From: Spiroplasma culicicola AES-1 | GTDB lineage: Bacteria; Bacillota_I; Bacilli_A; Mycoplasmatales; Mycoplasmataceae | Direction of reading: 5' to 3' | Assembly: GCF_000565175.1 (NCBI RefSeq) | Contig: NZ_CP006681.1 | Coordinates: forward strand, 744,001-808,000 | Length of the DNA stretch: 64,000 bases | Shown: positions 1-64,000 of the stretch, piece after piece | Layout of the letters: each line of letters begins with the position of its first letter | Position numbering within the stretch: the stretch's first letter is position 1 | Translations under genes and position numbers: made by a program | Notes under the pieces: model-generated | Told to the model about the DNA's origin: nothing | What the model saw: the letters and a program-made list of their open reading frames with translations, nothing else | The model's database searches: none

Positions 1-46
1 CTGTAAGGACTGTACCTATTCATCCTAATAACTCATATACTTGCAT
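1..46 (-). CDS. Small membrane protein, N-terminal fragment (cut by window edge)
   Basis: Only the first 15 codons are in the window (MQVYELLGWIGTVLT, with TGA read as Trp). The ATG shares one base with the TAA stop of the upstream sugar kinase (TAATG), so it is translationally coupled and is the last visible gene of the fucosidase/MupG/PTS operon. The hydrophobic start suggests a membrane protein, perhaps a counterpart of the 101-residue membrane protein at 5067-5372. The function cannot be assigned. Confidence 0.5.
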
Positions 47-873
47 TATTTTATAATAACCTCAAATCCTCTTATGATAAATCCACTTGTAAGTAATTTT
101 CTATAATATTCATTTTTAACCATTCCCCCGAATATATAAATAGTTTTAATTAAATAATTAATTTTTGTTGAATCAATATATTCAAAAAAATATCTTGAAA
201 TTTTTTCTAATATAATATTGATTTCACTGGTTAAAACAAATTGTTGTTCTAATAATATGTATCTACTAAATTTTAAAAAATTTGGTTTAATTAGATTCCA
301 ATCAGCATATAATGTTTTAATTTCTTCTATATCTTTGAAACCAAAAAAATCTAAAGTATATTTAATAAATTTACTTTTAAAATTAAATTTTTCTTTTTCA
401 ATAATTGCCTCTTTAATAAATTCTTTTGCAAACATATATGCTGATCCTTCATCACATATTAAAGGACCAAAACTAGACATAATACGCTTAGATTCATTTA
501 CTTTTTCAATCATAACAGTACCACTTCCTAGTGAAATTGCTAAATAATTTTCATGCTCACAAAATAGAAATTCTTGAACTTCAATATCAGTTAAGATATG
601 AATATTTCCAATGTTACATTTTTCTTTAAATATCTCTAATAATTTTTCATATTTTTTAAATTCATGAATTCCTGGAGCACCTAAATAAATATTTTTAATA
701 TTATGTTCCTTATAATTTTCATTAATTTTAGCTAATTCAGCTAATGATTCATTTGTATTTGTATATAAATTCATACCCTTAAATATTTCTTTACTATAAA
801 TATTTTTATTAGAATCAATTAAATAGACCTTTGAAGTTGTTGCTCCACCATCAATTAATAAAGTATATTCCAT
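46..873 (-). CDS. BadF/BadG-type sugar kinase (N-acetylglucosamine kinase-like)
   Basis: A 275-residue cytosolic kinase of the ASKHA fold. The N terminus has the phosphate-1 motif IDGGATTSK (residues 7-15), and a second glycine-rich motif LGSGT lies near residue 115. This is the architecture of the BadF/BadG/BcrA/BcrD family, whose sugar members phosphorylate GlcNAc or glucosamine. It follows the PTS EIIC gene by one base and precedes a membrane protein with a TAATG overlap. In the operon it probably phosphorylates the non-phosphorylated amino sugar left when a PTS-imported disaccharide phosphate is cleaved. The exact substrate is inferred. Confidence 0.75.
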   Translation of the reverse strand: MEYTLLIDGGATTSKVYLIDSNKNIYSKEIFKGMNLYTNTNESLAELAKINENYKEHNIKNIYLGAPGIHEFKKYEKLLEIFKEKCNIGNIHILTDIEVQEFLFCEHENYLAISLGSGTVMIEKVNESKRIMSSFGPLICDEGSAYMFAKEFIKEAIIEKEKFNFKSKFIKYTLDFFGFKDIEEIKTLYADWNLIKPNFLKFSRYILLEQQFVLTSEINIILEKISRYFFEYIDSTKINYLIKTIYIFGGMVKNEYYRKLLTSGFIIRGFEVIIK

Positions 874-874
874 A

Positions 875-2746
875 TTATTCTTTTACCTTTTGTAATTTTT
901 CATGTCTTTTTATTTTTTTAGTTTCAATTTCTTCTAAAGCCATTTTTTTCATATATTCATTTATACTTAATCCTAATTTTTCTGCTTCTTTTGAAATATT
1001 CTTTTGTTCTTCTTTTAAAATTTGTTTATCTCAAACTTTATAAAATGGAAGATAAACTAATGTTGCAATTCCAGTACAGATTAATGCAGTAATAATTGCA
1101 AAAACATTATTACCGCTAGATAAGAATGCTCCAATTGGGGCTGGCAATGATCAAGGTGCAACAGCCACTCAAGAAATATTAAATAGACTAACTAATGCTA
1201 ATGATGCAACAGCACAAATCATTGGTGCAAGCATAAATGGAATAAATAAATAAATATTTAAAACTACTGGAAAACCAAACATCATTGGTTCAGAAATATT
1301 AAATACTCCTGGTACAAAACAAGCTTTTCCCATTGCTTTATTTTGTTTTGATTTAGAAAATAATATTCCACAAATTGCTAATCCTATTGTAGCTCCACTA
1401 CCCCCAATTCATATTGTCCATTGATAATATTGTTCAACAAATACATTTGGTACATCACCAATCATTCCATTATTTCATCATTCACTATTTTCTGCAATTG
1501 CTGGATATCAAATTGGATAAGTAATAATTCCTGTTATTGCACTACCATGAATTCCAAATCATCAAAATAATGAATTAAAGAATATAATCATTATTACTGC
1601 TCCAAAATTATCGTTAACTAATGATGCTAAGGGTTTTAAAATATTATTCATACCACTAATTAAATCAACATTACCAATATATGCTACTAATATAACAAAT
1701 GTAGCATATACTAATGCAGGAATTATAGCTGTAAATGAGTTACTTACAGCTGGTGGTACTCCTTTAGGAAGTCTAATAGTTATTCTATATTTTTTAAAAA
1801 TCCTATATAACTCAAACATTAACATAGAAGTTAACATAGAGACAAATAAACCTTGAGAACCTAAATCTGCTAATGGCAATGATGTACCTCCATTTTCAGC
1901 AAGTTCTGCAGGTTTAACTCATAGAATAAAACCAAGCATTCCCATTATCCCAGACATCAATGGAGCCTCTCCATAATTTTGACCAAGATTTATACCAATT
2001 GCTATTGATAACGCTAAAGCCATAACACCCATTGTTAAGCTAGATATTATAACTAATGCATGATCTAAAACTTCTGGAAAATATGTATACAAATATGCAT
2101 GTTCTGAAGTTGGGTCAAAACTCGTTGGTATGCTTCTTATAACTGTAATAAAAGATGCAATCATAATAAAAGGAATTAATGAACTAAATGCATTTCTAAT
2201 AGCCATTAAATGCTTTTGATTTGCAATTTTTCCTAAAACTGGCATCATTTTTCCATGAATATCTTTTGCTTTATTAGTAAATGAATTTTTAAAATATCTA
2301 ATTGAATTTATTTCACCCTTTGTTTTAGTTTCTTCAATAGATAATTTTAAATCTTGTTTTTGTTCTAAAATAAAAGTTTTAAACTCCTGTTGTGCAATTT
2401 TTCTTTCAGCTTTAGTTTGACCTTTAATTAATTTTCTATACTTTCTTTTTTCTTTATTTATATTTTTAAAATAATCTACTTGAATTTTAGAAATTTCTTC
2501 TTCAATTGTTTTCTGTTTTTTATTTTTTTCAAATTTTTCTGGATTTTTTAATTCTTTAATTTGCAATGAATGTGTTGACTTTAATATTGAACGTGAATTT
2601 TTATATTGTTCAATTAATAATTCTTTTTCAAATTTTAATAAATTTTTATCTTGTAACTTTAAATCTTTTTCATTTTTTAAATTACTTAATTCCTTTTTCT
2701 GTAAAAGTTTAAGTTCTTTTAATTTTGAATTTTTTTCTTTCTCCAT
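875..2746 (-). CDS. PTS EIIC, lactose/cellobiose family, with a long N-terminal coiled-coil extension
   Basis: A 623-residue protein. Residues 1 to about 155 are very rich in Lys, Glu and Leu and look like a cytosolic coiled coil. From about residue 160 a typical cellobiose-type EIIC follows: the helix reading KIANQKHLMAIRNAF, then about ten membrane segments, with a GG-rich stretch (IWIGGSGATIGL) and an FNISEPMMFG substrate motif near the C-terminal third. A Lys/Glu-rich tail ends the protein. Family EIICs are usually 420-450 residues, so the N-terminal extension is extra. The matching EIIA (3648-3959) and EIIB (5374-5688) are in the same operon. SD AGAGAGGTG precedes the ATG. It is probably a beta-linked disaccharide transporter; the substrate is not proven. 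Confidence 0.85.
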
Positions 2747-2803
2747 ATAACACCTCTCTAATTAAATTATAGTTAGAAGTTCTATGCAATTTATTTTATA
2801 GTG

Positions 2804-2817
2804 TGAAATTTATTTTA
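2804..2817. promoter_or_regulatory. Candidate RpiR operator, copy 1
   Basis: The 14-bp string TGAAATTTATTTTA lies about 60 bp upstream of the EIIC start and overlaps the end of the RpiR regulator gene. The same 14 bp occur at 6973-6986, about 50 bp upstream of the alpha-fucosidase. Both copies have the same orientation relative to the genes they precede. Binding by the RpiR-family protein of this operon is inferred. Confidence 0.4.
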
Positions 2818-3640
2818 AATAAAAATTATCAGAAGAAATCAATTTGTTAATTCTATCTTTATTTAATAACATATGAAATATAGCTTTAAGAATAAAAAGT
2901 GTTGTCACTTCAGATGATTGTCTATTTTCAATAATTGATTCATTTTCAGCAATTTTAATTACGACATCATCTTTTGAAATTAAGTTTGAAACATCATTTC
3001 TTGTAATAATTATTTTTTGAATTCCTTTATCATTAAGCTTTTTAATAATACGTTCAAAAAAATTGCTTGATAAAGAATAACTAATAATTAATGCACAATC
3101 ATTTTTTGCGATTATATTTGAATATGCCATCTGTTGATCAGTATCTTGTGAAAAGAATGTTTTTAAATTAATTCTCAATAATCAGTCAATAAACAAATGA
3201 ACTAAAAATATGTTTCCACCTTTTGCAAACATAAATATATTTTGTGATTTTTCAATAATAATTTTTGCTTTCATTAATGAATTTTGATTTATATTTGTTG
3301 TATTATGTAAACTAAGTTGTGTAAATTCTTTCAATTTTTCAATTAGTGAAATTTCATTAGAAAGACCAAAATCATTATTCTGAACATCAAAAGTTTCCAT
3401 ATATTGATTTTCAAACTTTAAAGATATATTTAATGTTTTATATCCATTTAAGCCTAAATATTTACAAAATCTTGTAACTGTAGCAGGACTAGTAGAAGTT
3501 TTTTTTGAAACATCAAAAATGGTATATTTTTCCAATACCATATAGTTTTTTATAATAAAATTTGCAATGACTTGAAAACTTACATTTTCAGAATATCTTG
3601 CAATTTCTCTAATTTGATCTAATATACTTTTTTTATTCAT
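2810..3640 (-). CDS. RpiR/MurR-family transcriptional regulator
   Basis: A 276-residue regulator. The N-terminal helix-turn-helix has the family signature TSTSPATVTRFCKYLGLNGY (about residues 49-68), and a SIS sugar-phosphate-binding domain follows (FMFAKGGN near 135, then IISYSLSSNFFERI). It sits inside the operon between EIIA and EIIC, with 7 bases separating its start from the EIIA stop. RpiR proteins of this type sense phosphosugars such as MurNAc-6P; local control of this operon is the simple inference, supported by the repeated 14-bp motif ahead of the two transcript starts. Confidence 0.85.
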
Positions 3641-3647
3641 AGTTTAT

Positions 3648-3959
3648 TTATTCTTTACCCTTATATAAATCAATTATATAGTCTAAAAGGTCTAAAATTA
3701 CAAGAGCATTTGAAAAATGATCTTGTGCATGAATAAATAATGTTTTTATATCTCAATTTTCTCCTTGTGCTTCTCTTGAAATAATTTCTGCATGCAGTTT
3801 ATGTGCTTCATTTAATTTTGTTTTAGCTTTACTTGCCAATTCCTCGGCTTTATCTATTTCTTTATTTTTAGCTTTTTTTAATGCATTAAGTGCAATTCCC
3901 TTCGCTTCACCAGAAATTCCAATTAATTCCATACTAATATTTACTGTTCTTTCTTCCAT
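3648..3959 (-). CDS. PTS EIIA, lactose/cellobiose family
   Basis: A 103-residue all-helical EIIA, the usual family length, with the active-site motif HAQDH at residues 77-81. The ATG at 3959 is chosen because SD GAGGTG lies 7 bases upstream, inside the end of mupG; the in-frame GTG three codons earlier is part of that SD. It is separated from the mupG stop by one base. It receives phosphate from HPr and passes it to the EIIB encoded four genes upstream. Confidence 0.9.
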
Positions 3960-3960
3960 A

Positions 3961-5067
3961 TTAAACACCTCTAAATTTAAATTTATCTCAGCCCTCTAGT
4001 AGATCTAAAAGACTTAAATCATATTCCATAATATTTCCAATATAATTCACACTATTTCCTAATTCTGTGTAATTATCTTTAAGAATAACTATCAATTCTT
4101 TTTGATAATGTGCATTATTACTATTAATAATGCACACATCTCCCTTATTTAATATTTTTTTAATATTATTTGGTTCTATTTCACAATTAAAGTCAACTCT
4201 TGTTCAAGTTGATCTAACAAAATCTGAACCTGCATCTCCTCTTCAAAAATGATTATTATACTCTAAAATTGATTTTTCATTAATTGAGATATTATCTTCA
4301 ATTTTAATATCAAACTCATATTTTTTTAAATGAAGCAGCTCTGAAAACTGTTTTATTTCTTCATTAGACATTGGCTGATTGCCAACCAAAACAGTTGAAA
4401 TAAGATTAGTTGAAAAGAGAATTTTTGCTTGTGTTCTTAAAGGCAATCCTCTAATACTTTCAACAGAAACTAAATCTGAAACTTCATATTTTTGTGGCCC
4501 CTTTTTACCAAATTTTGAGCCAACAAAAGCAGATGTATGTATTCCTAAATCTACAAAACGTTTTGTAGAAATTATAAAGCGTTCAAAAGATAACGCACTA
4601 TTTTTTAAAGGATAAAAATTATGACATCCAAATAGATTTTGTTTTCTTGGCTTATAGTCAATTACATTTGTAATAAAATTATCGTTATTACTTATATTTA
4701 TCTGTATATCAATATCTGCTTCATTATATGTTGCATCAGCTACTTCTTTTGGCAAAAGTGGTGCATCAAGTCTGAGACAAGAAATGCCCATTTCTTTAAA
4801 TTTTTCAAGATTATTAATTTTAATGTTTAAAAAATTTAATGTTTCTTGAGTTATATCTAAAATAACATAATATCCAAGTTTTTTAGCAAATAAAAACATT
4901 TCTTTATATAAATTAATAATATTAATATCAGGACTTGAACCCAAATGGATTAATGACATGAATACATTATTAATTCCATTATTAGAGCATTTTTCTAAAT
5001 ATTCAATTGTTTCTTCTTTTGAAAAATGCTCTGGATAAATTGATATACCAAGTTGTCTCTTAAACAT
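3961..5067 (-). CDS. mupG: DUF871/MupG-type 6-phospho-glycosidase
   Basis: A 368-residue TIM-barrel protein of the DUF871 family, whose characterised member MupG of Staphylococcus aureus is a 6-phospho-N-acetylmuramidase acting on PTS-imported MurNAc-GlcNAc. Visible family features are the start RQLGISIYPEHFSKEE, the strand SCLRLDAP and the motif GCHNFYP. Length fits the family. The gene starts within the TAATG overlap with the upstream membrane protein. The host has no peptidoglycan, so the substrate must come from outside, for instance gut bacteria or a related host glycan. The exact substrate is inferred. Confidence 0.85.
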
Positions 5068-5372
5068 TACAATAAATCTCCTCTTCTATTAAATTGAATT
5101 CTATTTCTAGTTTTATAATATGAGATTCCCAACATAATTCCCAAAAGAAAACCTCAAGTTAATGAAATAATTATTGCAGAAACTAATGCCCATTTTATTA
5201 CCAATAAGCAAATTACTATAATTAAAATACCTATAATAGTAAAACAAGGAGCTATAATTCACATAGTAATTTTAAAATCTTTATATTCACAATATTTTAA
5301 TGTTAATCAATAGAAAATTAATAATGTAGCTGCAAATAAAATTGCAGAAACTATATAATATCAAATTGGCAT
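5067..5372 (-). CDS. Small membrane protein in the MupG/PTS operon
   Basis: A 101-residue protein with about three hydrophobic segments (from the N terminus, near residues 35-60 and near 63-82) and a basic C terminus. Four Trp are encoded by TGA. It starts one base after the EIIB stop and overlaps mupG by one base (TAATG), so it is clearly an operon member. I do not recognise the family; it could assist transport. Confidence 0.65.
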
Positions 5373-5373
5373 T

Positions 5374-5688
5374 TTATAAACTCAAAACCTCTAAAATTCT
5401 GTTAAATAATATTTCAACATTTGATGAAACATATTCTCTTGATTCAATTTGAATTAATGGAACATTTTTTTCTAATAACACATCTTCATATTCATCAAAA
5501 TACATGCTTAAATGTGGAGCAAATAAAATTAAATCATATTTATCTCCTAATGCAGAAATATTATCATTTCCATAACCGCCTTCTTCAAATTTCAAATTAT
5601 ATTCTTCGCCTAATTCATTTAAACGATTAGAGATTATTGAACTTGAATAACCTCCTGAACATAATATTAATCCCTTTATTTCTTTCAT
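5374..5688 (-). CDS. PTS EIIB, lactose/cellobiose family
   Basis: A 104-residue EIIB with the phosphocysteine loop LILCSGGYSSS (Cys10) and the domain pattern of a small alpha/beta protein; family length is 100-105. It lies two bases after the alpha-fucosidase stop. It takes phosphate from the EIIA at 3648-3959 and donates it to sugar moving through the EIIC at 875-2746. Encoding the three PTS subunits in separate genes interleaved with catabolic enzymes is an unusual order, but each is complete. Confidence 0.9.
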   Translation of the reverse strand: MKEIKGLILCSGGYSSSIISNRLNELGEEYNLKFEEGGYGNDNISALGDKYDLILFAPHLSMYFDEYEDVLLEKNVPLIQIESREYVSSNVEILFNRILEVLSL

Positions 5689-5690
5689 AA

Positions 5691-6923
5691 TTACTCTTCC
5701 TCCATTTTAATAACACGTACAATCGTGTTTATTCCATAATCAAATGATTTCATTCTTAATTTAATAATTCTTTCATCTATTTCATACTCAACTGGATCAG
5801 AATTGTCCAAATATTTAATACTCTTTATTCGAATATTCTTATCCAAATTATACTTTCTTTCTTCTTGGAAATTACCTCCAAATTGTATCTTTTTAACATG
5901 TCCTCCGGTAATCACATTATATAAAAATATATAATAATCTTTATTTTTTTTAATTATAAAATCTTCTTCTGAAACTGAAACTAAATCATAATTTCCAATT
6001 AGACTATAACCATAGTTATTAACTCATTTATTAAAAATTTTAACTGTTTCTATTTCAAGAGGAATTAATTCACCATTTTTATCAACTGATAAATTTAATA
6101 AATAATTTGCTTTCTGTTTTCTTGCAGTTAAAAATTTAGAAATTAGATCTTTTACACTTTTATAATTATAATCCTCTTTTGCGTAGCCTCAATGATCATT
6201 AAAAGTTTGACAAGTTTCTGCTGCTAAGTCTCTTGAAAAAACTGTATAATCAACTTTTTTCATATGCCCTTGTTCAAATGTAATTGAATCAACTTCTGGA
6301 TGTTGCTCTTTTCCTGCATTTGCAAGTCCTGAATTATTTATAATCATTGCTTCTGGATTATATTTTCTAATTATCTTATAAAGTCTATCTTCTTTTCAAT
6401 CAGCTTCTTTTCTATTTCAATTTCCATCAAATCAATACCCTTTAACATTTTTATATTCTTTACATAAATATTCAATGTTTTTATGCATATATTCTAAATA
6501 TTCATCAAAATCATCATTATACTTAGGGTTTGATCAATCCCACGTTGCATAATATAGAAAAGGTTCTATCTGTTGCCTGTTACATTCTGCAATAAATTCT
6601 TTTACTATATCTCTTGTTTTAGTCATTGTTATATCATATGAACTTATTTTTTTTGAATCATATAATGCAAAACCATCATGATGTTTTGTTGTGAAAACAA
6701 TATATTTAAAATTATTTTCTTTGGCAAAACTCACAATTTTTTTTATATTTAATTGTAAATTTAGTTCACTAAAATTTGAGAATAAAGACAAATATTCCTG
6801 AGTTGTTAATTTATACATTTCTTGATATCATTCACCTTTTTCTAATTGATTGTACAATCCATAGTGAATAAATAATCCTAATCCATATTCTCTAAATTTT
6901 TGCACCCTTGTTATTTCTTTCAT
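5691..6923 (-). CDS. Alpha-L-fucosidase (GH29)
   Basis: A 410-residue glycoside hydrolase with GH29 hallmarks: FIHYG near residue 18, TTKHHDGFALY (HHDGF at 81-85) and WFDG, where Asp166 should be the catalytic nucleophile. No signal peptide is visible, so it acts in the cytosol on an imported fucosylated sugar. It is the first gene of the operon; SD GGAGG stands 5 bases before the ATG. Upstream lies the 14-bp motif also found before the PTS EIIC. Together with MupG, EIIABC and the BadF kinase it suggests use of a fucosylated beta-linked disaccharide. Confidence 0.88.
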
Positions 6924-6972
6924 ATTACCTCCATATTCATTATATTTTTATTTCAAAAAAACTATTAAATAA

Positions 6973-6986
6973 TGAAATTTATTTTA
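6973..6986. promoter_or_regulatory. Candidate RpiR operator, copy 2
   Basis: TGAAATTTATTTTA is identical to 2804-2817 and lies about 50 bp upstream of the alpha-fucosidase start. It is followed by CATTTTGAAA, giving a partial dyad TTTCAAAATG...TTTCA on the minus strand. A TATAAT lies between it and the gene. It is interpreted as the operator of the operon's RpiR protein. Confidence 0.4.
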
Positions 6987-7009
6987 CATTTTGAAACAAA
7001 ATTAAATAA

Positions 7010-7042
7010 AAATAGTTGAACTGATTAGCAGTTCAACTATTT
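7010..7042 (-). terminator. Terminator after the GH1 gene
   Basis: A perfect 14-bp stem (AAATAGTTGAACTG / CAGTTCAACTATTT) with a 5-base loop, flanked by T-rich sequence on the minus strand. It separates the EIIABC-GH1 transcript from the alpha-fucosidase operon. Confidence 0.85.
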
Positions 7043-7096
7043 AATATATTATATTTTTAATAATGATTAGATTCTTTTCTTGTCTCATTATGAATA

Positions 7097-8545
<1,449 letters not shown>

Positions 8546-8546
8546 A

Positions 8547-11231
8547 TTAAGTAACATTAACTCCTTTAACTTTTTCATTAAATTTTTTGGCATCAAATAA
8601 TCTTGGTTTATTTTCTTCTAAATCAAAATTAATTAAAGCTGATTTAATTACATTGTTATAATTGCTTTCAAGATATTTAATATCATCAAATTTTAGTTCA
8701 TTTGTAGATCTTTCAATTATTTGTTTACTAATCAATATAGCTTTATTAATAAGAGAATTATATAATTCACTATTTGTATTTAGTTCATTTTGCAAATCAC
8801 TTTCTAATTTTTGAAGATTATTAATTTTTTCTTGGTAAGAAATACTATTATATTTGTTTACTAATCTAAGTTTTTTCTTTTCATTAGTTGTTTTTTGTAG
8901 GTTTTTAATAATATCATTTTTTTTGGCATCCTCTTTTGCAATTAAACTATTAGCCTTAGTTTTATATTCTAAATTTTTACCATATTTTTTTTCTCAATTA
9001 ATTATAATTTCACTGTTTCTTTTATCTTTAAATAATAATTCTAAATCTTCCATTTCTTTTGAAAGACTTTGACTTTGTTCAATATTTAAAGTATTAAATC
9101 TTCTTCTCATTTGGCGATTTAATTTAATAATTCCATATTTTTCAGTAACTCTTTCTTTTGCAAAAAATAAAACTAATATGATTGGAATTATCAATGCCAC
9201 TAAAACAGAAACACCATATCAAATAAATTTACTAATTGGAGTATCATCAACTCCTCAATTTGGATCTAACGGATTACTTCCAGGTCCCGCAACATTTATA
9301 AATGATAATATTCCAGAACCACCTCTTATATAAAATGGAATATCTACAATACCCATAATTCATCCCCCAATACCAGCACCTACTAAACCGTAAAATCAAG
9401 GTTTAACTGTTGGTATTGTAACTCCATAAACCATTTGTTCTGGTACACCAAATAATGTTGGCAATATTGCTCCATAAGCAATATCTTTAGTTTGTTGTTT
9501 TCTAGTAATCATAATAACTCCAATACCAGCACCTAATTGGCCCATAAATGAAGCTAATTTTCCAGCAAATAATGGTAACATTCATCTTGGATCCATTGCT
9601 GGTAGATAAACTCCATTTTGCATACCACCAGTAAAAATTGGTGTCATAATAATAAATGATACTGTCATCTGAGCGCCTGTTAAACAAATTGCTCATCATG
9701 AAAATGCAAACAGTGCTATTGACATACCAAATGGTAGCTTTCCAACATAAAATATTGCTTTACCAATAACTTGCTCAATCATTGAAGCAATTGGTGTAAT
9801 TCCTAAATAAACTACAATTCCTGTTGCCAATAGTACTAAAGGAGAACCAAAAACATTTAAAAGATTTTTTGGAATTCTTTTTGTAACTCAGTTATCACAT
9901 TCAACAATAAAGAATGCAGCTGGAATACATACTAAAAAACTTCCCATGCTTGGTCCTACTCTAACTGTAAGTCACTCATCTGTATTTTCTTTTAATCAAG
10001 TTCATTCTCAAAAATTATATTGGACAATACTTCCATTAGAAAATGCTCCTCTTAATAAAATTGGAGAGGCAATTACAAGCCCAAGCATTATTCCATATAT
10101 CGGTTTACCTTTTAAATAGACAACAGCATTATATGAAAAAAATATTGCTAATACTGAAAAAACACCTGTTCCAACTATAAATAAACCAATACCAAGATAA
10201 ATTGAAAATAGTGTGAATCCCTGTTCTTGAGCCTGTTCAACAATTGAACCAAAATCAGTATTAAATGTTATTGAAGGAGCTAAATTTGTAGCTGTTAATA
10301 TTGCATAGACTGCACCAATTAATCCACCAGCTAAAAAAACAGGAATAGCAGGAATAATAATTCCCTTAAACATATTCATAAATCTAGTACCTAATTTTAC
10401 TTTTTCTTTTATAATTGAATTTGTATTATATCTATTTTGCATAAAGTTTAAAAAAGCTTTATACATTATTTCTACCTCTCCACCAATAATAATTTGCAGT
10501 TCATTAGCAGCTCAATTTATTCCCTTTACAAATGAAAGTTCTTTAATTTTAGATAAATCCACTTTGTTTTTATCATTAATCTTAATTCTCAATCTAGTAG
10601 TACAATGTCCATATTGACCAAAATTTGATTCACCACCAATTGCATTATAAATTATACTAGCTGATCTCTCATAAATATTTCTATTGTCAAGATTATTAAG
10701 ATCGTCAAAACTAATTTGTTTAGAAACATATTCTTTTATTTGAGGTTTTTCATATGATACTTCTGCAAAAACTTCTCCCTGTTTTAACTCTTGTCCTTCC
10801 TTAACAATCATCATAATATTTCAACCAATATTTTCATTTTGATCTAACACTATTGGAGTTGCAATTGAAATTTCTTTATTTTTAATCATTTCAAGGTCAA
10901 CATCAATAATTTTAGTTTTTTTTGTTATCTCATCACCTTCATTAATATGAAGTTTAAATGGTTCACCATTTAAACCAACAGTATCTAATCCAATATGCAT
11001 CAATATTGTTGGTCCATCTTGACAAGTAAAATAAATTGCATGTTTTGTTTCAAAAATTTGCTTAATTTTCCCTTTATCAAGTGGTGAAAAAAATGTATTT
11101 TTGGATGGAACTAAATAGACACCATCTCCTAACATTTTTTCAGAAAAAACGCCATCATTTAATGAAGATATTGAATAAATTTTACAATCAACTGGAGCAA
11201 TTAATTGTATTTTCTTTTTCTCATTATTCAT
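8547..11231 (-). CDS. PTS EIIABC, glucose/beta-glucoside superfamily, with C-terminal coiled-coil tail
   Basis: An 894-residue fusion in the order EIIA-EIIB-EIIC. EIIA occupies about 1-150 with active His79 (ILMHIGLD); EIIB about 155-250 with phosphocysteine Cys210 (GHCTTRLRI); EIIC about 256-680 with around ten membrane spans. The last 200 or so residues are a charged, Lys/Glu/Asn-rich, coiled-coil-like tail not normal for the family. Many Trp codons are TGA. SD AGAAAGGAAAG precedes the ATG. Upstream are a 16-base T tract (minus strand) and a LacR-type inverted repeat. The GH1 gene follows after one base. Confidence 0.88.
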
Positions 11232-11294
11232 TCATTGACTTTCCTTTCTAATTTTTCTAATTTTTTTGGAATAAATTCCATTATTATTACACAC

Positions 11295-11310
11295 AAAAAA
11301 AAAAAAAAAA
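11295..11310. repeat. A16 homopolymer (T16 on the coding strand) in the EIIABC promoter region
   Basis: Sixteen consecutive A, read as T16 toward the EIIABC gene. It is preceded on the minus strand by CAATTGC and followed by GTGTGTAATAAT, which resembles an extended -10. The same CAATTGC-T tract arrangement occurs in front of the EIICB gene at 16.8 kb. Slipped-strand length change would alter promoter spacing. Confidence 0.8.
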
Positions 11311-11331
11311 GCAATTGATTTTTATAAAAAA

Positions 11332-11367
11332 TGATAGAAAATGATTATAAATTATCATTTTCTATCA
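11332..11367. promoter_or_regulatory. Inverted-repeat operator upstream of EIIABC (LacR-type)
   Basis: Arms TGATAGAAAATGA (11332-11344) and TCATTTTCTATCA (11355-11367) form a perfect 13-bp dyad. The core AATGATAGAAAAT recurs in the lacR/aldolase divergent region at 13298-13310. The shared core and the nearby DeoR-family gene point to a LacR operator. Binding is inferred. Confidence 0.55.
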
Positions 11368-11372
11368 AAAAT

Positions 11373-11413
11373 AAAGCCATAAAATACGTTTGATAATAGT
11401 ATTTTATGGCTTT
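11373..11413 (-). terminator. Terminator after lacB
   Basis: A 15-bp perfect stem (AAAGCCATAAAATAC / GTATTTTATGGCTTT) with an 11-base loop. It lies downstream of lacB on the minus strand and just upstream of the EIIABC operator, so it separates lacAB from the EIIABC transcript. Confidence 0.8.
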
Positions 11414-11467
11414 ATAAATATTTTATTACTTAAACTATTTTATCTATTGTTTCATTATTGATTATTC

Positions 11468-11971
11468 TTATTCATTATAGAAACCAGCATCTCATTTTTT
11501 ATTTTCAGTTTCAAAAATTTCTTCATTATAATTTTCTTTCTTAATCAATTGATTAATTTCATTAATTACAGAGTCATTTTCACCTCTATATTTTGTATTA
11601 ATAAATTTTTCTATGATTTCATACATTAACCCCAAACCAACAATTCGACCCCCAAAGCCAACAATGTTTGCATCATATTTTTCGCGTGCATCAATTGCTG
11701 TCAAAACATCTTTTGTTAAAATTGCTCGTGCTCCTTTAACTTTTTGTGCTCCATTTGAGATTCCTACTCCAGTACCACAAATAACAATTCCAAATTCTAC
11801 TTCTCCTTGCACAACTTTAACAGCAACTCTTTGTCCATAAATTGGATAATGAGTTCTTTCAAAATCATAAGTTCCACAATCAATTACTTCAATATTATCC
11901 CTTTTTAACATTTCAATTACTTTATTTTTAACATCAGTAACAATATGATCACATCCAATTGCTATTTTCAT
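11468..11971 (-). CDS. lacB: Galactose-6-phosphate isomerase subunit LacB
   Basis: A 167-residue RpiB/LacAB-family protein. It has the LacB start MKIAIGCDHIVTD, the motif RTHYP and the conserved loop GIVICGTGVGISNGAQKV with the catalytic Cys. With LacA it isomerises galactose-6-P to tagatose-6-P. The ATG overlaps the lacA stop by one base (TAATG). No lacC kinase is visible nearby; tagatose-6-P kinase activity must come from elsewhere. Confidence 0.9.
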
Positions 11972-12405
11972 TATTCACCCTCCAATAAATTTTCTAACAT
12001 GTTTATTCGTACCATATGTCTTCCAGCTTCAAAGTGAGCAGCAAAATATGAATTAATAATATCTACCATGCTCTCTTTTGCAAGAATTTTAAAACCTAAA
12101 GATAAAACATTTGAATTGTTATGTTGAATTGTCATTCGTGCTGAATGAAAATCTGAAATTTGAGCAACCACAATTGATTTATGTTTTGCTATTACCATAA
12201 AGGGTAATGAACCAAATTCATCAATGACAATTACTCTTGATATTTCTTTTAACTGTAATTTTTTGACCAATTGTAAATAATCACTAAATTCATTTTTTGA
12301 CTCTTCAAAAATAATATCAAAATTATCATTTTTAATATTTTCTAATAAATAGTGTTTATATACATCATCAATATTTTTATTTATATGTATTATGACTTTT
12401 TCCAT
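11971..12405 (-). CDS. lacA: Galactose-6-phosphate isomerase subunit LacA
   Basis: A 144-residue RpiB/LacAB-family protein, shorter and more divergent than LacB, as usual for LacA. It lacks the CGTG loop but has the C-terminal family segment GRHMVRINMLENL. It precedes lacB with a one-base overlap. SD GGAGGAAAAG stands before the ATG. Together they form the heteromeric isomerase of the tagatose-6-phosphate pathway. Confidence 0.85.
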   Translation of the reverse strand: MEKVIIHINKNIDDVYKHYLLENIKNDNFDIIFEESKNEFSDYLQLVKKLQLKEISRVIVIDEFGSLPFMVIAKHKSIVVAQISDFHSARMTIQHNNSNVLSLGFKILAKESMVDIINSYFAAHFEAGRHMVRINMLENLLEGE

Positions 12406-12453
12406 TACTTTTCCTCCATTAATATAATACTACTTAATGATAATAAAATAAAA

Positions 12454-12477
12454 AAAATGATAATTTATTATCATTTT
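12454..12477 (-). terminator. Terminator of the LacR gene
   Basis: AAAATGATAA-TTTA-TTATCATTTT, a 10-bp stem followed by a run of T on the minus strand. It overlaps the TAA stop of the regulator gene. Because it also carries the AATGATA sequence of the LacR-type dyads and lies upstream of lacA, a second role as operator is possible. Confidence 0.6.
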
Positions 12478-13250
12478 ACATTAGTTATTTTTTGTAACTG
12501 TTTAAATAATGGATCATCAATTTCTTTATCACAAATTATTGTCTTCATATTTGCTGCATTAGTAATTTTATTTCCATATGTTTTTTGATTAAATTTAGTG
12601 TGATCCATTAAACAAACAATGTCATGTGAATTTAAAATAACTTTATTAGTTAAATATGCTTCATCAGCATTATTATTAAAAGCATTAAATTCATTATCCA
12701 TATTGGTGATAGTAATAAATGTCTGCGAAAATTTAAGTGATTCAACAATTGTATTTGCAATTGATCCACACATTGCACTAGATTGTGGTCGTAACTTTCC
12801 CCCTATTAAAACAATTCTTTTAATATTAGGATTTGCATTTGCAACACGCGCAACTTCAAAACCATTTGTATATAACATTTTTATTGGCTTATTAATTGAT
12901 TTCACAAAAATTTCACAAGTTGTTCCTGCTCCAACAAAAATTTCTTGTGAGTTAATTAAATCATTTGCAAGTAAACCAATTTTTTGCTTTTCTTCTCTGT
13001 TTGCTGCAAATTTTTCTTCTCTTGTTGTTTCATATTCTTTATCCGTATTTAATTTAATTAAACCCATTTCAGATGTAATATAATTTAAATTCTCAAGTAA
13101 TTTTATATCTCTTCTTGCTGTAATTTCAGGTATTGCTTGTTCTTGAGCAAACTTTAAAAACTGTTTTATTGAAATTGACATATTATTATTTAAGTAAGAG
13201 AAATAGAGTTTAATTCTTTCTCCTTTTTTTAATTTTTCCATATTTTCCAT
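12468..13250 (-). CDS. DeoR-family repressor (LacR-like)
   Basis: A 260-residue regulator. The N-terminal winged HTH has the DeoR pattern IPEITARRDIKLLENLNYI (about residues 39-57), followed by a sugar-phosphate-sensing domain with FVGAGTTCEIFVK and VLIGGKLRPQSSAMCG. A TGA near the end encodes Trp; the true stop is the next codon, TAA. It is divergent from the class II aldolase and adjacent to lacAB. LacR of Gram-positive bacteria senses tagatose-6-P, which fits this locus. Confidence 0.85.
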
Positions 13251-13280
13251 TCCTAATCTAAATAATTTGCTACATATAAT

Positions 13281-13340
13281 ATTATTTTATCTAAAAATGA
13301 TAGAAAATTATAAAAATATATCATTTTTAGATAAAATAAT
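13281..13340. promoter_or_regulatory. Perfect 20-bp-arm dyad between the repressor and aldolase genes
   Basis: 13281-13300 and 13321-13340 are exact reverse complements (20 bp each) around a 20-bp spacer. The dyad lies midway between the divergent starts at 13250 and 13361. It contains AATGATAGAAAAT, shared with the dyad at 11332-11367. It is most likely the LacR operator controlling both the repressor and the aldolase. Confidence 0.6.
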
Positions 13341-13360
13341 AATGATAAGGAGATAAAAGT

Positions 13361-14206
13361 ATGAAAGCAAGTTTGAAAGAAGAACTATTAAAAGCAAAAC
13401 AAGGGAAATATGCAGTTCCTGCATTTAACTTTGATAATTTAGAAATGATGAAAGGAATTATTGAGGCTGCAGAAGAAGAAAAATCACCTGTAATTTTGAT
13501 GGTAACTGAAAGTGCTGCAAAATACATGGGAATCGATTATGTCTTTTCATTTGCATTAACTGCAACTAAAAATGCCAAAGTCCCTGTAGTTTTGCACTGA
13601 GATCACGGATTTGACATTGCACTAATAAAAAAAGCTATTGATGCAGGATTTTCAAGTGTTATGTTAGATTCATCATTAAAAGAATTTAATGAAAATGTAG
13701 CAGAAACTATTGAAATTGTAAAATATGCAAAAACTAAAGGTGTAGAAGTTGAATCTGAAATTGGACACGTTGGAGGAAAAGAAGATGATCGAGTTTCAAA
13801 TAGCAATGGGTACACTGATGTAAATGAAGCTATTGAATTTGACAAACAAACTCAAATTGATGCTTTGGCGGTTGCTATTGGAACAAGTCACGGATTATTT
13901 AAAGGAGAAATTAAACTCCAATTTGAATTATTAGAAGAATTAAATTCAAAAATATCAACCCCACTTGTTCTTCATGGATCTAGTCAAGTTCCACTTGAAG
14001 ATTTACAAAAAGCTATTAGCTTAGGTATTACAAAAATCAATATTGGAACAGATTTAAAAATGGCTTGTGCAAAAGGTTTACAAGATTGATTTAATCAAAA
14101 TCCTGATGGATTTGATGCAAGACAATATGGAAGACATGCCATTAATTTTGTAAAACAAGAAGCCAAAATAAAAATTAAGGCATTTGGTTCAAATAATAAA
14201 GCATAA
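13361..14206 (+). CDS. Class II fructose/tagatose-bisphosphate aldolase
   Basis: A 281-residue class II aldolase with zinc-ligand motifs LHWDHG, EIGHVGG and LVLHGSS and the phosphate-binding GITKINIGTD. SD AAGGAG precedes the ATG. It splits ketose-1,6-bisphosphate into DHAP and glyceraldehyde-3-P. Being divergent from the LacR-like repressor, with a shared operator and lacAB next door, it is more likely the tagatose-bisphosphate aldolase than the housekeeping Fba, though sequence alone does not settle this. Confidence 0.88.
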
Positions 14207-14239
14207 AAAAATGAATCTCTTTAAAGAGATTCATTTTTT
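14207..14239 (+). terminator. Bidirectional terminator
   Basis: AAATGAATCTCTTTAAAGAGATTCATTTTTT forms a continuous stem with A/T runs on both sides. It ends the aldolase gene and also serves the convergent small gene at 14255-14704. Confidence 0.9.
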
Positions 14240-14254
14240 ATAAGTTTAGTATTT

Positions 14255-14704
14255 CTATTCTTCATCTGGTTCATCATCAAGATTAATGCCATATTTAGCT
14301 AATACTTTATCTATTTTTTTAAATTTTTTAGCATGTTCTTTTATAAGAACGGCTTGTTGATTATACAATTTTCAACAGTCTTTTGTTAATGGGGCCATTT
14401 CTTTATCCTTTCCTATTTTTATAAAAACATTATAGGAAGAAATATATTTATTAAATAATATAATTTCATTTTCTTCCATTGAAATTATAACATTACCAAT
14501 TCCACACACTCAACTTTTTAGTGATTTATCATATAATAAACCAAATTTATTTTGCATAAAGTTAATAAAAATTATTTGATCTTCTTCTACATTAAAAGTA
14601 TCTTTTTTTAACCATTCACTTACAAAAATATCTTTTTTAGAAATAAATGTCACTAAAGATTTTTGAAATACAATTATTACTTTTTTAAATTTTTCAATGT
14701 ACAA
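14255..14704 (-). CDS. Small protein related to the array family, probable non-ATG start
   Basis: The frame runs as one piece when TGA is Trp, ending in a Lys-rich, acidic-tailed segment (INLDDEPDEE). AAGGAGG at 14707-14713 is followed by TTG (14704) and, two codons later, ATT (14698). TTG has only 2 bases of spacing, whereas ATT has 8, so an ATT start is possible; upstream ATGs would bypass the SD. The segment FKKVIIVFQK matches the N terminus of the tandem-array proteins (MKKLIIIFDK), and the upstream TTTGTACAAAA box is shared with them. Function unknown. Confidence 0.5.
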
Positions 14705-14821
14705 AACCTCCTTTTTTAAATTGAAAAAACAAATAAGACTAATTAAATTTAGTCCTATTATAGTAATCGTCATAAAAAATAATGTTTTGTACAAATAATT
14801 TTAAAATATTGTTTAAACAAA

Positions 14822-14848
14822 AAAATAATCCATTTAATGGATTATTTT
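14822..14848 (-). terminator. Terminator after the EIICB gene
   Basis: AAATAATCCATTTAATGGATTATTTTT is a near-perfect hairpin with T-rich flanks, lying just after the TAA stop of the EIICB gene on the minus strand. Confidence 0.8.
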
Positions 14849-14855
14849 TAAATTA

Positions 14856-16772
14856 TTATTTTCCCGTTAAGTCATGCATTATGTTTGCAACATGTTCTAC
14901 ATCGGTTCCAATAATTATTTGTAGTCCTTGAGTACCTAATCGTTTAACTCCATAAGCACCTGCCGACTTAATCTTGTTATCATCAATATCTTTTTTGTTA
15001 TCAACAACAGTTAATCTTAACCTTGTTGCGCAATTTTCAACTTTAACTATATTTTCTTTTCCAATGATTTCAAGTAATTCATTGGCCATCTCTTCATATT
15101 TTTGTTTTCCACCTTTTTTAATTTGATCTTTTTTAATAGCTACATTTTCTCCATCTTCTCTACCTGGAGTTTTAATATTTAATTTTTTAATCAATATTGA
15201 AAATGTAAAGAAGTATGTAGGAAATGCAAGTGCTGCTAAAGCAAACATTCACAATGGGTTTGAGAAAAATCCATATACTCCTCCATTTACTAATCCTTCA
15301 TATTTACTCATTCCTCATGAATTTGCAAATGAAATTACATAATCAATAAATCCACCACTAAAACCAAATCCAATATGCATATGCATTGCAATTGCAATTG
15401 CAGCAAAAATTGATGTGAATAAAGCATTCATTACTCAAAGAACTGGTCCAACAAAGATAAACGCAAATACTAATGGTTCATCAATACCTGTTAAAGCAGC
15501 TACAACAGCAACTCCTCCAAGGAATGTAGCTGTTTCTTTTCGATTTTCTTTTTTAGCACAATAAATCATTGCTAAAGCAGCTCCCGGTAATCCTCCTCAA
15601 AACATTGGGAAATATCCAGTTTGGAAATTACCTGAAACCATTGATTTTTGGAATGCAGTGATATCTCCAAAGATAGTATAAGTTCCATCACCATTTCCAA
15701 GAATTCCTTCAGTTGGTTGATTAGCTCTAATTACAATAAATTCTTTCCAATTAGATGCAGTTATATTTTCTCCAATTAAAGCTCCAATTGAATCAAATAC
15801 TGTTTGCATTGGAACTCCATTTTCAACTACATCTTGAAAAATAATGAATTTACCACCAAAATCAACCATGTAACCATCAATTGGCATTTGGAATCACAAG
15901 AATGTATTAATAATATGGTGTAAACCAAATGGTTGAACCATTCTGTTTACAAATCCATATAAGAATGCTCCTGGAATTGCCCAAGCATCTCCAGATGAAA
16001 TTGTTTGTCCAAATGACACTAATCCGTATTGGAATCAAGGTCAAATAATTGCAAATAAGAATGCAACTGGAATTGACAATACCATTACTGTCATTGGAAC
16101 AAATCTTCTACCTCCAAAGAAAGATAAAGCTTGAGGTAATTTAATATCTCTAAATTTATTGTATGATCATGCAGATAAACATCCAGCAACGATTCCTCCA
16201 AGCACACCAATATTTAAGATATACTTACCTCCAATTACTTCGATAGTATCATCAATCTTACCATAAATAGGTACATAGAATAATTTTGAAAAAGCTCCGG
16301 TTACAATAACTTGACTATTTTCATCCAAACCAAGAGCATCAAAAGTCATTTTATTTTTATATAGTAGATCTGGTAAACCACCCTCTGTTAAAAATGCAGT
16401 TAATATTAGGTAAAAGGCAGCCCCTACCAAGGCGGCTTCACCACGTTGATCTCTAGAAAGTCCAAAAGCAGTTCCAATTGCAAACAATAATGGCAATTGA
16501 TCAAAAATTGTACCACCTGGTTTTTGAATAACAAATCCAAGTCATCATCCAAAATTTTTACTATCTGGATTTAGTTCCATACCAAGGGATCCAAAACGAT
16601 TAAGTAATGCAGCAAATGGTAATAATGCAATTGGATACATTAATGATTTTCCAAGACCTTGAAGCCTAATTAGCAAATTGCTTCAAAAGTTATTACCTGT
16701 ATTGTTCATTTGTTTTTCAGTTCTTAACTTTTGTTTAGCTTCTTTTTTATTTTTTTTAGAAATTACATCCAT
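14856..16772 (-). CDS. PTS EIICB, glucose/N-acetylglucosamine family
   Basis: A 638-residue EIIC-EIIB fusion. A Lys-rich N terminus is followed by about ten membrane segments (residues 35-520), including GIDEPLVFAFIF, the classical substrate-site motif of the glucose/GlcNAc EIIC. The C-terminal EIIB has phosphocysteine Cys581 (ENCATRLRL). No EIIA is fused, so a separate EIIA is needed. SD AAAGGAG precedes the ATG. It lies downstream of an AgaS-like isomerase operon but behind a terminator, with its own promoter containing a T17 tract. Glucose versus GlcNAc specificity is not resolved. Confidence 0.88.
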
Positions 16773-16802
16773 TTTTAAATCTCCTTTCCAGAATTATTTT
16801 CC

Positions 16803-16819
16803 AAAAAAAAAAAAAAAAA
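16803..16819. repeat. A17 homopolymer (T17 toward the EIICB gene)
   Basis: Seventeen consecutive A, read as T17 just 31 bases upstream of the EIICB start. Its promoter-proximal flank CAATTGC matches the one before the A16 tract at 11.3 kb. It probably lies in the -35/-10 spacer and could vary in length. Confidence 0.8.
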
Positions 16820-16899
16820 GCAATTGTTTTTTGAAAATTTTTGCAAAATTTTGTTATTTCTTGAAATTTTAAACATTTATATGTTTATATCATTAAAAT

Positions 16900-16930
16900 A
16901 AAAACACACAAACTTAAGAATGTGTGTTTT
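16900..16930 (-). terminator. Terminator after the small membrane protein gene
   Basis: AAAACACACA and TGTGTGTTTT form a 10-bp stem with a 10-base loop, followed by T-rich sequence on the minus strand. It ends the DeoR-agaS-membrane protein transcript. Confidence 0.8.
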
Positions 16931-16949
16931 AAAAGATTTTAAATTTTTA

Positions 16950-17195
16950 TTATTTTAATAATTCATTAATAAACATTGCTCAACAAAAAAATGCAGTAAG
17001 AGCAAGAGCAAAAAGAATAAAAATTAATAATCATTTTCTAAAAAATATATATATAAATTTTGATTTATGATCTGGATTAATTGATAATTCTGGAGGTGTT
17101 GTTTTTTTCTTAATTACTATTCACACAATTAGACCAATTAAAGCAATTGATGCAATAATTCCAACTGTTAATAAAATAATTTCTCTATTATTCAT
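16950..17195 (-). CDS. Small two-helix membrane protein
   Basis: An 81-residue protein with two hydrophobic helices (about residues 5-27 and 52-75) joined by a polar linker containing KKKTTPPE. Two Trp codons are TGA. Its ATG overlaps the end of the agaS-like gene by 8 bases. It is not recognised; the overlap indicates co-translation with the isomerase. Confidence 0.6.
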
Positions 17196-18312
17196 CAAAT
17201 TTATAAATTACAACACCTTGCACAACCCTATTTACTTCTCCAGTAGGACAAGGGTTATCTGGATTGATATTTAATTTTAATGAAAATAATACTGCAATAA
17301 TTTGTGCAATATAAATATAACTTAAACCAATAAAAATACTATTAGTTAACTTTAAATCCAAACTTATATAGTTACTTGAAATATCTTTAATTGACTTATC
17401 ATTTATATTGTCTAATACAATTAGCTGATTAATTTGTTTTTGAGTTTCAAGTTCTTTTATCATATCTAAGTCATATTTTCTTGTGTATTCATTATTTGAA
17501 GCCATTAAAAATACAATTGTTTTTTCATTTAATATTGATTTTGGCCCATGTCTAAAAGCTAATACATCATTAAAAAAAGTTGGAATGTTTCCTTGTGTTA
17601 ACTCAAGAAATTTTAAGTGAGCTTCTTGACAAAAACCTTTGTATTCTCCAGAACCTAAATATACTAGTCTTTCAAAATCTTGATTAGATATTTGATTTGC
17701 ATAATTTTCTAATTCATCTTGATGGCTTTCAATTTTAACAATGTTTTCTAAACATTCTTGATAAAAATTATCATTATTCAATAATGATAAAATCAAACAA
17801 GCTGCAATCATCATTCCTGAATAACTTGAAGTCATTGCAAAACCTAAATCATTTGATTCATCTGGAAGAAGAAATAATTCAATAGATTGATTTGATTTTG
17901 CTTGTAATGCCAATTTTCCTTGACTATTACATGTTATATAAATATGCTTAATATTTTTAATTATTTTATTAGCTATTTCAACTGCTGCAAGTGATTCAGG
18001 TGAATTTCCACTTCTAGCAAATGAAATAAAGATAACATTGTCTTTATTTTTAAGTAATTTATTTGGGTCAGCTACTATTTCTGTTGAAGAATATGACTTA
18101 GCATTTAATCCTGCATTAATTCAATATCTTTCAATTGCATTTCCAACAAATTCACTTGTTCCTGCTCCAACAAATATTATTTCTCATTCTTTATGTTCTT
18201 GTGCCAATTTTACTCATTTTTTCTTTTTTTCTTCAAATAATTTTAAAATTTTTTTTCAAACAACTGGTTGTTGCTTAATTTCTTTATATGTTTGTATTTC
18301 ATTTAATTTCAT
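17188..18312 (-). CDS. agaS: AgaS-like SIS-domain sugar isomerase/deaminase
   Basis: A 374-residue protein with two SIS domains. The first has FVGAGTSEFVGNAIERYW and the sugar-phosphate loop ISFARSGNSPES; the second has YLGSGEYKGFCQEAHLKFLELT and the family motif FRHGPKS. This arrangement is that of AgaS, reported as a galactosamine-6-phosphate isomerase/deaminase. It follows the DeoR regulator by 15 bases. It probably feeds amino-sugar phosphates from the PTS into glycolysis. The start at 18312 gives the complete N terminus; its SD (GGAA) is weak. Confidence 0.83.
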
Positions 18313-18327
18313 ATCTTTTATTCCGTT

Positions 18328-19086
18328 CTAATCAGTTAAAATATTGTTAAATTTTAATAATAAATTCTTATCAATATCATTATTTGTAACAATATGTGTA
18401 ATCTCTGAGAGATTAGTAATTTTATTTAATCCAACACTTTTAAATTTTGCTGAATCTGCAAGCAAGATACTATTCTTTGCATTTGCAAGAGCTGAAACAA
18501 TTAAATCCACCTCTGGGGCAAAATCATCATAAATATCTCCATTTTCATCAAAATATAAACAACTAAAAAATACTTTATCTAATTTAAATTCTTGAAAATG
18601 ATCTGCAGCTGTTCTTGAAAAAAATACTTTACTTTTTTCTCTAAACAATCCCCCAATTAAAACAACATCAATTACATGACTATTATTTCTTGCAGCTTCA
18701 AAAACAGCAAGTGAATTTGTCACTAAGGTTCTAATTTTTTTATTTATGAGTTTTACAAAAATTTCCATTGTAGATCCAGCTGCACAAAAAATTACATCAA
18801 GATTATTTAATAAACTATTAGTAAGTTTTGAAATTGATACCTTTTTTGCATAATTAATCTCCATTTTATAGTCAACACTTAATTCAGTTTCATCAATTAA
18901 ATTAACAGTTATGCCGCCAAATGAAAGTGTAACAATACCTTCAATTTCCAATTCTTTCAAATCTCTTCTTGTAGTAGCTTCGTTTATGTTGCGAGTTAAT
19001 GCAAATTTTATAAATTCCTTTGTTGTAACAAATTTTTTACCTTTTAATTCATTAACAAATAATTCTTTTCTTTTTATCTTATGCAT
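18328..19086 (-). CDS. DeoR-family regulator, paralog A
   Basis: A 252-residue DeoR regulator with HTH motif NINEATTRRDLKELEIEGI and a sugar-phosphate domain (FCAAGSTMEIFVK, VVLIGGLFREKS, LLADSAKFKSVGLNKITN). The ATG at 19086 is chosen over an in-frame GTG five codons upstream because AAGGGGG stands 5 bases before it and the paralog at 20584-21342 starts at the same residue. It heads an operon with agaS. A 138-bp stretch is identical to the paralog, whereas the flanking sequence diverges. Confidence 0.88.
   Translation of the reverse strand: MHKIKRKELFVNELKGKKFVTTKEFIKFALTRNINEATTRRDLKELEIEGIVTLSFGGITVNLIDETELSVDYKMEINYAKKVSISKLTNSLLNNLDVIFCAAGSTMEIFVKLINKKIRTLVTNSLAVFEAARNNSHVIDVVLIGGLFREKSKVFFSRTAADHFQEFKLDKVFFSCLYFDENGDIYDDFAPEVDLIVSALANAKNSILLADSAKFKSVGLNKITNLSEITHIVTNNDIDKNLLLKFNNILTD
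18605..18742. repeat. 138-bp tract identical to 20861-20998
   Basis: This part of DeoR paralog A is identical base for base to 20861-20998 in paralog B. Outside it the two genes differ at many positions, including silent ones, so it looks like a recent gene-conversion tract. Confidence 0.8.
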
Positions 19087-19113
19087 AAAAACCCCCTTCA
19101 CAACTTTATTCTA

Positions 19114-19147
19114 GCAAAAAATGCAAAAAATTGTAAAAAATTGTAAA
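19114..19147. promoter_or_regulatory. 10-bp-period repeats in the DeoR paralog A promoter
   Basis: On the minus strand the sequence reads TTTACAATTT, TTTACAATTT, TTTGCATTTT, TTGC, units spaced one helical turn apart. They run up to TAGAAT, a -10-like hexamer, just upstream of the regulator. They may be an autoregulatory operator. Confidence 0.4.
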
Positions 19148-19255
19148 TTCTTTTGTTTTGAAAAATGTTAATAAAAACAACTTTAAAATTACATTAAAAT
19201 ATACTTCAAATAGATAATAAAGTAATAAAAAATAAATTATATAAAAAGATGGTAA

Positions 19256-19636
19256 TTAATTACCATCTTTAAGTTTTTCAATTTTTAATTTTAATTTATC
19301 AATTTCAGATTTGTGATTATCTTTTAATGTATTAATTTCAGATCTATAATCATTTTTAAATAATTCAAGTGTTTGCAATCAACTTTGATTATTCTTTTCA
19401 AATTTTTCTTCTCAAACCTGATTATTTTTTTCAATTGCTTTAGCACATGTGGCCATATCTATCAAATACTCCTTTATTATGTCTTTGACTTTCGTATTAT
19501 ATGCCTTTTTTTGAGAAAAAGTTCACAAATTTACACCCAAAAATTCAAACAATTCTTTTGAAGAACAACTTTCACAATCAAATGACACCAAAACATCTTC
19601 ATTTAATTTAACAAATACAATAATTAGTTTTTTCAT
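19256..19636 (-). CDS. Small coiled-coil protein, array copy A
   Basis: A 126-residue protein starting MKKLIIVFVKLNEDVLVSFD, with a DCESCSSKELFEFLG segment and a helical C-terminal half containing two 11-residue units of the form EKNNQxWxxxF followed by a Lys/Glu coiled coil. Trp codons are TGA. SD AGGGGTGAAAAT lies in a leader almost identical to those of copies B and C. No known family is recognised. Confidence 0.7.
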
Positions 19637-19682
19637 ATTTTCACCCCTAATATTGTTATCGTTATAAAAAACATGATTTTGT

Positions 19683-19699
19683 AAAAAAAAAAAAAAAAA
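19683..19699. repeat. A17 homopolymer upstream of array copy A
   Basis: Seventeen A following TTTTGT; copies B and C have TTTTGTACAAAA at this point (20095-20106 and 20543-20554). The tract has replaced half of the palindrome and may change expression of copy A. Confidence 0.75.
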
Positions 19700-19705
19700 T
19701 GACAT

Positions 19706-20053
19706 TTACTTGTCACCTTTAAGTTTTTCAATTTCTTGATTTAATCTATTAATTTCAGATTTATAATCATTTTTAAATAATTCAAGTGTTTGCATTCAAC
19801 TTTGATTATTCTTTTCAAATTTTTCCTCTCAAATCTGATTATTTTTTTCAATTGCTTTAGCACATGTGCCCATATCTATCAAATACTCCTTTATTATGTC
19901 TTTGACTTTTGTATTATATGCCTTTTTTTGAGAAAAAGTTCACAAATTTGCACCCAAAAATTCAAACAATTCTTTTGAAGAACAACTTTCACAATCAAGT
20001 GACACCAAAACATCTTCCTTTAATTTATCAAATATAATAATTATTTTTTTCAT
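19706..20053 (-). CDS. Small coiled-coil protein, array copy B
   Basis: A 115-residue paralog, starting MKKIIIIFDKLKEDVLVSLD and sharing the DCESCSSKELFEFLGANLW segment. It has two EKNNQ-type units and a shorter coiled-coil tail ending EIEKLKGDK. SD AGGGGTGAAAAT is present. The gap to copy A's leader holds the A17 tract. Function unknown. Confidence 0.7.
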
Positions 20054-20122
20054 ATTTTCACCCCTAAATATTGTTATCGTCACAAAAAACATGATTTTGT
20101 ACAAAAAATAAAAAAATGACAT

Positions 20123-20503
20123 TTACTTGTCACCTTTAAGTTTTTTAATTTCTTCATTTAATCTATTAATTTCAGATTTGTGAATGTCTTTTAATACTTC
20201 AAGTGTTTGCATTCAGTTTTGATAATTCTTTTCAAATCTTGTTTCTCAAGTTTGATTATTCTTTTCAAATTTTTCCTCTCAAATCTGATTATTTTTTTCA
20301 ATTGCTTTAGCACATGTGCCCATATCTATCAAATACTCCTTTATTATGTCTTTGACTTTCGTATTATATGCCTTTTTTTGAGAAAAAGTTCACAAATTTG
20401 CACCCAAAAATTCAAACAATTCTTTTGAAGAACAACTTTCACAATCAAGTGACACCAAAACATCTTCCTTTAATTTATCAAATATAATAATCAGTTTTTT
20501 CAT
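20123..20503 (-). CDS. Small coiled-coil protein, array copy C (expanded repeat)
   Basis: A 126-residue paralog with three 11-residue units (EKNNQIWEEKF, EKNNQTWETRF, EKNYQNWMQTL) where copies A and B have two, so the repeat has expanded by one unit. The same leader and SD are present. Cys residues in DCESC are conserved in all three copies. Function unknown; it lies directly downstream of DeoR paralog B's position on the map, but that gene is transcribed toward the array. Confidence 0.7.
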
Positions 20504-20583
20504 ATTTTCACCCCTAATATTGTTATCGTTATAAAAACATGATTTTGTACAAAAAAAATAAAAATGTTTATTTAAAAACATTT

Positions 20584-21342
20584 TTAATCAACTATTACAT
20601 TATTAAATTTATTTAAAAACTCTTTATCAATATCTTTATTAGTAACAAGTTTAGTTATTTTATTTATATTTGTCATTCGATTTAATCCAACACTTTTGTA
20701 TTTTGATGAATCTGCTAATAAAATACTTTCGTGAGTATTTTTTAAAGCCGAAGAAATTAAGTCCACTTCTGGGGCAAAATCATCAAAAACTTCTCCAGTA
20801 TTATCAAAATAAAAACAACTAAAAAAGACTTTATCTAATTTACATTCATTAAAATAATCAGCAGCTGTTCTTGAAAAAAATACTTTACTTTTTTCTCTAA
20901 ACAATCCCCCAATTAAAACAACATCAATTACATGACTATTATTTCTTGCAGCTTCAAAAACAGCAAGTGAATTTGTCACTAAGGTTCTAATTTTTTTAGT
21001 TATATGTTTAACAAAGATTTCAACTGTTGAACCAGCTCCACAAAAAATAATATCTAAATCATTGAGTAAATCATTTGCAACTTTTGCAATTAATTCTTTT
21101 TTGACTTTATTAATTTCTAATTTATTATCTGTACTTAGTTCCGATTCATCATTTAAATTGACAGTGATACCACCAAATGAAAGTGTAATAACTCCTTCAT
21201 TTTCAAGTTCTTTAAGATCTCTTCTTGTAGTAGCTTCATTAATATTATGAGTCAATGCAAATTCAAGAAATTCTTTTGTAATAATGAATTTTTTGCCTTT
21301 AAATTCATTAATAAATAATTCTTTTCTCTTTAGTTTATGCAT
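20584..21342 (-). CDS. DeoR-family regulator, paralog B
   Basis: A 252-residue paralog of the regulator at 18328-19086, with the same HTH (NINEATTRRDLKELENEGV) and sensing domain (FCGAGSTVEIFVK, VVLIGGLFREKS, LLADSSKYKSVGLNRMTN). SD TGGAGGTTT precedes the ATG. It is transcribed toward the small-gene array, which begins about 80 bases after its stop. No sugar enzyme is directly attached, so its target is unclear; cross-talk with paralog A is plausible. Confidence 0.88.
   Translation of the reverse strand: MHKLKRKELFINEFKGKKFIITKEFLEFALTHNINEATTRRDLKELENEGVITLSFGGITVNLNDESELSTDNKLEINKVKKELIAKVANDLLNDLDIIFCGAGSTVEIFVKHITKKIRTLVTNSLAVFEAARNNSHVIDVVLIGGLFREKSKVFFSRTAADYFNECKLDKVFFSCFYFDNTGEVFDDFAPEVDLISSALKNTHESILLADSSKYKSVGLNRMTNINKITKLVTNKDIDKEFLNKFNNVIVD
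20861..20998. repeat. 138-bp tract identical to 18605-18742
   Basis: This is the partner of the identical tract in DeoR paralog A. It covers the middle of the sensing domain (residues around ALVT-NSLAVFEAARNN to FSRTAAD). Confidence 0.8.
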
Positions 21343-21419
21343 AATAAACCTCCACTATAATATTCTACCAAGAATTAATTAGTTTTTATTTTTTTAGACA
21401 TTATTAAGCATTAAACATA

Positions 21420-21467
21420 AAAAAATGATTATCAGTTTTTGACCAGAAAACTAAGTAATCATTTTTT
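21420..21467 (-). terminator. Bulged terminator hairpin
   Basis: Outer stem AAAAAATGATTA / TAATCATTTTTT with an inner stem AGTTTT / AAAACT, followed by a T run on the minus strand. It could end transcripts from the metalloprotease gene or a small RNA encoded at 21538-21644. Confidence 0.6.
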
Positions 21468-21537
21468 AAATCTGTTTTACATTTTTATAAATAAATTATA
21501 AGATTTGCTTTAATATGAACAACGTTTTATAGCAACC

Positions 21538-21644
21538 TTAACAAGGGGGTTGATAAGTTTTTAATCGCTTATATAAGCGAAGTAAGTATATGAGGTAATA
21601 AATTTTTTATATCTATTACCATTTTGTATATTACTCCTTGTTAA
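21538..21644. ncRNA. Possible structured RNA of unknown class
   Basis: TTAACAAGG (21538-21546) pairs with CCTTGTTAA (21636-21644). Inside are a perfect palindrome CGCTTATATAAGCG (21566-21579) and a hairpin GGTAATA...TATTACC (21594-21620). The three nested helices lie in a 332-base gap without a gene between the metalloprotease and DeoR paralog B, and a terminator follows on the minus strand. I see none of the signatures of RNase P, SRP RNA or tmRNA. The strand is uncertain; minus is favoured by the terminator. Confidence 0.35.
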
Positions 21645-21674
21645 ATAAAAAGCAACATTAAATTTAAAATATGT

Positions 21675-23228
21675 TTATTTTTTTATTTTTTGTTTTCTTT
21701 TTATAGTTTTAACAATGAAATAAAATGCTGTTACAGAAACAACAACTGCTCCAATTACAAGAAAAATCGTTGCAAATGAAATTGCTGCTTGATATTCATA
21801 AGCTCCAAAAACTTCACCACCATACAACTGACGATAATCTAAAGTACTTGCATGATTTTGTACTCTTGCTTCATTAATTTTACTTCCAAATGCGTCAAGA
21901 GCATGACCCATTTCATGAACTAAAACATTAAATTTATTGGGACTACTTCAAAAACCCCAAGCATATTGATTATTAAATTGTTTATAAGTCAGACTTGTAC
22001 CAGTTAAAACAATATATGAATATGCAAAACTAACAAACTCTTTATTATCATCAATGTAATATGCTGAGTTTGTGTATCCCATGACTCCTTGCATATCTTC
22101 ATCACTTACTAAAGGATAATCAGGACTAATTATTAATGCACAAATTATTAAATTAACTCAAACTTCATTTTGAATTAATGCATACAATCCATTATATAGG
22201 TCTAAAGTTAATTGCTTTAGTTTTTGTGTATCTGTTGTTGTTCATTTTTCATAATCCACTCCAGTATTACTTGGTGTATTTTGTAAATAAACTTCTTCTA
22301 AATTATCATAGACATATGTAAAATTAATCATACTAAAGTTATTTTTATCTTTTGAAACTTGGTTTAAACTAGTATTTAAATTTTCAAAAGTTTGATAATG
22401 ATTTTTAACAAAATTATTAAATTCTAAAATTGATTCTTCACTTGCTTTTGAATATGAATCATACATTCATGTATTAAGAATTTTTATTAAAGAACTATTA
22501 GTAAAACTTAGATTAACTTGATATTCTCTTGTAATTTGAGTGGCAATCAAATCTAATGGAGACTGAGAAAGTCGATCATGTCATATAATAGCTTCATTAT
22601 TATATTTTAAATTCAAATCACCTGGTTTAACCAATAAAGTTGTATCATAAATAACTTTATCTTCTTTAGTTTTATCTTCGTTTACTAATTGTACAATATA
22701 CTGAGCAATTGTTTGAGAACTATTATAGAAATCATTAATTTTTCCCCCAACTTTAATAATGCTTGGAAAAATATTAATAAAAAAATTATTTGTAATTTCT
22801 CAACTTTTATTTTTTAAATTATCATCTGTGTTTAATCATTTACTAAAACTCTCTGCAAAGAATTCAGCATCACTACTTGCTCCATAAATACTAGGCATAA
22901 TTGTTGAAGCCATTAAATTTTGAATAAATAATTCTTTTATAATACTTGAATTACTTCCTGATACAGTAATGTTTTGTTCTAAACTAATTAAGTCACTGTC
23001 ATCTACTGTAATACTATTTGCATAATAGTATTTTAAAATTCTTCCATAATACATGTATTTAGCACTAGGAGTAATTAAACTCTGATAATCAATTGTATCT
23101 TTATTATTAAGTTCCTTCACTGAATTTATATTTTGAGTTTCAACAATTTGAGCTTTTACAACTTCATAAGTACTAGTTGTAAAAGAAAATGATCATAGAA
23201 AAGCTCAAAAAGATATTATAAAATTCAT
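21675..23228 (-). CDS. Membrane-anchored extracellular zinc metalloprotease-like protein
   Basis: A 517-residue protein. The N terminus is hydrophobic (a signal anchor rich in TGA-encoded Trp), a large polar extracellular region follows, and one membrane helix near residues 480-505 ends in a Lys-rich cytosolic tail. HEMGH at residues 438-442 fits the HExxH zinc site, with an AFGSKINEARVQNH segment shortly after. SD AGGTG precedes the ATG, and a T17 tract lies in the promoter. The protease role is inferred from the motif and topology; the family is not recognised. A surface protease with a variable-length promoter would suit host interaction. Confidence 0.6.
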
Positions 23229-23260
23229 TTTATTTCACCTACTTTATTAAAATAGTATAC

Positions 23261-23277
23261 AAAAAAAAAAAAAAAAA
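23261..23277. repeat. A17 homopolymer (T17 toward the metalloprotease gene)
   Basis: Seventeen A; on the coding strand T17 is followed directly by GTATACT, a good -10-like hexamer, 26 bases before the ATG. The tract therefore occupies the -35/-10 spacer, where a change of one base would affect promoter strength. Confidence 0.8.
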
Positions 23278-23399
23278 CATAAATGTGTATTTTTAAAAAA
23301 CTAAAGTTTTGCTTTGCTTTTATTAACATTTTTTAGAAATATATCTTCTTATATAAAGTTGAATAAATTAAAAATAAGAAAGATAATATAATTTTTTCA

Positions 23400-24128
23400 C
23401 TAAAATTGAGTGTCTCTTTTCTTTTGTTTAGCTCTTTGCCTGGCCTCTTTTTTATCAAGTTTTTCATTTATCTTAACTATTTTTAGGGCATCATTTGCCT
23501 TTTGCTCTTGATATTCTTGATCAATTTTAAGTTCTAATTGTTTTTTAAATGCTTGAATTTCTTCTTGTTTTTGAGCCTCTTTTAGTAAGAATTGCTCATA
23601 TCGCTGAAATTTTATTTCTTTGTTTGTTGGGATATGTTCTCCCTTTTTTCAAGCTTGATATTGCTGTTCTAGATTTTGTTTACGTTTTAGTTCTTGATTG
23701 CGAGCAATCAAAGTTATAAAAACTCCAATTGTTAAAGCCATAATTGCTATTAATAATAAAATTATAAATTTAATAATGATAAATAACGTTGTATTTTCAA
23801 ATACATAGCTTAATAAAATTAAACCAATTAAAATAATTGAAAAACTAAAAGCATAAGTAAATTGATCACTTTTGTGTGCTTTTAAAAAATATAAAGCTGT
23901 TGTTATTATTCCTGTGTAAAGTAAATAAGAAATACAAATTAGAGCAACATAACCTGCAATTGGAGATGGTAAGTTTTCAAGTAATGAAAAACTAAAATCA
24001 TTGCCAATTGTCAATCATATAGCAATTCCTGGAATAATTGATTCTAGTAATAAAAATAAAACACTAACTCAAAAATCAGTTCTTGATTCATTAAAACTTT
24101 GTCATGCATTTGCTGTTTTATTGTTCAT
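23400..24128 (-). CDS. Membrane protein with charged C-terminal coiled coil
   Basis: A 242-residue protein. The first half has about four membrane segments (including CISYLLYTGIITTALYF and IIIKFIILLLIAIMALTIG); the second half, from about residue 145, is a Lys/Gln/Glu-rich coiled coil facing the cytosol. Trp codons are TGA. It is upstream of no obvious partner. Family not recognised. Confidence 0.6.
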
Positions 24129-24198
24129 TTCTTTCAAACTCCTTTATATAATCATAAACTAAAAATAAAAAAACCTCGTTAGAGGTTTGGTTTCTTAA

Positions 24199-24272
24199 TG
24201 GAGCGGGTGAAGGGAATCGAACCCTCACAGTCAGCTTGGAAGGCTGAAGTTCTACCATTAAACTACACCCGC
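24199..24272 (-). tRNA. tRNA-Gly (TCC)
   Basis: A 74-nt cloverleaf on the minus strand: acceptor GCGGGTG/CACCCGC, D-loop GTTTAATGGTAGAAC, anticodon stem TCAGC/GCTGA with loop CTTCCAA (anticodon TCC), T arm AGGGTTCGATTCCCT and an encoded CCA end. Confidence 0.97.
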
Positions 24273-24356
24273 AAATCAAATACATACAAATAATATATGA
24301 TATTTCTATGTATTTCAATACTTTTTGAAAATTTTTTTGAAAATATCTCTCTTTTT

Positions 24357-26036
24357 TTAACCTCAATAGATAGTTTTTTTGAAAGCTATATATGACAAGA
24401 ATATAATAAGTGCTATTACAAAAACCAATATTAAATAAACAAAAATTGGATTGAAATATTGTTTTTCTTTTGCAATACTTATTAAACTTGATTGATCTAA
24501 AGTTTTAAAATAATCAGTATTAGCATTATTTTTAACTTGTACATCATATAAATTAAAGATAGGCATGATTCACATTTTACTACTATATGATAATTTTTGA
24601 TCTATAAAACTATCGCTTCTAAGATTATCATAGAAAAAAACTGATTGAAAAGCTAAAAATGGATTTAAATAAACTAACTTTGTCATATTTTGTTTATAAT
24701 ATTGTGCTCCTGTTAAATTACTAGAATCTTCATCAAAATTATAAATATACATTCTTTCTGGATTTAATCGATTATTAATTAAAAATTCTAATCCCATTTC
24801 ATATAACCTAATTGCTGGATTAATTGTATCCTTATTTGCTTCAATTCAAGTATTAGAATCATTTTTCAAATACATTATTCCACTATTTCCGCCATTTTGA
24901 CTTGAAAAATGCCAATATGTTTCTAAAGTAAAAATATTATTGACAATTTTATTTATAACATCTGATAGTTCTATCAAAAATGAATTATTTGTTGTATTAA
25001 TAAACTTAATTAGATTATTAAAATTAAATTCACCTTCAAAATTATAAGTTTTTTGATTATTTTGATCAAAATAAGTTTTACCTCAAATTGATTCTAATGT
25101 TTGAGTTTCAATATTTTTACCTTCTAAAAATTCTTGATTTAAAACTGAAAGTAATTCTAAATATTGATTTTCTGCTCCATTTTGATAATCAAAAGCAAAA
25201 ATTGAAACTCCATTTTTAAGACAAAATTCATTTGAATATGATGTAGAATCACTACAAAATCCATTGTGGGCTTCACCTGCTCATTTATCTTTAATTTTAT
25301 AATCTTTTAATTTGCTAAAATCTGTAATCAATTGTTCAAATTGATCTTCGTATTTTTGCTCTAACTCCTTAGTTTTATAAATAATTTGATATTGAGCTGA
25401 ATTAAAAGCTAAACCATTGTCATAAAGATTTGAAAAAATAGTAGTTAACATTGTTCACAAAAAGTTGAAAGCCAATAATATCATCATTAAACTTCCAGCA
25501 ATTCCCAATAATAGAGTTGAACTAATATTACTAATTAACACTAAAATTGCACCAATCAAATAATTGATAAATAAAATAATAAACATTCCTAAAAATAAGT
25601 TTGCTGCCATCGAAGACAATGCCACTGATTGAGATAAAGCAACTATAGCAAGCATTATTAAGTTGCTTATTATAAAAATTATTGTTGTGATTAAAAAGAT
25701 TGGTATTAATCTTTGTCAATAAATTTTTTGTGCACTAAAATTATTTCGCAGTTCTAAGGAAAAAATACCACTTTTTTTATCTTCAATTTTGAATTTGGCA
25801 AAATATCACATTTGCAAGATTGAAAAATAAATTAATAAAATTGCAAAATTAAAAACATAGATGATAATCATAGAACTATCAAAGTGATTTCCACTGTTTG
25901 CTGAAGTACTTATAACTATATTGGCAATTAAAAAGGAAATAAAAAATAATACTGTTGATATAATAAATGTTTTTGATTTGAAAGTATTCAAAAATATTCT
26001 ATTCATTATTGGAAATGAGTAACTAATCTTTTTCAT
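24357..26036 (-). CDS. ABC-2 type transporter permease
   Basis: A 559-residue membrane protein. One helix lies near residues 22-45, a cluster of helices follows up to about 200 (ANLFLGMFIILFINYLIGA), then a polar extracytoplasmic domain of roughly 300 residues, and a last helix near 530 (IFVYLILVFVIALIIFLSYI). The start overlaps the stop of the ATPase gene by TAATG. The topology, one permease with a large external domain paired with one ATPase, is that of exporters. The substrate is unknown. The stop is TAA at 24357; an upstream TGA is Trp. Confidence 0.75.
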
Positions 26037-26770
26037 TATTTTCTCCTTAAATTAATTTTGTCAAATTTTATACTTGTAGAATTTGTATTTATATATTGCT
26101 TATACATTGAATATAGTTTGGAATCTTCTTTATTAAAACTTCCATCAAATTTAATTTCACCATCATTAATAAAAATTACATGATTTATTAAATTTTCTAA
26201 TTCATCTAAATTATGACTAGTAATTAAAACTCCAATTTTTAGATCATTGTAAATTTTTTTTATCAAATCAAGAAACATAACTTTAGATTCTACATCTAAA
26301 TTAGCTGTTGGTTCATCAAATATAACAAATTTTGGTTCGCATACCATTATTGATAATAATAATGCTCTTTTTTGTAAACCACTTGATAATTCCTTGAATT
26401 TATTTTTTCTATAACTGTCTAATTGTAAAATATCTAATCATTCTTCAATATTTTTTGAATATACTTCTTTACTAATAAATTTTAAAGATGCAGAATATTG
26501 AGCAAACTCAACAATATTAAAGTCTTTTGGAAAATTATTTTGATCAGGAAAAAAAGCAATATCTGAAATATTGCTGTTTTCTCCAAAATCAACTTCAATT
26601 TGTCCTGGATTAACTTTAAATTGATTTAAGATTGCTTTAATTGTTGTTGTTTTACCTGCTCCATTATTACCAATAAAACCTGTAATTTTATTATTTGCAA
26701 TCGCCAAGTTTATATTTCTAATCCCTTTTTGATTTTTAAAAATTATTGATAAATCATTTATTTTTATCAT
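26036..26770 (-). CDS. ABC transporter ATP-binding protein
   Basis: A 244-residue ATPase with Walker A GNNGAGKTT (34-42), signature LSSGLQKRA, Walker B FVIFDEPTANLD and the switch His in LITSHNLDEL. It pairs with the permease that follows in the same operon. Mollicutes often use such small systems for export of peptides or lipids; no substrate can be named. Confidence 0.92.
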
Positions 26771-26845
26771 ATTAAACCTTTCTTATCCAATTCATTCAGC
26801 TTTTATTCTTTTTATAATCTTAAGAAAATTATACCATTTTTATTT

Positions 26846-27409
26846 TTAAAAATTCTTAATAACCTTAGCAGGAACTCCTCCCACTACTGTATTTTCTGGT
26901 ACATCTTTATTTACAACAGCTCCTGCTGCAACTACTGCATTTTTGCCAATTTTGACTCCTTGTAGAATTGTTGCATTTGAACCAATTCACACGTTTTGTT
27001 CAACTATTATTGGTTTTGGAATTACATTCTTGCGCAATTGGGGATCTAAATCATGATTTAATGTTGAAAATACTACATTATGTCCTACTTGCACATTATC
27101 ATGTAAATAAATTCCTCCTTGATCTTGAAAACTAACATTTTGATTTATAAAAACATTTTTACCAATATAAAGGTTTTTACCAAAATCAACATAAACTGGA
27201 GGAAATAATGTAAAACTATCATCAACTGGTTTATTGATAATCTTTGAAAATAAGTCATTAATTTTGGTTTTTTCATGATATTGATAATTTAATTCACAAA
27301 TAATTTTTCTTGATTCATTATAAAAATAATATAAAGCCTCCATTTGCTTACTATTTGCTTCAATAGGTTTTTGAGCATTTAAATGTTCTAATAGACTTTC
27401 TAAATTCAT
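26846..27409 (-). CDS. Maltose/galactoside O-acetyltransferase family (hexapeptide repeat)
   Basis: A 187-residue left-handed beta-helix acetyltransferase. The N-terminal helical part matches sugar O-acetyltransferases ([18 protein letters not shown]), then hexapeptide repeats run from about residue 70 to 180, with the catalytic motif TLNHDL and the typical end [10 protein letters not shown]. It transfers acetyl from acetyl-CoA to a sugar. It stands alone between a terminator hairpin and the ABC operon. Confidence 0.9.
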
Positions 27410-27437
27410 TTCTTTTCACCTCTATTTAAATAATAAA

Positions 27438-27458
27438 GACTTCAACTAAGTTGAAGTC
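27438..27458 (-). terminator. Hairpin between RpiR and acetyltransferase genes
   Basis: GACTTCAA-CTAAG-TTGAAGTC, an 8-bp stem followed by TTTATTATTT on the minus strand. It is probably a terminator for the regulator gene. Confidence 0.6.
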
Positions 27459-27479
27459 AATTAAATATCTTTAATTTTT

Positions 27480-28250
27480 TTATAAAATTTTTGGTTTATT
27501 TTCAACTTTTTCTGCAATTAACAAGAACAATGTCATTAAAGCGTGAGCGCGATATTTATAATCACTACTTAAATTGTAATTAATAATTGTTTTTGTTCAT
27601 TCTTCAACTTCAGGAACTTCTGTTAAATGGTTTGTAGTTATGATAATATAAACTCTTTTTGATAACTTTTCTAGAAACTCTAAAATTCTTGATAAAGTTT
27701 CTGTATCTCTTCCTGTCATAATTACTAGTACTAATTGGTCTTTATAATCGACATGACGTACAACTTCTAAATTAATTGAACTGTCCATTACTCGTGCATC
27801 AACACCTTGATTTCTCAAGATATTTTCAAAGTGACGAGCTGTATACATTGATTGAAATGAAGGTGCAATTCATAATTTCTTTTCTTGATTTATTTGTTCA
27901 GCTAACTTTAAAATAAAATCAGAAGAATTGAGAGCCCATTCATTGATAATATTTAAATTTTGATCGTCCACTTGATTATAATTTATTTCTTTTGTTGGTT
28001 GTTGTTTGGCCAACATACTTTCATGTTCAATTTTTAGTCTAATAGCAAGTTCTTTATAACCTTCACAAAGAGTTGCTTTTGCAAATTGTGTTACTGTAGA
28101 CATTGATACAAAACATGCGTCTGCTAATTCATTTTGATTTTTAAAGATTCCTTGATTAAAATCATCTAATAATTGTTTGGCAATTGATTTAAATGTTGTA
28201 TTTCTGTTATCTTTAACAAGGTTTTCAATTCGTTCATACATTGATATCAT
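27480..28250 (-). CDS. RpiR-family regulator (second)
   Basis: A 256-residue protein with an N-terminal HTH (ACFVSMSTVTQFAKATLCEGY, split here as CFVSMSTVTQF and ATLCEGYKEL) and a C-terminal SIS-like domain (VLVIMTGRDTETLS). It is distinct from the regulator at 2810-3640. It lies between miaA and the acetyltransferase with no sugar operon attached, so its target is not evident. Confidence 0.8.
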
Positions 28251-28343
28251 TGTAATCTTCCTTTGCTTTTAACTATTATAATATAGAATTGTTAGAAACA
28301 AACACAAATGATAAAGTTTAAATATTTATTATTTATAGTAAAA

Positions 28344-29270
28344 TTATTTTATTTTGGTTTTTAAAAACTCTAAAACTTGGTCACACATTTGTTCAAAATC
28401 ACTGTATTGATGTTCAAATCAATGAACATTATCATATTGATTTCGAAATCAAGTCATTTGTCTTCTTGCATAACGGCGATTATTGCGTTGCATTAAAGCA
28501 ATTGTTTGATCATAATCAATTTCTTGTTTTAAATATTGAATAATTTCAGGTCCCCCAATACATTTTAAAGCTTGTGCTGAAGCATTAAAATTGTTATCTT
28601 CATAAGCTTTTTTAATTTCATCAAATAATCCCCTATCTGTTAATTGTAAAACTCGTTCATTTATTCTTTGATGTAACTTTTCGCGATCTGGTTTAATCCC
28701 AATAATGATTAAATTATCATAAAATAGTGTTTTATTATTCTTATTTAAATCACTTTTTAATGATTTTGAATATTCAATAATTTCTAAGGCACGAATAATT
28801 TTATTGCGATTATTGACATGAATTTCATTTGCAGCCAAAGTATCTATTTGATTTAATTGTTCTCAAAGTTGATGATTTGAAAGTTCTTCAAATTGTTCTT
28901 TAAAACCTACAATTGTTTGATTTTCAAATAAAAAATTGTAATTCATAATTAAAGCATTAATATATAATCCAGTTCCCCCAATTACAATTGGAGTTTTATC
29001 TTGCTTTAAAATTTTGTCAATTATTGTTCGAGCTTGAGTTTGATAATCTGCCACTGAATAAGTTTCATTCACTTCTTTAATAGATATTAAGTGATGCACA
29101 ACCCCTTGCATTTCTTCAGTTTTAATTTTATTAGTTGCAATATCTGTTCCTTTAAAAATTTGGGTTGAATCTGCGTTAATACATTCACCATTAAATAATT
29201 TAGCAATTTTTAAGGATAAATCAGTTTTTCCCGAAGCAGTTGGTCCAACAATTACAATTATTTTTTTCAT
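28344..29270 (-). CDS. miaA: tRNA dimethylallyltransferase
   Basis: A 308-residue enzyme with P-loop IVGPTASGKTDLS (residues 7-19), the DST motif NADSTQIFKG and the conserved IGGTGLYINAL; the C-terminal part carries RNNRRYARRQMTWFRNQ. It adds a dimethylallyl group to A37 of tRNAs reading UNN codons. It needs DMAPP, which ties it to isoprenoid synthesis and the ispH at 58.3 kb. Confidence 0.95.
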
Positions 29271-29382
29271 TTATTTAATCAACTTTCTTTTCTTATAAAT
29301 AGAGGATAAACAAATTATTGATATTTTTAATAGTATTAATCAGCTTAATAACATTAAAAATATAAATAAAAAATATTTCCAC

Positions 29383-29484
29383 CCGCTATAAAATGCATGA
29401 GATAGGAAATACTAATTTATAGAGCGGTTTTGGACACTCACGCAAACATAAAGAATAACAAATATTCTTGGCGTCCCGAAGGAC
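29383..29484. other. Structured intergenic region upstream of miaA
   Basis: Part of a 268-base gap. It has a stem CCGCTATAAA / TTTATA-GA-GCGG (29383-29392 with 29416-29427), a hairpin AAGAATA / TATTCTT (29451-29469) and a tight hairpin GTCC-CGAA-GGAC (29473-29484). It is more GC-rich than its surroundings. It may be a small RNA (plus strand, ending at the hairpin 29507-29537) or the miaA leader (minus strand). No known RNA class is recognised. Confidence 0.4.
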
Positions 29485-29506
29485 ATTATTATTATAATCT
29501 ATAAAT

Positions 29507-29537
29507 AAAAAAATATCTCCCCCCGAGATATTTTTTT
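29507..29537 (-). terminator. Bidirectional terminator after the 184-residue protein gene
   Basis: AAAATATCTC-CCCCC-GAGATATTTT, a 10-bp stem with A and T runs on both sides, directly after the TAA at 29539 on the minus strand. Confidence 0.9.
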
Positions 29538-29538
29538 A

Positions 29539-30093
29539 TTATTTTTTATTACCGATTGGAAATTTTCTAATTTCAACATTCATTTTTTTAGGTTCAACGA
29601 TTGAAGATTGGAATAAAACTGTTTTTTTAGCTTTATCTAATGCATCTGCAGAAACTTTAGTATCTTTCATAAAGTTGTAGATTTCTGCTACGTTTTTTGC
29701 TCCAGTAACTTGTGCAGTTCATGGTTGACCTGCTTTACGTTTAACTTTAGCATTCATTCAGTGTAAAGCAACAACGTTATTTACATCATCAACTTCACCT
29801 TCTGGATCAACTAATGCATATACTCATCCAAATTCAGATTCATATCCAAATTCATTAAATTTAAGTACTGCTCCTGCAACATCTTTTCTATAGATTGCAG
29901 AGTTTGTTGCAGATACTGGATCTGCTTTTTCTCAAATAAATTTTTCTTGTCCCTCTGATAATTTGATTGTTTTATCCATAATTTTGTTAGGTTTTGGATC
30001 TGATGCTTTCTTTCTTGTTTGAATGTGAACAGATCTTTTTGCGTTAGAAGCTGCACGTTTAACTGCTGCTTTTTCTGGTCCTTTATTTGCCAT
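29539..30093 (-). CDS. Conserved hypothetical protein, basic N terminus
   Basis: A 184-residue soluble protein. The N terminus (MANKGPEKAAVKRAASNAKR) is strongly basic and low in complexity, like a nucleic-acid-binding tail; the rest is mixed alpha/beta with VYALVDPEGEVDD and LHWMNAKVKRKAGQPW. The ATG at 30093 is chosen because it starts the basic tail; two upstream in-frame starts have no better SD. No function is recognised. Confidence 0.6.
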
Positions 30094-30172
30094 ATTGCGC
30101 ACCATCTTTCTAATGTAAAACATTTTGATTTAGAATTAAATTATCCTAAACATATAATAATTATACATTAAA

Positions 30173-30202
30173 AAATGGTTTTTTTAGAAGTAAAAACCAT
30201 TT
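30173..30202 (-). terminator. Terminator at the end of the restriction island
   Basis: AAATGGTTTTT pairs with AAAAACCATTT, with T runs on the minus strand, 32 bases after the stop of the DUF4420 gene. Confidence 0.75.
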
Positions 30203-30233
30203 GGGGTTGAATAAATTATTTGATGAAATTGAT

Positions 30234-31163
30234 TTATTTAAATAAATTTTTTGTTAATTCATCAAAACTGATTAAATCTGAATTTGAAAAGTTTGTTTTA
30301 AATTGTCATTCAAATATATCTCTTGTATTAAATAAAATTTTGGGAATCTCAGAAAATGGCACTATTTGAAGTTCATTATCAAATATTTTCAATTTAATTC
30401 TCTTGTTCTTAAATTTTTTTTCTTGATATTCAGCAGAAATTAATAATAAATTTAGTATTTCATTATCTTCATTAATTAAAATTTTAATATCACTAATTAA
30501 TTCAGATAGATTTTGTCCTTCACTTTGTCTATGAACATTAGTAGTTATAACATATGAATTGTTATCTAAATTATTCATTAATTTTTCTCTTATAGTATAC
30601 ATATTATTTCCTTCTGCATTCGATAAAATTTTTGCAGAAGCATTTAATGATTGAAAATCACAGTATGAATTATTGTAAGTAAGTAAATTTATAGGATCCT
30701 TATCTCCTTTTTTCTCAATTAGTTTTTTTAGAATATAAATTCTTGAAAAATCATTAATATATGATTCATAGCTTAAATTTTTTCCACTAAATATTTCAAC
30801 ATAATAGTTAAGTATTTGACCAATATTGACTCTCATATTTTCAAAAATTACATCTAAGGAATCAATAAAGTTTTTTATGAAGGTTTCATCATCAATCATT
30901 GAATCTATATGTTCAGAAATTGAAAGTAAGATAATTTCATATTCCTCAATTTCACCCATAAATTCCAAAGGTGCCTTTTGAAAATATTTAATAAATCTAC
31001 CTAACTCCATAATTCTTAAAAAAGATTTATCATATGTTCCTTCAACATCCTTGATCACAGAATTTTTAAATTTTATTACCCTATAACGTTCACCTTTTTC
31101 TTCTCCTTCAAGAATATCAAAATATGTTGAACGTATATTTTCACAAACAATTAATTCTTTCAT
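30234..31163 (-). CDS. DUF4420 / PD-(D/E)XK-motif protein of the GHKL-Z1 system
   Basis: A 309-residue protein overlapping the Z1 gene by 13 bases, at the position where DUF4420 (PD-(D/E)XK motif) proteins sit in GHKL-Z1 operons. It has the family shape: an N-terminal beta/alpha part with a long middle helix, then CDF followed by NASAKIL, TTNVHRQSEGQNLSELISDI, and a C-terminal IVPFSEIPKIL. In the expected nuclease core the Asp of CDF is present, but I see ASAK where ExK would be expected, so the active site may be degenerate. The assignment relies on context as much as sequence. Confidence 0.65.
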
Positions 31164-32587
31164 TCTAAACCCTCATCTCTAAAAAAATCTTGGAATTTTT
31201 TGCGGCTATCTTCTGTAATTATTGCACCTTCTTGTAGTGAAGCAAAAAATTTATCTTCAATTATAGAAAGTTTTTTATATAAATTCTTCAACTGTTTTGT
31301 CATTAATATTCTTGTAACATGTAGTGTTTTATTTCTATAACCAAATCATCTACATCTTTGAATCATAGTTGCATAATTAAAATTTTTATCATTATAGTTA
31401 GTTATTAATTCAATCACTAAGTTTTCAAATGTTACGCCTCTACTCAAAAGATTTCCTCCAATTATAAAATTAAATCTAGCATTAAATTCTTTATCATCAG
31501 ATTTACTATTAAAAATAACAATTTTATATTTATTTTTGAAGCTCTTATTTTTGTCTCCGTAATCTTGTAAGAGCTTTTCTAGTAGTTTTTGGGTTTTATT
31601 ATGGCTTTTAGTATCTGTACTTGTATTTATTAAAATATTTAACCTTTTATTAAGCTTTTCATATTCTTCAAAATTTTCATCAAATGTTTTTAGCAATGTT
31701 TTTAGCATATATTCTTCATCTGTATCGTTTTCTAGTTCTATAATATATTTATCATCAGTATGAAATGTTTTAAAACCAGTATAATTTTCATCTGTAGATA
31801 ATGGAACTATATATTTAATCTTTTTTTTATCATTCAAACCTTGATTATAAAAAATATTTTTATATGGTGTAGCAGAAATAGGAATATACATAACACTTTG
31901 ATTTATATCAATGATGTTCGAAATTAATCGTGAAATTGTATTTTGAGAATCAACATCATCTTCCTCTGATACTCCAGCAATATCAGATTCATCGTCTAAT
32001 ATAGCAATATTACACTTATCAATGTTAGTTACAGATGCCAAAATTTCATATAAATTTTCTAAATTAGTTTTTTCTTTAAGAATAGGTAAAAATAATTTAT
32101 ATCCTAATTGTTTATTTTTGATCATGTGAGATATTATTCCATTTATTTTATAAAGATCTTGCTCTTGCTTTATATCTTCAAGTTTTATTGAACCACTATC
32201 ATTAAAGACTAATTTGAATTCTTCAAATCTACCTTTGTTTTGCTCAATTAAGACATTTGTATTTCCACCCATAAATATAACAATATCATATCCATTGTCA
32301 TATAAAACTGATGCGGCAAGTATACTATTAAGTGTTTTACCAGATTGAACCCTACCAAATAAAGCAGCAGATTTAATTTCTGGTCTATTTTTTATTAAAT
32401 GATTAATCCTATTTAAATTTGTCTGTAAAATTTCATTAATAAATTTAATAGAATAAACACCTGATTTACTTAATTTTTTTATAACTTCAATTATTAATTT
32501 ACTATTTGTATGTGATGATACTAATTCAGTTTCAATATCATTGACATCAAGATTTAGTGCATCAAAATCTATTTTCCAATTACTCAT
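31151..32587 (-). CDS. Z1-domain ATPase of a restriction system
   Basis: A 478-residue helicase-like ATPase. Visible motifs are Walker A FGRVQSGKT (77-85), Walker B-like ILDDESD (196-202), ISATPY (238-242 region), GGNLLSRGVTFENL (377-390) and QRCRWFGYR (410-418); the last two are hallmarks of the Z1 domain. Z1 proteins occur with MutL-type GHKL ATPases in predicted restriction operons. The ATG overlaps the end of the GHKL gene by 8 bases (ATGAGTAA), and the 3' end overlaps the next gene by 13 bases. Confidence 0.9.
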
Positions 32588-34451
32588 CAAATACCTCATT
32601 AAATATTTCAAGATCATCAATAAAAATTGATAATTTTTGTTCTGCATCACTTTGATATTCACATTCTTCTAATAATTTACTAAATTTCTTTGCAATTATT
32701 GTAGAAAATATTAATGCTAATCTAATTTGATGATCATCAGATTTTTGGAGTTTAGTTAATGATTTATAATTAAAATTAAATCTTAGCTCTAAAATATTTT
32801 CAAGTAAAACCTTATCTGTTGAATACTTAAATTCAATAGATCTCTCCTGATTTTTATCAAAAGAAAAATAATAATAGATTATTTTGTCATTATTTTTATA
32901 AGGAAAAGTTTTCTTATTATTTCCAAACTTAGATGAGGGAGTCAACTTCAATTCACCTTTTTTTATATCAGTAATAACTTTTAAAGTGTCTTCATTGTTT
33001 AAATAAATATTGGTTTTCTTTAAAATATTTTTTGTTTTAGAAATTTCATAATCTGAAACATAATTTTCGTCAATTGCATATTCCAAAGATCCTTTTAAAA
33101 AACCAATTATTACCCTACCTATATAATCCATGTGTAAATCAGATTTCAAAAAATTGACAAACTCTTTTAAAACATTTTCTACAACATTGCCATTTGCAAT
33201 TGCACTCTTATCATCTTTTGGCTGAAAATCAATTTTTAAGTTCGGCTCTGTTGTATCAAGATGTATATCTGCTTTTCATAATTTATCTTCAGTTTTAATG
33301 TCACCAGAGCTTGTGTTTGTTAGAGTCAATATCTTACGTTCAAAAACTTTTAAATTTGGTGCCATTTTTGTATAATTTCCCATATTAATAATTCTATTAT
33401 CTTGAACTATAGAAACTCCCCCAAAAATATCTTGTAGAGAATACTTCCTGATATCATTATAATTAAGAAATGAGAAATATGCTTTCAGCTTTACATGATT
33501 ATTTACATGATATCTTGCAATATATGGGAAAAAAAATTCTCAATTAAATTTGTTTTGTTTAATATCATTAATAATTTTTCCAACTGAAATACCATAATCA
33601 GATTGTAATTGTTTATCCTTATTACTATTTATTGCGCCTTGCTCAATCAATTCTTTTTCAAGTTTATCAAAATTAAAATTTTTAAATTGTTTTGAAGCAA
33701 TTTCAGATGTTATTTCATAATCAAAAAGATATAAAGATTCTTTATTTATATTCACTTTCTGATTATTATATACAACAGATAAATTTAGTTTTACATCTGC
33801 TTTACCTTCAATAAAATACAAATATTTAAAATATAAATACACATATATATTATTTTTTCTCAAATTATAATCTTTTGGTATAGATGTAAATTCTACAGTT
33901 TTATGGTTAAAATTATTTGCATCAGTAAAATTAGTTTTTTTAATACCAATAATTGTTCCAGTTTCACCAATTAATACTTTTTGATACAGATTTATATCTT
34001 TTTCACTAATATCTTCAGGCTTTACAGCCTCTTCAACAGAAAAACCTGCATTTTGTTTTGAAACCATTTCATCATAATCCAAATATGTTCCAACAACAGT
34101 ATTTTTTGACTTTGAAAATAATTCAACTCTTTTTCCAAGTCAAAAACCACCCCTTTTAAAACCAATGTGTCGTCTATTAAAGCCATCTTTATTTAAATCA
34201 TCTTCTGGATTAAACATTACTCAGCATTCTTCGATTTTTGAAGATTCAATTCCTGGTCCATTATCTATAAATAGATATGATTCAGTATCACCATCTACAA
34301 TTATTTTCATATTTAAAGTCTTCTGACCACTTTTTATTGCAGATGATAGTGAATTATCAATAAATTCTCCAAATGTAGTTATTAGATAATAACTATCTGA
34401 TGTTCAGCTGTGAACCATTCCTGCAATATGTACTTTTTGTTGTGTTGACAT
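32580..34451 (-). CDS. MutL/MORC-type GHKL ATPase of a restriction system
   Basis: A 623-residue protein. The N-terminal GHKL ATPase is clear: FGEFIDNS (Glu29, Asn33), DNGPG (63-67) and IGFKRGGFWLG (96-106). The remaining 450 residues lack the MutL endonuclease motif and are unlike housekeeping MutL. SD GGGAGG stands upstream of the ATG, 16 bases after the DUF262 stop. It probably dimerises on ATP binding and regulates the nuclease and Z1 partners. Several Trp are TGA, so the gene has been adapted to or acquired within code-4 hosts. Confidence 0.9.
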
Positions 34452-34467
34452 ATTTTTTTCCTCCCTG

Positions 34468-36195
34468 TTATATTGAAAATTCATTCAATAAAAAATTAAT
34501 AATTTTTTTTCCTCTTTCTAAAATTGAAGTTCTATCTATATTTGTAAGTTCTTCAAATCTTATTGAATCACTTATACACTCTGTTTTTAATTTAAAAACA
34601 TTGTTTTTGTATGATGGAATAGGTTTAGTTTCTCAAACAAAATGTGAACCTATACTTAGCTGTACTTTGTTAAAATCCTCTTTGTTAGAAAAACCGAGAT
34701 CACTTAATTCTGACTTGCTTACTTCATTAGAATCAAAAATAGATTCAATTTTTTTTAGACTGTCAAATTTTTTTAAATAATATTCTCCTGCAATTTTTAT
34801 ATTAGCCATATATGTTCAATATAATGCAATTATTTTTTTAGTTTTTGTACTATTGTATATGTAATTACTCAAATCAATATTAAAAAGTAGTTTTTTATCT
34901 TCTTTTCCATATTGAGTAGATGCATTAATATTAAAAAGTTCTTTTCTTAATATATTTTCATAATTTCCTGTATGACCTAAAGTCATTTCATTATTTCTCA
35001 TTTTGTGCACAATGCCTAAAAATTTTCTTTGAATTTCTTTATCTTTTGAATACGGATCTAACAATCATCTAACATAGTAAACAGTAATTATTTTTGTTAA
35101 AATTGTTAGAGTTTCACTATCAAGTGAATTTGTCAAAGCTTTTTGAGCTAAAAATAATTGCATTCCACCAGTTAAACCAAAAGTACCTAAAGCTTTTAAT
35201 ATTGTTGTATATTTTCAATAATCTGCTAAAAATTTATCTGAAATAGCAATTTTTTTAATCATAATATATGCAGCTACATAAGAATGAATTTCATTAATTG
35301 CTTCATGATAATTGTTCTTAAAATTATCACTTATATATTCTTTAAACAATGTATACACTGCATTTTTATTATCCGTAGTTGCGCCACCTTTTGAAGTATT
35401 TTTCTTTGTAATTTGATGACCTTGCCACACATCAACAAGTAATATGAAAAAATCATCAGTATCTGTCTCTTCAAGCATCTTTGTTCACTTATCTCAATAT
35501 TGTTTTTTAATTTCATGTTGTTCATTTGGATCCTTAAAACCCATTAACAAGCAATTTCTAATTAAATCCGTTAGAGAAAGTGGCTTACCTGTTGAATTTA
35601 TAGCCTCAAAAGTTATTTGTTCCATAGATTTATTGATTATTACAATCTTAGCAATTACAATTCTATTAAAAAGATTTACAAAGTTTGATATTGATTCAGT
35701 GATATTTCAAAAAATTTTATTATTTTTTTCAAAATAATCTATGAAATAATTATATGCTGTGGCTACACTAGAACCAGAATTTTGGTCTAACCTTTTAGCA
35801 AATAAATTTCTTATTTCTGCTCTATCAGCATCAATTGACTCAAGTTTGTATTCATTATTGTAAATTATAATTTTATTTAAAATATCTGCAATATTCAAAT
35901 TATTATAATGAGAATTAAAATTTTGCTCCAGAAAGCGAGCATAAGCAACAGCATAAATAATAGATGTTGTTAGCCTTTGCTGACCATCTAAGATTACTAA
36001 ACTATCTTGATTTACTGATGCAATTATACTTCCCATAAAATACTGATCAAAAGAGTTTTCCTCAATTAGTTCAATTGTTTTAATAAACTGATTAAATTGA
36101 TTTTCATCTCATTTATATGGTCTTTGAAAAGTTGGAATTATAAATTTATTATTTTCCATTAAAAAATCAATTAATTTTATTTTTTCTATAATCAT
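34468..36195 (-). CDS. DUF262 protein (GmrSD/ParB-like nuclease family)
   Basis: A 575-residue protein with DUF262 hallmarks IPTFQRPYKW (20-29) and VILDGQQRLTT (DGQQR at 70-74). These motifs define the ParB-like nucleotide-hydrolysing/nicking domain of GmrS and BrxU-type type IV restriction proteins. I find no C-terminal DUF1524 His-Asn-His motif, so a separate nuclease would be needed; the HNH gene just upstream is a candidate. It starts 5 bases after that HNH stop. At least seven Trp are TGA. Confidence 0.85.
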
Positions 36196-36200
36196 TAGTA

Positions 36201-37481
36201 TTAACCCCCAAAAAATTTACTATTATGTATTTTTAAAAATCTCTCCATTTCTGGAGTTTGTACTGAAATATATTCATATGTTTTCATATCTTTAATTAAT
36301 TTAATGTATTTTTCTTTTGTTATAATTTTAAATTCTTTACAATCAACTGTAATATTATAACTATCAAACATCTTATCATGGGTTGGACATAATAAAAAAG
36401 CATTATGTTCAGACATTGCTTCTTTAGCATTATCACAATCTTTAAATGCCTTTATGTGTGAAGCAATTAGAAACTCACTGTATTCAAAGTCACAAAATGC
36501 ACATTTAGAATATTTACTAAATAATTTAGCTTTTAATTTAGATTGTAGACTATAATTTCTTTGAGATATATTCATCTCTACATATAATTTAAGAAATTCT
36601 TCATAATTATATTCTACACCTTTATTTATTTCTTGTTCACCTAATTCCATAGCATAAAGTTTGTTTATAGAAGATGTAGATAAACAAAAAAATGATTCTG
36701 GTTCATTGAAAATTTTTACTTTAATTTCTTCTCTAAAAATACCAGTATATAAACATATTTTATAAAAATCTTTGTACTGAGCTTCTTTAAGCTCATTTAA
36801 TTTTAAATCCTTTAGTAAAATATTTAAGTTCTCATTTTGTATATCTATATTTTTAGAATTTATTGATTCATTAATTATTATTGCTTCAGCAACATATTCA
36901 TCAACTTTCTCTAAATATTCCTCAAATGATCTAAAATAATTAATTCTTCTAAAAATATGATATGTTAAAAATTTATTATGACCTTTTTTTATTAGTTCAC
37001 CCATATAATGAAACATAATCATAAAAGGTCTGATTTCATTATTTTTAATTAAAGCTGCTTTTTTTACAGAATCCAGTCACATTTCATTAAATAGATCACG
37101 TGTTATTTCATTTTTATATATATCCTTATAACTCAAATTCATCAAATTAGTATTTATAATATTCATTATTTGTGAAATTGTACTAACATATTTTTTCCCA
37201 GTTGATGTTATTTTTATATATTTAACTTTATCTATTTCATTAGTAGTAACAAACTTATAAAAAATCAATTGGTTAATTAAGTCTTTGGCATTTTGCCAAC
37301 TTTCTCAATCTCCTTCAAATATAATTCCTTTTTCTAAAAAAATATCTTGCATTCTTTTAGAAAAATATTTAACTTCAATATAACCATTTTCAGAATTTAA
37401 AACATCTAGTAATGTAAAAATTTGACTGATACTTGTGTTCTTTCTATTTATTATTCATTTTTCTGCCTTTAAATCTATCAT
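36201..37481 (-). CDS. HNH endonuclease-like protein, first gene of the minus-strand arm
   Basis: A 426-residue protein. The C-terminal third carries an HNH_2-type core: CAFC (Cys327, Cys330), IASHIKAF (His342), HNAFLLCPTHDKMFD (Asn360, His368), typical of restriction endonucleases. The N-terminal 300 residues are helical and of unknown role, perhaps DNA recognition. A TATAAT box at 37488-37493 lies only 6 bases before the ATG and no SD is seen, suggesting a leaderless message. It heads the DUF262-GHKL-Z1-DUF4420 arm. Confidence 0.8.
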
Positions 37482-37584
37482 ATTTTTATTATACATTTAA
37501 TATTATTTCTCTGATTATATTTTTCACAATAAACTGTTTATGAGTTAAAAAATTTATTATAATTAAAGTGATTTGGAGGCTATT
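37482..37584. promoter_or_regulatory. Divergent promoter region of the restriction island
   Basis: A 103-bp region between the two arms. Plus-strand -10 TATAAT is at 37558-37563, 21 bases before the HNH-methyltransferase unit. Minus-strand -10 TATAAT is at 37488-37493, abutting the ATG of the other arm. Both arms can be co-regulated here. No clear operator dyad is visible. Confidence 0.55.
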
Positions 37585-38694
37585 ATGTTTTATATTTTAA
37601 AAATTCCCTATATTTCAAAAGGTTCATTAAAATCTACTGCATCCAAGGAGACTTATTCTTTTCAGGGGAATGCCTACATTTATGTTGAAAAAAACTCAGG
37701 TAAAATGTTTCATTCTTTTGCATTATTAAATGATAATTTTAAATATAGAGCTACTGACCCTAAAATGATGCAAACACATTATTGAAGAAATAAAAATTTT
37801 CAAGAGACAAGAAAATTATTTTTTGAAAATAGAGATAAAAGTTATCAAATAATCACTTTTTCTGGAAAAATAGAAAAACTAAACCAGCACATTATGCAAA
37901 ATTTTAATACAATTTTAACTACTCAAGGCCTAATTTATGGAAGTAATCCTGCAGGGGCTGAGCAAAATATCAATAGTTCTATTTTATTAATAAATGAAGA
38001 AAGATACCAAAAGAAATACAAATACCATCGTTTTGTAAATTTTTTTAATTCCTTAGAAGATAAAACTATTAAATTTTCAAATGAAGAATTGATAAAAATG
38101 TACAATGAAACAGATGACTTTTTATCAATTGAAGATTATTTCACAAACTTTCCATATTTAAAAGAAGAATTTGAAAGTAAATACAATTATGAATTTACTG
38201 ATAAATTCAGTGATAAAGATTTTGGCAATATAACTGGCAAATTTGAAAACTATAAAGTTCAATCAATAATTCAGTTGTACGAAGAAAATTTCTATACTCT
38301 TGAAGAATTTAAAGTTAAAATGAGAGGTATTTTTTCTGCTAATGTCAGTGCATTTTTAAAGGAAAAAACTTTTAAAAAAACATACACAAAAGGAGAAAAT
38401 CACCCCTCACCAAAAAAAGCACATATTTTAAGCTTTAGTTCTTTAATTAATAATGGTAGATACTTTGAAGCAGTTGATCCAAAAAACTGTATTATGATAA
38501 GTCCTAATTTACATGATTTATTTGATAATAATTTTATCACTTATGACCCAAATGGAAAATGTATTCGCATTAAAGGTAATATTAATGTTACTGATGAATA
38601 TAACATTAGTTCAACAATTATAAAAAATTTTGGTATTAAAAAGTATTTAAGAGAAAACTATGATCACTATATAATAAAAGGAGTAAATTATTAA
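37585..38694 (+). CDS. HNH restriction endonuclease (partner of the C5 methyltransferase)
   Basis: A 369-residue protein with a C-terminal HNH core lacking zinc cysteines: KKAHILSF (His280), DPKNCIMISPNLHDLFD (Asn301, His310). This HNH_2-like pattern is common in type II restriction enzymes. SD TTGGAGG stands 7 bases before the ATG. Its stop overlaps the methyltransferase ATG (TAATG), the normal coupling of a restriction enzyme and its methylase. The N-terminal 250 residues are not recognised and probably hold the specificity. Trp at residue 68 is TGA. Confidence 0.82.
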
Positions 38695-39884
38695 TGAATA
38701 AAAAAATTTTTGAGACTTTTGCGGGAATTGGTTCACAAGCAAAAGCACTAGAAAAATTGAGTCATGATTTTAATGATTTTAATTTTTCTATTTCAAACAC
38801 TTGTGAATGATATACAGAAGCAATTTTAGGTTATTCTGCAATACACAATGATTTAAATTCAAAAGAATATAAAAATTTATATGAAGAAGAACTTGATGTA
38901 ATAATAAGTTTTTTAGAAACAAAAACACTTTCTTCAAATTCAAAAGAACCTCTAAAAGATATTAAAAAATTAAAAGAAGATAAAATTAGAAAATTATATG
39001 CATCTATAAAATTAAATAATAATTTAATTGATATAACTAAAGTAAAAGTTCAAGATATTAATGCGCCTTTTGATCTTTTAACTTATTCATTTCCTTGTCA
39101 AGATTTATCAATTGCTGGAAAAGGTAAAGGTATGAGTGAAAATTCAAATACTCGTTCAAGTCTTTTGTGAAATATCCTACAGTTATTAAATGATTTAAAT
39201 AAATTAAATAAACTACCTGAATATTTAGTGATGGAAAATGTGCCTGCAATTAAAAATAGTAATCACATTGATAATTTAAATAAATTTAAAGATAAATTAA
39301 ATAACTTAGGTTATACGAACGTTGAATTTGTGCTTAATGCAATTGACTATGGAATACCTCAAAATAGAAAAAGATATTTTTTAATATCTAAACTAAATGA
39401 TGATTCATTTGATTTTAATTTTGATGATATAAAAGTTGATCTCCCAAAATTTAGTGATTTTTTAGATATTGAGAATATGAAACCTACGAACAGAGAAAAT
39501 CAATATCTTTCTTCAATAAAAAAACTTTATTCAAATGTAGATAAAGATAATAAATTTAAAATAAAGTATAAAAATTTAAATGTTTACCCTACTTTTAACC
39601 AAGCAAATATTGTGACAGGTCTTGAAAGTAAATGCATTTCAACTGTAACTTTTTCTGGTGAAAATTCACGACAAAGAGTTTTTGCAAAGCAAAATAATGA
39701 AGATAGAGTATTGCAATTGGGAGCCAAGGAAAATATATTGCTAATGGGTTTTGATAAAGATGACTATTTTAAATTAAAAGAAATTGGATTAAGTGACGAA
39801 AAAATTCGTGGTCTTGCAGGAAACTCAATTGTTGTTAATGTATTGTACTACATCTTTAAAAAGATATTTATAAATTGTAATTAA
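38694..39884 (+). CDS. C5-cytosine DNA methyltransferase, M.SssI-like
   Basis: A 396-residue C5 methyltransferase with all key motifs: I FETFAGIGSQ (6-15), IV SFPCQDLS with catalytic Cys135, VI MENV (180-183), VIII QNRKR (223-227), X AGNS (375-378). The long insert between motifs I and IV, ending ETKTLSSNSK, and the AIHN and CEWY segments match M.SssI of Spiroplasma as I remember it, so the two are close relatives. The target-recognition region (about 270-330) differs enough that CpG specificity cannot be assumed. It is coupled to the HNH endonuclease. Confidence 0.93.
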
Positions 39885-39933
39885 TTTTTTAAATTGAAAG
39901 TTAACATATTTAATCATACTTCTAATAAAAAAT

Positions 39934-39958
39934 AAAATAAGGCTTTTAACCTTATTTT
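39934..39958 (+). terminator. Terminator between the methyltransferase and GNAT genes (bidirectional)
   Basis: AAAATAAGG-CTTTTAA-CCTTATTTT with T-rich flanks on both sides. On the minus strand it overlaps the stop codon of the GNAT gene. Confidence 0.8.
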
Positions 39959-40722
39959 ATTTTATATTGTTCAAATCAAAAGTCTTCATCAATAAATCCA
40001 ACTCTTTGATACAGTCCCATTCCCATTTCACTGGCAAATAATAGAACGTGTTGCATATTATGTTCAATACAATCATTGACAATTGTTTTGATTAAATTAC
40101 TTGCAAGACCTTGATTTCTAAATTCAGGCAACACGTTAATATCATCAACCACTGCATAACCGTTTTCAAACATAAAGATACTTCCAGTTCCTGCCACTTG
40201 ACCATTTACTTTAATTAAAAACATATGACAGTAATCTTGTAATTCTAATAGTCCAATAAACTTATTTTTATCAGATACTAAATTAACTTCCATAATATCA
40301 ACTACATATAAAAATGAATTTAAATCTTCTTGTTCTTTAACTTGAATAATTTCAACATTATTTGCTAAGTCAATATTAAATTTAGCAGCGGGTGCTAAAT
40401 CCATTTTCATGTATTTGTAGTTTTCTTTAAATTCTACACTTTGATCTAAAGTTTGATTATTATATTGTGAATGTGTGAAATTTAATAAAAAATTAGGATT
40501 ATATTGTTCTTTTAACTGATTGAAATTTTGATCAATTTCAAAATTTCAATCAGTAATTAACATTGCGTTATTATAGTTACTACATTCTAAAGCACTAAAA
40601 CTTGAAGTTTCAATTCTTTTAATTGATTTGTGAATTGGATCAACATAGTGGTTTAAATAACACAAAACAATTGTGTTATATTTTTCAATATCTTGATAAT
40701 TAAAATCAACTTGTTTTATCAT
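39952..40722 (-). CDS. GNAT-family acetyltransferase
   Basis: A 256-residue protein with a C-terminal GNAT domain: VNGQVAGTGSIFMFENGYAV, then DDINVLPEFRNQGLASNLI, the acetyl-CoA-binding motif A. The first 110 residues have no recognised motif. It starts 2 bases after the permease stop and is co-transcribed with it. The acyl acceptor is unknown. Confidence 0.82.
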
Positions 40723-40724
40723 AA

Positions 40725-42287
40725 CTATTTTAGCTCTCCTTGTTTTACTTTAACTTTTCTTTCCATATTATATCATCACATGAACATTCCAAATCCCATA
40801 AAGAAGATAAATCCCCCAAAGATAAATATGAAATCAATTAATGAGTTTACTCAATCAGCCTTTCAACTTTCAGGACTTGGTATTGTTCCAAAAAAGAATG
40901 CAATTGCTAATAAGACAAGCGTTATGACACTAATAATTATAGCTGGCCATTTATTTTTAAAGAATCGTGTTCCTCGATCTTCATCATCATTTTTTAGTCT
41001 AAATTTAATATATCCTCCAAAATAGAAGAACATTTGTACAGTTGCCAATGAAGTTGTTGCTTGAGTAATTTTTGTTAAAAAAGCACTTGAACCTCCACCA
41101 ACTTCTCCAACTGTTGTTGTTCCAACAATCAATAAGATAATTGATACAACTATTGCTTGTAAGAATAATGCATTTACTGGAATTCCATTTTTATCAACTT
41201 TTGAAATATATTTTCCCATTACATTTTCTGGAATTTCTGAAAAAAATACTTTTGCAGGTCCAGCTGTTCAAAAAAACATTGATCCCATTCCATTTAACGC
41301 AGTAATTAATCCTACAATATGAATAATTGTTTTTCCAGCAACACTATCAATTTCTAATCCCAATATTTTTGGAAATACATAATAGTATGAATTTGATAGC
41401 CCTCATTGTGGTGAATTAATAGTTTCTTGATCAATTGTAAAACTTAAAACTACAGTTCCAACAACCATTAATCCAATTACAATTGACATTCCTATAACTG
41501 AAGCAATTTTAAATGCTTTTGGTCCACCTTTAGTATCTTTTACAAAGACACTCATTGTTTCAATTCCATTAAAAGCAAATATCAATCAGGGAAATGCAGA
41601 TAAGAAACTTCATCAATCTCCTTTAAATCCATTATCATTATTAATTGGATCTAGTAGACTTGAATCAAATTTAATAGTTTCGCCAAAAGGAATTGTATAA
41701 AATAAAGCAATTGCAATAAACAATACTCCTAAAATTAAACTTGCTGTTCCTCCAATATTTGTAAATGTTCCAATTCATTTTGGTCCTTTTCTTGAAACAA
41801 ATGTTCCACCTCAAAATAATAAAATAGCACAAAGAGCAAGAATTATTGCACTACTTCTTGTTGCATTTGATTGCGAAATACCATTGTTTCCATCATTGTA
41901 AAAAACTTCTGCTAATTTATCAAAACCATTACTTCCAGTAAAGAAAAAACTTAAAGCAATAATTGTAAACGGAGCAATTGTTGCAAAGAAAAATAAATTT
42001 CCAAAGTAACTAGCTCAACTTGCTAAAAATCCATATTTTTGGCCTAAAGTAAAGACACAAAAACTTCCCATTCCAGATTCTTGATCTTTTAATTTTTTAA
42101 TACTTCCAAATTCTGATGTAATTAATACCATTGGAATTGCATAAATTGCTCCCCCAACTAAAAATAAGATGGCAGCTAATAGCCCAAATTGTACTTGATT
42201 GTTAATAATATTTCTAAAACCAAAAATGATTCCAAAACTCATTAAGACAATCGTTGCTTTTGTTAACGTTTTTGTCCTCGATGACAT
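40725..42287 (-). CDS. Amino-acid permease (APC superfamily)
   Basis: A 520-residue integral membrane protein with about twelve segments. APC features are the first-helix pattern SFGIIFGFRNI and FAFNGIETMSVFVKDTKGGPKAF in the middle. SD GAGAAGGAG precedes the ATG. The mRNA has a leader of over 230 bases with a 28-codon leader peptide and a terminator-like hairpin, so amino-acid-dependent attenuation is likely. The substrate is not evident; Lys and His codons in the leader peptide are a hint only. Confidence 0.88.
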
Positions 42288-42326
42288 AAAAAATATCTCC
42301 TTCTCTTAAAAAAATTTATTGTTTTT

Positions 42327-42489
42327 AAAATTTGGAAATATTTGTTTTAAATTCTTATTATTTATTAAAAGCTCTGTTTCCAAATTTTTTTCATTATCTT
42401 AGAAACGCACTTTAATATCTAACCAGTTAAACAAGACTAAATATTGTAGTGCATCATCTTTCGTGATTTTTTAACTACAATGTGTTTCT
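42327..42489 (-). promoter_or_regulatory. Permease leader: three-way-junction fold plus terminator-like hairpin
   Basis: AGAAACGCA (42401-42409) pairs with TGTGTTTCT (42481-42489), enclosing ATTGTAGT/ACTACAAT (42443-42450 with 42474-42481) and AATATCTA/TAAATATT (42414-42421 with 42438-42445). Downstream AAAATTTGGAAA (42327-42338) pairs perfectly with TTTCCAAATTTT (42377-42388), followed by a T-rich stretch before the permease. This has the form of a sensing structure and expression platform. Confidence 0.55.
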
Positions 42490-42523
42490 TTAGTTCAACA
42501 TGTTTTAAATTAAAGTTGTACAT
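42437..42523 (-). CDS. 28-residue leader peptide of the amino-acid permease
   Basis: ATG at 42523 with SD AAGGGG 7 bases upstream, ending in TAG at 42437. The peptide begins MYNFNLKHVELKKH and continues IVVKKSRKMMHYNI, rich in Lys (7) and His (3). Its reading frame runs through the ATTGTAGT hairpin of the leader, so a translating or stalled ribosome would reshape the RNA. No homolog is known to me; that it is translated is inferred from SD and start. Confidence 0.5.
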   Translation of the reverse strand: MYNFNLKHVELKKHIVVKKSRKMMHYNI

Positions 42524-42637
42524 AGGTTTTCCCCTTAAAAATATCTTTTTTAATTATATATGGAAAATGCAAGATATTTTTAAAAAAATGAAAAAAAGTA
42601 ATTTTTAATTGACAATAACAATATTAGGGGTAAAAAT

Positions 42638-43036
42638 ATGAATGATAAATATACTATTGAATTTGATTTGACTATTATTTTAGAATTTGAAAATAATAAA
42701 ATTTTAAAATATCACTGAAAGAATTTAAATCAAAAACAACAACAATGATTTTTCATACTTTATAAATATTGTAATATAGATGATATTCAAAATCTTAATT
42801 TGGAAAATGCTATAATTAACAATAGCAATATAAATAAGCTAAAAAAGGATTTAGATATCTTGAAAATAATTGTAAATAAAAATTGTCCCGAACAATTAAA
42901 AGAAACACAGACTTCTATAATTAAATTAACTGATTTAATTAATAAGCAATCTAAAAAAATAATTGAATTAGAAAAACAAGTTAAGGAAATTAAAAAGTTA
43001 AAAGAACAAATTGAAATTCTAACTAAGAGAAATTAA
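42638..43036 (+). CDS. Small coiled-coil protein with the array-type leader
   Basis: A 132-residue protein. The N-terminal 50 residues are mixed (EFDLTIILEFENNKILKYHW), the rest is Lys/Ile/Glu-rich coiled coil ending EQIEILTKRN. Its leader (AATAACAATATTAGGGGTAAAAATATG) is nearly identical to that of the three array genes at 19.3-20.5 kb, although the protein body has diverged. Trp codons are TGA. Function unknown. Confidence 0.65.
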
Positions 43037-43070
43037 AAAAATCACATGAATATATTCATGTGATTTTTTT
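43035..43070 (+). terminator. Bidirectional terminator
   Basis: AAAAATCACATGAATATATTCATGTGATTTTT forms a long perfect stem with A/T runs on both sides, ending both the small gene and rpsO. Confidence 0.9.
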
Positions 43071-43089
43071 AATTTTATTAAACTTACAA

Positions 43090-43356
43090 TTATTTTCTTA
43101 ATCCTAATTTTTCAATAATTGCTTTATATCTGTTAACATCTTTTTTCAATAAGAAATTTAATAAGTGTCTTCTTTGAGCAACTTTTTTTAATAAACTTCT
43201 TCTTGAAGTAATATCTTTTTTATGAATATTTAAGTGTTCTGTTAAGTTAGCAATGTCAGTTGTCAATAAAGCGATTTGTACTTCAGCTTTACCTGTATCT
43301 TTGTCATTGTTTCCATGTTGTTTAATAATATCTGTTTTTTGTGATCTTGAAACCAT
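43090..43356 (-). CDS. rpsO: 30S ribosomal protein S15
   Basis: An 88-residue S15 of normal length with the family motifs [37 protein letters not shown] and [23 protein letters not shown] precedes the ATG. It binds 16S rRNA in the 30S platform. It is a single-gene unit with its own promoter. Confidence 0.98.
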
Positions 43357-43461
43357 CGTTTAATTCTCCCTTTTAATTTTCAATTTGATTGAAAGTGTCT
43401 AAACAAAGTATAAATTTAAGGGTTAATAATTTATACAACGTAAAAACATCAATACTTAAAG

Positions 43462-43467
43462 ATTATA
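43462..43467 (-). promoter_or_regulatory. rpsO promoter, extended -10
   Basis: TGTGTATAAT on the minus strand, a TATAAT with a TG extension, about 105 bases upstream of rpsO. No consensus -35 is seen. It implies a leader of about 100 nt, long enough for S15 autoregulation, though no known S15-binding fold is recognised. Confidence 0.5.
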
Positions 43468-43520
43468 CACATTTTTAGTATCTTTGTTAAATTAAATTTT
43501 ATAAAAATTATCAAAATTTA

Positions 43521-43544
43521 AAAAACAGACTTAAATTTGTCTGT
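43521..43544 (-). terminator. Terminator after the DUF3137 gene
   Basis: ACAGAC pairs with GTCTGT around an 8-base loop, followed by TTTTTT on the minus strand, just after the TAA at 43550. Confidence 0.7.
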
Positions 43545-43549
43545 CTATT

Positions 43550-44590
43550 TTAATAGATACCTTCTAGATATTGGAAACAATCGGCAATTGCGCCAATATC
43601 ATTTATTACTTTTTTGGCAAAGTTATAAGTTGGTCCATGTTTTGATGATTTTGACATTTTATCAAAAACAGCAATTTGATTGGTTAATGTTTTTAAAGTG
43701 TAACCTTTATCAATGTTGTATTTTCCAATAACAAAATCATTATTAATTCCTAATCCTTTAAAATCTTTATTATCTAAATTCATCATTTTTTCAATCATTT
43801 TTGGTCTTAACAATTTTGCAGCTCTCAAATCTGTTGAATTTAAATTAATTTTAAATTTCTTATTGAATTCAATTGATTCAGTTTGAAATAATTTATCATT
43901 AGTTTTTCCTGGTAACACTTTAACTCCATTATAACTATTGTCAAATTTTGTATTTTCCATTGATAAATTATAAGTTGTTACATAATAATAAGTTGTTGTT
44001 GTTTGACTTTTTCCTTTTGAATCAGTGTAATGCCTTACAACAATACATTCAGTTGTAGGATTAACTTTAAAAAATAAATATTTATCTTCATACATCATTT
44101 CAATATGATTTTCATTATATTGATCTGTTAAAAAATCATATTGTTTTAGTCAATATTTTGGTTCTTCATAAAGACGAAAAATTGAATTAACATTTTTAAT
44201 TCTAGACAAAGATTTGAATTCAACTTTTTTAAATTCTCCACCTGTCAAATTATTTTTTTGATATAAACTAAATGCATTTTGATAAATTTTATTTCAATCT
44301 ACTCCATCAACTGCTAATGCAACTTTCTTTGAAGCCTTACGTGCAAGTCAATAGAAAATTAGTGTTGTAAGCACAGTTATTCCTGCAACTGCAAGACTAA
44401 TTTGAAGAAAAAGTAGATTTTCCAAAACTATTGATGATACAACTGCCATAATTATGGCAACTAATAATAAAACTAAACTTAGATATTTTAAGAGATTAAA
44501 TAGTTTATATTTCTTATAAGTTGCATCAAATTCAGGGTTGTCAATATTTTGCCTAATATCTGATGCAACTAATTTAATTGTATTTTCCAT
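43550..44590 (-). CDS. DUF3137-like membrane protein
   Basis: A 346-residue protein with two adjacent membrane helices near residues 33-53 and 60-82, then a large soluble domain including TTTTYYYVTTYNLSMEN. DUF3137 proteins are commonly encoded next to lemA, as here: the lemA-like gene lies immediately upstream. The function of the family is unknown. Confidence 0.7.
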
Positions 44591-44594
44591 CTAC

Positions 44595-45203
44595 TTAAAA
44601 TGAGATGTTTACATCTGCTCTTTCTTCTTCTGTAATTTCAAAGAAGAATTCTGTTTTTGCTTTCATTGCTTTTGCAATAACGTTATTTGGTCACCCAATA
44701 ATATATTGGTTATAATAACTTGCATTTGAATTATAAATTCTTCTTGATGCAGAAATATCCTCTTCAATATCTGTAATTGATGTCATTAAATTTTGAACTA
44801 GATCTGATGTTTTTAAATTTGGGTAATTTTCTAATTGAACTCCAATATTTTTCATAGTTTTATTCATTAATTTATCATTTTCCATCATTTGTTGAACTCC
44901 CCCACCCATTCTCATATTTACAATATGTGAATAAGTTGATTGTTCAAAAGAAATATTTGATTTAACTGCGTCAAGCAATTTAACTAAAGTATCTCTTCTT
45001 CTTTTTAACTGAATATCAATTCCAGATTCTGCCTCTGAAATTTTTGTTCTCATTCTTTTAATTTTGTTAACTTTAATAATATGTGCAATCAATGGAATAA
45101 TTAATATTCAAAATAAATATCAAAATAGCATTCCCAATGCTGAAGCTTTTACTGATTTGCCAGCATCTTTGTTTTGATCCATTTCTCTTCCTGGTGCTAT
45201 CAT
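44595..45203 (-). CDS. LemA-family membrane protein
   Basis: A 202-residue protein with a hydrophobic segment near residues 22-42 and a helical bundle with the LemA patterns QLKRRRDTLVKLLDAVK and ENYPNLKTSDLVQNLMTSI. Its stop is 4 bases before the DUF3137 start. An internal ATG at 45182 (MDQNKDAG) has SD AGGAAGAG very close and is an alternative start. Role unknown; LemA is thought to be a membrane or surface protein. Confidence 0.85.
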
Positions 45204-45247
45204 TTTGTAGTTCTCTCTTTCTAATTATACATAATTGATTATATTAA

Positions 45248-45277
45248 AAAAATTCCCATTTTTAGTGGGAATTTTTA
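45248..45277 (-). terminator. Terminator after the 61-residue protein gene
   Basis: AAATTCCCA / TGGGAATTT stem with T-rich flanks, between the lemA-like gene and the small gene upstream of it. Confidence 0.75.
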
Positions 45278-45300
45278 ATAAATTTTATCAAATATTGAAA

Positions 45301-45486
45301 TTATTTAGTTTTTTCAATCAAGATATCTAATTTATCATTGATTTGTTTTAATAATTCAATTAATGGTTTTTCAAAATTTTCGATTCTTCCATTATTTTGT
45401 CCAGCACCACCACTTGGTCTGTTACTTGAAAAACTTCTTCTTTGTCTATCTTGACCTCTGTTATTGTCAAATCCCATGTTTTTCAT
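45301..45486 (-). CDS. Small hypothetical protein (61 residues)
   Basis: A short protein with a low-complexity Arg/Asn/Gly-rich first half (DNNRGQDRQRRSFSSNR) and a helical second half (PLIELLKQINDKLDILIEKT). SD AGAAAGG is present; the ATG at 45477 has better spacing (11 bases) than the one at 45486. It has its own terminator. Nucleic-acid binding through the RGG-like part is possible but not shown. Confidence 0.5.
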   Translation of the reverse strand: MKNMGFDNNRGQDRQRRSFSSNRPSGGAGQNNGRIENFEKPLIELLKQINDKLDILIEKTK

Positions 45487-45573
45487 CACCTTTCTATAAT
45501 CAATTCTTTTAAAGGTAATAAAAATTATCTATCCACAATCAAAAGAGGCATCTATAAATCAACACCTGTATAA

Positions 45574-46260
45574 TTATATATTATTTTTAACGGTTTCAAA
45601 GTTTTTTTGTCATCAAATCATCGATTCTCTAAATCAAGCTGCAACTTCAGCTGCTTGCTCATTTGTTCTGTCAATATTTTGAAAATGAGACAATATTTTT
45701 CTTTGAAAAGTTGCATTTAATTCATCAAAATCAATTGGTTGATATTGATTATAAACTTTTAAAGCAGTACATATTTTTTGAATAATGACTTCATCAGTTT
45801 GCAAACCCATAGCAATCCCAGTTCATAATCACAAGATATAGACAAGATCATCATATCTGTGGCCAAGTCCTAATTTATCTCAATCAATAACTTTATTAAT
45901 ATTGTCATAATCATCAAAAACAACATTTAATGGGTTTAAATCATTGTGACTTAAAATATGGCCAAATTCTTTGAGACAAACTTGTTGAAAATCAACTAAA
46001 AAATTGACAATATTTTTGATTTTTAAATTACTACAAATGGCTTGTTCTTCTCCATCAACTCCAGGAATAAATTCTAGGATTTGATAACCATCACTAAAAC
46101 CATAATGGATTGGAATATATCTAAAACCAAGTTTATTTAATCTTTTTTGAAAATATAAAGTACAAGCTTTAATATTTTTAAATTCTTTAAATAACTTACC
46201 ATCTTTTTTTATGATTTTTTTTCCAGATTGGCCTAATTCAAAGGTATTTGATTCGCTCAT
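45574..46260 (-). CDS. LicA/choline kinase-like phosphotransferase
   Basis: A 228-residue kinase of the aminoglycoside phosphotransferase/choline kinase fold. It has the catalytic loop SHNDLNPLNVVFDD and the metal-binding KVIDWDKLG. Shorter than most family members, but the motifs are complete. The substrate may be choline, ethanolamine or a sugar. Trp codons are TGA. Confidence 0.8.
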
Positions 46261-46311
46261 TTAAATTACTCCAATCTATTTTCACTACTTATTTTAATAT
46301 AAAACAAAAAA

Positions 46312-46337
46312 AATAATACAAATTACTTTGTATTATT
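46312..46337 (-). terminator. Terminator overlapping the chitinase stop
   Basis: AATAATACAAA / TTTGTATTATT stem followed by TTTTTTTTG on the minus strand; the stem includes the stop codon. Confidence 0.7.
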
Positions 46338-47439
46338 CTTGTCCGTGAGTTTGATCATATCATGATGCAAAACTTCAACGTTTAAAATAAGTTGAACTAT
46401 ATCAGTCTCAAGATATTGTTCCTTCAAAATTATCATAGTTTAATGCTCAAGTCATTAAACCTTTGGTATAAATTTCATCTTCAACTAACATTTCATATGA
46501 TTCAATGATTGATTCTTGACTAGCAGCTCCTCTTCCTGCAGGTTCATTTGTAGCTGCACCCATTACAAATCTCTCTGGGTCAATTAAATAAAAATCATTT
46601 TTTGGACTGTAAGTTGTTGTCATATATTTTGTCATTAAATAAAAAAAATCACTTCTTAATTCTACATTATCATTTTCAACTATGTAATATGGAGTAAGTC
46701 CCAAATTTGTAGCTTCAGTTGGTTCAACGTATGGTCCAAATGCTCACCCGTTATAAAATTGGGGATTAATTCAGTCATAATAATCATCTAATTCTTTTAA
46801 AAAAGGAATATATGAACCTCCACTTGTTTCTGTACTATTTTTTAAATAAGGCATTTCAGGTGCCATAGTTATATAAAAATTGCGACCTTCAGCAGCTCAT
46901 TCATTTTTAATTTCTTTTAATACTTGAGAAGTTACAAGTTGACTCTCACGATCTGCAAGGCAATCTCCTTCTCAATCAATATCTAAACCATCTAAATTAT
47001 ATTCATTAATAACTTTTAAGATTGTTTGTTTTAATTCGTCTTTTTGATTCATTTTAAAACGCATTTTATTTCCAGTGGCTCCACCCATTGAAATTAAAAC
47101 TTTATGTCCTAAAGAGTGTTGATATTCAATTCCAGCAATTAATGCCTCTTTACTAATCCCATAATATTCAAATACAGGCATTTGATATGCTTCTTTTGAA
47201 TATAAAAATGATAAATTAATCACATTATAACTTGAATGAATTTCTTCTAATTTTGGTACTTCTTGATAAGCTCCACCTCAATCATATCAATAACCTACTA
47301 AGACTTTATCCATATCACCAGGAACAACTGGTGGAGGAGTTGGTTTTAAAGGTTTTTCACCTCCAAAACAAGATACAACATTATTTGTAGCAATTACTGG
47401 TAGAAAAGTTGCACTCATTGTATATAAAAGTTTTTTCAT
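46333..47439 (-). CDS. GH18 chitinase-like lipoprotein
   Basis: A 368-residue protein. A lipoprotein signal peptide ends at the lipobox VVSC (Cys24), followed by a Pro-rich linker (KPTPPPVVPG). The GH18 barrel has KVLISMGGATG and the catalytic motif DGLDIDWE (150-157) with the acid Glu157, then YDWINPQFYNG. All catalytic residues are present. It is likely a surface enzyme cutting chitin or GlcNAc-linked glycans, fitting an insect-associated life, and could supply the GlcNAc-type PTS. SD AGGGGGG precedes the ATG. Confidence 0.9.
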
Positions 47440-47515
47440 ATTAAGCCCCCCTAATAATATAATTTTAAATGTAATAGTTGCAGACTACAACACACGAAAA
47501 ATGTTATAAAAAAAA

Positions 47516-47534
47516 ATAGCTATTTTGTAGCTAT
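47516..47534 (-). terminator. Terminator overlapping the methyltransferase stop
   Basis: ATAGCTA-CAAAA-TAGCTAT followed by TTTTTTTT on the minus strand; the TAG stop lies in the stem. Confidence 0.6.
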
Positions 47535-48254
47535 AAAAGTAATGGTTTTAAGGTTCAAAACACGTGAATTATTATAATTTTTAATAATTTCAACTTTTTT
47601 AAATCCAATTTGTTCTAAAATAGTTTTAAATTCTTTAACCCCATATCAATTTAATTTAAAATTTTGAGTTTCTACAATTTTATTATCAATAATATAGTTA
47701 ATTTTATTAATTGTATATTGGTCATATCAATTAATTTCTTGACTGTAGTTTTTAACAGTTAAATTAAGATCATTAATTTTGTGTTCCATTATATGTTCAC
47801 TACCTGCTTTAAAATCAACTGGCATTATTAAATCTAAAGCAATTTGGCCTTCAGATTGTAAACTTGTATAAAAATTACTTAGCACTTGAATTGCTTTTTG
47901 CCTTGTTTCTAATAAGTTAAAACTAGCATTGGGCATAATTATACATTCAAATTCATTTTCTTTTTTAAAGTCAACTAAATCACAACAAATTAACTCACAC
48001 TTTAGATTATTTTTATCTAAATTATTTTGACATAATTCTAACATTTCTTTAGATTTATCAACTCCAATTATATTAACTTTATATTTTAGAAATCCAATTA
48101 GCATACGTCCATTGCCAACACCAGCTTCTAGAACTTTACCTTCAATTGGCAATACCAATTGCTTATAAAATTCAATATCTCCATCAACACTAGTTCCTGG
48201 AGGCTTTGTTGTATCATACAATAAGCTACTATAAGTTTGATATTTATTTTCCAT
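47520..48254 (-). CDS. SAM-dependent class I methyltransferase
   Basis: A 244-residue protein with motif I VLEAGVGNGRMLIGF, motif II IIGVDKSKEML and post-I IIMPNASFNLL. The ATG at 48254 has GGGG about 10 bases upstream. The substrate is not identifiable; it stands alone between terminators. Confidence 0.85.
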
Positions 48255-48296
48255 AATTAAAATACCCCTTTTAAAAGTAATAAAATTATACAAAAA

Positions 48297-48319
48297 AACT
48301 TGTACAGAATGTACAAGTT
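48297..48319 (-). terminator. Terminator after mtnN
   Basis: AACTTGTACA-GAA-TGTACAAGTT, a 10-bp stem with a 3-base loop, then TTTTTTTG on the minus strand. Confidence 0.85.
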
Positions 48320-48332
48320 AAAATTATTATAT

Positions 48333-49010
48333 TTATTTTTTAATTGATAAGTATTTTATTAAAATTTGTGCCAGTTTTTGACTAGCATTCATTAAAATAT
48401 TTTTAAATTGGAATTCGTTTGAGGGACGTGATAATGTATCACTTACAATTTTAAGTGCAGCAATTGGTTTATTCAATAAATATGCTGAATGAAAGAAAGC
48501 AGCGCATTCCATGTCAACAACATCGATTTGATCATTAATATTATCGATTAACTCTTCTTTTTTTACAAAAGAGTTAATAAATATATCACTTGATGCAATA
48601 TTTGCATTATTGATGTCTAAGTTATTAATTGGGGAAATTATTTCTTCTTTTAGAGTTGAGTTCGTTTCAAAGAATAAGGGCATCTTGGGGATTTGTCCGT
48701 ATTCATAACCAAAGCCAGTTGCATTTGCGCAACTATAATACGCTTTATTAATAAGAAGTACATCAAGTGATTGATATTTTTCACTAATACATCCAACTAA
48801 ACCTGCATTGATGTAAGAATTGATGTCATAGTTAAAGTTCATATATGTGAGACAAACACTCGCATTAACTAAACCAATTCCACTAATTGCAATTAGGACA
48901 TTATCTGTTTGATATATTTTGAAGGGTTTTTCACAAATTTTCTTGGCATTAATTGATTCAATTAATACACTTGCTTCGTCTTCCATGGCAAAAAGTAGAC
49001 AAATATTCAT
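48333..49010 (-). CDS. mtnN: 5'-methylthioadenosine/S-adenosylhomocysteine nucleosidase
   Basis: A 225-residue nucleosidase with the start ICLLFAMEDEA, ISGIGLVNASVCLTY and the catalytic region VVDMECAAFFHSAY, plus KIVSDTLSRPS. SD GGAGG stands 7 bases before the ATG. It removes the toxic by-products of SAM-dependent methylation. It follows the nadD-yqeK fusion by 2 bases and so is co-transcribed with it. Confidence 0.93.
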   Translation of the reverse strand: MNICLLFAMEDEASVLIESINAKKICEKPFKIYQTDNVLIAISGIGLVNASVCLTYMNFNYDINSYINAGLVGCISEKYQSLDVLLINKAYYSCANATGFGYEYGQIPKMPLFFETNSTLKEEIISPINNLDINNANIASSDIFINSFVKKEELIDNINDQIDVVDMECAAFFHSAYLLNKPIAALKIVSDTLSRPSNEFQFKNILMNASQKLAQILIKYLSIKK

Positions 49011-49012
49011 GA

Positions 49013-50110
49013 TTATTCCTCCGTTACTCAAGTTGAGTATGCTTCTAATAATTTAGAACCTATATTTTGAGAGCCGTGTTTTGTTACTGCAATATCATAT
49101 TGCTGCTTTAATAAAGCAATAAAACCTGATTTTAAATCAGAATACACTAACGATCTAAATTTTTCAACTCCAGGATAATTTCTTTCAACAGAAATTTTAT
49201 CTGCACAAAAAACAATCATATCTAGAGTTGTCATATTTTTATCACCAACTGTATGCTTATAGATTGCATCAATTATTTCACGATCACTAAATAATCAGTC
49301 GTGTTCGATGTGAAAAGCACCAGCATAGCTGTGTCAAACAGGTTTTGGTTCATTTAAAAGCGATGAATCATATTTAGCAATTATTGCTTTTAATTCTTCT
49401 TCACTTCATTTTTTGGCAACATCATGAAGTGTTCCTGCGATTAATGCTTTATTCAAATCATAATTATTCAAATTAGCAATCATTAAAGCTTGTTGACCAA
49501 CATTCAATGAATGAAAATAACGTTCTTCATCCATTTTTGACTCTAATCGTTCATGTAAATACATTAATTTAGAATTAATATAATCATTAACTGATTTGAT
49601 TTGTAAATTTAAATCCTCTAAGTTTCGAATTTTTGTAGAACTTAAATGATTATTTTCAAACTCAAATGTCTCTAAATTGTATTTTTGAACTATGGTTTGA
49701 TTAAATTCTTGATGTCGTAAAAAAACTTTAAAGTTGATAATAGTTATTAATTCTTGAAAATGATCTCATTTCTCAAAATTGTCCAATTGATCTGAACCCA
49801 TAATAAAGGAAAATGAGTATTGTGGATATTGTTTTTGCATGTAACAAACTGTGTCATATGTATAACTTTTTTCAAACTTACGAATTTCATAAGTTTCGAC
49901 TTTAACATAATCTAATCCTTTAATCGCAAGTTCAATCATTTCAAGTCTTTGATTAACACTTGAACTTGAAATTGTTTTAAAAGGATTAACATATGCAGGT
50001 ATTATTCAAACTTGATCAAAACCAAGTTTTTCATAACATGCTTTAATTATATTAATATGATCTGTATGAATGGGGTCAAAGCTTCCACCAAATAAAGCTA
50101 CTTTAATCAT
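49013..50110 (-). CDS. nadD: NadD-YqeK fusion: nicotinate-nucleotide adenylyltransferase with HD domain
   Basis: A 365-residue two-domain protein. The N-terminal 190 residues are NadD (GGSFDPIHTDH at 8-18; LSSTKIR), making NaAD from NaMN and ATP. The C-terminal part is a YqeK-type HD hydrolase (HSLNVGQQAL, GTLHDVAK, FCADKISVERNYPG), a family reported to cleave symmetric dinucleotides such as Ap4A. In most Firmicutes these are neighbouring genes; the fusion is known in Mollicutes. It overlaps the HAD phosphatase gene by 8 bases. Confidence 0.93.
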
Positions 50111-50969
50111 CGTTTTGGGGGTGCGATAATGTTTGAAGATACTTTCCAACACCATTGCTGTAAATATCTTCTAATATTTTGCTAGCCACTTGTTTAGTTT
50201 TTTCAACACCATTTGCAACAACACATCCATTTTTAAATTGAGCAACCATTTCATAATCATTATTATTGTCACCAATTGGATGGATTTCATCTAACTCGAC
50301 ATTCATGATTTCAGCTCATTTTTCTAGTCCTGTTGCTTTATTAACATTATTGTTCATTGCATCAACAAATATTCTCTCATTCATATGAGTTATTGGACAA
50401 TTAAGTTTTAGATCATTCAAGAATTTAGTTGTTTTTTCAACTAATGATTCACTTCCAGTGGTTGGAAATGAGAACAAAAATTTAAAAGGTTTGTGGATTT
50501 CATTCATAGCACTCATTTTAAATTGCTCAAAATCTGGATAAATTTCACAATTTGGCTGTAAGTTTCTTTCCAAATCTTTATAGGCTTCTTTGTAGTAGTT
50601 AATTCTTTCTGAAGTTTCAAGTCCAATTAAGGCTTTTGCAGAATAATAGATTAAATCAAGATTATTTGCTAAAGCAAAATCAAAGATTTTTTCACAAATA
50701 TCTTTCTCTATTATGCTTTGATATAAAACCTTTTGAGTAATTGGGTCGATAATAACTGCTCCATTAGCTCCAATAATTGGCAAGGTAACATGTAGTTGGT
50801 TGATATAAAGTTTTGATGTTTCAAACAACCTACCAGTTACAATAAAAAACTTTGAACCGCTTTTTTCTTGATAATTTAGAATATCTGCTATTGTTTCATC
50901 TAAGATTTTAAAATCTTCATTTTTCACAATAGTTCCATCAAGATCGCTTGCAATATATGGATATGCCAT
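50103..50969 (-). CDS. Cof-type HAD phosphatase
   Basis: A 288-residue HAD hydrolase with motif I ASDLDGTIV (7-15), motif II FFIVTGRLF, the conserved Lys in NKATGLEKW and motif IV IGDNNNDYEM. Members act on sugar phosphates, FMN or other small phosphates. It precedes nadD with an ATGATTAA overlap, suggesting a link to nucleotide or cofactor metabolism. Confidence 0.92.
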
Positions 50970-51029
50970 AATGAATATCTCTCCTATTAATTTTTGATTT
51001 CATATATATATTAACACCAAATCAAAAAA

Positions 51030-51053
51030 ATAACCCCACGAGTGAGATTATTT
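51030..51053 (-). terminator. Terminator after the 570-residue protein gene
   Basis: AATAATCTCA-CTCG-TGGGGTTATT stem (with G-U pairs) followed by TTTTTTT on the minus strand, overlapping the TAA. Confidence 0.65.
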
Positions 51054-52760
51054 TTTGTATATAAAACTTGTTAGGAAGAATTCAATTGTTGAATAATCTA
51101 CAACATAAATATCATATTCTTCAGTTTCAATTTTAGGATTTACTTCTAAAACATCATTAACAATTAAAACAACTGAAATTTTGGCATCCTTTGGTAAACC
51201 CATTTGTTTCTTAATTTTTTTTAAATCTTTTGCAAATAATGAATATCGATTTTTAACAATTCGATCCAATAAATTTCCAGGTCCCACTGAAGTTTTTAAG
51301 GAATTTCGATAAATATCTCACATTAATGGTGAATCTTTAAAAAAGTTATTAAAGAAAAAGAAACAGTTTTCTGCATTTTTTTCATATGCAATTGCATCAA
51401 CTAATAGATTTGCTTTTTTATCTCGACTTCTGTTTGCAAAATAAGGTACATCTTCAGGATTAAAAATGTTGATAACAGCAAAGCGTTTTGCTAGTTTTTG
51501 TAATGATGTATTTAACATATCGTGCATTTTATCAATTACAAGTTCATGCATTTTATTTCTAATTGGACTATCAAATAACATATATTCTTCTTGAGATTTA
51601 ATTGCCATTCAAATAATTTCGGGATATCCCATAACAAAGAAACGTCTTTGACTATCATTAAAACCAATTAATGGTCTTTTGTAAATTCCTATTTCATAAA
51701 AGTCGTTTAAAACATCAGTTGTGTGAAAAGTCATATTATAGAAAATTGAATTTTTAATAATTTCTTCTAATAAATCATTGTTTACTTTTTCACCCAATGC
51801 TTTTTGAACTGTTTCAAAAAGGTTTGTCATATAACCTTGATAATCATAAAAATTATAGTATTCAAAAGAAAAAACTAGTTTATCTAAAACATTAAAATAA
51901 TCTCGTAAATTAATAATTTTATTAAAAGGTACAGCATCTAATAGGTCAGTCTTTGTATCTTTAATATTTTGTTTTAAGTCAGGATCAACTCACAATTTAT
52001 AGTCATCAATTCTTGCTCTTCTTTTTTTCTCTTCATCATGTTCTTTAAGTGCAAATAATTCTTCAAAGTTTAATGGGTTTAAAACATTTTTGCGAATTGT
52101 AACATGTTGTTCAGTTTGGGGATCTAATGACAAATGATAATCGCGAATATCTTTTGCTTGTTTAACATAAGCATAAACTCAAATTAACATAAAGATATCT
52201 TTATAAACTTTTAAATCATAAATTTTGCGATCAATGTAGTCATCCATTTTTGAAAAGAATGTCAACATTTCTTCATTATTTTTAATAAAAACATAACTTC
52301 ATGCTGATAATGATTCATAAAAAGTTCTTAAACTTTTTAAGTATAAACGATAGTTATATTTTTCTTCTCCAAATTTATAAACTCTTAAATCAACAGAAAA
52401 ATTAGCTTTGTTTGCAGTTGAAAGTAAAACAAATTCTTGAGCTATTAAACGTGCTCCTAAATAAATCATTGAAGCCACATATGCTCTTCCTGATTGAATT
52501 GTTTTTTCATCAAAAATTTTAATAAATCCAGCTTTTGCATCACGAATATTTGATGAATAGAACTCAAATCTTTCAAAGATCATTTGTTCAAGTTCAAGCA
52601 TATATGAACCCATTCGATTTGAATTTTGTTCTAATGCTTCAAACATTTTAATAATATCTTCTGGTTCAATGCCAAAATAATCAAAATAATTTAATTGATC
52701 ATCAAAATCATAGAAATCACCACGTCCAGAAAGTTTTTGGAAAAAACGTTCTACTGCCAC
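51048..52760 (-). CDS. Large conserved hypothetical protein, soluble
   Basis: A 570-residue soluble, largely helical protein with many aromatic residues. No membrane segment or catalytic motif is apparent. The GTG at 52760 is chosen as start because GAGGTG stands 7 bases upstream; the other in-frame GTG is part of that SD. Trp codons are TGA. It lies upstream of the HAD-nadD-mtnN group but behind a terminator. No family is recognised. Confidence 0.6.
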
Positions 52761-52850
52761 ATCAAACACCTCACTTAGTACATAGATTATACCTTATTTT
52801 TGCCTATTTTTAAAGACCTAGTATTGCTACAAAATTGCATAGAATAAATA

Positions 52851-52878
52851 AAAAACTATATTTACATATAGTTTTTTT
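52851..52878 (-). terminator. Bidirectional terminator
   Basis: AAAAACTATAT-TTAC-ATATAGTTTTTTT, a strong A/T hairpin after the small hydrophobic gene at 52904-53086. Confidence 0.8.
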
Positions 52879-52903
52879 GCATTAAAATTTTAAAATTTAC
52901 ATA

Positions 52904-53086
52904 TTACTTAGAACTCAAAAATCCACCTTTTGGGAATAATAAATATAATAATCCTGGAATAATAAAGAAAATTAATAATAATACTAAAGTTGCTATTTTA
53001 TGTCCTGGATGTAATAATCAATAAATTATTCCTGGAATAATTCCCAACAATAATAAGATCAAAGTCAGTACTCATCATCTTTGCAT
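52904..53086 (-). CDS. Small hydrophobic protein (60 residues), two membrane helices
   Basis: Two membrane helices, each ending in an IIPG-type turn (LLLGIIPGIIYWLL and FFIIPGLLYLLF), arranged as an internal duplication joined by HPGHK. Two Trp in a row are TGA TGA. SD AGGAGCC stands before the ATG and a strong terminator follows, so it is a real single-gene unit. It resembles YqaE/PMP3-like small membrane proteins in size and pattern, but I do not claim membership. Confidence 0.6.
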
Positions 53087-53347
53087 ATTTTTTGGCTCCT
53101 TTCATGCTTGTTGAAAGCTATTTTTTATTGTAATAAATAATCAAAGTAATAGCAATTTTTTCAAAGAATTTCTAAGTTTTTATCAAATGAACAATTACTT
53201 TTTTCAAAAATTAGTACTAAAATAAAAATAATAACAATTATTAACTAAGTAAATATTTTAAACGAGGTATCATTGCTATGATAATTACTAATAAAAATAT
53301 TAGTTTTCAAACTATTTGTAGAGTGATATAATTGGAGATAAAAATAG

Positions 53348-53497
53348 ATGATAGATTTATTTGCAAATATTTTTATGGGCCTTTGAATAAGTGCTGAAAA
53401 AAAGAGTGAAATTATTAATTTCAAAATTGATAAACTATCTAAAAAACCAACTGTTAAAAATCTTAAAAAAATTGATTTTTTTAGATGTAAGTATTAA
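53348..53497 (+). CDS. Possible small ORF (49 residues)
   Basis: ATG with SD TTGGAGAT 8 bases upstream and a TATAAT before that. It encodes MIDLFANIFMGLWISAEKK followed by a Lys/Ile-rich tail, ending in TAA; Trp is TGA. It stands alone in an 865-base region with no other gene (53087-53951). It could be a remnant of a larger gene. Low certainty. Confidence 0.3.
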
Positions 53498-53915
53498 CAA
53501 TTTAAATTTCTATAAATTTCTATATAACTATAATAAGTGTTTAAAAACAACTTTACTTTTAGAATGATCATCTAAACTATTTAAAATTTTTTATTTTAAT
53601 TTTCAATATTTAAAAACCCAATTAGAATGGGCTTCAAATAAATGCAAAAATATGCAAAATTTAATAAAAAGTTGCAATATACAATTTTATTTGTTATATT
53701 CAATAATGTCCTTTCGGACCACACTTACGGCCAGTTATTGGTTATTACATCACTTTCAAATCAGTAGCTGAAATAACATCCTTTCTTTCGACTTGACTTG
53801 TATCGCTGTCGTAGGTGTTGAGTTGGTATAAGTCTTATTCATTACTCATTCATATCTTTTTAATTATTAGCAAATCAACAATTTAAGATGCATGAAATAT
53901 TGCATTAAAATAATG
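53498..53915. other. Gene-free stretch with a structured block at 53700-53830
   Basis: No frame longer than about 40 codons with an SD is found. From 53708 the base composition rises in GC: a hairpin GTCC-TTTC-GGAC (53708-53719), GGTTATT (53740-53746) that can pair with AATAAC (53771-53776), and CGAC/GTCG (53798-53801 with 53813-53816). The first hairpin and its flank AATAATGTCC resemble the reverse complement of 29473-29490. It may be a small RNA gene; class unknown. Confidence 0.35.
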
Positions 53916-53945
53916 AAAAAAATACTGCCCTGCAGTATTTTTTTA
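53916..53945 (-). terminator. Terminator after the four-helix membrane protein gene
   Basis: AAAAATACTGC-CC-TGCAGTATTTTT stem with T run, 7 bases after the TAA at 53952 on the minus strand. Confidence 0.85.
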
Positions 53946-53951
53946 TCGTTT

Positions 53952-54638
53952 TTAAACCTTTTTATATAATGGTCTATTTAAAATAGAGTGTACTATTAGC
54001 ATAATAAATGGAAAGATTACTCCAAAAATTAGCATAATAAAATTTGAGTTATCTATAAAAGTATATGGTTTTGCAGGATCTAAATAATTATTTTCATCTC
54101 TTGGGTCAACTAAAAGGTTTTTTTCAAAAAACATTTTAATTGTAATATATGCATAAATTAATAGTCCAATAGCAATGACAGTAAATAATTTGACAAATAC
54201 ATCAACTGTTTTTGCCAATTTAACTTTCTTTCAGATTAATAAATTTAAAAGTGACAAAACAGTATTAATTGAAAATAAAATTCCAGCAATTAAAATAAAA
54301 TAGCCCATCAATGCATATCAAACAATAGCTGTATTAATTACAATATCTGTTTGGGCTTCATTTATGTATGAAGTTGAAGCAACTGCATAAAATAAGAAAT
54401 CAAAAAAACCTATATTAATTGTGTCAAGTTGGTCAGAAAGTAAAAAGACTTCATTTTCTTTATTAAAAATTCATGAAAAATAGTCTTGATCACTTTTTAT
54501 ACCAATTATATTAACAGTCAATGTATCACTTGATGCAGTAAAACCAATTAAATAAATGAATAATAGTAAAAATGTAATAACAAAAGCATTTACAATCAGT
54601 AAAGCAATCTTTGCTGGTAATCTGAATTTCATAGGCAT
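53952..54638 (-). CDS. Membrane protein, about four segments
   Basis: A 228-residue protein. Hydrophobic segments lie near residues 10-35, 105-130, 145-165 and 195-215, with a polar loop after the first. The ATG at 54638 has GGGG only 3 bases before it; a second ATG two codons on (54632) has better spacing and may be the true start. Trp codons are TGA. Family not recognised. Confidence 0.6.
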
Positions 54639-54639
54639 T

Positions 54640-54958
54640 TACCCCTCTTATAGATATTATTTTACATTATTTAGATTAAAAAAGACCACTTTTTCAAGTG
54701 GCCTTAAGATTTATGATAAGTGGTCTTATCAAATAAAATGGATAAATGTGTTTTTAATGATGTAAATATAGAATCTTAGTGGGTTTGTCCTATATTCAAA
54801 ATTTTAATGCTATTGTTAATAGAATTCTCTATTAACACTTATATATTACTAATATTTGTTGTAATATGCAACATATTTTTTAAATTATTTATTTATTTTT
54901 ATCAGATATTTATTTATTCTAACTTATTATACACCCATAAGTTTTAATTAATAAAAAA
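54640..54958. other. Gene-free stretch with nested inverted repeats
   Basis: No gene is seen. At 54682-54705 AAGACCACTT pairs with AAGTGGCCTT, and at 54715-54730 GATAAG-TGGT-CTTATC forms a second hairpin; AAGTGGTCTT in the second can also pair with AAGACCACTT in the first. Alternative pairing of this kind could be a double terminator or an attenuator. The remainder is AT-rich without features. Confidence 0.4.
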
Positions 54959-54981
54959 TAAAAAAACCTATCTCTAGGTTT
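54959..54981 (-). terminator. Terminator after the large lipoprotein gene
   Basis: AAAAACCTA-TCTC-TAGGTTTTT, a 9-bp stem directly after the TAA at 54982 on the minus strand. Confidence 0.85.
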
Positions 54982-57351
54982 TTAAGCTAAATGGTCTGGA
55001 TTACTATAGTTATTTCTTACGTGACGATCCCAGTATGCTTTGAATGCATTAACTGTGTTTAAATCACTTCCCAGATTTAGATATAAATAGATTTGTGAGA
55101 CATCAGAATTATAATTACTTGATTTTCATCATTGATCATGGGCTAAAGTATCTAATATTTCTCCATAAGTTGAGACATTTCCCCTCATAATTCTTAATTC
55201 TGGAGAATAAGAGTTTTGTTGAGAAATTAATCCATTTAGATAAATATTTTGTCTTAAAGTTGAAGAACCTCCATCTTTAATTGAGTCTGTAATATGGAAT
55301 GGTTGATAATCTTTTGATAATAATTCATAGAAAGCAATGTCATCATCTTTTTGCTCTCAGTCTGTCACTTTTGGCAAGATATTTCAATTATCATAAACAC
55401 CATCAATTAAATATTTAGTAGAAATATCATAATTTCCAATATTATTTTGCTTAATTTTTCCTGAATTAGTTGGTTCTGGATTAAATAGATCTATTAATTG
55501 TTTTTTTGAACTTTGTAAAATATAATTAATTAACTCTGCAATTCTTCAATCATCATGTGAATTACCAGGTCTATAAAATCCTGCATTTTCATATCATATA
55601 TCGCTGTCAATATCATCAATGTTTTTTATCTCATCTAAATCAAATGGTTCAACTGTTAAAGTATTTGTTCCATTTGGAGTTTCAAATACTAAATTATTAT
55701 CTACTAATGTTTGATTATGTGTTAAATTATATTCTTGTAATAAAGTTTCAAATCGAGGTTTAAAGAAAACATTTTTAAATCCCTTATCACTTATAAATTC
55801 TTCATCACCATTCAATGGATTTTTAGCTCCATCAGGATCATATGATAATTTTGAAGCTTCTTCTTCAGGCATTATTTGATTATAATAATTAACTACTAAT
55901 TGTGAAGTTCCATTAAATCCAAAATTGCGATATGCATCAACATTATTTAAGTTAATTAAAGAACTTTCACCATTTCCCCCCCCATTAATTGAAGGTACAC
56001 GTTTATAAACATTCATTCTTAAACTACCAACAGCAAATGACATTTCTCCAGTATTAATTGCTTTATCATTGTGACTTCATCTAATGACTTTTAATAATTT
56101 TTCATAGACTTCATCAATTTGTGCTCTTGTTAGACCTAAACCAAGTTCTTCTAAATCAATACTGCGATATTGGCTAAATGTACTTTCAATTTCTTTTAAT
56201 TCAGCATTTTCTGTATCATTTAAATAACCTGCATTTAAAATTTGCTTAATTTTTGACATAATTTGACTTCAATATGAAGGCATAATACTATTTGCATAAA
56301 TTAAATCTTCTTCTGTAAATCCACGTTCAGGATTTTTTCGATCTAATAATCCTGTAAATAAAGCGGCAAAGATTCTATTTTTTAATTTAACATCAATATG
56401 GGCAATATTCATACCTTCTGATAAATAAATTGGTTCTTCTAATAATAAATCGTTTAAAGCAGATTCAATAATATCTTTATCTTGAATTAAAATATCATTT
56501 TCAATATCTGAATCAAGTAATAAATTATTGACAAAATCAGTTGCAGAAGGAGTATATGAAAAAATTGATCCTGGAATTGAAGTATCATTTGGATCATAAA
56601 TACCATCTAAGTCAATTAAACTACTACTGTTAACAAAACCTTGATAGACATATCCTCTACCCTTTGTTTGTTCATGTGTTGATTGTTCAACTGGAGTTAA
56701 GGCACTAACTGTCATTGTTGGATCAGTTCTGTGAACTGCTTCGGGAACTGAATTTTCTAAAACTACATTTCCATCTAAATCAACATCAATTTTTTTATTA
56801 ATATTAACTCTTGCATATTTTGGATTTCCTCTACCATTTCACCCAATCAAATCTTCATTTAAAAATGTCACAGAAAGAGATCATTCATTTTCATTTTTTA
56901 ATCATCCACTTGCATTTTTTCCCATTGCTTGTTGTGCTTTTTCTGTATCTTCACTAAATAATTGTGCAAACCCTCATCTTTGAGATTGTCATTGTAATTT
57001 AGAGTTAATTCATCCATATCCAGGAACTTTTGCAGAAATTTGACTTAATAATTGGTTAGCCATAATATATGCTTTTACACTAGCTGTCATAACAGCTCTT
57101 GCAGATGAAGAACCTTCAGTATTTATTCCCAATAATTTCAACAAACTTTCAACTTGGTCTTTTGAAATATTTCCCCCTAATTTAACAGCTGAATCCTTTA
57201 ATTTTTGAGTATTTAATGTTGTAATTGCCAGCATTTTTTCTTGATCTGTATAATCAACAGACATTCCAGCTCCACCTCGACAACTTACAACAACTGATGT
57301 TGAACTTGCAACTAACGATGAAATCATTAATAAATTTAAAAGTTTTTTCAT
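54982..57351 (-). CDS. Large lipoprotein (789 residues)
   Basis: Begins with a typical Mollicute lipoprotein signal, MKKLLNLLMISSLVASS, with lipobox VVSC (Cys27). The rest is a polar, Asn/Asp-rich extracellular protein without an obvious enzyme motif; segments such as GQARWGF-like Trp/Gly clusters and LHDQWWKSSNY-type aromatics suggest binding. Many Trp are TGA. SD AAGGGG is 10 bases upstream. It is probably a surface adhesin or solute-binding lipoprotein; no family is recognised. It follows a membrane protein gene, separated by a hairpin. Confidence 0.75.
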
Positions 57352-57386
57352 GCCCAACACCCCTTATTTTTATTATTATATCAAAA

Positions 57387-57413
57387 AAAGAAACACTAAA
57401 ATTGTGTTTCTTT
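57387..57413 (-). terminator. Hairpin between membrane protein and lipoprotein genes
   Basis: AAAGAAACAC pairs with GTGTTTCTTT around a 7-base loop, with a T run on the minus strand. It is a terminator for the 57433-58158 gene, so the lipoprotein gene needs its own promoter or read-through. Confidence 0.75.
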
Positions 57414-57432
57414 GTTCCTAAAAGATAATTAG

Positions 57433-58158
57433 TTATTCATCTTTTCTTGAAGACTTTTGCTCAATTCTTTCAATTTTGGCAGCTCTTCTTCTTTCTTTTC
57501 AATCATTAATTTTTTGACCCAAGTAGTTAAAATATCTTTTAATTTGACGTCCAATTCAAGCAAGAACCATACCAATAGTTCACATAATAATAATTAAAGC
57601 AAAGACACATCCAACTCCATAATATAAAAAAGCAGATATACCCCCAATTCGTGAAGCCAAATTATTGGTAAATGTTCCTGGAATTGCAGCTCATGTATGT
57701 TGAGGCAAAATTCCTCCTCCACCCAGGTAGCTTAAAATCCCTGGAATTAGTAAAAAAACGACAGCAATTCCAGAAAAATGAATAAATTTAGATCATTTTA
57801 AATATTTTTCTTTGGGAATTTCAATAAATTTATCACTTAATCTTTCTTGGATAAATCAATTAGCAAAGGTAAAGTATAAAACTGGAATTATAGGAATTAT
57901 AGGAATAAATCCTATAATTGTTGCTGCAAAAATAAAACCTTGAGCTGAATTTGGTTCACTTCTTGATTGGCCTAATAATGAATGAAGACCATTAATTCAA
58001 TAATAAAACCCAGAGTTTTGATGAGGAACAAATAATGTCATTAGTAGCATTAACATTTGAAAAAGAAATAATGCAATTATAATGAAACACATTCAAAAAA
58101 TCTTGTATAAACGTCTGTATGGCTTTAATTTAATTAAAAAGACACTAAATTTTTTCAT
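57433..58158 (-). CDS. Membrane protein with basic C-terminal tail
   Basis: A 241-residue protein. Four hydrophobic segments are visible (near 20-42, 75-95, 125-148 and 175-200), with an extracellular loop carrying LGGGGILPQHTW, and a strongly basic C terminus (WKERRRAAKIERIEQ). SD AGGGGGAAAA precedes the ATG. No family is recognised. Confidence 0.6.
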
Positions 58159-58276
58159 TTTTCCCCCTATTTAAATAACATTATTATTTTAATGTATTTT
58201 AAGTCTATAAATTAACTAAATTTGTATAAATAATCTTTTTTGACTATACAATTAAAAGTGATAAAGGACTGATTAT

Positions 58277-59158
58277 ATGAATGTATTTAGAGTTACACCA
58301 AGAGGTTTTTGCTTAGGTGTTGTAAAATCAATTAAAATGGCAAAAGAAGCTTTAAAACAATATCCTGATAAAAATATTTATATGATTGGTCTACTTGTAC
58401 ACAACAAAATTGTTGTTAAAGAATTAGAAGAACAAGGGATTAAAGTAATTGATGATTGAAAAAAATCGCGCTTAGAAATCATTAAAACAATTCCTAAAGA
58501 TAGTGTTGTTGTTTTTTCAGCTCATGGAACTAATATGGAAGTTGTTAAAGCAGCAGCAGAACTTGGATTAATTTGTGTTGATACAAAATGTGAATGAGTT
58601 TTAGAAACTGAGGTCTTAATCAAAAAATATTTACAAGATGACTATCAAGTAATTTTTATAGGAAAACATCATCACCCTGAAACAATTGCTTTAACAAGTA
58701 TTGATCAAAATAATGTACATCTTGTTACTAATATTGAAGAGGTTGAATTATTAAATCTTGATAGTGATAAAATCTTTATTACAAATCAAACTACTCTTTC
58801 AATTTTAGATACACAAGTAATTTACAATGCGATCAAACAAAAATATCCCCAAAGTTTATATAAAAATGATATTTGTGAAGCCACATTAGTTAGACAACAA
58901 GCAGTATTAGATTTAGATCCCAATAAAATAGATTTATTATATGTTGTTGGTGATGAAAGAAGTAATAATACTTTGAAATTAGTTGAATTAAGTGAACAAA
59001 AAGGCATTAAAACTTTAAGAATTGATTCTAAAGAGGACATTGATTTAGAAGACTTAAAAAATATTGAAACAGTTGCAGTTACAGCTGGGGCTTCTACTTC
59101 AAGTATTGTGCAAAATAATGTGATCAGATATTTAGAAGCTCTTGAAATAGAAAAATAA
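58277..59158 (+). CDS. ispH: 4-hydroxy-3-methylbut-2-enyl diphosphate reductase
   Basis: A 293-residue IspH/LytB with the three iron-sulfur Cys (12 in GFCLGV, 105 in DTKCEW, 200 in DICEAT) and the conserved HHHPET and VVGDERSNNT motifs. It makes IPP and DMAPP in the last step of the MEP pathway. SD AAAGGA precedes the ATG. It is a single gene with its own terminator. Many mycoplasmas lack this pathway, but it is known in spiroplasmas and relatives. Its product DMAPP is the substrate of MiaA at 28.3 kb. Confidence 0.95.
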
Positions 59159-59185
59159 AAAATACCTTTTAAAAGGTATTTTTTT
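59157..59185 (+). terminator. Terminator after ispH (bidirectional)
   Basis: AAAATACCTTTTAAAAGGTATTTTT, an uninterrupted stem with A/T runs on both sides, also ending the convergent Nif3-like gene. Confidence 0.9.
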
Positions 59186-59978
59186 AAACATATCTAAATG
59201 TATTTCTAATATCAAAAGCATAAACATTTACTTCATCATTAAATGTTTTGTAAATTTTATTTTTAATATCATCAATAAAGTGGTTTTCCATGTAATGACC
59301 TAAAATGAACATATCAATATTATTTTGGTCTGCATATAATCACTCATTTCATTTAGCATCCCCAGTAATAAATACACAATCTGTCAATTGCATATTTAGC
59401 ATTGTATCTGCTCCTGAACCTGGTGTTAAATAAAATTTTGAAACAAATTTTTCTAAATCTGAATTTTTAGTTAAAAGTGTGTTTTTTCTTCCAAAAATAA
59501 ATTTTAGCTTTTCAATTAATTCATTAAGAGTAACTTCTCTTAATAGTTTAATTTTAAATCCTTCATTTAATTCACCAAATTTTTCATGTGATTTAATATT
59601 TAATTGACTCTCTAACAATTCAATTAAATTTTGTGATTCACTACTATCATAATTTGTATGAATTGAAAAAATCTGAATTTCATGCTCAAGACATAAATCA
59701 TAAATTCTTTTCTTAGCAGGATTTAACATTTCTTCTTCTAAAGTTTTAAAAATAAATGGATGACGTGAAATGATAAAATTTGATTTTAATTCAATTGCTT
59801 TTTGCACAACTTCAGTTGTAACGTCTAAGCACACAACAATATTTTCAATTTCATCTTGACTTGCAAGATTATAAACTTCTTCTAATTGTAAACCCACTGT
59901 ATCTCATTCTGCTGCTTTAGATTGCGGAAAAAGATCGTTTAAATAATTCATTAAATTATTTGCTTTAATTTTTGACAT
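59184..59978 (-). CDS. Nif3-like dinuclear metal centre protein
   Basis: A 264-residue member of the NIF3/YqfO family: WDTVGLQLE near the N terminus, FIISRHPFIFK with a metal-binding His, IHTNYDSS, and a late GHYMENHF. Slightly short, lacking the insert domain of YqfO. It starts directly after the trmK stop, a conserved gene pair in Firmicutes and Mollicutes. Biochemical role is unsettled. Confidence 0.9.
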
Positions 59979-60665
59979 TTATCTAGTCTCCTTTTTAAGC
60001 ATTTTAGAAATTAATTTCTGTTTTTGCTTAAGTAGTTTAACTTTCTTTTCTTTTTTAGGAATTTGTTTAATCAATTCCATAATTTTTTGTTCTTCACTCA
60101 TTCATTTTTGAACAAATAATTGATTTGTAGTGTCTTTTTTAAGAATTGGACCAAACAATAAATCTTGTTTTGATTTAATTTTTTGGCCTGCAAATTTATT
60201 TATTTTAATGATTTCATAAATAATTTCATTATCAATAATAATGCTTTCAGATTCAATGAAATATTTTTTTTGTTTTGCCCATTGTCTAATTGGTTCAACT
60301 CCAGTATTTGAAGAAATAATATAACAATCAATATTGTTATTATCCATCTTTAAAATATCTAGAATTGTAGTTGAACCCATTCCTGCAATAATACAAGAAT
60401 TAATTTTAATATCTTGTTCTTTTGTTCATTCGATTCCATTTGCCAAAATTGTTTCAACTTTATCTTTAACCCCAAAACTTAAAATATTATTTTTAGCTGT
60501 TTGTAAGGGTTTTTCATTAATATCTGTTGCATAAATTTTAACTGCTTTTGAATCTTTTGCCAAATATATAGACAGATAAGCATGATCGGTTCCAATATCT
60601 GCTACAACTTCACCATATGATACCATACTTGCAATTGCAAATAGTCTTGGTGTTAAAAAACTCAT
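59979..60665 (-). CDS. trmK: tRNA (adenine22-N1)-methyltransferase
   Basis: A 228-residue TrmK with VVADIGTDHAYLSIYLA (motif I) and IIAGMGSTTILDIL, characteristic of the family. It uses SAM to methylate A22 of tRNA. It follows rpoD by 7 bases and precedes the Nif3-like gene, the usual dnaG-rpoD-trmK-nif3 order. Confidence 0.93.
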
Positions 60666-60672
60666 TAAAAGA

Positions 60673-62094
60673 TTAACCTTTAAAGAAATCTCTTAAAACT
60701 TTAGCTTTTGGATTTGAAGCTGACGGTTTGAATTTACGAATTGTTTTTGCTTCAATTTGTCTAATTCTTTCACGTGTAACTTTTAATTCTTTTCCAACTT
60801 CTTCTAAAGTTTTTGGTGAGTCATATTTTGATAAATGCAATTGAATCATTGGATTTGCATATCTTTGAATTTTTTCAATTGATGTATCATAATGAATATC
60901 TAATTTTGAAATAGTATCTCTTAATTCTTGATAAGTATCATCTTCGCAATCTTCTGCAAGACGAACTAAAGTTCTTAATTTTGTAGGTAAAATTCCAAAA
61001 CGCATTCTAATAACTTTTTCTTCTCTTGGTTGTAAGATTTCTGCAAAAACATCATCAATTACTTCTCTTAATGCTTCTTTTTCTGCATATTCATCTGGAG
61101 ATGAAATATCTTTATCCTCAACAAAGTCTCCAAAGTGAGTGTCATCTTCATCTCCAAATGGTTTTTCTAAACTAACTGGTTCAATTGATAATTTTTTGAT
61201 TTCAATAACTTTTTGAGGTGTAATTCCTTTACCAAATTTTTTGGCCACTTCTTTTGAAGTAGGTTCTCTTCCTAATTCTTGAGTTAATTGTCTTTCAATT
61301 CTTGCCAATTTGTTAATAGTTTCAACCATATGAACTGGAATACGAATTGTTCTTGCTTGATCTGCAATCGCTCTTGTAATTGCTTGACGAATTCATCATG
61401 TTGCATATGTTGAGAATTTAAACCCTTTAGTATAGTCAAATTTATCAACAGCTTTCATTAAACCAATATTTCCCTCTTCGATTAAATCTGCAAAATCTAA
61501 TCCACGATTTAAATGTTTTCTTGCAACAGAAATTACAAGTTTTAAGTTAGAAGTAATTAATTTATCTCTTCCTTCTTTTGCAATGTCAGGATCTGAATCT
61601 TCTAACATTTTTGCATATTCAACTTCTTCATCTTTTGTTAAGATTTTTGATGAACCAATTTGATTAAAGTAAGATTTAATAATGTCTTGGATCTTAGTTT
61701 CATTACTAATTCCCCCAACTCTGTATTTAACAGGTCCATTATTTTCATTTGCTTTCTTTAAATCTTTTTGTGCTTTTTTTCTCTTAGCAAATCCTTCTGC
61801 TAATTCACTTGCAGATTCACCATCTTCTTCATCATCTGATTCTTCTTCATCGTCATCTGCTGCTAAACTTTCTAAGTCTTCTTCATCTAATAATTCATCT
61901 GTAAAAGTAACATTTTTATTTGCTAACTCTTGAAATAGTTCTCCTATTTCATCATCTTCAACATCTCTAAACTTTTTAAAAATAACTTCTTGAATTTCTT
62001 CTTGTGAAATTTCATTGTCATTCTTTTCTAAATAGTTAAAAAGATATTCCTTAAATTCTTCCATTGTTTCAAATTTTTTAATATTAATTGCCAT
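60673..62094 (-). CDS. rpoD: RNA polymerase primary sigma factor
   Basis: A 473-residue sigma-70. An acidic N-terminal part ([15 protein letters not shown]) precedes region 2 ([36 protein letters not shown]) and region 4.2 ([16 protein letters not shown]). The ATG at 62094 is chosen because GGAGG stands 8 bases upstream; the in-frame GTG five codons earlier overlaps that SD. Trp in region 2 is partly TGA. It recognises the TATAAT-type promoters seen in the window. Confidence 0.97.
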
Positions 62095-62096
62095 GT

Positions 62097-64000
62097 TTAA
62101 TTCCTCCACTTGTCTTCCAATTTTTTAATTGACTTCATTAATTCTTCAATTCGAATTAAATAAGTCATTTTTAATTGATGATCAATTGTTTCTTTCATTT
62201 TTAATTGATATTCTTCAACTTCTGTTCATAGACTATATATTTCAATTGTTCTAAACATATCTTCAATACGTTCAGCTGCTTTATTTTCTGCTTTTGCTAA
62301 AAATAAAATATTGTTTAATTGAAAAATGAGTTCATATAACTTCTTGTCGATTTTTGCTAATTCACTGGCAATGAGTTCAAAATCATTACCACTGTATGAA
62401 TTTTGTTTATACTTTTCAATAATAAATTTTGCAATAATACGAATATTTTTATTGAAAAATTTATTAATATTATTTTCAATCAATTCAAGATACTCATCAC
62501 TTTTTAAGAGTTCTAAAATGATTGATGCTTCTGATAAATTCTTTGAAAATTTTGATTTATTAATTGCATTAAAAATATTTTGTGTTTTCAAATCATTATT
62601 TACAGTTGGTTTATTTTCTGGTGTACTAACATGATTTTCCACAGGTTCATAATAGCCATCCATATGAAAACCATCATCAACATAATCTGCATCATTTGGA
62701 ATATACATTTGTTCAACAAAGTCATCCATTGGTTGATGCGCTTCTACTGGTTGATTTAAAGATATTCCTTTATTTTTGACCATAGTCATAATAGTTTCAC
62801 GATCGATATTTGTAATTTGACTTAATTTGTTAATTGAAATGTCACGCATAATTTGACTTTGCTCATGATTTATTAAATCCACAATTTTATTTACAAATTC
62901 TTGAATATTTAGTGAATCATTGAGATTTAAGTCTTTTTTAAAGAACTCAATTGCAAAGTCAATTGGATGTAATGCATTTTCAATCATTTGAGTAATTAAG
63001 TTTTTTTCACCAGCCACCACAAGTTCATCGGGATCTTTATTGGTTTGGTTATAAATAATAGTAACATTAATTTTTTTATCCATTAAAAACATTGCTGTTT
63101 TTAATGCAGCATTTACTCCTGCTTTATCTCCATCAAGAAATAATTTAAAGTTTTTAGTAACTTTTGACAACAGCTTAACATGAAAATCTGTAAAGCTTGT
63201 TCCCATAATTGCAATTGCATTATTAATATTAATTCTTTGCAAACTAATAACATCCATGAAACCTTCAAGAATTAAAACTTCATTTTTAATCCTAATATCT
63301 TTTTTAGCATTATAGAAATTATAGGCCAGTTGTGATTTTTTAAAGATTAAGTTTTCAATACTATTTTTATATTTTGGTTCATCTCCTTCAAGAAAAGCTC
63401 TTCCAGAGAACCCAATTACATTATTTTCTTCATCACATATTGGAAATATAATACGTTTTTCAAAAAAACACTTATTTGAAACACCTTTTGAATAAATCAA
63501 ACCAGATGCTGCAATTATTTTTTTATCATATCCCATTTTAATCAAATAATCATATAAACTAACTTCACTAGGACAATATCCAATGTCAAACTTTGACAGT
63601 TCATTTTTAACAATTTTTCTTGTATTTAAATAACTTCTTGCTCGTTTTGCATAATTGGAAATCATCATTCCAGTAAAGAAGTTTACAGCTTCTTTATTAA
63701 TATTGAATAATTTAGCTTCTTCTGATGTAAATTTTGGTTTATCATCAAATTCTTTTAATCCATCAATTTTAATTTTGTATTCTTTTGCAATTAAACTAAC
63801 TGCTTTAAAGAATGTTACATTGTTAAATTCTTGAACAAATGTGATTACATTTCCCCCAGTTCCACAAACAAAACATTTAAAAATGCGTTTGTCGGGAGAA
63901 ATATGCATTGATGGGTCTGAATCATCATGGAATGGACAAACAGAAAGATAGTTTCGCCCTTTTTTTTGAATATCAATATATTTTCCAATGACATCAACTA
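62097..64000 (-). CDS. dnaG: DNA primase (5' end outside the window)
   Basis: 634 codons are visible, ending at TAA 62097, 2 bases before rpoD. The visible N-terminal part has the zinc motif CPFH...CFVCG, then the TOPRIM core ([25 protein letters not shown]). Only the first few residues are missing. It synthesises primers for replication. The stop is reached after two in-frame TGA (Trp) codons. Confidence 0.95.

What the first reader, a model, noticed from the sequence alone, without database searches (positions are those of the whole stretch)
30234..39884. Two-armed restriction island: HNH + M.SssI-like methylase, divergent from HNH + DUF262 + MutL-like GHKL + Z1 + DUF4420
Seven genes in two divergent, tightly packed units share one 103-bp promoter region and have terminators at both outer ends. 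GHKL-Z1-DUF4420 with a C5 methylase is a known type of predicted restriction operon (work from the Aravind group on MORC origins, from memory). Here it carries in addition two different HNH proteins and a DUF262 protein, which by itself is a type IV restriction family. I infer one ATP-dependent system with three possible nuclease effectors protected by one methylase, an arrangement I do not know as described. Two independent systems placed side by side is the alternative.
Basis: partly seen in the sequence, partly recalled or inferred. Interest (0 to 1): 0.88.

Follow-up and report, generated by a model that had tools for sequence, protein, structure and literature searches.

The report
Rewired MORC-Z1 defence unit beside restriction pair
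A small wall-less bacterium carries, back to back, an ordinary methylase-plus-nuclease restriction pair and an unusual DNA-defence operon in which the usual DNA-marking gene is replaced by a sensor protein of a kind that recognises modified DNA and the usual nuclease appears dead, so two systems, not one, sit here.

Summary
All seven genes are present, intact and tightly packed (code 4, TGA=Trp). They are best read as two independent systems.

Right arm: a MAG4270-family HNH protein and a C5 methylase. Homologues pair with a C5 methylase in all 8 other loci found. The window's C5 falls among MAG4270-linked methylases (58.5% to the nearest), not among those beside MORC-Z1. None of the 7 other loci found by the MAG4270 search holds MORC-Z1.

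Left arm: HNH - DUF262 - MORC - Z1 - DUF4420. A congener carries the last four genes in the same order (29-42% identity) without HNH, methylase or DndC. In 80 Z1 loci from other taxa the core is C5-MORC-Z1-DUF4420 (C5 directly upstream of MORC in 71). In mollicute short-Z1 loci that slot holds C5, an N6A/N4C methylase or DndC; here it holds DUF262. This DUF262 keeps its NTPase motifs but lacks the GmrSD HNH domain, and its DUF4420 has lost the ExK signature.

I infer a MORC-Z1 machine changed from modification-protected to modification-sensing (type IV-like), with the upstream HNH as a possible new nuclease. By-product: in 198 genomes of the order, all 8 DndC genes lie inside MORC-Z1 loci, and no DndD was found, apparently an undescribed phosphorothioation-type module.

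The parts
30234..31163 (-). P0001, DUF4420 homologue, PD-(D/E)XK fold, probable pseudo-nuclease
   Evidence: Profile-profile match to canonical DUF4420 (5e-8) and mollicute relatives (1e-9); catalytic E316, K318 and Q339 columns (96-98% conserved) substituted; AF2 model pLDDT 74 closest to Hjc/RecU/EcoRV-type folds (best Z 8.3)
31151..32587 (-). P0002, short-form Z1 SFII ATPase/helicase (478 aa)
   Evidence: Pfam Z1 4.7e-19; motifs GRVQSGKT, DDESD, SATPY, QRCRWFGYR intact
32580..34484 (-). P0003, prokaryotic MORC (GHKL + S5 ATPase), 634 aa
   Evidence: HATPase_c_3 7e-8; EFIDN, DNGPG and GFKRG/GFWLG motifs and MORC-specific S5 motif GVSIVQDNRII at residue 356
34468..36195 (-). P0004, DUF262/GmrSD_N protein without DUF1524 nuclease domain; predicted DNA-modification sensor NTPase
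   Evidence: GmrSD_N 5e-27; QR, DGQQR, FxxxN motifs kept, no HNH motif; 40% identical orthologue next to MORC in L004
36201..37496 (-). P0005, HNH endonuclease with unknown N-terminal ~300 aa; first gene of left operon
   Evidence: HNH_2 2.5e-9; CAFC, SHI, HN, THD..FD catalytic pattern intact; HNH similar to PDB 6yex
37497..37584 (.). Divergent intergenic region holding both promoters (inferred)
   Evidence: 88 bp between first ATGs (103 bp with alternative left start); promoter scan not informative
37585..38694 (+). P0006, MAG4270-family HNH putative restriction endonuclease
   Evidence: NCBIfam NF045952 4.4e-65, 220 bits against cut-off 53; AHI/KN/LHD.FD intact
38694..39884 (+). P0007, C5-cytosine DNA methylase, relative of M.MpeI
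   Evidence: DNA_methylase 1.9e-46; PDB 4dkj 5e-42 over full length; clade of MAG4270-linked C5s
30165..30203 (-). Terminator-like hairpin after DUF4420
   Evidence: 11-bp stem, -9.7 kcal/mol, z -3.4
39923..39965 (+). Terminator-like hairpin after C5 methylase, could serve both strands
   Evidence: 14-bp inner stem, -14.3 kcal/mol, z -5.9

Best explanation
Two independent DNA-defence systems are packed back to back. The right arm is a two-gene R-M pair: MAG4270-type HNH endonuclease plus C5 methylase. The left arm is a variant of the MORC-Z1 restriction machine. MORC (GHKL clamp) and Z1 (SFII motor) are intact. The gene slot that in relatives encodes the protecting modification enzyme (C5, N6A/N4C methylase, or the phosphorothioation enzyme DndC) is taken by a nuclease-less DUF262 protein. 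The DUF4420 subunit keeps its fold but has lost its catalytic signature. Proposed mechanism (inferred): DUF262 senses a modification on foreign DNA and, through NTP hydrolysis, licenses loading of MORC-Z1; MORC clamps and Z1 moves along the DNA; dead DUF4420 serves as a structural DNA-binding subunit; the first-gene HNH (P0005) supplies cleavage. It would thus be a type IV-like, modification-dependent restriction system needing no self-methylase. Shown by sequence: gene content, order, conserved core in a second species, intact ATPase and HNH motifs, lost ExK, lineage of the C5. Inferred: sensing, direction of discrimination, role of P0005.
For: Independence of arms: MAG4270-C5 pair away from MORC-Z1 in 7/7 loci; P0007 in the MAG-linked clade; left-arm core without the pair in G014. 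Slot replacement: C5 directly upstream of MORC in 71 of 80 Z1 loci from other taxa; DndC, D12, N6/N4 or C5 methylase beside most mollicute short-Z1 loci; DUF262 directly upstream of MORC in window and L004 only. DUF262 recurs in 6 of 21 short-Z1 loci against 2 of 80 elsewhere, Fisher p 0.0009 (loci are not fully independent). Nuclease-less DUF262 with sensor/NTPase motifs. DUF4420 signature loss in both units against 90 relatives; fold kept. No DndC in G014. GmrSD, SspE and DndI show DUF262 acting as modification sensor (PMC12137116, PMC11662687).
Against: The four-gene core is known from two species only. P0005 is found in the window alone (elsewhere only the HNH domain matches), so the G014 unit has no visible nuclease in its operon. 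DUF262 function is taken from GmrSD relatives at about 30% identity over the N-terminal half. Loss of ExK rests on a remote alignment; a migrated catalytic Glu cannot be excluded. G014 could make a protecting modification elsewhere in its genome; only DndC was excluded there.
Confidence: 0.5

Rival explanations
1. One composite ATP-dependent R-M system: C5 methylase protects self, MORC-Z1 drives several nucleases (HNH x2, DUF4420, DUF262).
For: C5 is the canonical partner of MORC-Z1 (71/80 directly upstream); HNH-C5-(one gene)-MORC-Z1 in one same-strand run exists in L055 and HNH genes lie beside C5 in L049, L052, L064; shared divergent promoter region.
Against: P0007 is not of the MORC-linked C5 clade but of the MAG4270-linked clade; the pair is away from MORC-Z1 in 7/7 loci; the core lacks it in G014; C5 is not in the left operon.
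Confidence: 0.1
2. The left arm is a phosphorothioate-gated system: DUF262 reads PT marks made in trans by the DndC of the second MORC-Z1 locus in the same genome (G000 458-463 kb), as SspE or DndI do with their PT modules.
For: Own genome carries DndC-MORC-Z1-ExK (L037); DUF262 and DndC occur in one operon in L045, L046, L056 and flank MORC-Z1 in L065; P0005 HNH has a weak hit to the PT-DNA_restrict model.
Against: G014 has the DUF262-MORC-Z1 unit but no DndC; the P0005 hit covers only the HNH domain; window DUF262 is not the closest kin of DndC-linked DUF262s.
Confidence: 0.17
3. HNH P0005 and DUF262 P0004 form a split GmrSD-like type IV enzyme that merely precedes an independent MORC-Z1 unit.
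For: Adjacent with 5 bp between; GmrSD family couples DUF262 to an HNH nuclease; two-protein DUF262 systems exist (GrwAB).
Against: In G014 the DUF262 orthologue stays with MORC-Z1-DUF4420 while the HNH is absent; DUF262 overlaps the MORC gene by 17 bp.
Confidence: 0.13
4. A non-cleaving MORC clamp: DUF262 detects foreign DNA, MORC-Z1 compacts or blocks it, no nuclease needed.
For: DUF4420 signature lost in both units, no nuclease gene in the G014 operon; eukaryotic MORCs act by trapping DNA (abstract of PMC8277788).
Against: The window operon does hold an intact HNH gene; no precedent in prokaryotes known to me.
Confidence: 0.08

Closest known systems
MORC/paraMORC restriction operons with Z1-type SFII helicase and novel RE-fold protein (Iyer, Abhiman, Aravind 2008, PMC2292703)
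   Same: MORC motif, Z1 helicase with a QxxRxFG-type motif, gene order MORC-Z1-DUF4420
   Different: No methylase in the operon; DUF262 in its slot; DUF4420 lacks ExK; an HNH gene heads the operon
MZA anti-phage system (NCBIfam/PADLOC MzaB, MzaC)
   Same: MutL-like ATPase, Z1 protein
   Different: Scores far below NCBIfam cut-offs (16 of 850 and 47 of 1500 bits); no AIPR gene in the window island
GmrSD / SspE / DndI / GrwAB DUF262 restriction proteins
   Same: DUF262 QR, DGQQR and FxxxN motifs
   Different: No C-terminal DUF1524 HNH domain; sits in an operon with MORC and Z1
MAG4270-type HNH + C5 methylase pair of mollicutes
   Same: Right arm: family score, pairing, C5 clade
   Different: Gene order HNH then C5 rather than C5 then HNH as in most relatives
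CglI / NgoAVII (C5 methylase, Z1-containing N protein, R protein; PMC4267653)
   Same: Z1-containing SF2 ATPase drives cleavage by a separate subunit; N and R proteins form a complex
   Different: No MORC; nuclease is PLD type; N protein has a further C-terminal domain

Membership tests
MORC family (Iyer 2008) | GHKL ATPase with intact N and G motifs | tested here: met
   HATPase_c_3 7.1e-8; EFIDN, DNGPG, GFKRG
MORC family (Iyer 2008) | S5-fold motif GhXhhpXXRhl unique to MORCs | tested here: met
   GVSIVQDNRII in P0003, GIVLMQDGRAI in orthologue; 77/78 canonical relatives; background 4/648 ORFs
MORC-Z1-RE restriction operon (Iyer type 3) | Adjacent Z1-type SFII helicase | tested here: met
   P0002 overlaps the MORC gene by 8 bp; Z1 4.7e-19
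MORC-Z1-RE restriction operon (Iyer type 3) | RE-fold protein with E-D-ExK motif | tested here: not met
   DUF4420 homologue present but E257, E316 and K318 columns substituted in P0001; E316 also in P0011
MORC-Z1-RE restriction operon (Iyer type 3) | Linked DNA methylase (frequent, not universal) | tested here: not met
   None in the left operon; the adjacent divergent C5 belongs to the MAG4270 clade; none beside the G014 unit
MZA system | MzaB and MzaC at NCBIfam cut-off | tested here: not met
   15.9 of 850 bits and 46.6 of 1500 bits
MZA system | AIPR gene (feature from memory) | tested here: not met
   All seven island proteins scanned with Pfam, none is AIPR
GmrSD/SspE/DndI modification-dependent enzymes | DUF262 with QR, DGQQR, FxxxN | tested here: met
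GmrSD/SspE/DndI modification-dependent enzymes | DUF1524 HNH domain | tested here: not met
   No Pfam hit, no EHIxP-type motif
GmrSD/SspE/DndI modification-dependent enzymes | Activity gated by DNA modification | not testable with these tools
   Needs biochemistry
MAG4270-type R-M pair (right arm) | MAG4270 family score | tested here: met
   220 bits, cut-off 53
MAG4270-type R-M pair (right arm) | Adjacent C5 methylase of the linked clade | tested here: met
CpG C5 methylases (M.SssI/M.MpeI) | C5 catalytic motifs and full-length similarity | tested here: met
   PCQ, ENV, QNRKR; 4dkj 5e-42
CpG C5 methylases (M.SssI/M.MpeI) | CpG specificity | not testable with these tools
   Needs methylome or in vitro assay

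The most novel reading that the evidence does not exclude
A MORC-Z1 restriction machine has switched from 'self marked, attack unmarked' to 'attack marked': the modification enzyme slot has been taken over by a nuclease-less DUF262 sensor, the PD-(D/E)XK subunit has become a scaffold, and cutting (if any) has passed to an HNH protein or is replaced by MORC clamping.
Probability: 0.35. Interest if true: 0.75.

Novelty: new variant of a known kind. Interest (0 to 1): 0.6.

Why it matters
Prokaryotic MORC operons have been largely predicted R-M systems since 2008, and how MORC, the Z1 motor, the nuclease and self-recognition fit together is open. A natural variant in which the protecting enzyme is exchanged for a sensor and the nuclease site is lost separates those roles, so that recognition, ATP-driven loading and cleavage can be tested one by one. 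The wider survey shows that mollicute MORC-Z1 modules exchange their modification partner (C5, N6A, phosphorothioation enzyme DndC), which would link MORC machines to DNA-backbone sulfur chemistry.

Tried and rejected
Composite seven-gene system: rejected on C5 phylogeny and independent occurrence. Direct relation of the left arm to phosphorothioation: kept only as a rival, because G014 lacks DndC. GHKL alignment A1 gave no further relatives in genome contigs or viral contigs, nor beyond the genus in 392 phylum genomes, so Z1 was used as anchor. P0003 found nothing in plasmids. AlphaFold of P0005 from a single sequence was useless (pLDDT 32). PDB sequence searches of DUF262 (A2) and Z1 (A5) found nothing. 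Foldseek alone gave no significant hit for P0001; VIA gave PD-(D/E)XK nucleases on top at Z 8.3 or less, which is only supportive. Synteny at the permease side of the island is not kept in 10 congeners, so no empty-site comparison was possible. Promoter scan was uninformative.
Full report
Observation. Read with TGA=Trp, the region holds exactly seven intact genes in two divergent, overlapping or near-overlapping units (translations). Pfam and NCBIfam identify Z1, HATPase_c_3, GmrSD_N (DUF262), HNH_2, MAG4270-family HNH and C5 methylase; DUF4420 is below Pfam's cut-off but is confirmed by profile-profile comparison. Terminator-like hairpins lie at both outer ends. The divergent gap is 88 bp, or 103 bp with the alternative start.

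The right arm is its own system. A search of 198 genomes of the order found MAG4270-type HNH genes in 8. In all seven other loci, and in L067 found otherwise, a C5 methylase is adjacent, while none of the seven 10-17-kb stretches contains MORC or Z1. L067, which was found through its Z1 gene, has a remote MAG4270 relative 4.4 kb from MORC. In a tree of C5 methylases, the window's enzyme lies with the MAG4270-linked ones (58.5% identity to the nearest, in G004), apart from the C5 genes directly upstream of MORC. It is a full-length relative of M.MpeI (5e-42). This is an ordinary mollicute R-M pair.

The left arm. A congener (G014, locus L004) has DUF262-MORC-Z1-DUF4420 in the same order with identities of 40, 40, 42 and 29%, but no HNH, methylase or DndC beside it. 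These four genes are therefore a unit; the first-gene HNH (P0005) is an addition seen only in the window, although it is co-oriented and 5 bp away.

What the unit derives from. A scan of about 85,000 species genomes with the Z1 alignment gave 80 loci across bacteria and archaea. Of these, 78 have MORC-type GHKL, 75 a C5 methylase, and in 71 the C5 is directly upstream of the GHKL gene. A DUF4420-sized gene follows Z1 in 73. 77 of 78 GHKLs carry the MORC-specific S5 motif of Iyer 2008, as do the window protein and its orthologue; the background rate is 4 of 648. In mollicutes a short-Z1 subfamily exists (L037-L071). Its loci keep MORC-Z1-ExK, but the modification partner varies: C5 (L042, L055), D12 N6A methylase (L057, L059, L045), N6/N4 methylase (L060), AIPR plus double D12 (L043), and most often DndC. 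In the window and L004 the slot upstream of MORC is DUF262.

Two further changes. [quoted passage not shown] In GmrSD, SspE, DndI and GrwAB the DUF262 part is a modification sensor and NTPase (PMC12137116, PMC11662687). Second, in an alignment of the window and L004 DUF4420 proteins with 90 relatives, the catalytic Glu of ExK (96% conserved) and the following Gln (98%) are substituted in both proteins, and the first Glu (97%) and the Lys (98%) in the window protein. An AlphaFold model built with 37 relatives keeps a PD-(D/E)XK-like fold. Z1 motifs, MORC motifs and both HNH sites are intact.

Mechanism. I read this as a MORC-Z1 machine that no longer carries its own modification enzyme and instead uses DUF262 to sense modified DNA: a type IV-like system, with DUF4420 as scaffold and P0005 as the likely nuclease in this strain. 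Gene content, order, motif loss and arm independence are shown; sensing, polarity of discrimination and the role of P0005 are inferred.

By-product. In 198 genomes, DndC occurs in 8, and all 8 lie inside MORC-Z1 loci. No DndD passes its cut-off in those genomes. The broad 2024 survey of phosphorothioation systems (PMC10853773) treats DndD/DndE as always present and holds no mention of MORC, GHKL, Z1 domain or Mycoplasma. This association appears undescribed in the papers searched and may be more important than the original finding.

Limits. The DUF262-type core rests on two genomes; loci are phylogenetically related, so p-values are indicative only; no function has been tested.

Noticed in passing
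L037 (G000:C1:458655-464233), also L044, L045, L046, L050, L051, L056, L065: DndC (phosphorothioation PAPS reductase) next to MORC - short Z1 - PD-ExK: all 8 DndC genes of 198 mollicute genomes lie in such loci, with no DndD over cut-off in those genomes; possibly an undescribed DndC-MORC-Z1 modification-restriction system.
   Followed up: partly
L004:119-5391 (G014): HNH gene, a GHKL-TIR-like fusion resembling paraMORC4 and a NOV_C-domain protein lie just upstream of the DUF262-MORC-Z1 unit, a neighbouring but different GHKL defence cluster.
   Followed up: no
L038 (G000:C1:470000-489000), also L040, L048, L053, L054, L058, L061: Third Z1 gene of the host genome: a long Z1 protein (about 845 aa) without GHKL, resembling the N proteins of CglI/NgoAVII in lacking a MORC partner.
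   Followed up: no
L105, L120: Ureaplasma and Mycoplasmataceae genomes with PAPS-reductase directly upstream of MORC - short Z1, extending the DndC-like association beyond the family.
   Followed up: partly
L043:4574-13620: Short-Z1 locus with AIPR upstream of MORC and a fused double D12 methylase plus HNH downstream, an MZA-like arrangement in a mollicute.
   Followed up: no
PADLOC model PDLC03333: A PADLOC model named type II methyltransferase matches DndC proteins at 1e-66 over the PAPS-reductase part; the model name may be misleading.
   Followed up: no
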